From Oscillospiraceae bacterium (GTDB taxonomy: Bacteria > Bacillota > Clostridia > Oscillospirales > Oscillospiraceae): 38,934 nucleotides of DNA. Positions within the stretch are counted from its first letter, which is position 1, and every line of letters begins with the position of its first letter. The stretch is from contig JAFVZT010000015.1 in assembly GCA_017508045.1 (NCBI GenBank), positions 1-38,934 of the forward strand. The letters are read 5' to 3'. Of the stretch, positions 1 to 38,934 are shown piece after piece. The translations under genes and the position numbers were made by a program. The notes under the pieces are model-generated. The model ran no database searches. It had not been told where the DNA came from and saw only the letters and a list, made by a program, of their open reading frames with translations.

Positions 1-71
1 AAATTCCAAATTTTTCGGCTTATCTCAGGCATGGAGTGCATATGGCTGCATAACCCTTTAGACACAAAAAA

Positions 72-203
72 TGTGTCAAAATTTGTGTCAAAACAAAAAC
101 TGCACGCTTACGGATCCTATTATAAGCAGAATGTAACACCATATCTGGGGTTAGTCCCATCCCAAAAGGCCGAAATATTACTGTGTCAGAAACTGTGTCA
201 AAC
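72..203 (+). repeat. Four dispersed copies of TGTGTCAAA-like repeat
   Basis: TGTGTCAAA occurs at 72-80 and 84-92, and near-copies TGTGTCAGA and TGTGTCAAA at 182-190 and 194-202. An inverted GACACA lies at 61-66. Within each pair the copies start 12 bases apart, about one helical turn. This arrangement is typical of protein-binding sites such as recombinase arm sites. The function is inferred only. Confidence 0.5.
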
Positions 204-240
204 AGATTTTAAACGCAGATTTTACCGTATATATGCATTA

Positions 241-276
241 AAAACCCTCGATTTATCAACAAAATCGAGGGTTTTT
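241..276. terminator. Strong rho-independent terminator, likely bidirectional
   Basis: AAAACCCTCGATTT (241-254) pairs perfectly with AAATCGAGGGTTTT (262-275) across a 7-base loop. Both strands end in a T-run. It would stop transcription entering from the left and isolates the xis-int unit. Confidence 0.85.
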
Positions 277-294
277 ACATATTTATTCATCCGC

Positions 295-332
295 AGAACC
301 AACGAGCGACGGATTAACAGTCCGTAGCTCGT
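295..332 (-). pseudogene. tRNA-Asn-like 3' half fragment
   Basis: Read on the minus strand, this stretch has a GAGC D-arm end, a perfect 5-bp anticodon stem with loop CTGTTAA (anticodon GTT, Asn; 309-325), then GTTGGTTCT resembling the 5' half of a T-arm. No acceptor stem or complete D-arm is visible, so it is not a functional tRNA. Such fragments commonly mark attachment sites of tyrosine-recombinase elements that insert in tRNA genes. Chance resemblance is possible, although the anticodon arm matches the family very well. Confidence 0.5.
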
Positions 333-380
333 TTTATGCCGTTTTTATGGGGTTATATGGACTTATATGCCACTTCCCTT

Positions 381-417
381 AGAACCAACGACCTACAGTT
401 ATTTACATATGCGCTCT
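381..417 (-). pseudogene. Second tRNA-like fragment (T-arm and variable loop)
   Basis: The 11-mer AGAACCAACGA at 295-305 recurs at 381-391. On the minus strand it reads AGGTCGTTGGTTCT, the usual variable loop plus T-arm start, preceded by AGAGCGC as in a D-arm end. The anticodon stem between them no longer pairs. It may be a second, more diverged att-type copy flanking the 86-base interval. Confidence 0.4.
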
Positions 418-824
418 AATTTTGTGGGTAAAAACGCAACATTTTCGCTCTGTTTTCGCAGGTTTTTCCCTATATTTGTGCGTTTTCAAAACCGCGTTTT
501 GCTCAATTTTAAAATTTTCGTGTTTTTTGGACTCTATTTTTACGCTCAATATTCCCCACTTTCTTTTCCAATTCTATTTTAGAGCATGTAAGAAAATGTT
601 ATATGGCCTTACCCTTTTTCTGCGATCTTTTCTCCCATAAAAGCCTTTCCTCGTTTGATGTAAAGCATGTTTTCTTGAAACGCGATTTTAACTCTCATAT
701 ATTATTAACATAGAAGTTCACCACAAAATGAATGAATGAGTGAATTGAACAGCGCTGCAATGAGCCGGACATTGCGGCCGGATGAATGTGCCAAACTTCT
801 AAATAATCTCGAAGGAGGGCTCAT

Positions 825-1034
825 ATGTCTGACATTATGAATCCCGTGCCAATTCACGAAAAGCTCACTCTGACTGTCAAGGAGGCAGCCGCATACAGCA
901 ACATCGGAATGAATCTAATCGATAAGCTGTTGCGTACTCCCAACTGTCCGTTTGTGTTATTCGTGGGCACAAAGAAACTGGTCAAGCGCAAGGAGTTTGA
1001 ACAGTTCATCAGTAACACATTGTTCCTGAAATAG
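825..1034 (+). CDS. xis: Excisionase, Tn916 Xis-like
   Basis: A 69-residue small DNA-binding protein with strong ribosome site GAAGGAGGG before the ATG. It shows the Tn916-type excisionase pattern: LTVKEAAAY (winged-helix start, residues about 17-25), NIGMNLIDKLLR, and a basic VKRKEFEQFI near the C-terminus. Family knowledge: these proteins bend DNA next to the attachment site and push the tyrosine integrase towards excision. It lies about 120 bases upstream of the integrase in the same orientation, the classic xis-int order. No other element genes are visible between them. A MerR-like or helix-turn-helix domain annotation is an alternative, but the integrase neighbour makes Xis the best call. 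Confidence 0.85.
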   Translation: MSDIMNPVPIHEKLTLTVKEAAAYSNIGMNLIDKLLRTPNCPFVLFVGTKKLVKRKEFEQFISNTLFLK

Positions 1035-1081
1035 TTGAAAAAGTGAAACTACTTTAGGAAATGCGTTATTTCTATTGAAAA

Positions 1082-1127
1082 AAAGGGTCCAATGTGATAT
1101 ACTGCATATGTTGCATTGGCTCTTTTT
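1082..1127 (+). terminator. Attenuator-like hairpin between xis and int
   Basis: AAAGGG-T-CCAATG (1082-1094) pairs with CATTGGCTCTTT (114 to 125 of the same block), followed by a T-rich tail. It sits just upstream of the integrase ribosome site. It could limit transcription or translation of int relative to xis. The stem has one bulge and one G-U pair. Confidence 0.55.
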
Positions 1128-1152
1128 CTCAATTGAGAAAGGAGTTAATTCA

Positions 1153-2343
1153 TTGGGTAAAAATATAAAAGGCAAAGAATGTGGCAAGGGTATCTTCCAA
1201 AGAAAAGACGGATGGTACATAGCAAGATTCGTAGACAAACGCGGAACTCGCCACGAGAAATATTTCAAAACACTTCCGGAGGCAAGGAACTGGCAGGCGG
1301 ATTCTCAGTACCAGGACCGACACGGTTCCATAGCTGTTCCCGTGAACATGACGGTGGATACCTGGTTTGATTACTGGATCCAAAACATTGTCGGAGACTT
1401 AGCCCCGAACACGTTGAGAAATTATCGTGAGCGATACAAGTTCAACATTCAGCCCATCATCGGCAACATGCAGCTAACAGATGTAAAACCCATGCACTGC
1501 AAGATCGTTCTCAATCAAATGGACAAGGATTATGCAGGTGCAACGATCCGGCAAACTTACATCTGTATGGGAACCATGTTAAGATCAGCACTGATGAACG
1601 ACCTGATTCCCAAGCACCCTATGGACGGAGTGCGCTACACCAAGCCGGTGAGAGCCAAAAACGATATCAAGTTCTTAACCATTGAGGAGCAGAAAAAGTT
1701 CTTAGAGGTCGCTAAGCGGTCTCACAACTATTATCAATACGCTCTGATCTTGGAAACAGGACTTCGTACCGGAGAATTGATTGGACTGACCTGGGATGCT
1801 ATCGACTGGAAAAATCGGACACTGACAGTCAACAAGACGCTTGAGTTTCGACACAAGCAAAAAGATTGGCGCGCAGGACCTCCGAAGACACAGCACAGCT
1901 ACCGAACCATTCCGCTGACCAATTTTGCTTACGAGATCCTGCAGACAGTCTACGAAAACTCCAAGAACCAAAAGAGATCGGAAACCCTCTCTCAGGAACT
2001 GGAGTACATCGACAGACACACAGGAGCAAAATCCAAGCTTGTTATGAACGACCTCGTCTTCATCAATTGGAGAACAGGCGAGCCGGCCAAGAACAGTTCC
2101 TATGATACCCACCTGTATAAGCTGTGCGATGAGGCAGGCATCAAGAGATTTTGTATGCACGCCCTGCGCCACACTTATGCGACAAGAGCAATTGAAAGCG
2201 GAATGCAACCCAAGGTTTTGCAGAAGCTTTTAGGACACGCGAGTATTCAAACCACCATGGATCGATATGTGCACGTCACAAACGATTCTATGTTAAAGGC
2301 CGTATCCTTGTTTGAAGAAAGCTCCCCCACCGCTACCGTGTAA
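1153..2343 (+). CDS. int: Tyrosine recombinase / integrase, Tn916 Int-like
   Basis: A 396-residue phage-type integrase. The TTG at 1153 is chosen because AAAGGAG lies 8 bases before it. The upstream frame from 1075 would translate the hairpin and has no ribosome site. Layout: N-terminal AP2-like arm-binding domain ([19 protein letters not shown]), central SAM-like core-binding domain (about 60-160, [10 protein letters not shown]), C-terminal catalytic domain. Catalytic residues seen: Arg in TGLRTGEL (about 205), HALRH (336-340), GHASI, and nucleophile Tyr372 in DRYVHV. All are intact, so the enzyme should be active. Partner Xis is upstream. GGTGTA repeats follow immediately and may be arm sites. 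No transfer, relaxase or cargo genes are in view, so the element extends left of the window or is a remnant. Confidence 0.93.
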
Positions 2344-2345
2344 AG

Positions 2346-2376
2346 AGGTGTAAAAAGGTGTATAAAAGGTGTATAC
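2346..2376 (+). repeat. Three GGTGTA direct repeats after int (possible integrase arm sites)
   Basis: GGTGTA recurs at 2347, 2357 and 2368, spaced 10-11 bases, directly after the integrase stop codon. Helically phased direct repeats at the int end of an element are typical of arm-type binding sites. This would place an element end between here and the ychF ribosome site at about 2420. The role is inferred. Confidence 0.5.
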
Positions 2377-2438
2377 GGAAACACCGGGGTTCCGAAAACC
2401 ATTGCAAATAAAGGACTTTTAAGGAGATAGAAGAAGAA

Positions 2439-3536
2439 ATGAAATTAGGTATCGTAGGATTGCCCAATGTTGGCAAATCTACCCTGTTCAATGCAATCAC
2501 TAACGCAGGTGTTCCTGCAGACAACTATGCATTTTGCACCATTGACCCCAATGTGGGTGTTGTTTCTGTTCCGGACGAACGGCTGGACTGGTTGGCGCAG
2601 CTGCACAACCCCAAAAAGCTGACCCCGGCTGTCATTGAATTTGTAGACATCGCTGGTCTGGTTAAGGGCGCATCCAAGGGCGAAGGTCTGGGCAACAAAT
2701 TCCTTTCCAATATCCGCACCACCGACGCCATTGTTCATGTTGTCCGGTGCTTTGACGATTCCAACGTCACCCATGTAGAAGGAACAACCGACCCGTTAAG
2801 AGATATCGAAATTATCAACCTTGAGTTGGTTATGGCGGATATTGAAATGGTGGAGCGTCGGGTTGATAAGGCGCAAAAGGCTATGAAGGGCGGCGATAAA
2901 AAGGCCGCCCGGGAGGCTGAGCTGTTCACGGAGCTTTTGGCACATCTAAATTCCGGCAAGCTGGCCCGCACCTTTGACGGAACAGAAGACGATATGGCTT
3001 TGATTGGCACCTCGGACTTATTGACACTGAAAAAGACAATTTATGTTGCCAATCTGGCGGAAAATGAAATTAACGAGCCGGAAAACAACCGTCATTACAT
3101 GGCTGTGAAAGCTTTGGCGCAGGAGGAAGGCAGTCAGCTAATCCCCATTTGCGCCAAGCTGGAAGCGGATATCGCCGAGCTGGATGACCCGGAAGAAAAG
3201 GCAATGTTCATGGAAGAGCTGGGTGTCAACGAATCCGGTCTGGATAAGCTTATTAAAAGCTCCTACGCACTGTTGGGTCTTATTTCCTTCCTTACCGCCG
3301 GCAGCGATGAATGCCGGGCATGGACCATTAAAAACGGCACAAAAGCGCCTCAGGCTGCCGGCAAAATCCACACCGACTTTGAGCGCGGTTTTATCCGGGC
3401 AGAGGTGATTGCCTTTGAGGATATGAAGGCCTGCGGCACAATGGCAAACGCCAAAGCAAAAGGACTTGTCCGCAGCGAGGGCAAGGAATACGTAATGAAA
3501 GACGGCGACATTGTCAACTTCCTGTTTAATGTATAA
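2439..3536 (+). CDS. ychF: Redox-regulated ATPase YchF (OLA1/Obg family)
   Basis: 365 residues, the normal family length. Start ATG with AAGGAG upstream. P-loop GLPNVGKST (7-15), switch region NYAFCTIDPN, G3 DIAGLVKGA, and a C-terminal TGS domain (about 280-363) ending KDGDIVNFLFNV. YchF binds the ribosome and prefers ATP over GTP because its G4 motif is non-canonical. It is linked to stress and translation control. It is a core chromosomal gene and marks the right boundary of the element-like region. A stem-loop follows the stop. Confidence 0.97.
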   Translation: MKLGIVGLPNVGKSTLFNAITNAGVPADNYAFCTIDPNVGVVSVPDERLDWLAQLHNPKKLTPAVIEFVDIAGLVKGASKGEGLGNKFLSNIRTTDAIVHVVRCFDDSNVTHVEGTTDPLRDIEIINLELVMADIEMVERRVDKAQKAMKGGDKKAAREAELFTELLAHLNSGKLARTFDGTEDDMALIGTSDLLTLKKTIYVANLAENEINEPENNRHYMAVKALAQEEGSQLIPICAKLEADIAELDDPEEKAMFMEELGVNESGLDKLIKSSYALLGLISFLTAGSDECRAWTIKNGTKAPQAAGKIHTDFERGFIRAEVIAFEDMKACGTMANAKAKGLVRSEGKEYVMKDGDIVNFLFNV

Positions 3537-3542
3537 AGTAGC

Positions 3543-3573
3543 AGCCGGAGAGATAAGTCTCTCCGGCTTCTCT
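3543..3573 (+). terminator. ychF terminator
   Basis: AGCCGGAGAGA (3543-3553) and TCTCTCCGGCT (3558-3568) form a perfect 11-bp stem with a 4-base loop just after the stop. The tail is T-rich but interrupted (TCTCTAT). Confidence 0.7.
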
Positions 3574-4870
3574 ATATATTCGCATCTTTTTGCGCAGGGG
3601 TATCCAAAAGCGCGCCATCCTCATCAAATCGGGAGCCGTGGCACGGACAGTCCCAGCTATGCTCTAATTTATTCCACTTCAGCGCGCAGCCCAAATGGGG
3701 GCAGCGTTTTACAGTGGGAGACACATAATCTGCCAAGGTTGTGCCCAAATTGGAGAATAATTGCTTGTGAACCACTGAACGGTTTGGTTGAAATGCTTTA
3801 GACAAGGGATTGCTTCTACCCAAAATTTGATCTGTGATAATTTTTGCAGATACCATAGAATTGGTCATGCCCCAGGCATTAAAGCCTGCAGCAACATAGA
3901 CATCAGGTAAATTCGGGCTATATGCCCCCACATACGGAAGACCGTCCAAGCTCATACAGTCCTGATTTGCCCAGGCATATTTTTCCTTTGCCTCCGGAAA
4001 ATGCTTCTTTGCATAATCCCGCAAAAAATCAAAACCCCCACCATTTTTTCCGGTACGGTGGTCACCGCCTCCCAACAGCAGCAAATCCCCGTATGGGCGC
4101 ATATAAATCCCCTGCCCCTCCAATTCCGCCAGCGTTGCGCCGGGATTGGGGGCGTTTTCAAGTGCCAGCACATAGGACCGGTTTTGATAAAGCTTTGTAA
4201 AATACCAGCCGTATCGGTTTATGAATGGGAAATGCGTGGTAACCACCACCTGCTCGGCACAAATCGTTCCACCCTCCAGCAGAGCCGTCGTACCCTCCAG
4301 CTGAAGAACTCTGGACTGCTCGTATATTTCCAATTCCTCCGCGATACCGTAAATAAACTTAAGGGGATGAAACTGCGCCATTGCGGGATATTTTACGGCA
4401 GCTGCTGCCGCCACCGGCAGCCTGGGATTTTCCATATACTCGGCAGAAAATCCAAGTTCTTTAACGGTTTGCACCTCTGCTTTTAATCTATCGGTGTCGG
4501 TTACAGTAAACTGAACGGACGGAATTTCTTCATAATCACAGGGGTATTGCAGAGATAGCTCTGAAAATTCTCTTACAGCCGCTAAATTTCCACGCAGATA
4601 TGCCTGCGCTGTTTCCTTGCCAAACTTTTCAGCCATATCCGTATAAAGAAAATCATGCTGGGCGGTTAATACTGCCGTTGTTTTCCCGGTGATACCGCCG
4701 CCAATTCGTTCCGCCTCCACCAGCAAAACCTGTTTGCCCTGCTTTTGTAGGTTGTAGGCGCACAATATGCCGGCCATGCCGCCACCGATAACCAAAACCT
4801 GTGTTCGCTTCTGCCCTTGATAAATAGGATAGCGCCGCTTTCTTTTCGTATCCTGCCAAACTGATTGCAT
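3572..4870 (-). CDS. FAD-dependent oxidoreductase with C-terminal Rieske [2Fe-2S] domain
   Basis: 432 residues. The ATG at 4870 is chosen because AAAGGAG precedes it closely. The longer frame would add a poorly supported hydrophobic leader of 29 residues that contains the ribosome site. Domain 1: Rossmann FAD site VIGGGMAGIL (27-36) with LLVEAERIGGG and GKTTA, as in the DadA/glycine-oxidase group. Domain 2: short Rieske motif C390-x-H392 and C408-P-C-H411. The Rieske part ends only about 20 residues after the last ligand, shorter than in the classical proteins. Known clostridial homologues combine these domains, but the substrate is unsettled. It is a single gene, convergent with ychF. Confidence 0.88.
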   Translation of the reverse strand: MQSVWQDTKRKRRYPIYQGQKRTQVLVIGGGMAGILCAYNLQKQGKQVLLVEAERIGGGITGKTTAVLTAQHDFLYTDMAEKFGKETAQAYLRGNLAAVREFSELSLQYPCDYEEIPSVQFTVTDTDRLKAEVQTVKELGFSAEYMENPRLPVAAAAAVKYPAMAQFHPLKFIYGIAEELEIYEQSRVLQLEGTTALLEGGTICAEQVVVTTHFPFINRYGWYFTKLYQNRSYVLALENAPNPGATLAELEGQGIYMRPYGDLLLLGGGDHRTGKNGGGFDFLRDYAKKHFPEAKEKYAWANQDCMSLDGLPYVGAYSPNLPDVYVAAGFNAWGMTNSMVSAKIITDQILGRSNPLSKAFQPNRSVVHKQLFSNLGTTLADYVSPTVKRCPHLGCALKWNKLEHSWDCPCHGSRFDEDGALLDTPAQKDANI

Positions 4871-4960
4871 AACAGCATCTCCTTTTGGTATATAGCATAC
4901 CCAAAATATTGAAAAAGCTATCAGCAGAATACAAATAAACATTTCCTGATATGGCAACTA

Positions 4961-4996
4961 TTCAATAAAAAAGAGACAGTCTTTCGACTGTCTCTT
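4961..4996 (-). terminator. Terminator of tRNA-Leu
   Basis: On the minus strand AAGAGACAGTC pairs with GACTGTCTCTT (11 bp, tetraloop) followed by TTTTTTATTG. It lies directly after the encoded CCA of the tRNA. Confidence 0.88.
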
Positions 4997-4997
4997 A

Positions 4998-5085
4998 TGG
5001 TGCGCGAGGCGGGACTTGAACCCGCATGCCCGGAATGAGCACTAGAACCTGAATCTAGCGAGTCTACCAATTCCACCACTCGCGC
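4998..5085 (-). tRNA. tRNA-Leu (anticodon CAG)
   Basis: 88 bases including encoded CCA. The GCGCGAG acceptor pairs with CTCGCGC. The anticodon loop is TTCAGGT. A long class-II variable arm (TGCTCATTCCGGGCA) is typical of Leu. The T-arm GGGTTCAAGTCCC is intact. Confidence 0.96.
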
Positions 5086-5116
5086 ATATTTGGTTAGTTT
5101 CGCTTAACGCTAGAGT

Positions 5117-5145
5117 ATATTACCACGACAGCCCGTCTTTGTCAA
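5117..5145 (-). promoter_or_regulatory. Sigma-A promoter of tRNA-Leu
   Basis: Minus strand: TTGACA (5145-5140), 17-base spacer, TAATAT (5122-5117), about 32 bases upstream of the tRNA 5' end. Confidence 0.8.
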
Positions 5146-5182
5146 CTGTTTTTTCGTGGTTTTTTGAAAAAATAAGGACAGC

Positions 5183-5377
5183 TCAATCCTTATAATACAG
5201 CAGGCAGTGGCAGTAGCCTTTATAGCTGGGGTCAGCAATCTGATCCCTGAATTCTTTGCACATACACTTATTGTCTTCGGTACGCTCCAAACGGCAGGGG
5301 CAGTAGCCACCGGTGCGCTTTAAGCCGTCACGGATGGTTTTTACCATTTCCTTGTCCTCATTTAACCGAACTGCCAC
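5183..5377 (-). CDS. Ferredoxin-thioredoxin reductase catalytic-chain-like mini-protein
   Basis: 64 residues from a GTG at 5377. A promoter at 5400-5427 overlaps the longer open frame, and GGAAGGAAG precedes the GTG, so the short form is preferred. Three CxC pairs are seen: CPC (26-28), CMC (38-40) and CHC (56-58), with KEFRDQ between. This is the FTR beta-chain signature (a 4Fe-4S cluster next to a redox-active disulfide). Family members in anaerobes are stand-alone and probably pass electrons from ferredoxin to a thioredoxin-like partner, but no such partner is adjacent. It is shorter than plant FTR beta (about 110 residues). Confidence 0.85.
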   Translation of the reverse strand: MAVRLNEDKEMVKTIRDGLKRTGGYCPCRLERTEDNKCMCKEFRDQIADPSYKGYCHCLLYYKD

Positions 5378-5399
5378 AAAACCACTTCCTTCCCCTGTT

Positions 5400-5427
5400 A
5401 TTATAAAAAAAACCACCCGTATGTCAA
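5400..5427 (-). promoter_or_regulatory. Promoter of FTR-like gene
   Basis: Minus strand: TTGACA (5427-5422), 16-base spacer containing a T-run, TATAAT (5405-5400). It lies about 23 bases before the GTG start and back to back with the ygiQ promoter. Confidence 0.78.
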
Positions 5428-5436
5428 GACTTGGTG

Positions 5437-5465
5437 TTCCATTTTGAAATATCTCATGGTATACT
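5437..5465 (+). promoter_or_regulatory. Probable extended -10 promoter of ygiQ
   Basis: TGGTATACT (5457-5465) gives an extended -10 (TGn TATACT). The -35 region (TTCCAT) is poor. It lies about 26 bases before the chosen ATG. Confidence 0.5.
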
Positions 5466-5490
5466 AAAGAAAACACTTGGGGAGGTACTT

Positions 5491-7368
5491 ATGGATTTTC
5501 TGCCAATTTCCAAAAAAGATATGGCTGCCCGGGGCTGGGAGCAGTGCGATTTTGTATATGTCATTGGCGATGCCTATGTTGACCACCCCTCCTTCGGCCA
5601 CGCCATCATCAGCCGTGTGCTGGAACACGCCGGCTACAGTGTGGGCATCATCTCCCAACCGGATTGGAAAAACCCCAAATCCATTGATGCTCTGGGAAAG
5701 CCCCGATTGGGTTTCCTTGTGTCCGGCGGCAATATGGATTCCATGGTAAATCACTACTCCGTTACCAAGCATCGGCGGAAAAGTGATGCCTTCACCCCCG
5801 GCGGTGTCATGGGCAGACGCCCGGATTACGCCACCGTGGTATACTGCAATTTAATCCGCCAGACCTATAAGGACATTCCCATTTTAATCGGCGGCATTGA
5901 AGCCAGCTTGCGCCGTCTGGGGCATTACGACTACTGGTCGGAAAGCATGAAACGGTCAATTTTGCTGGATTCGCAAGCTGACCTTTTAATGTACGGTATG
6001 GGCGAAAAAAGCATTGTGGAGATTGCCGATGCCTTAAACTCCGGAATGGATGTCAAAGACATTACCTACATTGACGGAACAGTCTTTCGCACCCAAAGCT
6101 TAGATGAGAGTATGCCCACCGTTATATTACCCTCTTTTGAAGCTGTAAAGTCCAATCGGCGCACCTATGCCGAAAGCTTTAAAATCCAGTACGACAACTG
6201 TGACCCCTTTACCGCCAAGCGCTTGGCAGAACCCTGCGGAAAAGAATTTGTGGTGCAAAACCCACCTCAAAAACCCTTGACTACAGCGGAAATGGACGCT
6301 GTTTACGCCCTTGATTACAGCCGCACCTATCATCCCAGCTATGAAAAAGTCGGCGGCGTGCCGGCAATTGAGGAGGTTAAGTTCAGTCTGGTAAGCAACC
6401 GGGGCTGCTTTGGCGCTTGCTCTTTCTGCGCGCTGACCTTCCACCAGGGACGCATCATTCAGGTTCGCAGTCATGAATCTATTCTTGCTGAAGCTGAGCA
6501 AATGGTTAAAGATAAGGATTTCAAAGGTTATATCCACGATGTAGGCGGTCCTACCGCCAATTTCCGCTTTCCTGCCTGTTCAAAGCAAACCAGCAAGGGC
6601 GCGTGTCCACATCGGCAATGTCTGTTTCCTACGCCCTGCAAAAATATCTGCGCTGACCATTCAGACTATATCAGCCTTTTGCGAAAGCTGCGGAAGATAC
6701 CTGGGGTTAAAAAGGTCTTTGTCCGCAGCGGTATTCGCTTTGATTATCTGCTGGCAGATAAAAAGGACACCTTCTTTAAAGAGCTGGTACAGCACCATAT
6801 TTCCGGTCAGTTAAAGGTTGCGCCGGAGCATGTTTCAGACGCGGTTTTGCAGCGTATGGGTAAGCCGAGAAATGCGGTATATAACCGGTTTGTGGATAAG
6901 TATTTTGCCCTTAACAAGCAATTTGGCATGAAGCAATTTCTTGTGCCATACCTGATGTCCAGCCATCCCGGCTCTACGCTGAAGGAGGCTATTGAGCTTG
7001 CCGAGTACATTCGGGAAATGGGTTACAATCCGGAGCAGGTGCAGGATTTCTACCCTACCCCCTCCACCTTGTCAACGGTAATGTATTACACCGGACTTGA
7101 CCCCAGAACTATGGACAAGGTTTATGTTCCCACAGACCCCCACGAAAAGGCTATGCAGCGGGCGCTGATTCAGTACCGCAATCCCAAAAACTACTACCTT
7201 GTAAAAGAGGCGCTTATCAAGGCGCATCGGGAGGATCTGATTGGCGCAGGTCCGAAATGCTTAATTCGAGCCGTCCCGCCCCGTCAAGGCGGTCAGACAC
7301 CGCCGCCCAAACGACCGATTGCCAAAAAACCGCCTGCAAAACCTGCCGCCAGAAAAAAGCGCAAATAA
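5491..7368 (+). CDS. ygiQ: YgiQ family radical SAM protein (UPF0313)
   Basis: 625 residues. The ATG at 5491 has GGGGAGG upstream. The frame extending to 5431 overlaps the promoter. N-terminal YgiQ domain (FLPISKKDM..., then [11 protein letters not shown], a B12-binding-like fold), and a central radical SAM core with C306-x3-C310-x2-C313 ([11 protein letters not shown]) for the 4Fe-4S cluster. The usual C-terminal YgiQ-associated region includes [17 protein letters not shown]. The very end is Pro/Lys/Arg-rich and disordered, perhaps for nucleic acid contact. The substrate of the family is not established. It is a single-gene unit ended by a strong terminator. Confidence 0.92.
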
Positions 7369-7375
7369 AAAGCTG

Positions 7376-7406
7376 AGCCGTACGGGATATTCCCGTACGG
7401 CTTTTT
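7376..7406 (+). terminator. ygiQ terminator
   Basis: AGCCGTACGGGA and TCCCGTACGGCT form a perfect 12-bp stem with a 3-base loop, followed by TTTTT. Confidence 0.92.
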
Positions 7407-7468
7407 GCCGTTCTGTTTTAAAAGCAAATGCATAGAATGTTCCATACATCTGAAATTGAGGTGGTACT

Positions 7469-8080
7469 ATGGAACATACAACCAACAGCATAACCCTTCG
7501 AGGAAGTCTAGTGGCGCTTCCTCAGTTTTCCCATGAGAATCACGGAAGAAGCTTTTACCGTTTTACTTTGGAAGTACCACGGCTGTCCGGCGCGGTGGAT
7601 CTTCTTCCGGTAATCGCAGAGGCGCAGATTGTTGAACGACTTGACCCAACAGCCGGAAGCTTACTTACCGTCACAGGACAAATCCGTTCCCATAACCAGC
7701 GTGCAGAGAACGCCCGACATCTGTTGATTTTTGTGTTTGCTACAGACATTGTTGTAGAAGACGGAGAACCCATTAACGATGTCATTGTGGAAGGGCCTTT
7801 ATGCCGGGAACCAAACTTTCGCCGCACCCCTCTTGGCAGGGAAATCTGTGATGTGATGCTTGCCGTACCCAGAGCATTCCACAGAGCAGATTACTTACCC
7901 TGTATTTTGTGGGGACGCACCGCCCAGGAGGTTTCCCAATGCCACACAAGGGACTGCATCCGCATCTACGGAAGACTGCAAAGCCGGATTTACACAAAGC
8001 TTTTGGAAAGCGGCCCGGAGGAACGCACCGCTTACGAAATATCCGCCTTAACTGCAGACATTTTACAAGAGGAGATTTAA
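7469..8080 (+). CDS. SSB-like protein with two OB folds
   Basis: 203 residues, ATG preceded by GAGGTGG. Two single-strand-binding/OB modules are visible. Residues about 8-90 contain ITLRGSL, FYRFTLEVPR and LTVTGQI. Residues about 100-180 contain VIVEGPL, REICDVMLAVPRA, PCILWGRTAQ and RIYGRLQSR. The second carries the classic SSB-type WGRTAQ pattern. Tandem-OB SSB-like proteins of this size occur in Clostridia beside the housekeeping ssb. A role in DNA repair or recombination is plausible but inferred. There is no acidic SSB tail (it ends ADILQEEI). The last 18 bases overlap the 3' end of the convergent feoB. Confidence 0.82.
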   Translation: MEHTTNSITLRGSLVALPQFSHENHGRSFYRFTLEVPRLSGAVDLLPVIAEAQIVERLDPTAGSLLTVTGQIRSHNQRAENARHLLIFVFATDIVVEDGEPINDVIVEGPLCREPNFRRTPLGREICDVMLAVPRAFHRADYLPCILWGRTAQEVSQCHTRDCIRIYGRLQSRIYTKLLESGPEERTAYEISALTADILQEEI

Positions 8081-9829
8081 TAAAGCGCAGATAACAACAC
8101 CCACAGCGGTCGGCAGCGCAAATGCCGCCGCTGTATTTTTTATGGAGTGGGTCTCCCGATAAACGGTCATTAAGGTTGTAGCGCAGGGCCAGTGGAACAA
8201 GGTAAACACCATTGTACACACCGCCATTTTCCATGTAAACCAATTCTGCAAAAGCTGTTGGCCCAAACCGGAGGTCCCCTGCAGACTGGTTCGGGTGATC
8301 GCCATTAAAATCACCGGTATCAGCAGCTCGTTTGCCGGTAAGGAAAAAACAAAGGCAAGCAAAATAATCCCGTTCATGCCCAAAAGCAGTCCCGCCGGGT
8401 CTAATAAAGCCGCTAACTTATCCAGAGCGGAGGTATTTGTAAAAATCCATAAAAGCATGCCCGCCGGAGCTGCCACATATAAGGCTCTTAGTGCCACAAA
8501 AAGGCTTCTGTCCAGCAAAGAGCGTACCAGTATCTGCCCAAGCCGGGGGCGGCGGAAGGGCGGCAATTCCATAATGAAGGTGCTGTCCTGACCCCGTAAA
8601 ACGGTTTTGTTCAGAAAAGCTGTAATTGCCATCGCTCCCACTACCCCCAAAGCCACGCATAGAGCCACCACCAACGCAGTACCGGCATCCGGAAAGAATA
8701 AACCGCCCAGCAAAATCAGGGCAGGAAATCTTCCGTTGCAGGGCACCATGGCATTGGTAAGGATGGCGCTCAAGCGTTCCCGTGGGGAACGGATAATTCG
8801 GCAGCCCATGACACCGACAGCATTGCACCCCAAACCCATACACAAGGTCAATGCCTGTTTGCCGCAGCCGCCGCAGCGGGCCATGGCAGGGTCTAAAAGA
8901 AATGCCATTCTGGGCAAATAGCCGATATCCTCCAGAATTGTAAACAAAGGAAAAAAAATTGCCATAGGCGGCAGCATAACACAAATTACCCGGGCGCAGG
9001 TGGCATAAATTCCGTCAACAAGTACCCCACTTAACCACCAGGGCAATCCGGAAAGTGCATTGGTAAGAAGCGCATATAGGGCATCTGCCCCTCTCTCCAA
9101 CAGCATAGAGGGGTAATTTGCACCCCAAACCGTGAGCCACACAATCCCCAATAAAATCAGAAACAAAAAGGGAACGCCAAACCGTCGGCTTACCAATAAG
9201 CGATCGATTTTCCGCTGAAAATTCCAGCCGTCCTGCCCATCCCGGCTTACACAGGCTCTGGCAATTCGTTCTGCCTCCTCTATGGGATCTGAAGCGGTGG
9301 GGGTTCTTAACTTTTGCTCTTGTCCTGCCGTTTTTTGAATTGCCTGCAAAAGTGTTTCCAGTCCTGTCCTCTGCCCCGCTGCCGTTAATACAACCGGTGC
9401 GTCCAGGCAGCGGGACAATCGCTTTGCATTTACGGATAGTCCGTGGCGATTGGCTTCATCCATTAAATTTACGCACACAACAACGCATTTGCAGCATTGT
9501 AATATCTGCAAAGCAAGAATCAAACTGCGCTCTAAACAGCTTCCGTCGCAGACCACCACCGTGCAATCTGCTCTGTCTGCCCGGATATACTCCCCGGCAA
9601 TCTGCTCATCGGCAGAGCTTCCCTTCAGGGAGTATGTACCCGGTAAATCAATAAAGGTGTATTCTATGTTCTGTCTGCGCAGTTGCCCTTGGGCAACCCC
9701 CACCGTTTTCCCCGGCCAGTTTCCCGTATGCTGATGCAGACCGGTAAGGGTATTAAACAAAGTGCTTTTTCCCACATTGGGATTGCCTGCCAAGGCAACC
9801 GTTATCTTTTGTTCCCCGGAACTTTCCAT
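8063..9829 (-). CDS. feoB: Ferrous iron transporter FeoB
   Basis: 588 residues. The start ATG shares one base with the feoA stop (TGATG), so the genes are translationally coupled. The longer frame runs through feoA and is rejected. The N-terminal G domain has GNPNVGKST (G1), IDLPGTYSL (G3) and NLMDEA (G4). It is followed by Gate/FeoB_C membrane segments with the conserved PCNGRFPALI stretch. The family imports Fe(II) across the cytoplasmic membrane. It is shorter than E. coli FeoB (773), as is common in Clostridia. It fits the iron demand of the many Fe-S proteins nearby. Confidence 0.96.
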   Translation of the reverse strand: MESSGEQKITVALAGNPNVGKSTLFNTLTGLHQHTGNWPGKTVGVAQGQLRRQNIEYTFIDLPGTYSLKGSSADEQIAGEYIRADRADCTVVVCDGSCLERSLILALQILQCCKCVVVCVNLMDEANRHGLSVNAKRLSRCLDAPVVLTAAGQRTGLETLLQAIQKTAGQEQKLRTPTASDPIEEAERIARACVSRDGQDGWNFQRKIDRLLVSRRFGVPFLFLILLGIVWLTVWGANYPSMLLERGADALYALLTNALSGLPWWLSGVLVDGIYATCARVICVMLPPMAIFFPLFTILEDIGYLPRMAFLLDPAMARCGGCGKQALTLCMGLGCNAVGVMGCRIIRSPRERLSAILTNAMVPCNGRFPALILLGGLFFPDAGTALVVALCVALGVVGAMAITAFLNKTVLRGQDSTFIMELPPFRRPRLGQILVRSLLDRSLFVALRALYVAAPAGMLLWIFTNTSALDKLAALLDPAGLLLGMNGIILLAFVFSLPANELLIPVILMAITRTSLQGTSGLGQQLLQNWFTWKMAVCTMVFTLFHWPCATTLMTVYRETHSIKNTAAAFALPTAVGVVICALLNLLL

Positions 9830-10056
9830 CAGCAACGAACCTTTATATGCTTCATATCCCGGGTGCGAAGCGCCAAAACTGTACCCCGAAATTCCAATGC
9901 CGTTACACTGCCTCCCGGCGTCCGGTATCGACAGCAAACCTGTGTTCCCGGTACAAGGCCAAATTCTGCCATACGCTTACAAAGTGTTTGATGGGTATTG
10001 ATACCGGTAACAATCCCTTTTTGTCCAAGACACAGGGTATCCAGACTTTTTTCCAT
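9829..10056 (-). CDS. feoA: FeoA family protein
   Basis: 75 residues. The ATG at 10056 follows AAGGAGGG. SH3-like FeoA fold: LCLGQKGIVTGI, LCKRMAEFGLVPGTQV, and a C-terminal GTVLALRTRDMKHIKV. FeoA is a small cytoplasmic accessory of FeoB. Overlap with feoB by one base confirms the pair. No Fur box was identified with confidence upstream. Confidence 0.95.
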   Translation of the reverse strand: MEKSLDTLCLGQKGIVTGINTHQTLCKRMAEFGLVPGTQVCCRYRTPGGSVTALEFRGTVLALRTRDMKHIKVRC

Positions 10057-10184
10057 TTCCAGACCCTCCTTACACCACAATTGTCTATCCCATCATATCC
10101 CGAAAGTGCTGTTTTTGTGTCACGGAAAAAGCGCTTTTCTTTGGGAGAATTTTGTGATAATATAAAGAAAAAAGGAGGCGTGCC

Positions 10185-10805
10185 ATGAAACAAAAGGTAA
10201 AGGCAATTATTGAAATATTAAAGCGCCAATACCCCCAGGCCTTGTGCGCTTTGCAATATGAGAAGGATTACGAGCTGATGATTGCCGTGCGTCTGTCCGC
10301 CCAATGCACCGATGCCCGGGTAAATATGGTCACCCCGGCTCTGTTTGAAGCATATCCCACACTGGAAAGCCTTGCCGAAGCAAACATCTCCGATATAGAG
10401 CGCTACATTCACTCCTGCGGTTTTTACCGGCAAAAGGCAAAGGATATCGTCCTTGCCTGTCAAATGCTTTTACAGCGCTTTGGCGGTAAGGTTCCCGGCA
10501 CAATGGAAGAGCTGCTGTCCTTACCGGGGGTAGGCAGGAAAACTGCCAATTTGCTGTTGGGAGATATTTTCAAAAAGCCCGGCAGCGTCGTGTGCGATAC
10601 CCACTGTATCCGCATCTGCGGCAGATTGGGGTTGTCGGAGGGAAAAGATCCGGAAAAGGTGGAAAAGCAGCTGCGCTCTATTTTGCCGCCGGAGGAAAGC
10701 TCCGACTTTTGCCACCGGATTGTACTGTTCGGTCGGGATACCTGTATTGCCCGAAATCCCAAGTGCAGCGAGTGCCCCTTGTCTGCTTTGTGCAAGGAAG
10801 TTTAA
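10185..10805 (+). CDS. nth: Endonuclease III
   Basis: 206 residues with AAAGGAGG before the ATG. Helix-hairpin-helix LLSLPGVGRKTANLLLG carries the catalytic Lys (RKT), and VCDTHCIRI carries the catalytic Asp. The C-terminal 4Fe-4S loop has the exact spacing C-x6-C-x2-C-x5-C (CIARNPKCSECPLSALC). It is a DNA glycosylase/AP lyase that removes oxidised pyrimidines in base excision repair. It is divergent from feoA and followed by a hairpin shared with the next gene. Confidence 0.96.
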   Translation: MKQKVKAIIEILKRQYPQALCALQYEKDYELMIAVRLSAQCTDARVNMVTPALFEAYPTLESLAEANISDIERYIHSCGFYRQKAKDIVLACQMLLQRFGGKVPGTMEELLSLPGVGRKTANLLLGDIFKKPGSVVCDTHCIRICGRLGLSEGKDPEKVEKQLRSILPPEESSDFCHRIVLFGRDTCIARNPKCSECPLSALCKEV

Positions 10806-10812
10806 CGCATAT

Positions 10813-10858
10813 ACCCCTCCTCGTCACCATAAAATGGGGACAAGGAGGGGATTTTTTT
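10813..10858 (+). promoter_or_regulatory. nth terminator whose 3' arm is the next gene's ribosome site
   Basis: CCCCTCCT (10813-10820) pairs with AGGAGGGG (10843-10850) and is followed by seven T. The same AAGGAGG is the ribosome site for the TTG start at 10857. The stem therefore both ends nth transcription and, in read-through RNA, hides the downstream Shine-Dalgarno. Confidence 0.7.
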
Positions 10859-12353
10859 GTCCAAAAAGCTTCCAATATTTTACAGTGCCCTTATGCTGAC
10901 CGGAGTTAATCTGCTCCTGAGATTGGTTTCCACCTCCTTTCAGGTATACATATCCGGACAAATCGGAGCTGCAGGCGTTGGGCTTTTGCAGCTGGTACTG
11001 TCTGTAGGCAGTCTCGCTATGACTGCCGGAATTGCCGGGATTCGCACCACTACTATGTATCTGACTGCTGAAGAGCTGGGACATAAGCGTCCGCAAAGCA
11101 TCAACTGGGTATTGTCCAGTTGCTTTTTATACAGTATCCTCTGCAGCGGTGCTGTGGCTGCTTTGCTATACTCTTTTGCGCCTTTTTTAGCTGAAAGCTG
11201 GATTGGCGATGTGCGTACTGTAGAAGCAGTCCGCCTGTATGCCTGCTTTCTGCCGGTGACCTGCTTAACCGGCGTTATGACAGGCTATTTTACTGCCGCC
11301 AACCGGATCGGAACTTTGGCGGCGGTAGAGGTTGCCGAGCAGGGAGTTTCCATGGTAATTACCATGTCTTTTTTGCATTTCTGGGCGAAAAGCGACCCGG
11401 CAAGAGCCTGCCAGAGTATCATTTTCGGCAGTGGGATCAGCAGCTGTTTAGCCCTATGCTGTTTGGTAGTCCTGCGCCTTCGAGAAAACCAAAAAGTAAC
11501 TGCCAAAATATCCGTTAGACGCCGCCTTATCAACACCGCCGTTCCTCTTGCTCTGGCGGACAATCTTAAGGCAGGGATTTCCACAACGGAAAACCTTATG
11601 GTCCCCAAACGCCTGGCACTGTTTCCCGGTGTAGGAAATCCCCTTGCTGCCTTTGGTATGGTATGCGGTATGGTTTTCCCAATTTTAATGTTTCCGGCAG
11701 CAATTCTGTTCGGTCTTGCGGAGCTTTTGATACCGGAGCTTGCGCGGTGCGCCGCCGCCAACAGCCACAGGCGCATACGGTACTTGGTCAAACGCAGTCT
11801 TAGAGTTTCCATGCTATATGGCTGCTTATTTTGCGGATTGGAATTGCTGCTGTCCCGGGAACTGTGTCAGGCGCTTTACGGAAGCAGCGAGGCCGGAACT
11901 TATTTATGGCTTTATGCCATGCTAATTCCCATGCTCTACTGTGATGCCATCACCGATGCCATGACCAAGGGGCTGGGACAGCAAAAGGCCTGCGTCCGCT
12001 ACAATATTATTACATCGGCTATGGATGTGGTCTTTCTGTACTTGCTGCTTCCAAAATACGGGATGATTGGCTACTTTTTCAGTTTTCTCGTAACGCATCT
12101 TATCAATTTTATACTCAGCCTGCGCAGACTCTTGAAAATTACCGGAAAGCTTATTGCGCCCGCCCTACCCATATTTACCGCCATTTCCACCGCCTGTGCA
12201 ATCTTCCTTGCAAGCCATATTTATCAGCCGGCGTTACGGGCATGCGCCTTTGTTGTCATTTTTACATGCCTTTTGTTTTTACTCCGGGTGTTGGATAAAG
12301 AAGATATTGCGTGGATTAAAGGCTTAATTCTTAAAAATCAAAGGAGCAATTGA
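10857..12353 (+). CDS. SpoVB-like MOP/MATE-type lipid flippase
   Basis: 498 residues starting at TTG with AAGGAGGGG 8 bases upstream. About 12-14 hydrophobic segments run throughout. The N-terminus (LMLTGVNLLLRLVSTSFQV, GAAGVGLLQL) matches the stage V sporulation protein B/polysaccharide flippase family. SpoVB-type proteins move lipid-linked peptidoglycan or polysaccharide precursors across the membrane. No sporulation or peptidoglycan genes are adjacent, so the cargo is unknown. The ribosome site lies in the hairpin after nth. Confidence 0.85.
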   Translation: MSKKLPIFYSALMLTGVNLLLRLVSTSFQVYISGQIGAAGVGLLQLVLSVGSLAMTAGIAGIRTTTMYLTAEELGHKRPQSINWVLSSCFLYSILCSGAVAALLYSFAPFLAESWIGDVRTVEAVRLYACFLPVTCLTGVMTGYFTAANRIGTLAAVEVAEQGVSMVITMSFLHFWAKSDPARACQSIIFGSGISSCLALCCLVVLRLRENQKVTAKISVRRRLINTAVPLALADNLKAGISTTENLMVPKRLALFPGVGNPLAAFGMVCGMVFPILMFPAAILFGLAELLIPELARCAAANSHRRIRYLVKRSLRVSMLYGCLFCGLELLLSRELCQALYGSSEAGTYLWLYAMLIPMLYCDAITDAMTKGLGQQKACVRYNIITSAMDVVFLYLLLPKYGMIGYFFSFLVTHLINFILSLRRLLKITGKLIAPALPIFTAISTACAIFLASHIYQPALRACAFVVIFTCLLFLLRVLDKEDIAWIKGLILKNQRSN

Positions 12354-12378
12354 TACCATGCGCTTTCTGTGTTATAAT
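12350..12378 (+). promoter_or_regulatory. Near-consensus promoter of the pseudouridine synthase
   Basis: TTGATA (12350-12355), 17-base spacer, TATAAT (12373-12378). It lies across the end of the flippase gene and overlaps the alternative upstream start at 12358, so the synthase starts at 12400. Confidence 0.8.
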
Positions 12379-12399
12379 GGGTACAAAGGATGTGAAAAG

Positions 12400-12993
12400 A
12401 TGGAGCTTTTATTTACCGACAAGGATATTGTTGCGTGCATTAAGCCTGTGGGACTGGATTCGGAAACGGAAATGCCCAATCGGCTGAAAGAACAATTGCC
12501 GGGTGAAATCTTTACGGTACATCGTCTGGATAAAAATGTAGGCGGTGTTATGATTTTTGCCCGAAATAAAGCCTCTGCCGCCTCTCTGTCTGTATTGATC
12601 CAACAAGGACAGATGATTAAAGAGTATGTAGCCCTGACACATGGCTGCGTGCCCCAGTCCGGGGATTGGGAGGATTTGCTTTTTAAAGACAGTCGCAGAA
12701 ATAAGGTTTTTGTTGTCGATAAACAGCGCGCCGGTGTGAAGGCCGCCCGGTTGGAATTTACCCGACTTGAAGTAACAGAAGATACCTCACTTGTCCGCAT
12801 CCGTCTGCACACCGGACGAAGCCATCAAATACGGGTGCAATTTGCCTCCCGGGGATTTCCTTTGGTGGGCGACCATAAATACGGAGCGCGGGATGCCTGC
12901 GCTGCTCCCATGCTGTATTCCTGCTGTATCACATTTCCGTATAAGGGCGTAACGCAAAAATTTGAACACTATCCCCAATGGCTGCAACCGTAA
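12400..12993 (+). CDS. RluA-family RNA pseudouridine synthase
   Basis: 197 residues. The start at 12400 is chosen because the promoter's -10 lies at 12373-12378 and AAAGGA precedes the ATG. Catalytic motif VHRLDKNVGG (Asp in RLD) replaces the usual RLDxxTSG with VGG. TGRSHQIRVQFA and the final PLVGDHKYG block are intact. There is no S4 domain. Short RluA members modify uridines in rRNA or tRNA. The target cannot be told from sequence. Confidence 0.9.
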   Translation: MELLFTDKDIVACIKPVGLDSETEMPNRLKEQLPGEIFTVHRLDKNVGGVMIFARNKASAASLSVLIQQGQMIKEYVALTHGCVPQSGDWEDLLFKDSRRNKVFVVDKQRAGVKAARLEFTRLEVTEDTSLVRIRLHTGRSHQIRVQFASRGFPLVGDHKYGARDACAAPMLYSCCITFPYKGVTQKFEHYPQWLQP

Positions 12994-13056
12994 TTTTCTC
13001 CTGTTACAATTGGACTGTTGCACAATTCTGAAATCATACAAATGGAGAATAAAAAA

Positions 13057-13884
13057 ATGGAACTGGAGCAATTTGATTTAAAATTTAACTTTGGCTGCGC
13101 CTCCTGCGGCTATAAAAACAAACCCGAAAACGCACCCCTTGGCACGATCCCCGTCAGCCGTGTCATTGACAAATTAGATGCGCTTTTTTCCCGCAATGAT
13201 ATGACCGAAGCCGGTAAGCTTTTGGATTATTGGCGTAGGGAGGCCGTATCTCTCCGGGACAAGCGGGGTGAACTAACCATTGTCAGCGAGCAAATGGGAT
13301 ATTTCCGCAAAACCGGAGAAGAAGAAAAAGCCATGGAATCCGTTAGCCGGGGACTGGAACTGATTGAAATGCTGAATGCTGCCGATTCCGTTCCCTCCGC
13401 CACCATATTTTTAAATGCGGCTACCACCCTCAAAGCCTTTGGAAAGGCAGAAAAGGCCTTGCCGCTTTATGCAAAGACCCAGCAAATTTATACCGACAAT
13501 CTGGAAGAAAACGATCTGCTGTTTGCCGGGTTTTACAATAATTACGGTCTTGCCTTAGTTGATTTAAATCGGTATGAGGAGGCAGAAACCGCCTACCGGA
13601 AAGCATTGGAAATTGTACTCAATGACCCGAAGGGCCGGTTGGACGGGGCTGTTACCTATTTAAATATGGCCCATCTATATGAGGTGTGGGATGATAAAAC
13701 CGCCGCCGATATTAAGCTTTGCCTGAAAAACGCCAAGGAAATATTGGAGGATGAAAGCATCCCAAGAAACGGCTATTATGCCTTTGTACTTTCCAAGTGC
13801 GCCCCCACATACCGTCATTTCGGCAAAATAGATGCAGCAGAAAATATGGAACATTTGTCAGAGGAAATATATGAACGGAATTGA
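13057..13884 (+). CDS. TPR-repeat protein paired with DUF4037 gene
   Basis: 275 residues. The ATG at 13057 has GGAG 9 bases upstream. Earlier in-frame ATG/TTG lack sites. The N-terminus carries a CxxC (FGCASCGYKN). From about 35 to 270 it is helical with TPR units, such as FLNAATTLKAFGKAEKALPLY, FYNNYGLALVDLNRYEEAETAYRKA and TYLNMAHLYEVWDD (each at most one repeat). TPRs usually bind protein partners. The last 14 bases overlap the DUF4037 gene, so the two are co-translated and the likely partner is that protein. The cellular role is unknown. Confidence 0.82.
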   Translation: MELEQFDLKFNFGCASCGYKNKPENAPLGTIPVSRVIDKLDALFSRNDMTEAGKLLDYWRREAVSLRDKRGELTIVSEQMGYFRKTGEEEKAMESVSRGLELIEMLNAADSVPSATIFLNAATTLKAFGKAEKALPLYAKTQQIYTDNLEENDLLFAGFYNNYGLALVDLNRYEEAETAYRKALEIVLNDPKGRLDGAVTYLNMAHLYEVWDDKTAADIKLCLKNAKEILEDESIPRNGYYAFVLSKCAPTYRHFGKIDAAENMEHLSEEIYERN

Positions 13885-14788
13885 ATTGGCTAAAAAATAT
13901 TATGAAGCCTACGGAATTGCCATGCTGGAGGAGCAGTTCGGTAATGTTTCAGACCGGATTGCCATAGGCCTGGTGGGAGAAGGCTCTGAGTGCCTGGGTT
14001 ACGACGATGCGTTTTCTCAGGATCACGATTTTGAACCAGGGTTTTGCCTGTGGATTACCGCCGCGGATGAGCGGAAATTTGGCTTCAAGCTGGAACGGGC
14101 ATATACAAAACTGCCGAAAACCTTTTTGGGCTATACCCGATCCCCTTTGTCGCCGGTTGGTGGCAATCGCCATGGTGTTCTGGTTATCGAAGATTTTTAC
14201 CGGAAATTTCTGGGAACGGAAGGCGTGCCGGAAACCTTTGCGCAATGGTTTTCCATTCCCTCTGCCACCTTGCGCGCTGCGGTAAGCGGACAGGTTTGGA
14301 AGGATGATTTGGGCGCTTTTTCTGCTGTCCGTGAAGCCTTGCAAAAAGGTTATCCCAGAGATGTGCAGTTAAAAAAACTGGCTGCCCACACCATTATGAT
14401 GAATCAGTCCGGTCAGTACAATTTGGAGCGTTGTCTTGCCAGGGGAGAAATCGGCGCTGCCCAGCTTTGCACCGCAGAATTTGTCCGCCACGCCATCTCC
14501 GCCGTATACCTTTTAAACAATGTATATGAGCCGTTTTACAAATGGGCTTACCGGGGCATGCGGGAGCTTCCCGTTTTGTCCGAATTGGAGGAGTTGCTCA
14601 CCGCCCTGCCTGTCGCTGATGATAAACCTGCTCTTGTAGAACAGATTGCCGTTGCCTTTGCCAGAGAATTTTGCAATCAGGGTATTTCCGACTCTCCAAG
14701 CAACGCCCTGTGTACCCACGCATATGCAATCACCAATAAAATTCAGGACGTACATATTCGCAATATGCACGTTATGGAAGGAATATAA
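13871..14788 (+). CDS. DUF4037 protein, nucleotidyltransferase-like
   Basis: 305 residues. The ATG at 13871 (AGAGGAAA upstream) lies inside the end of the TPR gene. The N-terminal block GLVGEGSECLGYDD followed by SQDHDFEPGFCLWI has the G-S...D-x-D layout of the nucleotidyltransferase (MNT-like) fold. The remainder is alpha-helical, as in kanamycin-nucleotidyltransferase relatives. DUF4037 is a known family of uncharacterised proteins. Enzyme activity is inferred. The pairing with a TPR partner recurs, to my knowledge, in Firmicutes. No toxin-like or antitoxin-like small gene is seen. A hairpin follows. Confidence 0.82.
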   Translation: MNGIELAKKYYEAYGIAMLEEQFGNVSDRIAIGLVGEGSECLGYDDAFSQDHDFEPGFCLWITAADERKFGFKLERAYTKLPKTFLGYTRSPLSPVGGNRHGVLVIEDFYRKFLGTEGVPETFAQWFSIPSATLRAAVSGQVWKDDLGAFSAVREALQKGYPRDVQLKKLAAHTIMMNQSGQYNLERCLARGEIGAAQLCTAEFVRHAISAVYLLNNVYEPFYKWAYRGMRELPVLSELEELLTALPVADDKPALVEQIAVAFAREFCNQGISDSPSNALCTHAYAITNKIQDVHIRNMHVMEGI

Positions 14789-14807
14789 ATTCTGCCGATC
14801 CACCACA

Positions 14808-14840
14808 AAGTACCCCCTGTCAAGCAGACAGGGGGTACTT
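14808..14840. terminator. Hairpin between convergent DUF4037 and nitroreductase genes
   Basis: AAGTACCCCCTGTC and GACAGGGGGTACTT form a perfect 14-bp stem with a 5-base loop. Neither side has a clean T-run, so it may end transcription in both directions only partly. Confidence 0.6.
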
Positions 14841-14869
14841 CATAATCTATAAACAAGCTTCTTATCAAT

Positions 14870-15397
14870 TTAAAACTGGCTGACAAGCTCCGTCAGTTCC
14901 TTGCGCATTTTGGGACGCAGGGGATCAGACTCTTTAGCATAACCAATGGCAATCACCAGGCGCACCGCACCGTCCAGATTGCATATGGTGCGAATCTTTT
15001 GGTCATCAAACCATCCAAGCATACAGCTCCCCAGGCCTTGATTGGTAGCTTCCAATATAATGTGGGCTGCCGCAATCCCGATATCCATAGAGCGATAGTC
15101 GTTGCCCATCGTCTTGGAACCGGCTGCCGCACGCTCACTGTAGGGCATTTCCGAAATAACCAGCATCACCGGTACATCGGCAGCAAAGGGGTTCTTGCCC
15201 ATAGTCATAGTTGTTTGCGCTACTTGCCTTGCCGTTTCTCCCCGGCAAACCGAAAAATGATACGGCTGAGCGTTGCAGGCAGACGGTGACAGACGGGCTG
15301 TGTTCAAAATTGCTGCTAGCTTTTCCTCCTCCACCCCTCGGGTGCTGTCAAAGCTTCTGCAGGATTGGCGCTGCTGTACTAGCTGGGTAAAATTCAT
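14870..15397 (-). CDS. Nitroreductase family FMN protein
   Basis: 175 residues. The ATG at 15397 follows AGGAAAGG. FMN-binding pattern at the N-terminus (RQSCRSFDSTRGV), then LSPSACNAQPYHF and, towards the C-terminus, NQGLGSCMLGWFD. Small nitroreductases use NAD(P)H to reduce nitro-aromatics, quinones or other electron acceptors. The physiological substrate is not evident. It is a single gene. Confidence 0.9.
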   Translation of the reverse strand: MNFTQLVQQRQSCRSFDSTRGVEEEKLAAILNTARLSPSACNAQPYHFSVCRGETARQVAQTTMTMGKNPFAADVPVMLVISEMPYSERAAAGSKTMGNDYRSMDIGIAAAHIILEATNQGLGSCMLGWFDDQKIRTICNLDGAVRLVIAIGYAKESDPLRPKMRKELTELVSQF

Positions 15398-15431
15398 ATT
15401 CCTTTCCTCCATACATTGTTTGTATTTTTCC

Positions 15432-15460
15432 TTGGCTTTTTGTCAGGCTTCTGATATGAT
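15432..15460 (+). promoter_or_regulatory. Promoter of sfsA
   Basis: TTGGCT (15432-15437), 17-base spacer, TATGAT (15455-15460), 24 bases before the ATG. Confidence 0.65.
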
Positions 15461-15484
15461 GTTAAATGGAAGGTGGTCAACCTT

Positions 15485-16162
15485 ATGGTATATGAAAATA
15501 TAGTAGCCGGCAGATTCCTTGCCCGCCCCAACCGGTTTATTGCCCACGTGGAAATTGATGGAACTATAGAAGTCTGTCACGTAAAAAATACGGGCAGGTG
15601 TCGGGAGCTTTTAGTTCCTGATGCGCAGGTTTGGTGCCAAAAAAGCAACAATCCCAACCGCAAAACAAAATACGATTTAATTTCTGTCTTAAAGGGCAAC
15701 CGGCTTATCAATATGGATTCCCAAGCCCCCAATGCTGCAGCAAAAATGTGGCTCGCTTCCGGCGGACTGGGAGAAATCCAAAACCTCAAAGCAGAATCTG
15801 TTTATGCAGACTCCCGCTTCGACTTTTCCTTTACAAAAGACGGCAAACTGTGCTTTTTGGAGGTAAAGGGCGTAACCCTGGAAGAAAACGGCATTTGCGC
15901 TTTTCCGGATGCGCCCACCCTGCGGGGTACAAAGCATCTGCAGGGTCTTACCCAAGCGGTCAAACAGGGGTATGGTGCCTATGCGCTGTTTGTTGTACAA
16001 ATGTCGGATGTAGACTATCTTCACCCCAATGATGCAACCGACCCGGTTTTTGGCACCGCTTTACGCCAAGCCGCCGCTGCAGGCGTACAGATACTGGCTA
16101 TGGACTGTCAGGTAACTCCCGAAAGTATGGTTATTAAAAATACTGTGGATGTACGGCTATAG
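15485..16162 (+). CDS. sfsA: SfsA, DNA/RNA nuclease-like protein
   Basis: 225 residues. The ATG at 15485 has GGAAGGTGG upstream. N-terminal OB-like part (GRFLARPNRFIAHVEIDG, HVKNTGRC) and a C-terminal PD-(D/E)xK-like nuclease core (DSRFDFSF and LEVKGVTLE with the E-x-K). SfsA was first named for sugar fermentation stimulation. Structural knowledge indicates a nucleic-acid-binding nuclease fold. The stop TAG is the second half of the palindrome CTATAG, whose other half is the stop of the convergent phosphatase gene (6-base overlap). Confidence 0.93.
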   Translation: MVYENIVAGRFLARPNRFIAHVEIDGTIEVCHVKNTGRCRELLVPDAQVWCQKSNNPNRKTKYDLISVLKGNRLINMDSQAPNAAAKMWLASGGLGEIQNLKAESVYADSRFDFSFTKDGKLCFLEVKGVTLEENGICAFPDAPTLRGTKHLQGLTQAVKQGYGAYALFVVQMSDVDYLHPNDATDPVFGTALRQAAAAGVQILAMDCQVTPESMVIKNTVDVRL

Positions 16163-16843
16163 TGTTTGCAAAAGGGCCTCCAATTGGGCTATGCTTTCAA
16201 TTTCATAATCGGGAATAATGTCCGGATTTGCATTTTTGTGGGTAGGATTAACCCAGCAGGTGGCAATTCCGGCATTTTTTCCGCCTAAAATATCCGAGGT
16301 CAGACTGTCTCCCACAATCATGGCGCAACCGGGGTCAAAGGCATCGATTTTTTCAAAACACCTTTGAAAATACTCCTTTGACGGCTTCGTTGCGCCCATT
16401 TCCTGTGAAATGAAAATATTTTGAAAATACGGCGCGATTTTCGCGCTTTCCAGCCGGGATTTTTGTACATAGGTGTTGCCGTTGCTGACAAGATACAGTA
16501 AGTACTTCTTAGAAAGCTGCTTCAGCGCTTCCTCCGCGCCGGGGAGAAAATAATGTCCCTGACCCAGATTTTTTGTATAGCAAACGGCACATTCACCGGA
16601 ATCAGCTTCCAAGCCAAGCTCTTTAAACAGTACATCAAATCGCCCGGTAAGCACCTGCTCCCGGGTGATTTCCCGACGCTCCAGCGCCTCCCAATGCAGC
16701 TTGTTAATATAGCTGTACCGGGTACAAACCTCCGGTGTAGGGTCAACTCCAAAAAAAGCCAGGGTCTTTCGGATGGCTACCTGCTCGGCCTTCCTAAAAT
16801 CCAAAATTGTATCATCCAAATCCAAAAACAAATATTTAACCAT
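16157..16843 (-). CDS. yjjG: HAD hydrolase, YjjG-like nucleotidase
   Basis: 228 residues. The ATG at 16843 follows AGGAGA and lies 8 bases inside the end of rsmA. HAD motif I FLDLDDTILDF (Asp8, Asp10), motif II LVSNGN, motif III TKPSKEYF with the Lys, motif IV VGDSLTSDI. The motif pattern and length match YjjG/YfnB. These remove phosphate from non-canonical pyrimidine nucleotides (house-cleaning). The precise substrate is inferred. It is translated with rsmA. Confidence 0.87.
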   Translation of the reverse strand: MVKYLFLDLDDTILDFRKAEQVAIRKTLAFFGVDPTPEVCTRYSYINKLHWEALERREITREQVLTGRFDVLFKELGLEADSGECAVCYTKNLGQGHYFLPGAEEALKQLSKKYLLYLVSNGNTYVQKSRLESAKIAPYFQNIFISQEMGATKPSKEYFQRCFEKIDAFDPGCAMIVGDSLTSDILGGKNAGIATCWVNPTHKNANPDIIPDYEIESIAQLEALLQTL

Positions 16844-17705
16844 GCCTGCGTCTCCTGTTAATTTCGTTGGATAAGGCAGCAAACCCGGCAATATCCAGGG
16901 TTTCACCCCGAACATCCGAAGCAAAACCGCAGGCAGCAATAACCTCCCCTGCCCCGGCCTTGCCCAATTCCGGAAAACCGGCGGCCAAGCCGTTTTGCAG
17001 GGTTTTTCTCCGCATAGCAAAGCTTGCCCGGACAGTGCGGAAGAAAAGCTCCTCGCTGTCAATCTGCCAAGGTCTTTCCTTGCGCACCCGCAGACATATC
17101 ACCGCAGAGGTGACCTTAGGCTGTGGCAAGAAGCAACCGGCAGGCACATCAAACAGCAGTTCCGGCTGGGCATAATATTGGCAAAAAACCGTAAAGGCGC
17201 TGTAATCTGCCGTTCCCGGTTTTGCCGCAATCCGCTGTGCCACTTCCTTTTGCACCATAACGGTAACGCTGTCGAAGCACTCCGCCTCCAATAAAGCCGT
17301 TAAAATATCCGATGTGATATAGTAGGGCAAATTGGCGCAGGCCATAGGCCGCAGACCGGAAAATTTCTCCGCCACCAAAGCCGGAATATCCAGCTTTAAT
17401 ACATCGTTCCAGATAATTTCCAAATTGGAAAATTCCCCTACCGTCATCTCCAATATGGGTTTTAAGCGCGTATCCAACTCCACCGCGCAGACCTTTCCTG
17501 CCCGAAGACAAAGCTGCTGGGTCAGCGGACCGATGCCCGGTCCGATTTCCAAAACGCCTGCGGCTTCATCCACACCGGCATCCTCTGCAATGCGCTCCGG
17601 AACCCATTGGGCAATGAGAAAATTCTGTCCCTTTGCCTTGGAAAAATGGAAACCATACTGGTTTAGCAGTGGTTTCATAACCTGAATATTACACACATCA
17701 AACAC
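16836..17705 (-). CDS. rsmA: 16S rRNA dimethyladenosine transferase RsmA (KsgA)
   Basis: 289 residues from the GTG at 17705. AGGAAGG lies just upstream, and this places the conserved KGQNFL at the same distance from the start as in B. subtilis. The promoter at 17746-17774 rules out longer forms. Motif I VLEIGPGIGPLTQQL and motif IV NLPYYI are present. The enzyme dimethylates A1518/A1519 in helix 45 of 16S rRNA during late 30S assembly. It sits downstream of the YabE-like gene, as in Bacilli, but the rnmV gene usually between them is absent here. Confidence 0.95.
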   Translation of the reverse strand: MFDVCNIQVMKPLLNQYGFHFSKAKGQNFLIAQWVPERIAEDAGVDEAAGVLEIGPGIGPLTQQLCLRAGKVCAVELDTRLKPILEMTVGEFSNLEIIWNDVLKLDIPALVAEKFSGLRPMACANLPYYITSDILTALLEAECFDSVTVMVQKEVAQRIAAKPGTADYSAFTVFCQYYAQPELLFDVPAGCFLPQPKVTSAVICLRVRKERPWQIDSEELFFRTVRASFAMRRKTLQNGLAAGFPELGKAGAGEVIAACGFASDVRGETLDIAGFAALSNEINRRRRHG

Positions 17706-17745
17706 AAAATCGCCTTCCTCCCGCACTGTAGCTGCATTTTCAGCT

Positions 17746-17774
17746 ATTATAACAGGAAAAAGGCGATTTTTCAA
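17746..17774 (-). promoter_or_regulatory. Promoter of rsmA-yjjG
   Basis: Minus strand: TTGAAA (17774-17769), 17-base spacer, TATAAT (17751-17746). It abuts the stop of the YabE-like gene. Confidence 0.8.
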
Positions 17775-17776
17775 TA

Positions 17777-18832
17777 TTAGCTTAGAAAGTAAACCGTACA
17801 GTTTCTGCGGCCAAATTGGAAGCAAGCTTCTCTGGAGGGGAAATACAAATCCAGGCGGTCACCCTTAATGCCACCGCCACAGTCCTCTGCTGTTGCAACG
17901 CCGTAGACATATTTCCCGTCATTGGACACAATAAACATCTGCGTCCCATAAGGAATTACCTTGGGATCTACCGCAACCGTGCCAATGCGCACAGTTGTTC
18001 CGGTGGCGGTAATCATATTGCAGCCCGGGTCATTGTGAGAGTAGGCAGTTGCTCTGAATTGCTCTACCCGATCGAAGGTCAGTATCTCCCCGGCTGCGGT
18101 AACAAGCACGCCGTCTCCTATGGCAGGCTTTTGGGATTGGGGGTCTTCCTTTTCTCCGGTGCCTCTTAGAATTATGCGGTCCTGCTGCTGTACTGCCACA
18201 TATTCCGAGGTCACCTCGTGGCTGGTCTGCAAATAGTTGACATAGACCACATCCGCAGTCTTAACCATCTGTCCGTTTGTTCCTTCAGTCAGCACCTGTT
18301 CCTGACCAACCGCCAGAGTGGGGTCATCGCAGACAATAGTTTTAAAGGGGATTTCCTCTGTATAGGTCTGCTGCATTTGCACAACGCAATCCACCTTTAT
18401 CTCCATACCGTCATAGGTTTCCGTATCCAAGGGTAAGGATACGATAAAATTTCCGTCACAGGGTATGTCCAATCGGTTTAACAGGTCACCCACAGGCTCG
18501 CCGTAGCTTCCGGTGCTGATCAGATCGCCGCAATAGTTCACCGTAACTTCCTGATTGCGCTGAAGGGTTATTTTCCAAATACCGTCACCGGGTTGGGTGG
18601 TGTACCGGTCCTCACTGCCTAAAACAACTCCGGCCTTGCTCAGTGCAAACCTCGGACTTTTAACCAATACGGTAACCACCTGAGACCGGTCACCGTCAGT
18701 AATCACATATGTAGTCTTTTGAAATACGCCAGCTGCCAATATCGCCAATAAAATTAACAAAGGCAGCACAATGGCAGCTATGTAGATGGGCAGCTTCTTT
18801 TTCTCAGCAAAAAATGCTTTTATTGCTTGCAT
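17777..18832 (-). CDS. yabE: YabE-like cell-wall protein: DUF348, G5 and 3D domains
   Basis: 351 residues. The ATG at 18832 follows AAAGGAGATG. Short cytoplasmic N-terminus, one membrane segment (about 16-40, IYIAAIVLPLLILLAILAA), then extracellular DUF348-type ubiquitin-like domains (VVTVLVKSPRFALSKAGVVL). A G5 domain follows (about 150-230), and the C-terminal 3D domain carries the three acidic positions (RATAYSHNDPG, VAVDPKVIPYGT, EDCGGGIKGDRLDLYF). 3D domains are lytic transglycosylase-like (MltA/Rpf type), suggesting peptidoglycan turnover. Synteny with rsmA supports the YabE call. Confidence 0.93.
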   Translation of the reverse strand: MQAIKAFFAEKKKLPIYIAAIVLPLLILLAILAAGVFQKTTYVITDGDRSQVVTVLVKSPRFALSKAGVVLGSEDRYTTQPGDGIWKITLQRNQEVTVNYCGDLISTGSYGEPVGDLLNRLDIPCDGNFIVSLPLDTETYDGMEIKVDCVVQMQQTYTEEIPFKTIVCDDPTLAVGQEQVLTEGTNGQMVKTADVVYVNYLQTSHEVTSEYVAVQQQDRIILRGTGEKEDPQSQKPAIGDGVLVTAAGEILTFDRVEQFRATAYSHNDPGCNMITATGTTVRIGTVAVDPKVIPYGTQMFIVSNDGKYVYGVATAEDCGGGIKGDRLDLYFPSREACFQFGRRNCTVYFLS

Positions 18833-18889
18833 AGAAACATCTCCTTTCATAAGATGCTTTACGCAGTATACAAATTCAACTGCGATTAT

Positions 18890-18918
18890 ATTTTAATATT
18901 TTTTCTTAAAAAAGTCAA
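18890..18918 (-). promoter_or_regulatory. Promoter of yabE-like gene
   Basis: Minus strand: TTGACT (18918-18913), 17-base spacer, TAAAAT (18895-18890). The leader is about 50 bases. From here to the thrS promoter at 19144 the sequence is AT-rich and I see nothing else. Confidence 0.7.
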
Positions 18919-19143
18919 ATCTTAACCAAATTATCGTTATAATTCCAACTATTTTCTGCGTTGTTTTATGTAAACCTATAAATATACAAGCAGGTTCTTA
19001 TGTCATAAAAGTAAAAATCGGCACAGCATATATTGTAAATCCTGTCGAAACGCATAATTTATTTGAACTTATTATGAATTTCCATGTGTGAATGTTATGG
19101 TAAACCGCTTTCTGCTTTTTTGCGCTTTATCCGTCCGCAGGGA

Positions 19144-19172
19144 TTGACACAAGTATCAAATTATGCTATATT
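19144..19172 (+). promoter_or_regulatory. Promoter of thrS
   Basis: TTGACA (19144-19149), 17-base spacer, TATATT (19167-19172). Transcription would start near 19180, at the foot of the T-box leader. Confidence 0.85.
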
Positions 19173-19179
19173 TTTTAGA

Positions 19180-19415
19180 AAAGCAATGAAGAAGACACGC
19201 GTTTTCGACAGCTGCCCAGAGAGGAGTCGGTCGGTGCAAGACTCTGTAGCCTGCGGAAACGATACCACTTCCGAGCCGAAGGGTGGAAATATCCTTCCGG
19301 GTGCGCCCGTTAAAGCGTCAATGAGTGGCGGACTTGTCCGCAACCAGGGTGGAACCGTGGAATACAGTAAATATTATGTATCCCACCCCTGATTATGTCA
19401 GGGGTGGGATTTTAC
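19180..19415 (+). promoter_or_regulatory. T-box leader of thrS
   Basis: Contains the T-box core AGGGTGGAACCGTGG (19346-19360) and, after it, a strong terminator (TCCCACCCCT with AGGGGTGGGA, 19381-19410, T-run). The 5' part has the AGAGAGGA-type K-turn element and GATACCACTT, where ACC is a suitable Thr specifier codon. Known mechanism: uncharged tRNA-Thr stabilises the antiterminator and lets transcription reach thrS. The specifier choice is inferred from gene identity and motif. Confidence 0.93.
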
Positions 19416-19456
19416 TTTTGCAGGCACCTACCCCAATTATTTAAGGAGGAATCGCT

Positions 19457-21247
19457 ATGTCTGAAGAAAATCTGTACACCTTTGAAAACCCGGAATACCG
19501 CAAAACCTACTGGCATACCTGCTCCCATATTATGGCGCAGGCTGTCAAGCGTCTGTGGCCTGAGGTTCTGCTGGCAATCGGCCCTGCCATTGACGAGGGC
19601 TGGTACTATGACTTTGATGCCCCCTTCTCCTTTACCCCCGAGCATTTGGAGAAAATTGAAGCAGAAATGAAGAAAATCTGCAAGGAGCGTATCCGTCTGG
19701 AACGCAGTGAAAAGCCCAGAGCTGACGCCCTTGCATTTATGCACAGTGAGCCCTACAAGGTGGAGCTGATTGAAGATTTGCCCGTCGACGCCGTCATCTC
19801 CTTCTATACCCAGGGGGAATTTACCGACCTGTGCGCCGGTCCGCACCTTGACCACACCGGCAGAGTTAAACACAACGGCTTTAAGCTGACCAAATCCTGC
19901 GGCGCTTACTGGCGCGGTGACTCTAACCGCAAAATGCTGCAGCGTATCTACGGCATCGGCTTCCCCAGCAAGGAAGAGCTGGATGCTTATTTGGAAAAGC
20001 AGGCTGAGGCGCTTAAGCGTGACCACAACAAGCTCGGCCGTGAGCTGGAATTTTTCACCACTGTGGAAGAAATCGGTCAGGGTCTGCCCATTTTGCTGCC
20101 TAAGGGCGCAAGAGTTATCCAGACCCTCCAGCGTTGGATTGAAGACGAAGAGCAAAAGCGGGGTTACCTTCTGACCAAGACCCCCTTAATGGCAAAGTCT
20201 GACCTGTACAAAATCTCCGGTCACTGGGATCACTATCTGGACGGCATGTTCGTTCTGGGTGATCCCACCGACGAAACCAAGGAGTGCTTTGCCCTGCGTC
20301 CCATGACCTGTCCTTTCCAGTATCAGGTTTATTTAAACCGCGCCCGTTCCTACCGTGACCTGCCTATGCGTTTAGGCGAAACCTCCACCTTGTTCCGTAA
20401 TGAGGACTCAGGCGAAATGCACGGTCTTATCCGCGTTCGTCAGTTCACCATTTCCGAGGGTCACCTGGTACTTCGCCCCGACCAGCTGGAAGAAGAGTTT
20501 AAAGGCTGCTTAGAGCTTGCCAAGTATGTGCTGGACACTGTGGGCATGCTGGAAAACTGTTCCTTCCGCTTCAGTCAGTGGGACCCCGCCCGCGCCGGCA
20601 TTAAATACGAAGGCACTGCCGAGCAGTGGGAAGAAGCGCAAAGCGTTATGAAAACCATTCTGGACAATCTGGGTCTGGAATACGAAATCGGTATTGACGA
20701 GGCCGCATTCTACGGTCCTAAGCTGGATATTCAGTACAAGAACGTATTCGGCAAGGAAGACACTATCGTTACCATCCAGATTGATATGCTTTTGGCACAA
20801 AAGTTCGGCATGGAATACACCGATGCCGACGGTCAGAAAAAGACTCCCTATATCATCCACCGCACCTCTTTGGGCTGCTATGAGCGCACCCTGGCATACC
20901 TCATTGAACGGTATGCCGGCGCGCTGCCTCTGTGGATGATGCCCACACAGGTTCGTGTCATGCCCATTACCGACCGGGCGCACCAGTACTGTAAGGATTT
21001 GGTGCAGCAGCTGGAAAATACCGGCATCCATACAGAGGGCGACTATCGCAGCGAAAAGCTGGGCTACAAAATCCGGGAAGCACAGCTGCAGAAAATCCCC
21101 TATATGCTGGTGGTCGGCGACCGGGATATGGAAAACGGCACTGTCTCCGTCCGTACCCGTAAGGGCGATGATTTAGGCGCTATGACCCCGGCAGAATTTA
21201 CTGCCAAATGCCTTATGGAAATCGCCACTAAGAGTAAAGAAATTTAA
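19457..21247 (+). CDS. thrS: Threonine-tRNA ligase lacking the N-terminal TGS domain
   Basis: 596 residues, ATG with AAGGAGG upstream. It starts directly at the editing domain: HTCSH (His20, His24, the HxxxH pair) and LCAGPHLDHTG. The catalytic class II core shows MTCPFQ (Zn Cys), motif 2 ETSTLFRNEDSGEMHGL and motif 3 HRTSLGCYERT. The C-terminal anticodon-binding domain begins near QVRVMPITDRAHQY. Most bacterial ThrRS have about 640 residues with an N-terminal TGS domain, absent here. No in-frame coding lies upstream, since the T-box terminator is there. Controlled by the T-box. Confidence 0.96.
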   Translation: MSEENLYTFENPEYRKTYWHTCSHIMAQAVKRLWPEVLLAIGPAIDEGWYYDFDAPFSFTPEHLEKIEAEMKKICKERIRLERSEKPRADALAFMHSEPYKVELIEDLPVDAVISFYTQGEFTDLCAGPHLDHTGRVKHNGFKLTKSCGAYWRGDSNRKMLQRIYGIGFPSKEELDAYLEKQAEALKRDHNKLGRELEFFTTVEEIGQGLPILLPKGARVIQTLQRWIEDEEQKRGYLLTKTPLMAKSDLYKISGHWDHYLDGMFVLGDPTDETKECFALRPMTCPFQYQVYLNRARSYRDLPMRLGETSTLFRNEDSGEMHGLIRVRQFTISEGHLVLRPDQLEEEFKGCLELAKYVLDTVGMLENCSFRFSQWDPARAGIKYEGTAEQWEEAQSVMKTILDNLGLEYEIGIDEAAFYGPKLDIQYKNVFGKEDTIVTIQIDMLLAQKFGMEYTDADGQKKTPYIIHRTSLGCYERTLAYLIERYAGALPLWMMPTQVRVMPITDRAHQYCKDLVQQLENTGIHTEGDYRSEKLGYKIREAQLQKIPYMLVVGDRDMENGTVSVRTRKGDDLGAMTPAEFTAKCLMEIATKSKEI

Positions 21248-21253
21248 AGACAT

Positions 21254-21295
21254 AAGTGGCTGTCTCACTTTTCATAGTGAGGCAGCCACTTTATT
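21254..21295 (+). terminator. thrS terminator
   Basis: AAGTGGCTGTCTCAC pairs with GTGAGGCAGCCACTT with one mismatch, followed by a T-rich tail. Confidence 0.85.
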
Positions 21296-21415
21296 GTATT
21301 AAAAAGAACGGTACCGCAAAAACAAAGCTAATAGGAATTGTCAATACTGCAATGTGATGTCGCTTTTTCGACCAAATTCAACAATCGCAAGGAAAACATT
21401 GATTTTAAAAAAGTC

Positions 21416-21444
21416 TTTACAAATTGTCTATTCTTTTATATAAT
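21416..21444 (+). promoter_or_regulatory. Promoter of the sugar-oxidation operon
   Basis: TTTACA (21416-21421), 17-base spacer, TATAAT (21439-21444). Transcription would start near 21451 and give a leader of about 225 bases. Confidence 0.8.
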
Positions 21445-21449
21445 TAGCG

Positions 21450-21677
21450 AGGATATCGATGAGTGAATATATGAGGCTTAAAGGTGTTAACTGTGTCTGT
21501 TATTCCATACATAATGCGGGGCACTATATCTATACCTTTGATTAGTTTTTGGCTGTGTGCCGATTTTAGAATCGCCGCCATCTTCATTTAAAAACGAAAG
21601 TTATTTGCTCTCCGAGTTGGAGTACTTTGCAAAAGCATCAAAACGTATTGAATTAAAATTAATATAGGAGGACAAAA
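21450..21677 (+). other. Long operon leader with two possible gene remnants
   Basis: No full gene. An ATG at 21459 opens a 28-codon frame (MSEYMRLKGVNC...) ending at 21545. In another frame, from about 21542 to the stop overlapping the ribosome site, a 40-codon stretch ends SELEYFAKASKRIELKLI. Together they may be remains of a lost, frameshifted regulator gene, or a coincidence. No known riboswitch motif was recognised. A GGAGG ribosome site precedes 21678. Confidence 0.3.
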
Positions 21678-22799
21678 ATGAAAATTACAGACGTACGCAC
21701 AATGATTTTAAGACAGAACAAGATCGAAATGATTGGTGACGGCAGTCAGGACACTGTTGTTATCGTTGTTGAGACCGACGCGGGTATCTGCGGTGTTGGT
21801 GAGGTTGACTCAGCACCCTACGTTGTTAAAACAATAATCGACACTCCCGCCTCACATATGGCTTGTATGGGTCTTAAAGAAATCCTTATCGGCGAGGATC
21901 CTCTCGACGTTGAACGTCTTTGGCGCAAAATGTACGATAAGAGCATCTACTACGGTCGCCGCAGCGCCGTTATCCACGCTATGAGTGGTATTGACATCGC
22001 GCTTTGGGATATTATCGGTAAATACTACAACGTTCCTACCGCAAAGGCTCTTGGCGGCAGCTATCGCGACAAAATTCAAGCATACTGCTCTGTTCTTATG
22101 CCCGAAACCGAGGATGAAGTATTCCGCCTTGTTGAAAGCCATCAGGGTAAAGGCTATAAGGGCTTCAAGTTTGGCTGGGGCGGTCTCGGTCAAAGCTTTG
22201 AAAAGGATATAAAACTTGTAAAAGCTGCAAGAAAAGCAATCGGCGACGACGCCCATCTTATGATTGATATTGCTATGCGCTGGACCGACGTTAAGGGCGC
22301 TATCAATACCGCAAAGGCATTCGAAGAACAAAACGTGTTCTGGATTGAAGAGCCGTTCCATCCGGATAACCTCGAGGGTTATGCACGTATCAACAAGTCA
22401 ACCACCTGCCATATCTCAGGCGGTGAGGAAATCGGTACAATCCACGAGTTTCGTGAGCTTCTCAGCCGCGGCTGTGTCGACATTGTTCAGCCTGACCTCA
22501 GCCGTTGCGGTGGTCTTACTGTTGCAAGAAAACTCATTGATCTTGCAGAAGCATATAACACAATCATCATTCCTCACGCATTCAAAACAAATATTCTTAT
22601 GTCGGCAACGCTTCAGTATATCGCAACGCTTCCAAACGTTTGGTATCAGGAATTCTGTGAGCAGGATACAATTCTTCGCAAAACTCTTACATCCCCCTTG
22701 TTTAGTATCGATCCCGAAGGCTTTGTTCACATTCCTCAGACCCCCGGTATCGGTATAACCCTTAATCAGAATGCGGTAGAAAGGTTTATAGTAGGCTAA
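21678..22799 (+). CDS. Enolase-superfamily acid-sugar dehydratase (mandelate racemase/muconate lactonizing type)
   Basis: 373 residues, ATG after AGGAGGAC. N-terminal capping domain (ITDVRTMILR, GVGEVDSAPYVV) and TIM-barrel domain. Metal ligands are likely in LMIDIAMRW (Asp), WIEEPFHPDN (Glu) and ISGGEEIGT (Glu). The His/Asp general base is in IIPHAF and DIVQPD. YKGFKFGWGG is the Lys-containing strand. Members with this layout dehydrate aldonates or uronates to 2-keto-3-deoxy acids. First gene of a six-gene operon. Its stop shares a base with the next ATG (TAATG), indicating coupling. The exact sugar acid cannot be read from sequence. CTT-rich leucine codons differ from the upstream core genes. 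Confidence 0.9.
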   Translation: MKITDVRTMILRQNKIEMIGDGSQDTVVIVVETDAGICGVGEVDSAPYVVKTIIDTPASHMACMGLKEILIGEDPLDVERLWRKMYDKSIYYGRRSAVIHAMSGIDIALWDIIGKYYNVPTAKALGGSYRDKIQAYCSVLMPETEDEVFRLVESHQGKGYKGFKFGWGGLGQSFEKDIKLVKAARKAIGDDAHLMIDIAMRWTDVKGAINTAKAFEEQNVFWIEEPFHPDNLEGYARINKSTTCHISGGEEIGTIHEFRELLSRGCVDIVQPDLSRCGGLTVARKLIDLAEAYNTIIIPHAFKTNILMSATLQYIATLPNVWYQEFCEQDTILRKTLTSPLFSIDPEGFVHIPQTPGIGITLNQNAVERFIVG

Positions 22800-23680
22800 T
22801 GAAACTTACAAAAGATTTTCGTATGGTAGCAGTTACTGTCACACCCTTTGACAGTGACGAAAACCCACTTATTGATGAGATAAAAAAACAAACCGAGCAA
22901 ATTTGCTTGTCAGAGGCTGATGCGATTTTACCCATTGCATCAACAGGCGACTATGTAAAATTGGATCTTGACGAAAGACTTCAGGTATTTGCGGCTGTAG
23001 CCGAAGCCAACCGCGGCAGAAAAAAACTTATTGCAAGTGCGTGCGATACCTCTGCAACAAGAGTTTTAAAGACAATCAATGCTGTTAAAAAGATGGGTTA
23101 TGATGCCTGTCTTGTCTGTCCTCCGTACTATTATCCGCTTACGCAGGATGCGGTCTATGACTTTTTCAAAACCGTTTGTGAAGGCGCGGGTGACTTTGCC
23201 GTTATCGGCTATCACGTTCCGTTTTTTACAACGGGTATTGAAATTCCCACCTTTGAAAAACTGCTTGATTTCCCTAACTTTGTAGGCATGAAGGATTCGT
23301 CAGCGGTTATGAAGCGCATTTCGCACCTTTGCGAGATTGTAAAGGCAAAGCGCCCTGATTTTGCTATGTTCACCGGCACCGATGACTGCCTTTTCCCCGC
23401 ACTTTGTGCAGGTTGCTTTGGCTCAATGACGGCGCTTGGAGCAATAATGCCCACGCAAATCCGCGCAATCTACAATGCATTCGATGCACAAGATATTAAA
23501 ACGGCTATGGAAATCAACCACAGCATTTTGCCAATCATTCGCCAGTGTGACTCGCTTACTTTCCCGATAGGATATAAATTACTTGCAAAGGCAAAGGGAC
23601 TTAAAACTTGTGAGGGCGAAACTGCCGAACAAAAGTTGGTTCTTGACCGCATAACCGCGCTCCTTAAGGAGGGCTTTTAA
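22799..23680 (+). CDS. DHDPS/NanA-family class I aldolase (2-keto-3-deoxy acid aldolase candidate)
   Basis: 293 residues in the DapA/KDG-aldolase family. Schiff-base Lys in FVGMKDSS and catalytic Tyr in VIGYHVP. The usual GTTGE substrate loop is ASTGDYVKL, an atypical Glu-to-Asp change that argues against DapA itself. As the product of the dehydratase upstream should be a 2-keto-3-deoxy sugar acid, an aldolase releasing pyruvate plus an aldehyde is the natural role. KDG-type dehydratase is an alternative. Translation is coupled by the one-base overlap with the previous gene. Confidence 0.88.
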   Translation: MKLTKDFRMVAVTVTPFDSDENPLIDEIKKQTEQICLSEADAILPIASTGDYVKLDLDERLQVFAAVAEANRGRKKLIASACDTSATRVLKTINAVKKMGYDACLVCPPYYYPLTQDAVYDFFKTVCEGAGDFAVIGYHVPFFTTGIEIPTFEKLLDFPNFVGMKDSSAVMKRISHLCEIVKAKRPDFAMFTGTDDCLFPALCAGCFGSMTALGAIMPTQIRAIYNAFDAQDIKTAMEINHSILPIIRQCDSLTFPIGYKLLAKAKGLKTCEGETAEQKLVLDRITALLKEGF

Positions 23681-24709
23681 ATGAAAGCGGTAATGTGGAA
23701 AGGTCTTTACGATTTAGACTATTGTGATGTTCCCGAACCGCAGGTAAAACCCGGATGGGTTAAAATTAAGGTTAAGGCGCTTGGACTTTGCGTAACTGAG
23801 GTACATATCATTTCGGGCAAATTCCCTGTCTGCGACCCGCCCGCTGTGCTCGGTCACGAAATTTGCGGTGACATTGTCGAGGTGGGAGAAGGCTGTAACC
23901 CCAACAATATTGGAAAACGTGTTGTTGTTGAAACCTACGTTGGTTGCGGAGAGTGCGAGTTTTGTAAAAACGGACAAAAGCATCTTTGCGACGCGGGTGA
24001 AATCGGCTATCCTCCATACGATGGCGGTCACGCGCAGTACGTTATCGTACCTGAGGGCTGTGTTAGATTTTTAAAAGATAATATCTCCTATGACGAGGGC
24101 GCGATTATGGAGGCGGTTGCCTGTCCCTTCGGCGCGGTTGTCAACGCGGGTGTGAAAGACGGCGATGTTGTACTTGTTACGGGTGCAGGCGTTGCAGGAC
24201 TTTCGTTTATACAGTCGACCCTTGCTCTTGGTGCGAAAAAAGTACTTTGCGCTGTTCGTAACGATGCAAAAGCAGCGCTTGTCAAAAAATTCGGCGGTAC
24301 TCCGATTGATATCCGAAACAATGACTTAAACGATGCCGTTAAAAAAGCAACAAATGGCAAGGGCGTTGACCTCGCTATTGATGCTGCAGGTGCGTCTTCT
24401 ACAATCGACAGTTGCATAAAAAACGTAAAAAGCGGTGGCAAAGTCGTGCTTTACGGTATTCCGTCAAACGATACAAAAGTTGACCTCCCCGTTATCGACT
24501 GTATTTTAAGGCAAATTACCGTTGTAGGATACACAGGCAACGAAAAAGCGTGGGATACCCTCATCGATTTTGTGTCACAGGGTAAAATCTCCCTTAAAGA
24601 AATGATAAGTCAGACTTTACCGCTTTCACAATTCAAAAAGGCGGTGGATATCGTCGAAAATGGTGGTCCGTCAGTTATCAAAGTAGTGCTTCATCCGTGG
24701 GAAGATTAA
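23681..24709 (+). CDS. Zinc-dependent alcohol/sugar dehydrogenase (MDR)
   Basis: 342 residues. The ATG immediately follows the aldolase stop, with AAGGAGGG just before. Catalytic zinc ligands are in LGLCVTEVH and the VLGHEICG block. Four structural Cys in GCGECEFCKNGQKHLC. Rossmann site VTGAGVAGLSF. Family members oxidise polyols, aldoses or threonine. In this operon, oxidation of the sugar C1 to a lactone or of a secondary alcohol is the likeliest step. Cofactor preference cannot be decided. The substrate is inferred from context only. Confidence 0.9.
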   Translation: MKAVMWKGLYDLDYCDVPEPQVKPGWVKIKVKALGLCVTEVHIISGKFPVCDPPAVLGHEICGDIVEVGEGCNPNNIGKRVVVETYVGCGECEFCKNGQKHLCDAGEIGYPPYDGGHAQYVIVPEGCVRFLKDNISYDEGAIMEAVACPFGAVVNAGVKDGDVVLVTGAGVAGLSFIQSTLALGAKKVLCAVRNDAKAALVKKFGGTPIDIRNNDLNDAVKKATNGKGVDLAIDAAGASSTIDSCIKNVKSGGKVVLYGIPSNDTKVDLPVIDCILRQITVVGYTGNEKAWDTLIDFVSQGKISLKEMISQTLPLSQFKKAVDIVENGGPSVIKVVLHPWED

Positions 24710-24710
24710 A

Positions 24711-25037
24711 ATGATTAAATTTGAAAATTTAGATACTAAAATTCTGCACGAATTTCAGGGTGGAAACGGCGACATCGTCGCAAAAATCTACGCAGACGAC
24801 TTAAACCGCATCGTAAAAAGCGTGTATGCCCCCGGCGTGTCAACGGGTTATCATACCCACGATGACTCTTCGGAAATAATCTTTATTTTAGAGGGAAGCT
24901 GCAAGGTGATTCACGACGGAGTGGAAGATCGGCTGAGTGTCGGTGACTGTCACTATTGTAAAAAGGGGCAGTCGCACGCGGTTGTAAACGACGGCAACGC
25001 CGACCTTGTTATGTACGCGGTAGTTTGTATGCAGTAA
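24711..25037 (+). CDS. Small cupin protein
   Basis: 108 residues, a single conserved beta-barrel domain. Metal-type motif 1 is G-x5-H-x-H with a later acidic residue (YHTHDDSSEIIFILEG). Motif 2 is QSHAVVNDG. The first two His and Glu could bind a metal. Starts 1 base after the dehydrogenase stop. Such cupins in sugar operons act as isomerases, epimerases or ligand sensors. No function can be assigned here. Confidence 0.85.
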   Translation: MIKFENLDTKILHEFQGGNGDIVAKIYADDLNRIVKSVYAPGVSTGYHTHDDSSEIIFILEGSCKVIHDGVEDRLSVGDCHYCKKGQSHAVVNDGNADLVMYAVVCMQ

Positions 25038-25049
25038 AGGGTTAGAATT

Positions 25050-25766
25050 ATGTCAAAACTTGAATTTGCCGGTCAGGCAGGGTTTATTTTGGAAACAAGC
25101 ACGGGCTACCGCGTTGGTATTGACCTTTATTTGTCAGATTGCTGTAACCGTCTTTACGGTTTAAAACGCCTTATGCCGTTTGTTTACAGACCGAGCGAAC
25201 TTAATCTCGATTTGCTTATTGCCACTCACGAACACGAGGACCATTTTGACCTCGATAGTGTGCCTGTTATTATGCAAAACCCAAAAACAGAACTCTTGTG
25301 TGCAATTGACTGCAAAAAATATGAGAGTGCATTTAAGCTCGACAGTACCCGTATAACGTATTTCAAGCCTTTTGAGATTTATGAAAACGAGAATATCAAA
25401 ATAACCGCTCTGCCTTGTGACCACGGTGACGAGGCACCCGATGCGGTCGGTCTTTTGATCGAGGCAGACAGCAAACGTATTTATATCGCAGGGGATACCT
25501 GCTATAGAGAGGACTATTTTATAAATCCCCTGGTGTCAGGTGTTGACGTGTTCATTATGCCAATAAACGGTGCCTTTGGCAACCTAAACGAAAAAGAGGG
25601 TGCAAAAGCCGCAGATATCATAAAGGCGGAGATGACTATCCCCTGCCATTTCTGGTGCTTTGCAGGTCATTTGGGAAATCCGCAAATATTTATTGACGAG
25701 ATGGACAAAAATTATCCTGAACTTAAATACAACCTTATGCGTGTAGGTGAAACAGCAGAAATATGA
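25050..25766 (+). CDS. UlaG-like metallo-beta-lactamase-fold hydrolase, lactonase candidate
   Basis: 238 residues. Metal motif THEHEDHFD (HxHxDH), later ligands IAGDTCYRED (Asp) and CHFWCFAGH (His). The family includes UlaG L-ascorbate-6-phosphate lactonase, so lactone hydrolysis is plausible. An N-terminal Gly-rich GQAGFILET opens the fold as in UlaG. It lies 12 bases after the cupin. It would open the lactone made by the dehydrogenase. Alternatives: a phosphodiesterase or RNase-like MBL protein, but the size and operon argue for a lactonase. Confidence 0.85.
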   Translation: MSKLEFAGQAGFILETSTGYRVGIDLYLSDCCNRLYGLKRLMPFVYRPSELNLDLLIATHEHEDHFDLDSVPVIMQNPKTELLCAIDCKKYESAFKLDSTRITYFKPFEIYENENIKITALPCDHGDEAPDAVGLLIEADSKRIYIAGDTCYREDYFINPLVSGVDVFIMPINGAFGNLNEKEGAKAADIIKAEMTIPCHFWCFAGHLGNPQIFIDEMDKNYPELKYNLMRVGETAEI

Positions 25767-26626
25767 TAAAAGAAACGTTTTATAAAGACAGGCCTGCAGT
25801 AAAACTAAGTTGTGATAAGTTTACAGCTACATTTTTACCCAAAGACGGCGGTAAGCTTGCATCGTTCAAGTCAAATTCAGGCTTTGAGTATCTATTACAA
25901 ACCGAGGGTGAAAAATATCGTAGACTTGACCTTGCAGGCAGATTTGTAAAAAGTGAATGCAGCGGCTTTGACGATATGTTTCCCACCATCGACCCGTGCG
26001 TTGTAAACGGCATGGAATATCTTGACCATGGTCAAATCTGCCGTCAAGAACTTGACGCTGAAATTGACGGCAACAGGCTCACACTATGTTGCAAACTCCA
26101 AGACCTCAACATTTTTTACAAGAAAACGGCTTATATAAAAGACGATGCGCTTGTTGTTGAGTATCACATTGAAAACCACAACGATTTCGATTTTGAATAT
26201 CTTTGGGCTGGACATATTATGATACGCGGCGAGGAGGGCGCATACGCTGTCAGCAATCTCGATGGAACTCCAAGAAAAATCGTGTCGGGAACGCCTGTGA
26301 GTGAGGAGACGGCACATATACTGCCTCAAAAGGTACATAAAAACTATAAGTTTTATTACACCGACGCAAACCCTCCCGTAAAATGCGGAGTTGTTTTTCC
26401 CAAGAGCAACACCGAGATATGTGTCGAGTGTGACAGCGACGTTGTAAAATATTTTGGCGCGTGGGTAAACGCAGGCGACATAAACAGCGCATATACAATT
26501 GCAATCGAGCCGTGTACCGCGCTCTATGACGACCCGATACGTGCAAAAGAAGCGAACGCAAATTCTATCATAAAGGCGCACGATTCGGTAAATTTAACTC
26601 TTAAAATTTCTTATAAAACCGTATAA
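25763..26626 (+). CDS. Galactose-mutarotase-like (aldose 1-epimerase family) protein
   Basis: 287 residues, ATGA overlap of 4 bases with the previous stop. A beta-sandwich with the mutarotase-like pattern: GGKLASFKSNSGFEYLLQ at the N-terminus, ECSGFDDMFPTID, and a mid-protein VEYHIENHNDFDFEYLW strand pair. Members interconvert anomers of free aldoses or bind carbohydrate. It completes an oxidative sugar route by supplying the anomer used by the dehydrogenase. The usual catalytic His/Glu pair is not certain from reading alone. Ends the operon before a strong terminator. Confidence 0.8.
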   Translation: MIKETFYKDRPAVKLSCDKFTATFLPKDGGKLASFKSNSGFEYLLQTEGEKYRRLDLAGRFVKSECSGFDDMFPTIDPCVVNGMEYLDHGQICRQELDAEIDGNRLTLCCKLQDLNIFYKKTAYIKDDALVVEYHIENHNDFDFEYLWAGHIMIRGEEGAYAVSNLDGTPRKIVSGTPVSEETAHILPQKVHKNYKFYYTDANPPVKCGVVFPKSNTEICVECDSDVVKYFGAWVNAGDINSAYTIAIEPCTALYDDPIRAKEANANSIIKAHDSVNLTLKISYKTV

Positions 26627-27168
26627 TCTAACGGTAGAAAAAAAGAATCCCTACGAAACCTGGCGTTGATTAACGCCAGGTTTCGTTTTAATGTAGTAGG
26701 ACTGATTTCTTCCTTTTGATAGAACTCTCTGAGCAGTCCGGCTACCTCACGGCGGTAAACGCTTTTATCCCGCTTTCGGATAGACTTGCCTATGCTGTAT
26801 TTACCTAGTGTTTCTTTTACTCGGCGAGATTTTTCCTTGCGGCGCAACACTTTTGTGTTTCCGTAAAGCAAGTATCTGTCATAGAGCCAACGATAGATTG
26901 TCCTCCAGCTCGGTATAGGTATGGGGCTGGCATACTGGCGGTCAGCTCCGGTGACCATGTAGCAAGCAGTTTTTTCTCAATGTGGAAATGACCTCTTGGG
27001 AACGAAACATTCTTCTATGGCAATAGGAATGGCGCAGAAGGTGCTTCTTTTGCGCTGTGTGAGGATATAAGTTGGGATGTTATAAAATGGGTGCGGTTTC
27101 TATTGATCTCTCTGCTGACCGTGCTGGGGTTGTGGCCGGACTTCTATGGTAAGATGGCGGTAGTTCAT
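26611..27168 (-). pseudogene. Decayed IS30-family transposase
   Basis: The original start is visible at 27168: AAAAGGAG then ATG with NYRHLTIEVR, the hallmark N-terminus of IS30 transposases (usually NYRHLTIEER). This frame stops after 22 codons. A second stretch in another frame (26958 to about 26760) gives SWRTIYRWLYDRYLL, KVLRRKEKSRRVKET and RKRDKSVYRRE, the middle of the same protein. The sequence between them is frameshifted and shortened. The C-terminal catalytic part (GHWExD onwards) is missing. A normal element has about 1 kb. Clearly inactive. Confidence 0.8.
26653..26690 (+). terminator. Operon terminator
   Basis: ACGAAACCTGGCGTT and AACGCCAGGTTTCGT form a perfect 15-bp stem with a 4-base loop, followed by TTTTAAT. 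Confidence 0.9.
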
Positions 27169-27270
27169 ACAGGTCTCCTTTTGTAGTTTGGCGTGCGGTA
27201 ACTCTATTCTGCCAGAGGCCTATATGAACTTCCTTTATTTTCTCAAAGTGTTGCACTTGATAGTATAATT
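26690..27270 (-). mobile_element. IS30-type element remnant
   Basis: The region holds the broken transposase. AGTGTTGCACTTGA at 27247-27260 resembles the terminal repeat of IS30-type elements, upstream of the transposase start. The opposite end was not found, so the left boundary is approximate and may have been lost. It sits exactly between the sugar operon and the esterase gene. Confidence 0.55.
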
Positions 27271-27282
27271 TACCATTCCCAG

Positions 27283-27318
27283 AAAAGACCCGATAGCTTG
27301 TGCTATCGGGTCTTTTTT
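27283..27318. terminator. Bidirectional terminator
   Basis: AAAAGACCCGATAGC and GCTATCGGGTCTTTT form a perfect 15-bp stem, T-runs on both strands. It serves the minus-strand esterase gene and stops read-through from the left. Confidence 0.88.
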
Positions 27319-27410
27319 GTGCATGGACTATGAAGAGATATTTGCGACAGTTTGCGTATGTATGCAAACTCTTACATAAATCACAGCCCAACCGTGTATA
27401 TCATTATCAC

Positions 27411-28349
27411 TCAAGCTAAGTAGGCATCTAAATGCAGTGCAAAAAGGTGTCCAAGTTTGATTTCACTCAGCGAATCGTAGTGCGGAATATCTGGTGTATT
27501 TTCCGGCTCGTTTGAGCAGGACAGCTCACTGGTATCCACAAGACTATTTAAGTGAGAAAGCTGCGCAACCTTCGCCTTGCCTTGATTGACGCCCTCGTAA
27601 TAAACCCAGTATGCCGGATTTTGTGCAATGTAAGCGTCAATAAATGCAATCCCATCGTCTGCGGCGTATTTAGAAAACTTCTTGCGTATATCCTTAATAA
27701 AATTCTCAAGATGCTCACCGTAAGCACTTGATGTTTCCATCATAAAGCTGTCTGATTCTCCCTGCATCCAACACATACCTTCGATTTTTATGTCATAGTC
27801 TTTGGATATTAAGTAATCAATACTGTTTTGGACAAAGGCAACGAAAGCTTTATACTCCTTGCCTGTTTTTCCTTTACTGGAGGGTGAAAGCCACTGTTCG
27901 TATAAATTTGTTCCACCCCAAGCACATTTAATTATAAAAAACATCTCGTTCGGGTACATTTCATTAAGCTTTTCTGCTAAACCAAGCTCCGGCCCAAAAA
28001 AGCCCCCAAGCTCCCCTTGGGCTGTTGAACACTTCACAAAACCTTCAGAAATGTTTTGACCGGACAAATAATTGATATATACATTGTCGTATCCGTTTTC
28101 ATATTGTGTATATTTTTCCTCCGGAACGTTTTTCTTTAGATATGCGTCAATACTGCATCCCGATGCGTTGGATTGACCACCTAGGAGAATTACTCTCGCT
28201 CTTTTCCCACCACCATTGGGCAACGTATCATTTAAGGTATAGCTGATTTGGTTTGTTAAGTAATTGTGTATTGCAAATACTGCTCCCAAAACAAAAACCG
28301 CCGACAGCAACGCGATCGTTAATGTGCTTCTCTTGCGTTTATTTAACAT
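27411..28349 (-). CDS. Membrane-anchored SASA/CE6-type carbohydrate esterase
   Basis: 312 residues. AAAGGAG lies 12 bases before the ATG. An uncleaved-looking N-terminal anchor (KRKRSTLTIALLSAVFVLGA) puts the enzyme outside the cell. The catalytic domain of the sialate O-acetylesterase-like family shows GGQSNASG (Ser), CWMQGESD and HYDSLSEIKLG (Asp/His). Family CE6 and SASA enzymes deacetylate sialic acid, xylan or similar glycans. A gut glycan target is an inference. It lies next to the sugar operon, but the opposite strand and a decayed IS separate them. Confidence 0.85.
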   Translation of the reverse strand: MLNKRKRSTLTIALLSAVFVLGAVFAIHNYLTNQISYTLNDTLPNGGGKRARVILLGGQSNASGCSIDAYLKKNVPEEKYTQYENGYDNVYINYLSGQNISEGFVKCSTAQGELGGFFGPELGLAEKLNEMYPNEMFFIIKCAWGGTNLYEQWLSPSSKGKTGKEYKAFVAFVQNSIDYLISKDYDIKIEGMCWMQGESDSFMMETSSAYGEHLENFIKDIRKKFSKYAADDGIAFIDAYIAQNPAYWVYYEGVNQGKAKVAQLSHLNSLVDTSELSCSNEPENTPDIPHYDSLSEIKLGHLFALHLDAYLA

Positions 28350-28521
28350 ACACCTGGAAAACTCCTTTATTTAGTTTTCTTAAGACGCTACTGCATACCG
28401 CATTCTTTTTCTGCATTTCATACGGGAATTGTTTTCAAACGGAAAATGCGTTTAATTTCTTTCTGCGTCGAAAATATTTACTTTTCTTCTGCATAACAAA
28501 ACTATCTGAATCCATCCATCA

Positions 28522-28554
28522 AAAAGGAAAATCCCCTGAAAAATCAGGGGATTT
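28522..28554 (-). terminator. Terminator of the tRNA-Trp unit
   Basis: Minus strand AAATCCCCTGA with TCAGGGGATTT, 11 bp, followed by TCCTTTTT. It lies 27 bases past the tRNA-Trp 3' end. The 240 bases between it and the esterase start contain nothing I can identify. Confidence 0.82.
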
Positions 28555-28580
28555 CGGGGCGATATTCTATCGCCCATTGA

Positions 28581-28656
<76 letters not shown>

Positions 28657-28686
28657 ATATATAAAAAGGCGATTGCCTTAATTGTG

Positions 28687-28763
28687 TGGTGGGCCCTCAG
28701 GGATTCGAACCCGGGACTATCCGGTTATGAGCCGGAGGCTCTAACCAACTGAGCTAAGGGCCC
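28687..28763 (-). tRNA. tRNA with CAT anticodon (Ile2 or elongator Met)
   Basis: 77 bases with encoded CCA. GGGCCCT acceptor, D-arm GCTCAGTTGGTTAGAGC, anticodon loop CTCATAA. The CTTAGCTCAG 5' part and GGCTCATAACC arm resemble tRNA-Ile2 (lysidine-modified) as much as elongator Met. Sequence alone does not settle it. It is not an initiator, which would have a mismatched 1:72 pair and three GC pairs in the anticodon stem. Confidence 0.93.
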
Positions 28764-28800
28764 ATAAAATCGCAGATGCCTAAGCACCGTAACAGCAGTT

Positions 28801-28830
28801 ATTATAGCACCAGTTTTGCCAATCTGTCAA
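28801..28830 (-). promoter_or_regulatory. Promoter of the two-tRNA unit
   Basis: Minus strand: TTGACA (28830-28825), 18-base spacer, TATAAT (28806-28801), 38 bases before the first tRNA. Confidence 0.85.
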
Positions 28831-28904
28831 GGCTTTTATTGCAAAACACATCAAGAAATATAGATGATGCCCAAACGGGTATCTGCTTTTTGGCAGTATT
28901 GAAC

Positions 28905-29462
28905 TTAATCTATATTTTCCAGGTTTGTCGTTACGATATCTATTATTTTTTGAAAGCCCTGCACTTCGCCTGAATCTATTTCAGGAGCAGTATCATCGGT
29001 CTTCCACCAATACTTCTTTGGATTGTCAATAATAACTTTTTCAATTAGTGAAAGCGCCTGTGCATCATATCGGCACATAACATATTCATAATATCCCTCG
29101 CCAATCGATTCATTTCCGATCCACTTATGGGCCGGGATACAGATATACTTTCCATCCTCGGTATAATGACCGTACATATCGATACATTCATAGTCACGCG
29201 GCAATGTTACACGCTTGATCAGCTCATAATTTTCCAAGGAATAAACATAGAAGTGTTTTCCGTTTTCCAAAGCAAAGCATTGCATTTCATCCGGTCGTAT
29301 ATCACCGGTATACAGATAGTGATGACCTTTATGTTGCTTCAGGATTGCATTTGTTTTCCGACCTAAAATGGTAATACTACCGCCGGTAATTCGGACGATA
29401 TACGCGTTAGAAGTAATACTGTATTTCCAACTGCGCTTATCATCTGTATGATGCTCCCACAT
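28905..29462 (-). CDS. Unrecognised 185-residue soluble protein
   Basis: The ATG at 29462 follows GAGGTGA. A consensus promoter at 29487-29515 lies inside the longer open frame, which decides this start. There is no signal peptide or membrane segment. It is rich in aromatic residues and beta-strand-like alternation: YSITSNAYIVRITGG, HHYLYTGDIRPDEMQCF, NGKHFYVYSLENYELI. The spacing hints at a WD/YVTN-like beta-propeller-type fragment, but no blade count can be confirmed. I do not recognise it. It lies between tRNA genes in the accessory region, with its own promoter and no partner gene. Confidence 0.72.
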   Translation of the reverse strand: MWEHHTDDKRSWKYSITSNAYIVRITGGSITILGRKTNAILKQHKGHHYLYTGDIRPDEMQCFALENGKHFYVYSLENYELIKRVTLPRDYECIDMYGHYTEDGKYICIPAHKWIGNESIGEGYYEYVMCRYDAQALSLIEKVIIDNPKKYWWKTDDTAPEIDSGEVQGFQKIIDIVTTNLENID

Positions 29463-29486
29463 TAATTTCACCTCACATTTTTCTCC

Positions 29487-29515
29487 ATTATATTTTTGGT
29501 CCCCAACAATGTCAA
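29487..29515 (-). promoter_or_regulatory. Consensus promoter of the unrecognised gene
   Basis: Minus strand: TTGACA (29515-29510), 17-base spacer, TATAAT (29492-29487), 24 bases before the chosen ATG. The 150 bases from here to the tRNA-Gln terminator look empty. Confidence 0.85.
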
Positions 29516-29675
29516 GTCCGGTCATTCGAATCCATCATATAGGTGTTTTGCCCCGATATATTGATTTCTTTTATCATAGCCACAGCTGACAAAAAAGCAT
29601 TATCCATCAGCGCAGCAACTTAATATTCATTAAGAAAATCCCATCCCGAATGAATAATGAATGTTGAATAATACA

Positions 29676-29712
29676 AAAAGAAAATCCCGCCGATTACTCG
29701 ATGGGATTTTCT
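29676..29712 (-). terminator. Terminator of tRNA-Gln
   Basis: Minus strand AAAGAAAATCCC pairs with GGGATTTTCTTT across a 14-base loop and continues TTGTATT. It lies directly after the encoded CCA. Confidence 0.7.
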
Positions 29713-29713
29713 T

Positions 29714-29787
29714 TGGCAGAGGATGAGGGATTCGAACCCCCGCAAACGGAGTCAGAGTCCGGTGTGCTACCGTTACACTAATCCTCT
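29714..29787 (-). tRNA. tRNA-Gln (anticodon CTG)
   Basis: 74 bases with encoded CCA. AGAGGAT acceptor, anticodon loop CTCTGAC in the typical GGACTCTGACTCC arm, T-arm GGGGGTTCGAATCCC. Confidence 0.96.
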
Positions 29788-29807
29788 GTGTGACAGGCAC
29801 GAAATTT

Positions 29808-29835
29808 ATTATACCTTAGAAGGCAGAAAAGTCAA
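29808..29835 (-). promoter_or_regulatory. Promoter of tRNA-Gln
   Basis: Minus strand: TTGACT (29835-29830), 16-base spacer, TATAAT (29813-29808). Confidence 0.8.
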
Positions 29836-29899
29836 GCACTTTTTTCCATTTTTACACATATTTTCTGCTTCTTGCTTAGGTTTCCCCGGTTATAAAAAA

Positions 29900-30463
29900 T
29901 TATTCTGCCATTTCCTTTCTTTCCCATGGGAAGGGTTCTCCTTTTAGTACATAGCTGCGTAAATAGTGAAAGGTCTCCTTTTCCCCTTTATCACGAAGCA
30001 TTGTAAGGATAAATTCAAGCTCCTGCTTGGTTTTTGGGTGCATTAGATATTGTTCCCGGCTTTTGTTCAAATACTCCAAAGCAGAACCGGGTTTATAGTT
30101 TTTTCCCTGATAGACCATACAGGCGGCCCTACGGTCCATAACCATTTCCACCAAATACTTCCTTGGAACGGGAACCGGCTCGTAGCAACGGGTCTGTAAG
30201 CTCAAATCCGTCCAATATTCATAGTGATGTGGGTTGCGGCCTTTATGATGAATCCAAGCCTCGCTGTAGCCCTTTTCCTCCCGCTCGGCTGTGTTAGGGC
30301 TGCGTGTGCCCTGGTAATAGCGTACGCCGCTTAAAAACTCCGTAGGAGAGTATTTGGATAAATCGTGTACCAGCCCCTGCCAATACAGACCCACGCGAAA
30401 GCATCCCTGACATACCAGCCAGCGGTGACGGGTTATTGTTTTAAAATGCTGCCACGCTTTCAT
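29900..30463 (-). CDS. DUF5662 family protein
   Basis: 187 residues, ATG after AAGGAGTGTG. The sequence matches the DUF5662 pattern: FKTITRHRWLVCQGCFRVGL at the N-terminus, GLVHDLSKYSPTEFLSGV, then HHKGRNPHHYEYW, with many His/Asp that could bind metal. The family is uncharacterised. The HDLSKY and HHKGRNPHH blocks look catalytic, but this is inference. It lies 56 bases downstream of the HD-domain gene in the same direction, so the two are probably one transcript. Confidence 0.85.
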   Translation of the reverse strand: MKAWQHFKTITRHRWLVCQGCFRVGLYWQGLVHDLSKYSPTEFLSGVRYYQGTRSPNTAEREEKGYSEAWIHHKGRNPHHYEYWTDLSLQTRCYEPVPVPRKYLVEMVMDRRAACMVYQGKNYKPGSALEYLNKSREQYLMHPKTKQELEFILTMLRDKGEKETFHYLRSYVLKGEPFPWERKEMAE

Positions 30464-30519
30464 TTCATCACACTCCTTCGCTTATTAAAGTGTAAAGCGC
30501 CCCTTTTTAAAATAGACTT

Positions 30520-31098
30520 TTATTCAATTTCTTCATAAAACTGCCTGTAAAAAGCCTGCAAAAAATCATGACGGGGTTTGGCAAGCCTTTTCCCCTCTTC
30601 GGTGCTGAGCAAATCATACAGCCGCAGCAGCTTCTCATCAAAATGGGCAAGGCTGTCTGATAAGGGTCTGCCTTTTGCGCCGCCGTAAGCAAAAGTCCTG
30701 GCAATACCTACGGCGCCCATAGCATCTATTCGATCTGCATCCTGCACAATCCGGATTTCCAGTGGTATTTCTTTTGAAAGCTTGGGGTATTTTCGGAAGG
30801 AAATTTTCTCTATCCCTGCTACAAGAAAACGAATGTCCTCTTGTAAAAGATCCGCTTTCTGCAAGAACTCTTCCAACACCGGCATGCCCATATTGGAGTT
30901 TAGCTTATCGTCATTCATATCGTGAAGCAGCGCCAGCATCCGTGTCCGAAAGGGGTCTGCCTGCGGATATTTTTCCAGCAGCAAATCGGTAATTGCAAGC
31001 ACTCGCTGTATATGGTAACTATCGTGGGCAGGGTCATTCCCCTCCATTGCAGACAGCACATATATCCGGGTTTGTTCCAGAATTTTTTCTTTATTCAT
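30520..31098 (-). CDS. HD-domain hydrolase
   Basis: 192 residues, ATG after CCGGAGG. Metal-binding set of an HD phosphohydrolase: DSYHIQRV (His), ALLHDMNDDK (HD) and VQDADRIDAMG (Asp), as in the YpgQ/YedJ-type nucleotide pyrophosphohydrolases. The first His-x20 segment and length fit that subgroup. The substrate is probably a nucleotide, by family. First gene of a two-gene unit with the DUF5662 gene. Confidence 0.87.
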   Translation of the reverse strand: MNKEKILEQTRIYVLSAMEGNDPAHDSYHIQRVLAITDLLLEKYPQADPFRTRMLALLHDMNDDKLNSNMGMPVLEEFLQKADLLQEDIRFLVAGIEKISFRKYPKLSKEIPLEIRIVQDADRIDAMGAVGIARTFAYGGAKGRPLSDSLAHFDEKLLRLYDLLSTEEGKRLAKPRHDFLQAFYRQFYEEIE

Positions 31099-31121
31099 AA
31101 GCGCCTCCGGATTTTTCTTTT

Positions 31122-31150
31122 ATTATAGCATAATCGCTGGCGCCGGACAA
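31122..31150 (-). promoter_or_regulatory. Promoter of HD-hydrolase operon
   Basis: Minus strand: TTGTCC (31150-31145), 17-base spacer, TATAAT (31127-31122). The spacing is perfect; the -35 is partly matched. Confidence 0.7.
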
Positions 31151-31299
31151 GGTTTTTTGTTAACTCTCGCTCTCTGCAGATATCTGATGAATGACGTTTT
31201 ATACAATAATATAACAATCAAATTCGTGTCGATGCCCAGAATAAACCCATCTGCGTGAGTTTATAAGGAACTCATTTTTACAAAATTTTTACAAATTTC

Positions 31300-31328
31300 T
31301 TGCAAATTTCGTCAACCTATGATACAAT
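31300..31328 (+). promoter_or_regulatory. Promoter of the structured RNA
   Basis: TTGCAA (31300-31305), 17-base spacer, TACAAT (31323-31328). The predicted start, about 31334, is the first base of the long closing stem. No sign of function is seen from 31150 to 31299. Confidence 0.8.
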
Positions 31329-31333
31329 ATTTC

Positions 31334-31550
31334 CGCCAAACAAATTACATAAAGCAAAGGAAGGTTTTTTCTTTTTTACAGGGTATTTATACCCATTTAT
31401 ATGCACACAATAACTTTGAGGATTTGGTAAAACCGCAGATTCCGACAAGTTATTGTGTTAGGAATAACCTTCTTTACTTGTAATTTGTTTGGCGACAATC
31501 GGAGTTTGCGTTTTACAATGCGTCAACTTCGGTTGGCGCATTTTTTATTT
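31334..31550 (+). ncRNA. Large structured RNA ending in an intrinsic terminator
   Basis: A 16-bp perfect closing stem joins 31334-31349 and 31479-31494 (CGCCAAACAAATTACA). It is extended by AAAGgAAGGTT (31356-31366) with AACCTTCTTT (31466-31475). Inside are a small hairpin GGGTAT/ATACCC (31381-31394) and a 12-bp stem ACACAATAACTT (31405-31416) with AAGTTATTGTGT (31447-31458) enclosing a purine-rich loop. A terminator (31517-31548, TTCG loop) follows. The unit starts at a good promoter. It resembles 6S-like or raiA-type RNAs in size and branching, but I cannot match it to either. It could also be a riboswitch for the small membrane gene at 31572. Confidence 0.8.
31517..31548 (+). terminator. 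Intrinsic terminator of the structured RNA
   Basis: AATGCGTCAAC and GTTGGCGCATT form 11 bp (one G-U) around a TTCG loop, followed by TTTT. It lies only 23 bases before the next ribosome site. Confidence 0.92.
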
Positions 31551-31571
31551 ATAAGGGAAGGAGGAGAAGAA

Positions 31572-31826
31572 ATGGGTGTTGCTGCGTTAGTTTTGGGCAT
31601 TATCAGTACGGTTATCGCTGTAATTTTCCCTGCAATTGGATGGGTTGGTGCAATTATCGGTATCGTTGGCATTATTCTTGGTGCAATTGCAAAAAAGAAT
31701 GGACAAAAAGGTGCTGCTTCTGCAGGTCTGGTACTTTCGATCATTGGAACAGCGCTTGCCTTAATCCTGTACTTAGCTTGTGCTGCTTGTGTCGCTGGCC
31801 TGGCAGGTGCTGCTGGCAGTCTTTAA
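31572..31826 (+). CDS. Small two-helix membrane protein, DUF4190-like
   Basis: 84 residues. The ATG at 31572 has AAGGAGGAG upstream. Three hydrophobic blocks: LVLGIISTVIAVIFPAIGWV, GAIIGIVGIILGAIA and LSIIGTALALILYLACAACV, separated by AKKNGQKG, a basic cytosolic loop. The pattern is that of the Gly-rich DUF4190-type proteins. Function unknown. It lies immediately after the structured RNA terminator, so it is read only by read-through or if that terminator is regulated. A similar small membrane gene lies at 36337-36576. Confidence 0.8.
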   Translation: MGVAALVLGIISTVIAVIFPAIGWVGAIIGIVGIILGAIAKKNGQKGAASAGLVLSIIGTALALILYLACAACVAGLAGAAGSL

Positions 31827-31833
31827 CAGGCGA

Positions 31834-31865
31834 GAAAGCGGTCTTGCAAAAGATCGCTTTCTTTT
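31834..31865 (+). terminator. Terminator after the small membrane gene
   Basis: GAAAGCGGTCTT and AAGATCGCTTTC form 12 bp with a 4-base loop, followed by TTTT. It lies just before the Lgt-like start. Confidence 0.8.
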
Positions 31866-31878
31866 CACCCTCAAGCTT

Positions 31879-32658
31879 ATGTATCCTTACTTAGAAATCT
31901 TTAACAGACATATTCCATCATACGGAATATGCCTACTTTTAGGAATTATATTTGTTTTTTTACTTTGTACCAAAAGTGCTAAAAACTATGGCTGTAATTA
32001 TTACGACTTGTTAATTATAGGTGCATTTGCTCTTTTGTTTGCATTGCCATCTGGTAGTTTGCTATACACTATAGTTACATATAATTATAAAGAAATAATC
32101 AGCTTTATTTTAAAAGGGAATTTTAGCATTTTCGGCGGTTTAGTATTTTATGGCGCACTTATCGGAGGCATCATTGGAGGAATACTTGGGATTGGTGTAG
32201 CAAAATTAGATTTGTGTGCCGCCGAAAGAATAATCATTCCTTATATACCTATCGGTCACGCTGTTGGCAGAGTTGGTTGCCTATTGGCAGGCTGCTGCTA
32301 TGGTATGGAATGCACCGGCCCAATTGCCGTATATTATCAGCATTCCGTTGCTGGAGCATTACCTCATCAGGGATATTTCCCTATTCAAATTTTAGAAGCG
32401 TTGTTAAATATCTGCATCTGTTTCATTCTGCTAAAAGTCAGAAAAAAGGCCAAACAAAAATATGAACTATTATCAGTATATTTTATGCTTTACGGTCTTA
32501 TCAGATTTTTTCTTGAGTTCTTGCGAGGAGATGTTATCCGGGGAATTTATTATAATATTTCTACATCACAGTGGATTTCTCTTGCGTTGTTTGTTTTCAG
32601 CAGTTCATATATAATCTATTTGAAAATAATGAAGAAAACATCTCGCGACTTAACCTAA
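31879..32658 (+). CDS. Prolipoprotein diacylglyceryl transferase-like protein
   Basis: 259 residues from ATG 31879. About seven membrane segments. Conserved Lgt stretches: FGGLVFYGALIGGIIGG, and GHAVGRVGCLLAGCCYG in place of the classical GRIGNFxNGE block (Cys-rich LLAGCCYG form, as in Lgt paralogues). Lgt moves a diacylglyceryl group from phosphatidylglycerol to the lipobox Cys. Because the classic Asn is replaced, this may be a paralogue with another acceptor. No Shine-Dalgarno is seen before the ATG, and a terminator lies only 13 bases upstream, so its expression is unusual. Confidence 0.83.
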   Translation: MYPYLEIFNRHIPSYGICLLLGIIFVFLLCTKSAKNYGCNYYDLLIIGAFALLFALPSGSLLYTIVTYNYKEIISFILKGNFSIFGGLVFYGALIGGIIGGILGIGVAKLDLCAAERIIIPYIPIGHAVGRVGCLLAGCCYGMECTGPIAVYYQHSVAGALPHQGYFPIQILEALLNICICFILLKVRKKAKQKYELLSVYFMLYGLIRFFLEFLRGDVIRGIYYNISTSQWISLALFVFSSSYIIYLKIMKKTSRDLT

Positions 32659-32680
32659 CAGTCTGTAAGAGCTGTCCCAC

Positions 32681-32713
32681 AAAAAAGGCTTGCCAACCGG
32701 CAAGCCTTTTTTT
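32681..32713. terminator. Bidirectional terminator between Lgt-like gene and pepD
   Basis: AAAAAAGGCTTGCC and GGCAAGCCTTTTTTT form a long stem with a 4-base loop. T-runs occur on both strands, fitting convergent genes. Confidence 0.9.
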
Positions 32714-32734
32714 GCGTGTATTAAAATATTCTGC

Positions 32735-34180
32735 TTACTTCAGCCGGTGCAAAACCTCTAAAAGGAACTCCCATGTGCGTTGGGTAGACGCAATTCCAAG
32801 GCGTTCCCGGGAGGTGTGGATATCGTGCATTTCCGGTCCGATGGACACACTGTCTAATCCGGAAAGCTTTTCGCTGAACAGTCCGCACTCCAAGCCTGCA
32901 TGAATGGCAACCACCTCGGGCTGACGCGTAAACATATCGGTATAAGCCGCAACCATAGTATCCCGCAGCTGCGATTCCGGACGGTACTCCCACGCCGGAT
33001 ATTCTCCCATCTGACGGTACTGTCCGTCATAGAATTTTGCAAGCTCTTGGAGCTTGGCAAGAAGGTCTTGCTTTTCGGCATTGACACTGCTACGTACTGA
33101 GAAGGTTAACTCCAGGTTCTCAGACAACTTAGCAATGCCCAAATTCAAGCTGGTCTGCACCAAACCGGGAATATCCCGGCTCATTGTCTGAACGCCGTTG
33201 GGAACTGAGCAAAGCAGCGCAATCACCTTGTCCGTCAATTCTGTAGATAAGGCATTGCCACCCAAAGCATCTACATTTTCTCCCCGGACAACCGCCTCTG
33301 GCTCATCATACTGGGTGCGGACTTCCATTTGCAGGGCATCGGTAATTTCATTGATTCGTTCCGGATTCATACCCAGCATCACCATAGTGGCCTGACAGGA
33401 ACGGGGTATGGCATTATCTTTAGCGCCGCCGCCAAAGGAGGTCAGACAAAAGGGCATGACCTTTCTTACACGGTTGAGCAATTCTCCCATAATTTTATTG
33501 GCATTTGCCCGGTTTTTATGAATTTCCACACCGGAGTGACCGCCCTGTAAACCTTCCACAACCAAACGGATGCACGGCCCATACACGGCATGGCGGGGGG
33601 TTGGCAATTCAATGGTAGCCGTTGCGCCGCCGGCACAGGCTACTGTGAAAACGCCCTCTTCTTCAGAATCGATGTTAATGAGCATACGCCCTTTCAGCAT
33701 AGAGACATCAATGGAGTTTGCGCCCAGCAAGCCGATTTCTTCATCTACAGTGATGATGACCTCCAGAGGCGGATGGGAAGCTGAAGTATCTGCCAGCAAG
33801 GCCATAGCAAAGGCAACGGCAATACCATCGTCTGCGCCTAATGTTGTCCCCTTGGCAAACACATATTGCCCATCGTGGGCAATGTCCAAGCCGTCTGTTT
33901 CCATATTCAGGGTGCAGTTTTCATCCTTTTCGCACACCATATCCATATGCCCTTGCAAAATAACCGGCGCGCTATTTTCATAGCCGGGCGTACCATCTTT
34001 AAAAATGATAATATTGTTATCTGCGTCCTGAATGTACCGCAAGCCCTGCGCACGGGCAAAGGCTGCGAGATAATCGCTGATTGCTTTCGTATTCCCCGAT
34101 CCGTGAGGAATTGCGCAGAGCTGTTCAAAATAGGCAAATACCGATTCCGGCTTTAAACCCGCAAGCTTTTGTGCTTTCAT
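32735..34180 (-). CDS. pepD: Aminoacyl-histidine dipeptidase PepD (M20/M28-like)
   Basis: 481 residues, ATG after AAGGAGATTATTT. Metal and catalytic motifs: QGHMDMVCEKD (His, Asp), LGADDGI (bridging Asp), DEEIGLLG (Glu) and MHDIHTSRERL near the end (His). PepD cleaves dipeptides such as Xaa-His in the cytoplasm. It follows secG on the same strand, but a terminator lies between them, so its own promoter must be nearby or it relies on read-through. Confidence 0.95.
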   Translation of the reverse strand: MKAQKLAGLKPESVFAYFEQLCAIPHGSGNTKAISDYLAAFARAQGLRYIQDADNNIIIFKDGTPGYENSAPVILQGHMDMVCEKDENCTLNMETDGLDIAHDGQYVFAKGTTLGADDGIAVAFAMALLADTSASHPPLEVIITVDEEIGLLGANSIDVSMLKGRMLINIDSEEEGVFTVACAGGATATIELPTPRHAVYGPCIRLVVEGLQGGHSGVEIHKNRANANKIMGELLNRVRKVMPFCLTSFGGGAKDNAIPRSCQATMVMLGMNPERINEITDALQMEVRTQYDEPEAVVRGENVDALGGNALSTELTDKVIALLCSVPNGVQTMSRDIPGLVQTSLNLGIAKLSENLELTFSVRSSVNAEKQDLLAKLQELAKFYDGQYRQMGEYPAWEYRPESQLRDTMVAAYTDMFTRQPEVVAIHAGLECGLFSEKLSGLDSVSIGPEMHDIHTSRERLGIASTQRTWEFLLEVLHRLK

Positions 34181-34212
34181 AAATAATCTCCTTAATACGA
34201 ACTACATGAAAA

Positions 34213-34243
34213 GAAAGACCACAGGGCAACCCCTGTGGTCTTT
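34213..34243 (-). terminator. secG terminator
   Basis: AAAGACCACAGGG and CCCTGTGGTCTTT pair over 13 bp. The minus-strand tail is CTTTTC. Confidence 0.82.
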
Positions 34244-34247
34244 TAAA

Positions 34248-34487
34248 TTACGGGAGCAGACTCAGCAGAAGTGTTAAAACCAGCCAAACCAAAGCAATCC
34301 ACTTGGTAACGCGGGCCAACGTCTTGTCCAAACCGCCCTTGCCACTTTTGCTCATATAAGAATCGCTGTTGCCGGAGAGTGCGCCGGACAAACCTGCTTC
34401 CTTGCCGGACTGCAGCAAAACCACAACTACCAGAACAAGGCTTGCAATAACCTCAAACACAGTCAAAACAACCTTAAATACTTCCAT
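34248..34487 (-). CDS. secG: Preprotein translocase subunit SecG
   Basis: 79 residues, ATG close to GGGAGGTT. Two membrane segments (VFEVIASLVLVVVVLL and TKWIALVWLVLTLLLSLLP) flanking LQSGKEAGLSGALSG, the standard SecG loop. It is part of the SecYEG channel. In many Firmicutes it lies near other core genes. Here it is alone between prfB and pepD. Confidence 0.96.
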   Translation of the reverse strand: MEVFKVVLTVFEVIASLVLVVVVLLQSGKEAGLSGALSGNSDSYMSKSGKGGLDKTLARVTKWIALVWLVLTLLLSLLP

Positions 34488-34569
34488 TTTTTAACCTCCC
34501 TCCGACAGCGCTTTAACCGCTTGCTGCGGATTAATCTCAATTTTCCATACTTTGTATGATACAGCGGGT

Positions 34570-34598
34570 ATTATATCACAGGTTTATACGAATTTCAA
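34570..34598 (-). promoter_or_regulatory. Promoter of secG
   Basis: Minus strand: TTGAAA (34598-34593), 17-base spacer, TATAAT (34575-34570). Confidence 0.82.
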
Positions 34599-34622
34599 GG
34601 GTAATTCTCAATATTTTTGAGA

Positions 34623-35750
34623 TTATTTCGTAACCCAGGTTCCGGTAGCGGCACAGGTCAAATACGCATTGATAAATGGATCCAGCGCACCGTCCATAAC
34701 CGCATTAACATTAGAGGTTTCGCAGCCTGTCCGGGTATCCTTGACCAAGGTATAGGGCATAAAGACATAGTTTCTGATCTGGCTGCCCCATTCAATCTTC
34801 TTCTGGACACCCTTAATATCGGAAATTTTATCCAAATGCTCCCGTTCCTTAATTTCAACCAGCTTGCTGCGGAGCATACGCAAACAGTTTTCCTTGTTTT
34901 GGAATTGACTGCGCTCTGTCTGGCAGGCCACCACGATACCCGTTGCCTTGTGTATCAAGCGAACGGCAGAAGATGTTTTGTTGATATGCTGACCGCCTGC
35001 GCCGGAGGAGCGGAATACCTGCATTTCATAATCCTCTGCTTTGATCTCCACATCCTGAGAATCATCCTGAATATCAGGAATAACCTCAATCGCCGCAAAG
35101 GAGGTTTGACGGCGGGCATTGGCATCAAAGGGAGAAACGCGGACCAGTCGGTGAACGCCGTTTTCGCCCTTCAGGAAACCGTAGGCGTTGTCGCCTTCAA
35201 TTAAGATGTCGGCAGATTTCAGGCCTGCCTCGTCACCTTCCTGATAGTCCATAATTTTGTAGGTATAGCCGTGAGCCTCTGCCCAGCGGGTATACATACG
35301 GTAAAGCATCTGGCACCAGTCCTGGGCCTCTGTACCGCCGGCACCGGCCTGGAAGCTGACCATAGCATTGTTGCTGTCATAATTGCCGGTAAGCAAGGTC
35401 TGCAGGCGGCAGCGCTCCATATCACTGGAGAGGGTTTCGAAGCCTTCCTTCAGCTCCTCCAGCATGGAATCGTCATCCTCTTCCGCAGCCATTTCGCAGA
35501 TGGTGGTCAAGTCCTCCCATGCAGACAGCATTTTCTCATAATTTTCAATTTTGTTTTCTGTCGTTTTGGTTTTTAAAACCACCTGCTGGCTCTTTTCCGG
35601 ATTGTCCCAAAAGCCGGGAGCCTCCTGCATCGCATGCAGCCGTTCCAGCTCGTTGCGCAGTCCTGCAATATTCAAAGAATCCGCCAAGCCCTCCAGCGTA
35701 GGACGAATTTCTCCCAATTTTTGCTTATATACGTCAAATTCAATATTCAT
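34623..35750 (-). CDS. prfB: Peptide chain release factor 2
   Basis: 375 residues in one uninterrupted frame. GGQ motif in SSGAGGQHINKTSSA and the SPF tripeptide (VRVSPFDANARRQTSF), which reads the UGA/UAA stops. The N-terminal helices are intact. Most bacterial prfB genes have an in-frame UGA near codon 26 that needs +1 frameshifting for autoregulation. This gene has none, so the feedback is lost. The promoter is at 35783-35811. Ribosome site is weak (GGAACGGATG). Confidence 0.96.
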   Translation of the reverse strand: MNIEFDVYKQKLGEIRPTLEGLADSLNIAGLRNELERLHAMQEAPGFWDNPEKSQQVVLKTKTTENKIENYEKMLSAWEDLTTICEMAAEEDDDSMLEELKEGFETLSSDMERCRLQTLLTGNYDSNNAMVSFQAGAGGTEAQDWCQMLYRMYTRWAEAHGYTYKIMDYQEGDEAGLKSADILIEGDNAYGFLKGENGVHRLVRVSPFDANARRQTSFAAIEVIPDIQDDSQDVEIKAEDYEMQVFRSSGAGGQHINKTSSAVRLIHKATGIVVACQTERSQFQNKENCLRMLRSKLVEIKEREHLDKISDIKGVQKKIEWGSQIRNYVFMPYTLVKDTRTGCETSNVNAVMDGALDPFINAYLTCAATGTWVTK

Positions 35751-35782
35751 ATCGTCTACATCCGTTCCAAAGTTTATATTTT

Positions 35783-35811
35783 ATTATAGCCGATTTTTTC
35801 CTCTTTGTAAA
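35783..35811 (-). promoter_or_regulatory. Promoter of prfB
   Basis: Minus strand: TTTACA (35811-35806), 17-base spacer, TATAAT (35788-35783). Confidence 0.85.
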
Positions 35812-35910
35812 GCAAAAATCCCTCTACATCTATGTAATCGGAACGCAAATAATTTACTCCCCATTCCAAACACAGAATAGGGAGTATCATTCCTTCAGCA
35901 TCACAACCTC

Positions 35911-35982
35911 CTAGCGCTGGCTGGGGCCATTTTCTGCTTCGTCAAATATCCAGTCATCCAAATCCATTACCGGCTTTTCCAT
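35911..35982 (-). CDS. Predicted 23-residue small protein
   Basis: Start ATG after a near-perfect AAGGAGGTGG ribosome site 5 bases away; stop TAG at 35913-35911. The peptide begins MEKPVMDLDDWIFDEAENG and is acidic. No match is recognised. A stem (ACTCCC-ATTC with GAAT-GGGAGT) at 35857-35886 follows downstream as a possible weak terminator. The strong ribosome site is the main reason to call it. The rest of the 350-base gap between prfB and tRNA-Arg holds nothing else except the two promoters. Confidence 0.5.
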   Translation of the reverse strand: MEKPVMDLDDWIFDEAENGPSQR

Positions 35983-36059
35983 GCTTCCACCTCCTTATGC
36001 ACTCCTAATACCATATGCAGCAAATACAAAAAAATGCACTCCATTTCCGCAGCCTATGG

Positions 36060-36088
36060 TTGACACCTGCCTTTTTTTGGGGTACAAT
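36060..36088 (+). promoter_or_regulatory. Near-consensus promoter of tRNA-Arg
   Basis: TTGACA (36060-36065), 17-base spacer, TACAAT (36083-36088), 18 bases before the tRNA. Confidence 0.88.
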
Positions 36089-36106
36089 TTGGGGGTCACC
36101 ACATAT

Positions 36107-36183
36107 GCGCCTGTAGCTCAGCAGGATAGAGCGTCCGCCTCCTAAGCGGAAGGTCGGGGATTCGAATTCCTCCAGGCGTGCCA
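36107..36183 (+). tRNA. tRNA-Arg (anticodon CCT)
   Basis: 77 bases with encoded CCA. GCGCCTG acceptor, D-arm GCTCAGCAGGATAGAGC, anticodon loop CTCCTAA, T-arm GGGGATTCGAATTCC. Confidence 0.96.
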
Positions 36184-36222
36184 AATAATGCTGTGAGTTT
36201 ATAAACTCACGGCATTATTTTT
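36184..36222 (+). terminator. tRNA-Arg terminator
   Basis: AATAATGC and GCATTATT flank GTGAGTTT-AAACTCAC, with one mismatch and a minimal loop, then TTTTTAG. Confidence 0.88.
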
Positions 36223-36272
36223 AGTGAAAAGTTTCTATATAAATATTGGCGGTTGTGTGATATTCGGTACAT

Positions 36273-36311
36273 AAAAGCTCCCCCTGCGTGTAAACAAAAC
36301 ACGCAGGGGGA
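36273..36311 (-). terminator. Terminator of the second small membrane gene
   Basis: TCCCCCTGCGTGT and ACACGCAGGGGGA pair over 13 bp. The minus-strand tail is CTTTTAT. Confidence 0.82.
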
Positions 36312-36336
36312 TTTGGTCTTTTGAGGCAATATTATT

Positions 36337-36576
36337 TTACTTCAACACCTTCAGATAGTCCAGAACGGACAGCACAATACCCACCAGGACGTACAGATAC
36401 ACCAGTCCGCCCAGAATTCCGATAATCACACCGACAATAGGAATTATGGCAAGAATGCCGATCAACGCACCCACAACAATGCCTACCACCAGGTAGACAA
36501 CGATGTTGATAATCAGGGCAGCGATGTCCTTCTTTTCCTTAAAGGAATAAGGGAAATACTTCTTGAGAATATCCAT
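36337..36576 (-). CDS. Small membrane protein
   Basis: 79 residues, ATG after GGAGCGCG. Basic N-terminus (MDILKKYFPYSFKEKKD), then two or three hydrophobic segments rich in Ile/Val/Gly: IINIVVYLVVGIVVGALIGI, LAIIPIVGVIIGILGGLVYL and VLVGIVLSVLDYLKVL. No family is named with confidence. The layout (KYFPYSF then helices) is seen in small Firmicutes membrane proteins. It has its own promoter with a leader of about 118 bases. Confidence 0.75.
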   Translation of the reverse strand: MDILKKYFPYSFKEKKDIAALIINIVVYLVVGIVVGALIGILAIIPIVGVIIGILGGLVYLYVLVGIVLSVLDYLKVLK

Positions 36577-36700
36577 TTTTTCGCGCTCCTTTCCTTTTTA
36601 TATGCCGGGAATGACAGGTTGCTAAAAAGCTTTATTTACACTGTAGCCTTTTTCTATACAACCGCCTGATCCCCGAATTTCCAATATTTGAAGTAATTTA

Positions 36701-36729
36701 ATTATACACTGTCTGGTGAAAATCGTCAA
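36701..36729 (-). promoter_or_regulatory. Promoter of the second small membrane gene
   Basis: Minus strand: TTGACG (36729-36724), 17-base spacer, TATAAT (36706-36701). The divergent LysR promoter is 155 bases away. The AT-rich sequence between them has no other feature. Confidence 0.8.
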
Positions 36730-36883
36730 TAATTTTCCATTCTGATATACTTTAATTTTTCAAAAAAGGAACATATTTTCTAATGCTTGATAAGTGTATA
36801 TTCATTATTTGGGGATGTCCACAGGAAATCTCCAGAAAATGTTCTATCAAACACAACCCAAATTCACTTTTATTAAAAATATG

Positions 36884-36912
36884 TTGCATATTTACGCATA
36901 TCCTGTTAAAAT
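36884..36912 (+). promoter_or_regulatory. Promoter of the LysR gene
   Basis: TTGCAT (36884-36889), 17-base spacer, TAAAAT (36907-36912). ATG is 38 bases downstream, after AGGAGG. Confidence 0.75.
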
Positions 36913-36950
36913 ATACTTAATCATTGAAGATTGCTTAGGAGGCTGCTGTT

Positions 36951-37871
36951 ATGGATTTTCGTCAATTAGAATATGTCATTACCGTTGCGCGGGAGCATAC
37001 CCTATTGGCTGCCTCTGAAAAACTGTTCCTCTCCCCTAGTGCTTTAAGTCAGCACATCTCCAAACTGGAAGAAGAACTGCACACCCCGCTTTTTAAGCGC
37101 ACAAAGCAGGGATGGACTCCCACTCACGCAGGGCAGATTTATATTGAAATGGCAGAAAATATTCTCCAAAGTCAGAAAAAAGCATACCTGCAAATAGGAG
37201 ACATTGCAGACAATAAAATCGGTCATTTTACCGTGGGGATTACACCGGGCAGAGGCACGCAAATGTTTTCTGCCATATTTCCAAAATTCCGTGCCAAATT
37301 CCCTGATGTTAAGGTCAACCTGTTTGAAGGTTCTGTACAGGAAAACAACGAGAAAATTGACCTTGGAAAAGTAGATATCGGTTTTCTGACCAGTGATTCT
37401 CCTCACCCAAACATTATTACACGCACACAACTCACAGAGGAAATCCTGCTGGTGGTCCCCCGCAATCACCCGATGTCCTCTCTTGCAGATACCGTACCAC
37501 GTGGGGAATTTGCCACAGTTGCGTTGAATGAATTTGAAAACGATGAATTTCTTTTGGCCGGCGAAGGCACTACCTTACGCAGACTGGAAAATCAACTGTT
37601 TCAAAAAACGGGCTTCTCCCCCAAGATTTCATTTGAAACACCCAGTCTTTCCACCTTAAATATGCTATCAAAAGGCGGCTATGGAATATCCTTCTTACCA
37701 AGATTTTATGCCACTGAAACAAAGGATGCCGTCTATTTTAAAACAGAGCCTGCCGCAAGCTGGGATTTGATAGCAGCTTATCGAAAAGACCACTATATTA
37801 CAAAAGCCGAAGAATATATGATTTCCTTAGCAAATGACTATTACGCCAGACCATATGAACCCACATGGTAG
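36951..37871 (+). CDS. LysR-family transcription regulator
   Basis: 306 residues, ATG after TAGGAGGCTG. N-terminal winged helix-turn-helix (MDFRQLEYVITVAREHT, SALSQHISKLEEELHTPLFK), then the two-lobed effector domain (about 90-300) with VGITPGRGTQMFS and LLVVPRNHP. Ligand unknown. LysR regulators usually control a divergent neighbour. The gene divergent here is the small membrane protein, and the sugar operon is too far away to assume a link. Confidence 0.94.
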   Translation: MDFRQLEYVITVAREHTLLAASEKLFLSPSALSQHISKLEEELHTPLFKRTKQGWTPTHAGQIYIEMAENILQSQKKAYLQIGDIADNKIGHFTVGITPGRGTQMFSAIFPKFRAKFPDVKVNLFEGSVQENNEKIDLGKVDIGFLTSDSPHPNIITRTQLTEEILLVVPRNHPMSSLADTVPRGEFATVALNEFENDEFLLAGEGTTLRRLENQLFQKTGFSPKISFETPSLSTLNMLSKGGYGISFLPRFYATETKDAVYFKTEPAASWDLIAAYRKDHYITKAEEYMISLANDYYARPYEPTW

Positions 37872-37903
37872 GTTATGCATTTCAAAGTTCAGTGTAATTT
37901 TGC

Positions 37904-37941
37904 AAAAAAGGTAGACACATGCGTATGTGTCTACCTTTTTT
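37904..37941 (+). terminator. LysR gene terminator
   Basis: AAAAAAGGTAGACACAT and ATGTGTCTACCTTTTTT pair over 17 bp with a 4-base loop. Confidence 0.93.
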
Positions 37942-37957
37942 ATAAGCAGCTTTCCTG

Positions 37958-37991
37958 CAAAAAAATCCTCCGGATTTTCACCCGGAGGATT
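37958..37991 (-). terminator. tuf terminator
   Basis: Minus strand: AATCCTCCGG pairs with CCGGAGGATT, followed by TTTTTT. Lies 18 bases after the tuf stop. Confidence 0.88.
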
Positions 37992-38008
37992 ACATGAACT
38001 TGCGTTAA

Positions 38009-38934
38009 TTACAGGATTTCGGTAACAACACCGGAACCGACAGTACGGCCACCCTCACGGATAGCGAAACGCAGACCCTTCTCGATAGCGATGGGGGTGA
38101 TCAGCTCAACGTTCATAATAACGTTATCGCCAGGCATACACATCTCAACGCCCTCGGGCAGAGTGATGATACCGGTAACGTCAGTGGTACGGAAGTAGAA
38201 CTGAGGACGATAGTTGTTGAAGAAAGGAGTATGACGGCCGCCTTCTTCCTTGGACAGGACGTAAACCTGACCGGCGAACTTGGTCAGAGGCTGAATGGTG
38301 CCGGGCTTGCAGAGAACCTGGCCTCTTTCAATTTCCTTCTTGTCAACACCACGCAGCAGAGCACCGATGTTATCACCAGCTTCTGCGTAGTCCAGCAGCT
38401 TGTGGAACATTTCGATGTCGGTAACGACAGTAGACTTCTTCTCATCCTTCAGACCGACGATTTCGACAGCCTCGTTCTTGTTGATCTGGCCACGCTCAAC
38501 ACGACCGGTAGCAACAGTACCACGGCCGGAGATGGTGAACACGTCTTCAACAGGCATCAGGAAGGGCTGGTCAGCCTTACGGTCGGGAGTGGGGATATAG
38601 GAGTCAACAGCGTCCATCAGCTCCTTGATGCAAGCATACTCGGGAGCGTTAATGTCGTTGGACTCGGAGATCAGGGCGTTCAGAGCAGAACCCTTGATGA
38701 TGGGAGTGTCGTCGCCGGGGAACTCGTACTCGGACAGAGTCTCACGAATTTCCATCTCAACCAGCTCCAGCAGCTCCTCGTCGTCAACCAGGTCAGCCTT
38801 GTTCATGAAGACAACGATAGCGGGCACGCCAACCTGACGGGCCAGCAGCAGGTGCTCCTTGGTCTGAGCCATGGGGCCGTCGGTGGAAGCGATAACCAGG
38901 ATAGCGCCGTCCATCTGAGCAGCACCGGTGATCA
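38009..38934 (-). CDS. tuf: Elongation factor Tu, 3' part (cut by window edge)
   Basis: The last 308 or so residues are present; the start lies beyond 38934. Seen: the [13 protein letters not shown] segment at the edge, [13 protein letters not shown] (the NKxD nucleotide motif), domain 2 ([17 protein letters not shown]) and domain 3 with the ending [14 protein letters not shown]-Tu brings aminoacyl-tRNA to the ribosome. Strong codon bias differs from all other genes here, as expected for a very highly expressed gene. Confidence 0.99.

Follow-up and report, generated by a model that had tools for sequence, protein, structure and literature searches.

A sugar dehydrogenase of the zinc medium-chain (MDR) family is used in the archaeal non-phosphorylative Entner-Doudoroff and D-arabinose routes, and in Enterocloster the dehydratase GudD is of the enolase type. 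According to the papers cited here, the archaeal routes also employ an enolase-superfamily aldonate dehydratase and a DHDPS-family KDG aldolase (PMC9795676, PMC6336799), and the gud/gar pathway of Enterocloster, a clostridial gut route, has a DHDPS-type aldolase, GudL, together with an aldarate substrate, GarR and an ABC transporter (PMC11775122). In the fum/fucosyllactose clusters of Bifidobacterium a mandelate-racemase-type protein is annotated as L-fuconate dehydratase and a DHDPS-type protein is predicted to be an L-2-keto-3-deoxyfuconate aldolase giving pyruvate and lactaldehyde; the locus also holds a dehydrogenase, a lactone hydrolase and a mutarotase, as these sources describe it (PMC6817895, PMC5759876, PMC5080750).

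Here we describe a six-gene operon of an Oscillospiraceae bacterium, found in a stretch of 38,934 nucleotides (contig JAFVZT010000015.1) that we call the window. Compared by family rather than by sequence, it has an enzyme mix similar to that of Bifidobacterium, likewise a gut fermenter, whose clusters differ in having a short-chain dehydrogenase, their own ABC transporter and a LacI regulator. It shares its dehydratase, aldolase and dehydrogenase families with the archaeal routes, but the window enolase scores far below the gluconate/galactonate (190 bits against a cut-off of 750) and arabinonate (176 against 650) models. The Enterocloster enolase belongs to a different family from that of the window. 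The type of route is already known; the window's version of it is not.

The operon and its setting

Six co-directional ORFs on the + strand (21678..26626) form the operon, which is real and, by its signals, a single transcription unit.

21254..21291, + strand, terminator-like stem after the threonyl-tRNA synthetase (ThrRS) gene; 16 pairs, T-rich tail next
21378..21447, + strand, upstream stretch conserved in the related locus L004; holds the promoter at 21416-21444
21678..22799, + strand, gene 1, enolase superfamily, mandelate-racemase-type, probable acid-sugar dehydratase; PF13378/PF02746, cut-offs passed
22799..23680, + strand, gene 2, DHDPS/NAL-family protein, probable pyruvate aldolase, not DapA; PF00701
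23681..24709, + strand, gene 3, zinc medium-chain dehydrogenase; PF08240/PF00107; C37, H59, E60; C89/C92/C95/C103
24711..25037, + strand, gene 4, small single-domain cupin, accessory; PF07883; 4/17 loci
25050..25766, + strand, gene 5, metallo-beta-lactamase-fold (MBL) hydrolase, UPF0173-like, HxHxDH, candidate lactonase; PF12706/PF13483; 2/17 loci
25763..26626, + strand, gene 6, DUF4432/DUF5107-like protein, candidate mutarotase; 1/17 loci
26653..26686, + strand, terminator-like stem behind gene 6; 15 pairs, then TTTT

The tight packing described in the sequence-only reading is borne out by the junctions, which are a TAATG overlap, a gap of 0, gaps of 1 and 12 bases and an ATGA overlap. So is its claim of one promoter and one terminator: the promoter-like TTTACA-17-TATAAT at 21416-21444 is an 11/12 match, the best among 18 in 21200-27400, where shuffled sequence gives a mean of 10.7 (sd 2.9), and the stem past gene 6 is, with that at 21254-21291, one of the two longest among 11 (shuffles: mean 6.1). 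The latter stem sets the operon apart from the ThrRS gene. The stretch 21378-21447, which contains the promoter, is 79% identical between the window and L004, above the 68% found at enolase third codon positions. In L004 a ROK gene is divergent from the operon, whereas none lies beside the window operon, and the conserved stretch is possibly the operator of a ROK repressor. As had been claimed, no transporter, kinase or regulator is present among the six genes; in the organism's own genome, an assembly 76% complete, neither a glycerate kinase nor a close ROK protein was found.

That these are chance neighbours or a MAG artefact is scarcely credible. Among 136 genomes of the genus and 300 of the family the enolase occurs in its own genome only, but the adjacent ThrRS gene is native to the genus, matching G1422 at 93%, and the first four genes stand in the window's order in L004, in L005 and, to the limit of its contig, in L009 (L004 and L009 are bins from one goat-rectum sample; L005 is from a separate source). 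As regards the gene set, the other loci refute the idea. Against an artefact, too, dN/dS between the window and L004 is 0.02-0.095 for five genes, values that are approximate because dS (0.8-2.1) is near or above saturation. An empty site was sought in six stretches from the genus and could not be demonstrated: alignments longer than 150 bases were confined to the ThrRS region, save for a 304-base match in L085. A suspected transposase fragment at 26611-26958 had no Pfam match and is not claimed.

Conservation and residues of the core enzymes

Retrieval by the enolase gave 17 loci, the window included, from nine or more families. Their enolases form one clade (support 100/100) and fall with no unrelated characterised activity, in a tree that held no characterised reference sequences. 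The DHDPS and dehydrogenase genes are each present in 16 of the 17, co-directional with the enolase gene though in varying order. L013/L032 and L019/L038 duplicate the contigs of L007 and L009 and were counted once; L017, L018, L025-L030 and L050-L052 were left out as outside the clade or unplaced; and L055 (from L051) and L049 (from L030) are in no tree. A scan for the enolase on plasmids yielded 1534 records, all under 60% identity, with neighbourhoods taken from three. Conservation of the cluster, on which the earlier proposal hinged, is seen for its three core genes, which form one conserved unit of dehydratase, pyruvate-type aldolase and dehydrogenase by family; the 17 loci show that the predicted core has long been kept together in Clostridia. 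The search for the same gene order in other Clostridia recovered the first four genes, but the MBL gene and gene 6 are rare.

Enzymes of the mandelate racemase subgroup of the enolase superfamily carry three acidic metal ligands, a Lys on strand 2 and a His-Asp dyad. In an alignment of 13 rows (six in-clade and seven other enolases), K164, D197, E224 and D273 are kept throughout and E250 and H300 in 12 rows, the window included in each case. Metal ligands, Lys and dyad (H300-D273) together place the window protein, as far as sequence can tell, in the mandelate racemase subgroup, and its proposed function as an acid-sugar dehydratase is probable. It lies below every NCBIfam acid-sugar dehydratase cut-off, rhamnonate and mannonate dehydratase included, the best being galactonate (201 bits against 311). 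Muconate cycloisomerase is ruled out, the score being far under the TIGR02534 cut-off (111 against 335). The nearest solved chain is 3sjn_A (311 bits, full length), from an enolase-superfamily protein of Shewanella pealeana; its metal ligands and His-Asp dyad align with those of the window, but it has G where the window has W, after the strand-2 KxG. Among open-licence PMC papers we found neither a function for 3SJN nor any paper on it. The enolase protein is 98% identical to that of L004, compared with 80-85% for the neighbouring genes; third codon positions differ at 32%, and strong constraint, not recombination of the enolase alone, therefore accounts for this.

In DapA the Arg after YNVP is the substrate-carboxylate Arg. 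This position is F in 12 and C in one of the 13 aligned DHDPS proteins (drawn from 16 loci carrying the gene), all of which keep K165 and Y138, the predicted Schiff-base Lys and catalytic Tyr of class I DHDPS/NAL proteins. DapA itself is ruled out by the lost arginine and by TIGR00674 (138 against 206).

An aldarate (glucarate/galactarate) route resembling Enterocloster GudD-GudL-GarR would use an aldolase of the same family, and is very improbable. GudL is reported to complement a garL knockout (PMC11775122), and a glycerate kinase lies near L040, its homologue being found at a distance of 7 kb from the enolase of L005; yet the window enolase scores 30 bits against 829 for glucarate dehydratase and 165 against 500 for talarate/galactarate dehydratase, no GarR-type gene is among the six, and aldose epimerase neighbours do not fit. 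Read by position rather than aligned with GudL, residues 110-112 of the window protein are YYY and residues 193-196 are GTDD; the marks of the GudL clade are Met110 and Lys194.

Gene 3 passes its Pfam cut-offs, and the zinc dehydrogenase first proposed is upheld. C37, H59, E60, C89, C92, C95, C103, G168 and G170 are kept in all 13 dehydrogenases aligned (of the 16 loci with the gene) and G173 in 11, the window included, so that catalytic and structural zinc ligands and the GxGxxG motif appear intact. Among NCBIfam models it scores best with those of threonine dehydrogenases (195 bits against 380, under the cut-offs), and it passes no equivalog, the aldose 1-dehydrogenase role included. Its substrate may be an aldonate or the aldehyde product instead of a free aldose. 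A tentative alternative, possible but on balance doubtful, is that the pathway is entered by an aldonate or uronate-derived acid, with no oxidation of free aldose, the dehydrogenase interconverting aldonate epimers in the manner of L-idonate enzymes or reducing the aldehyde. It matches L-idonate 5-dehydrogenase (106 of 469 bits) and the solved RspB (112 bits), among many others; the candidate mutarotase and lactonase are dispensable within the clade; GH67N/DUF4838 proteins by L034 and L035, one of them scanned, hint at uronates; and genes for TRAP transporters occur in the relatives L053 and L044. An aldose epimerase-family gene beside the core in 4/17 loci and the L004 ROK regulator point instead to a free sugar.

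Accessory genes and partners in related loci

That all gene families are solid is true of five of the six: genes 1-5 pass Pfam cut-offs, and gene 6 misses its own (DUF4432, the only Pfam model matched, 20.6 bits against 32.5). Its reading as mutarotase-like fares poorly. It has no match to PF01263 (aldose 1-epimerase), which matches 3 of 11 aligned family members (best 1.1e-5); similarity of the family to an aldose epimerase profile is weak (hhalign probability 27.6%, E 0.00065, 134 columns), and pairwise comparison with an aldose epimerase gave no alignment. Gene 6 is perhaps distant kin of the aldose epimerases. The MBL protein, previously called UlaG-like, is nearer UPF0173 (NF001911, 74 bits against 144) than UlaG (PRK11709, 35 against 306), with both cut-offs missed, and is a lactonase candidate only.

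The commonest fourth partner is an M24 metallopeptidase-fold protein, present in 12/17 loci and missing from the window. Its metal ligands are intact in an alignment of all 12; a test for its clustering on the tree was weak (36/500 shuffles as low). We consider it unlikely, with one lineage as basis, that this 'pita-bread' metalloprotein represents a new kind of hydrolase, for sugar lactones or sugar conjugates, whose slot in the aldose pathway was taken by the UPF0173-type MBL in the window lineage; to our knowledge no M24-fold member hydrolyses such compounds.

The M24 protein weakly matches dipeptidase and ectoine hydrolase models, which would suit a non-sugar route for a nitrogen-bearing carboxylate (a betaine or amino-sugar conjugate), in which M24 would cut an amide, the enolase act as epimerase or dehydratase and the DHDPS protein as deaminase or aldolase. 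Some of the nearest out-of-clade enolases adjoin BCCT (betaine-type) transporters, on Pseudomonas and Psychrobacter plasmids and in L045, and in L008 the enolase is followed by a deacetylase (109 bits against 182.5 for the BshB1 model). We nevertheless hold this route to be decidedly improbable. The BCCT-associated enolases and L045 form a separate group (100/100), and the BCCT-linked L089 first copy and L090 have G, not W, at 167, although W also occurs in three other out-of-clade rows. Scanned in-clade neighbours are mostly sugar enzymes. For the M24 role, the gene set and BCCT-linked enolases nothing was found in open-licence PMC papers, which does not show that nothing has been published.

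Glycosidases near the core include GH78 and a GLAA-B/beta-helix protein (L008), GH1 (L006) and the GH67N/DUF4838 protein of L034. The L010 aldose epimerase is confirmed by PF01263, under the NCBIfam galactose-epimerase cut-offs. In two deeper relatives, L053 and L055, a DHDPS gene is accompanied by those for aldehyde:ferredoxin oxidoreductase and ferredoxin; L055 additionally has GlcD-like and Fe-S proteins. These neighbours fit an aldehyde product.

The proposed route and its meaning

We prefer to read the operon as coding for a catabolic route that is oxidative and non-phosphorylating. First, a neutral aldose, perhaps from plant glycan, would be converted by the zinc dehydrogenase to its lactone, which would open spontaneously or through the MBL-fold hydrolase; the enolase-type dehydratase would then turn the aldonate into a 2-keto-3-deoxy acid by loss of water, and the aldolase of DHDPS type would split this acid, through a lysine Schiff base, to pyruvate and an aldehyde. 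The cupin and gene 6 would be accessory, gene 6 perhaps an anomerase. We infer the step order, all substrates and the lactonase and mutarotase roles; the families of genes 1-5, the catalytic residues of the core enzymes and the core association are established at the level of sequence comparison. Conservation of the core, intact catalytic residues, loss of the DapA arginine, the neighbours of relatives (the glycerate kinases near L040 and L005 included) and the similar family mix described for fucose use in Bifidobacterium support a route to pyruvate and an aldehyde as the likeliest role of the core enzymes, and the dehydrogenase, dehydratase and aldolase families expected of a non-phosphorylating pathway appear in one conserved unit. 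On the other side, the M24 protein of 12 loci fits no step, some out-of-clade enolase relatives adjoin BCCT transporters, and none of the six proteins reaches the cut-off of an NCBIfam equivalog for any of the steps. We regard the six-gene scheme as set out here as evenly balanced between right and wrong. Of the complete six-gene route first proposed, the three core enzymes stand as conserved; the MBL protein (2/17) and gene 6 (1/17) are confirmed in neither role, and the full six-step reading is weaker than that of the core.

The operon points to a patchy, phylogenetically broad route of sugar oxidation among Clostridia that are mostly uncultured, one that comes with an unexpected M24 partner and an enolase clade of its own. 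Three small proteins of one operon would be enough to find the sugar, and the sugar, once found, would give a function to the dehydratase clade whose nearest solved structure is 3SJN.

Operon structure and conservation of its core

The six open reading frames proposed from sequence alone, with their close spacing and shared direction, were borne out by ORF calling and by reading of the junctions, and the operon itself is confirmed. Its genes encode, in order, an enolase-type dehydratase, a DHDPS-type aldolase, a zinc dehydrogenase, a cupin, a metallo-beta-lactamase-fold protein (MBL) and a DUF4432/DUF5107-like protein (gene 6). The flanking signals are:

21254-21291, forward strand, terminator-like stem (sequence scan)
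21416-21444, forward strand, promoter-like site (11/12 matches)
26653-26686, forward strand, terminator-like stem (sequence scan)

The stretch 21378-21447 has 79% identity in L004, a Clostridia MAG from goat rectum, where it is found 5' of the same operon. In L004 a divergent ROK-family regulator gene (PF00480) lies beside the operon, in the place occupied in the window by the threonyl-tRNA synthetase gene (ThrRS); the match to the L004 ROK protein in the window's genome was no more than partial (31% over 135 residues). Values of dN/dS between the window and L004, limited by dS near or above saturation, run from 0.02 (enolase) to 0.095 (DHDPS) and thus indicate purifying selection. Two reverse-strand genes lie downstream:

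27411-28349, reverse strand, SASA-type carbohydrate acetylesterase (PF03629), convergent with the operon
28905-29525, reverse strand, 206-residue ORF with no Pfam or NCBIfam match

In a 26-member tree, the enolases of 17 distinct loci, including the window, fall into a single clade (support 100/100); the same clade (100/99) appears in a second tree with plasmid relatives added and 14 of these loci. All 17 were recruited via the enolase, whose presence is thus by construction; those from the order and class genome sets represent nine families (f1, f16, f18, f20, f33, f43, f44, f76, f92). Near the enolase, DHDPS is found at 16/17 loci (missing from L034) and the dehydrogenase at 16/17 (excepting L006, where the contig ends). 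An M24 metallopeptidase-fold gene is present at 12/17, being missing from the window, L004, L034 and L035, with L009, whose contig terminates within the enolase, counted as lacking it. Less frequent are an aldose-epimerase-family gene (4/17), the cupin (4/17, with a weaker fifth in L039), MBL (2/17) and gene 6 (1/17). The partner genes are co-directional at all 17 loci while their order varies, and such a pattern speaks strongly for a joint function of the core genes (enolase, DHDPS and dehydrogenase).

In other Clostridia the M24 protein is the commonest fourth partner of the core, and the residues that we take to be its metal ligands are kept in 12/12 aligned proteins. Its genes lie at:

L010:6505-7155
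L005:8336-8989
L031:3442-4125
nine further loci

Protein families and active-site residues

Genes 1-5 pass Pfam cut-offs and gene 6 fails; none of the six proteins passes an NCBIfam cut-off.

Scores against NCBIfam models (bits; cut-off)
Enolase, galactonate dehydratase: 201; 311
Enolase, muconate cycloisomerase: 111; 335
DHDPS-type protein, DapA: 138; 206
Zinc dehydrogenase, threonine dehydrogenase: 195; 380
MBL, UPF0173: 74; 144
MBL, UlaG: 35; 306

Because its scores are below cut-off, and because the closest solved chain, 3sjn_A, scores 311 bits against 183 for the runner-up, the enolase belongs to a group without curated function.

The residues discussed here have presumed catalytic or binding roles. 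Among six in-clade and seven other enolases, K164, D197, E224 and D273 are present in 13/13, and E250 and H300 in 12/13, the exception being a distant second Pseudomonas paralogue (L089). In DHDPS, K165 and Y138 are kept in all 13 aligned proteins, and the position of the DapA arginine is F in 12/13 and C in 1/13. The catalytic and structural zinc ligands of the dehydrogenase are likewise found in 13/13, as is R193 in the dinucleotide-binding region, which hints at NADP as cofactor.

Gene 6 was aligned with ten homologues (24-33% identity); homologues occur in 11/291 genomes of the class, its own counted, and none was found in the seven pattern-scan genomes. Among the 11 aligned proteins, DUF4432 is matched by eight, DUF5107 by five and Aldose_epim by three. 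A profile comparison with the aldose epimerases of the four loci gave a probability of 27.6% (E 0.00065, 134 columns), and BLASTP gave no match. Gene 6 is plausibly a distant member of the mutarotase superfamily.

Neighbouring genes and the nature of the substrate

Several neighbours speak for a carbohydrate substrate. These are the aldose epimerases, with conserved motifs at all four loci (that of L010 matches PF01263 and scores under the NCBIfam galactose-epimerase cut-offs), GH78 and a beta-helix GLAA-B protein at L008, GH1 at L006 and GH67N/DUF4838 at L034. At L034 (5908-7980) and L035 (11276-16227) the dehydrogenase-enolase pair has DUF4838 genes nearby; the scan, of the L034 gene, showed a GH67 N-terminal domain, and the two at L035 are its homologues.

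One observation counts against a sugar substrate: BCCT transporters adjoin some of the nearest relatives from outside the clade (Pseudomonas and Psychrobacter plasmids; L045), whose enolases have ~40% identity:

L089:10379-14260
L090:6666-10646
L045:8702-11396

L089 and L090 each carry an adjacent pair of enolase paralogues, and the catalytic residues at positions 250 and 300 are missing from the second copy at L089.

In L053 (4113-9531; placed in the trees) and L055 (4670-9100; in no tree), deeper relatives whose enolases share ~50% identity with that of the window, genes for an aldehyde:ferredoxin oxidoreductase and a ferredoxin are found between DHDPS and enolase, which fits an aldehyde product of the aldolase. 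L055 additionally encodes GlcD-like and Fe-S proteins, and short ORFs adjoining the L053 enolase resemble, by eye, pieces of DHDPS. A glycerate kinase gene near L040, and one homologous to it at a distance of 7 kb from the enolase of L005, fit glyceraldehyde; none was found in the window's own assembly (76% complete).

Distribution and relation to known routes

With an E limit of 1e-60, the window's genome alone yielded the enolase among 136 genomes of the genus and 300 of the family. Alignment searches, own genome counted, gave 9/394 genomes of the order and 11/391 of the class (1e-80) and 3/398 of the phylum (1e-100), part of these matches lying outside the 17-locus clade. Named genomes were scanned with a pattern, a method that detects close relatives only, and gave seven loci. 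Among the genomes searched the operon is therefore rare and its occurrence patchy, a distribution that suggests horizontal spread. The adjoining ThrRS, with 93% identity to that of a congener, is by this measure native.

The sequence-only reading had proposed that the six genes could encode a complete non-phosphorylating oxidative sugar route. The three-enzyme core of this route is supported; for the lactonase and mutarotase roles, MBL and gene 6 are candidates only. Annotations of the Bifidobacterium kashiwanohense fum genes include a mutarotase, dehydrogenase, lactone hydrolase and L-fuconate dehydratase, with a predicted L-2-keto-3-deoxyfuconate aldolase yielding pyruvate and lactaldehyde (PMC6817895). 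The B. longum fucosyllactose cluster includes a mandelate racemase/muconate lactonizing protein, a short-chain dehydrogenase and dihydrodipicolinate synthase (PMC5759876), and Enterocloster GudL is described as a DHDPS-type putative 5-KDG aldolase of an aldarate route (PMC11775122). This kind of route is therefore already known in gut anaerobes, and that of the window and its relatives is set apart by the family of its dehydrogenase, by a dehydratase clade that is uncharacterised and by its M24 or MBL partner.
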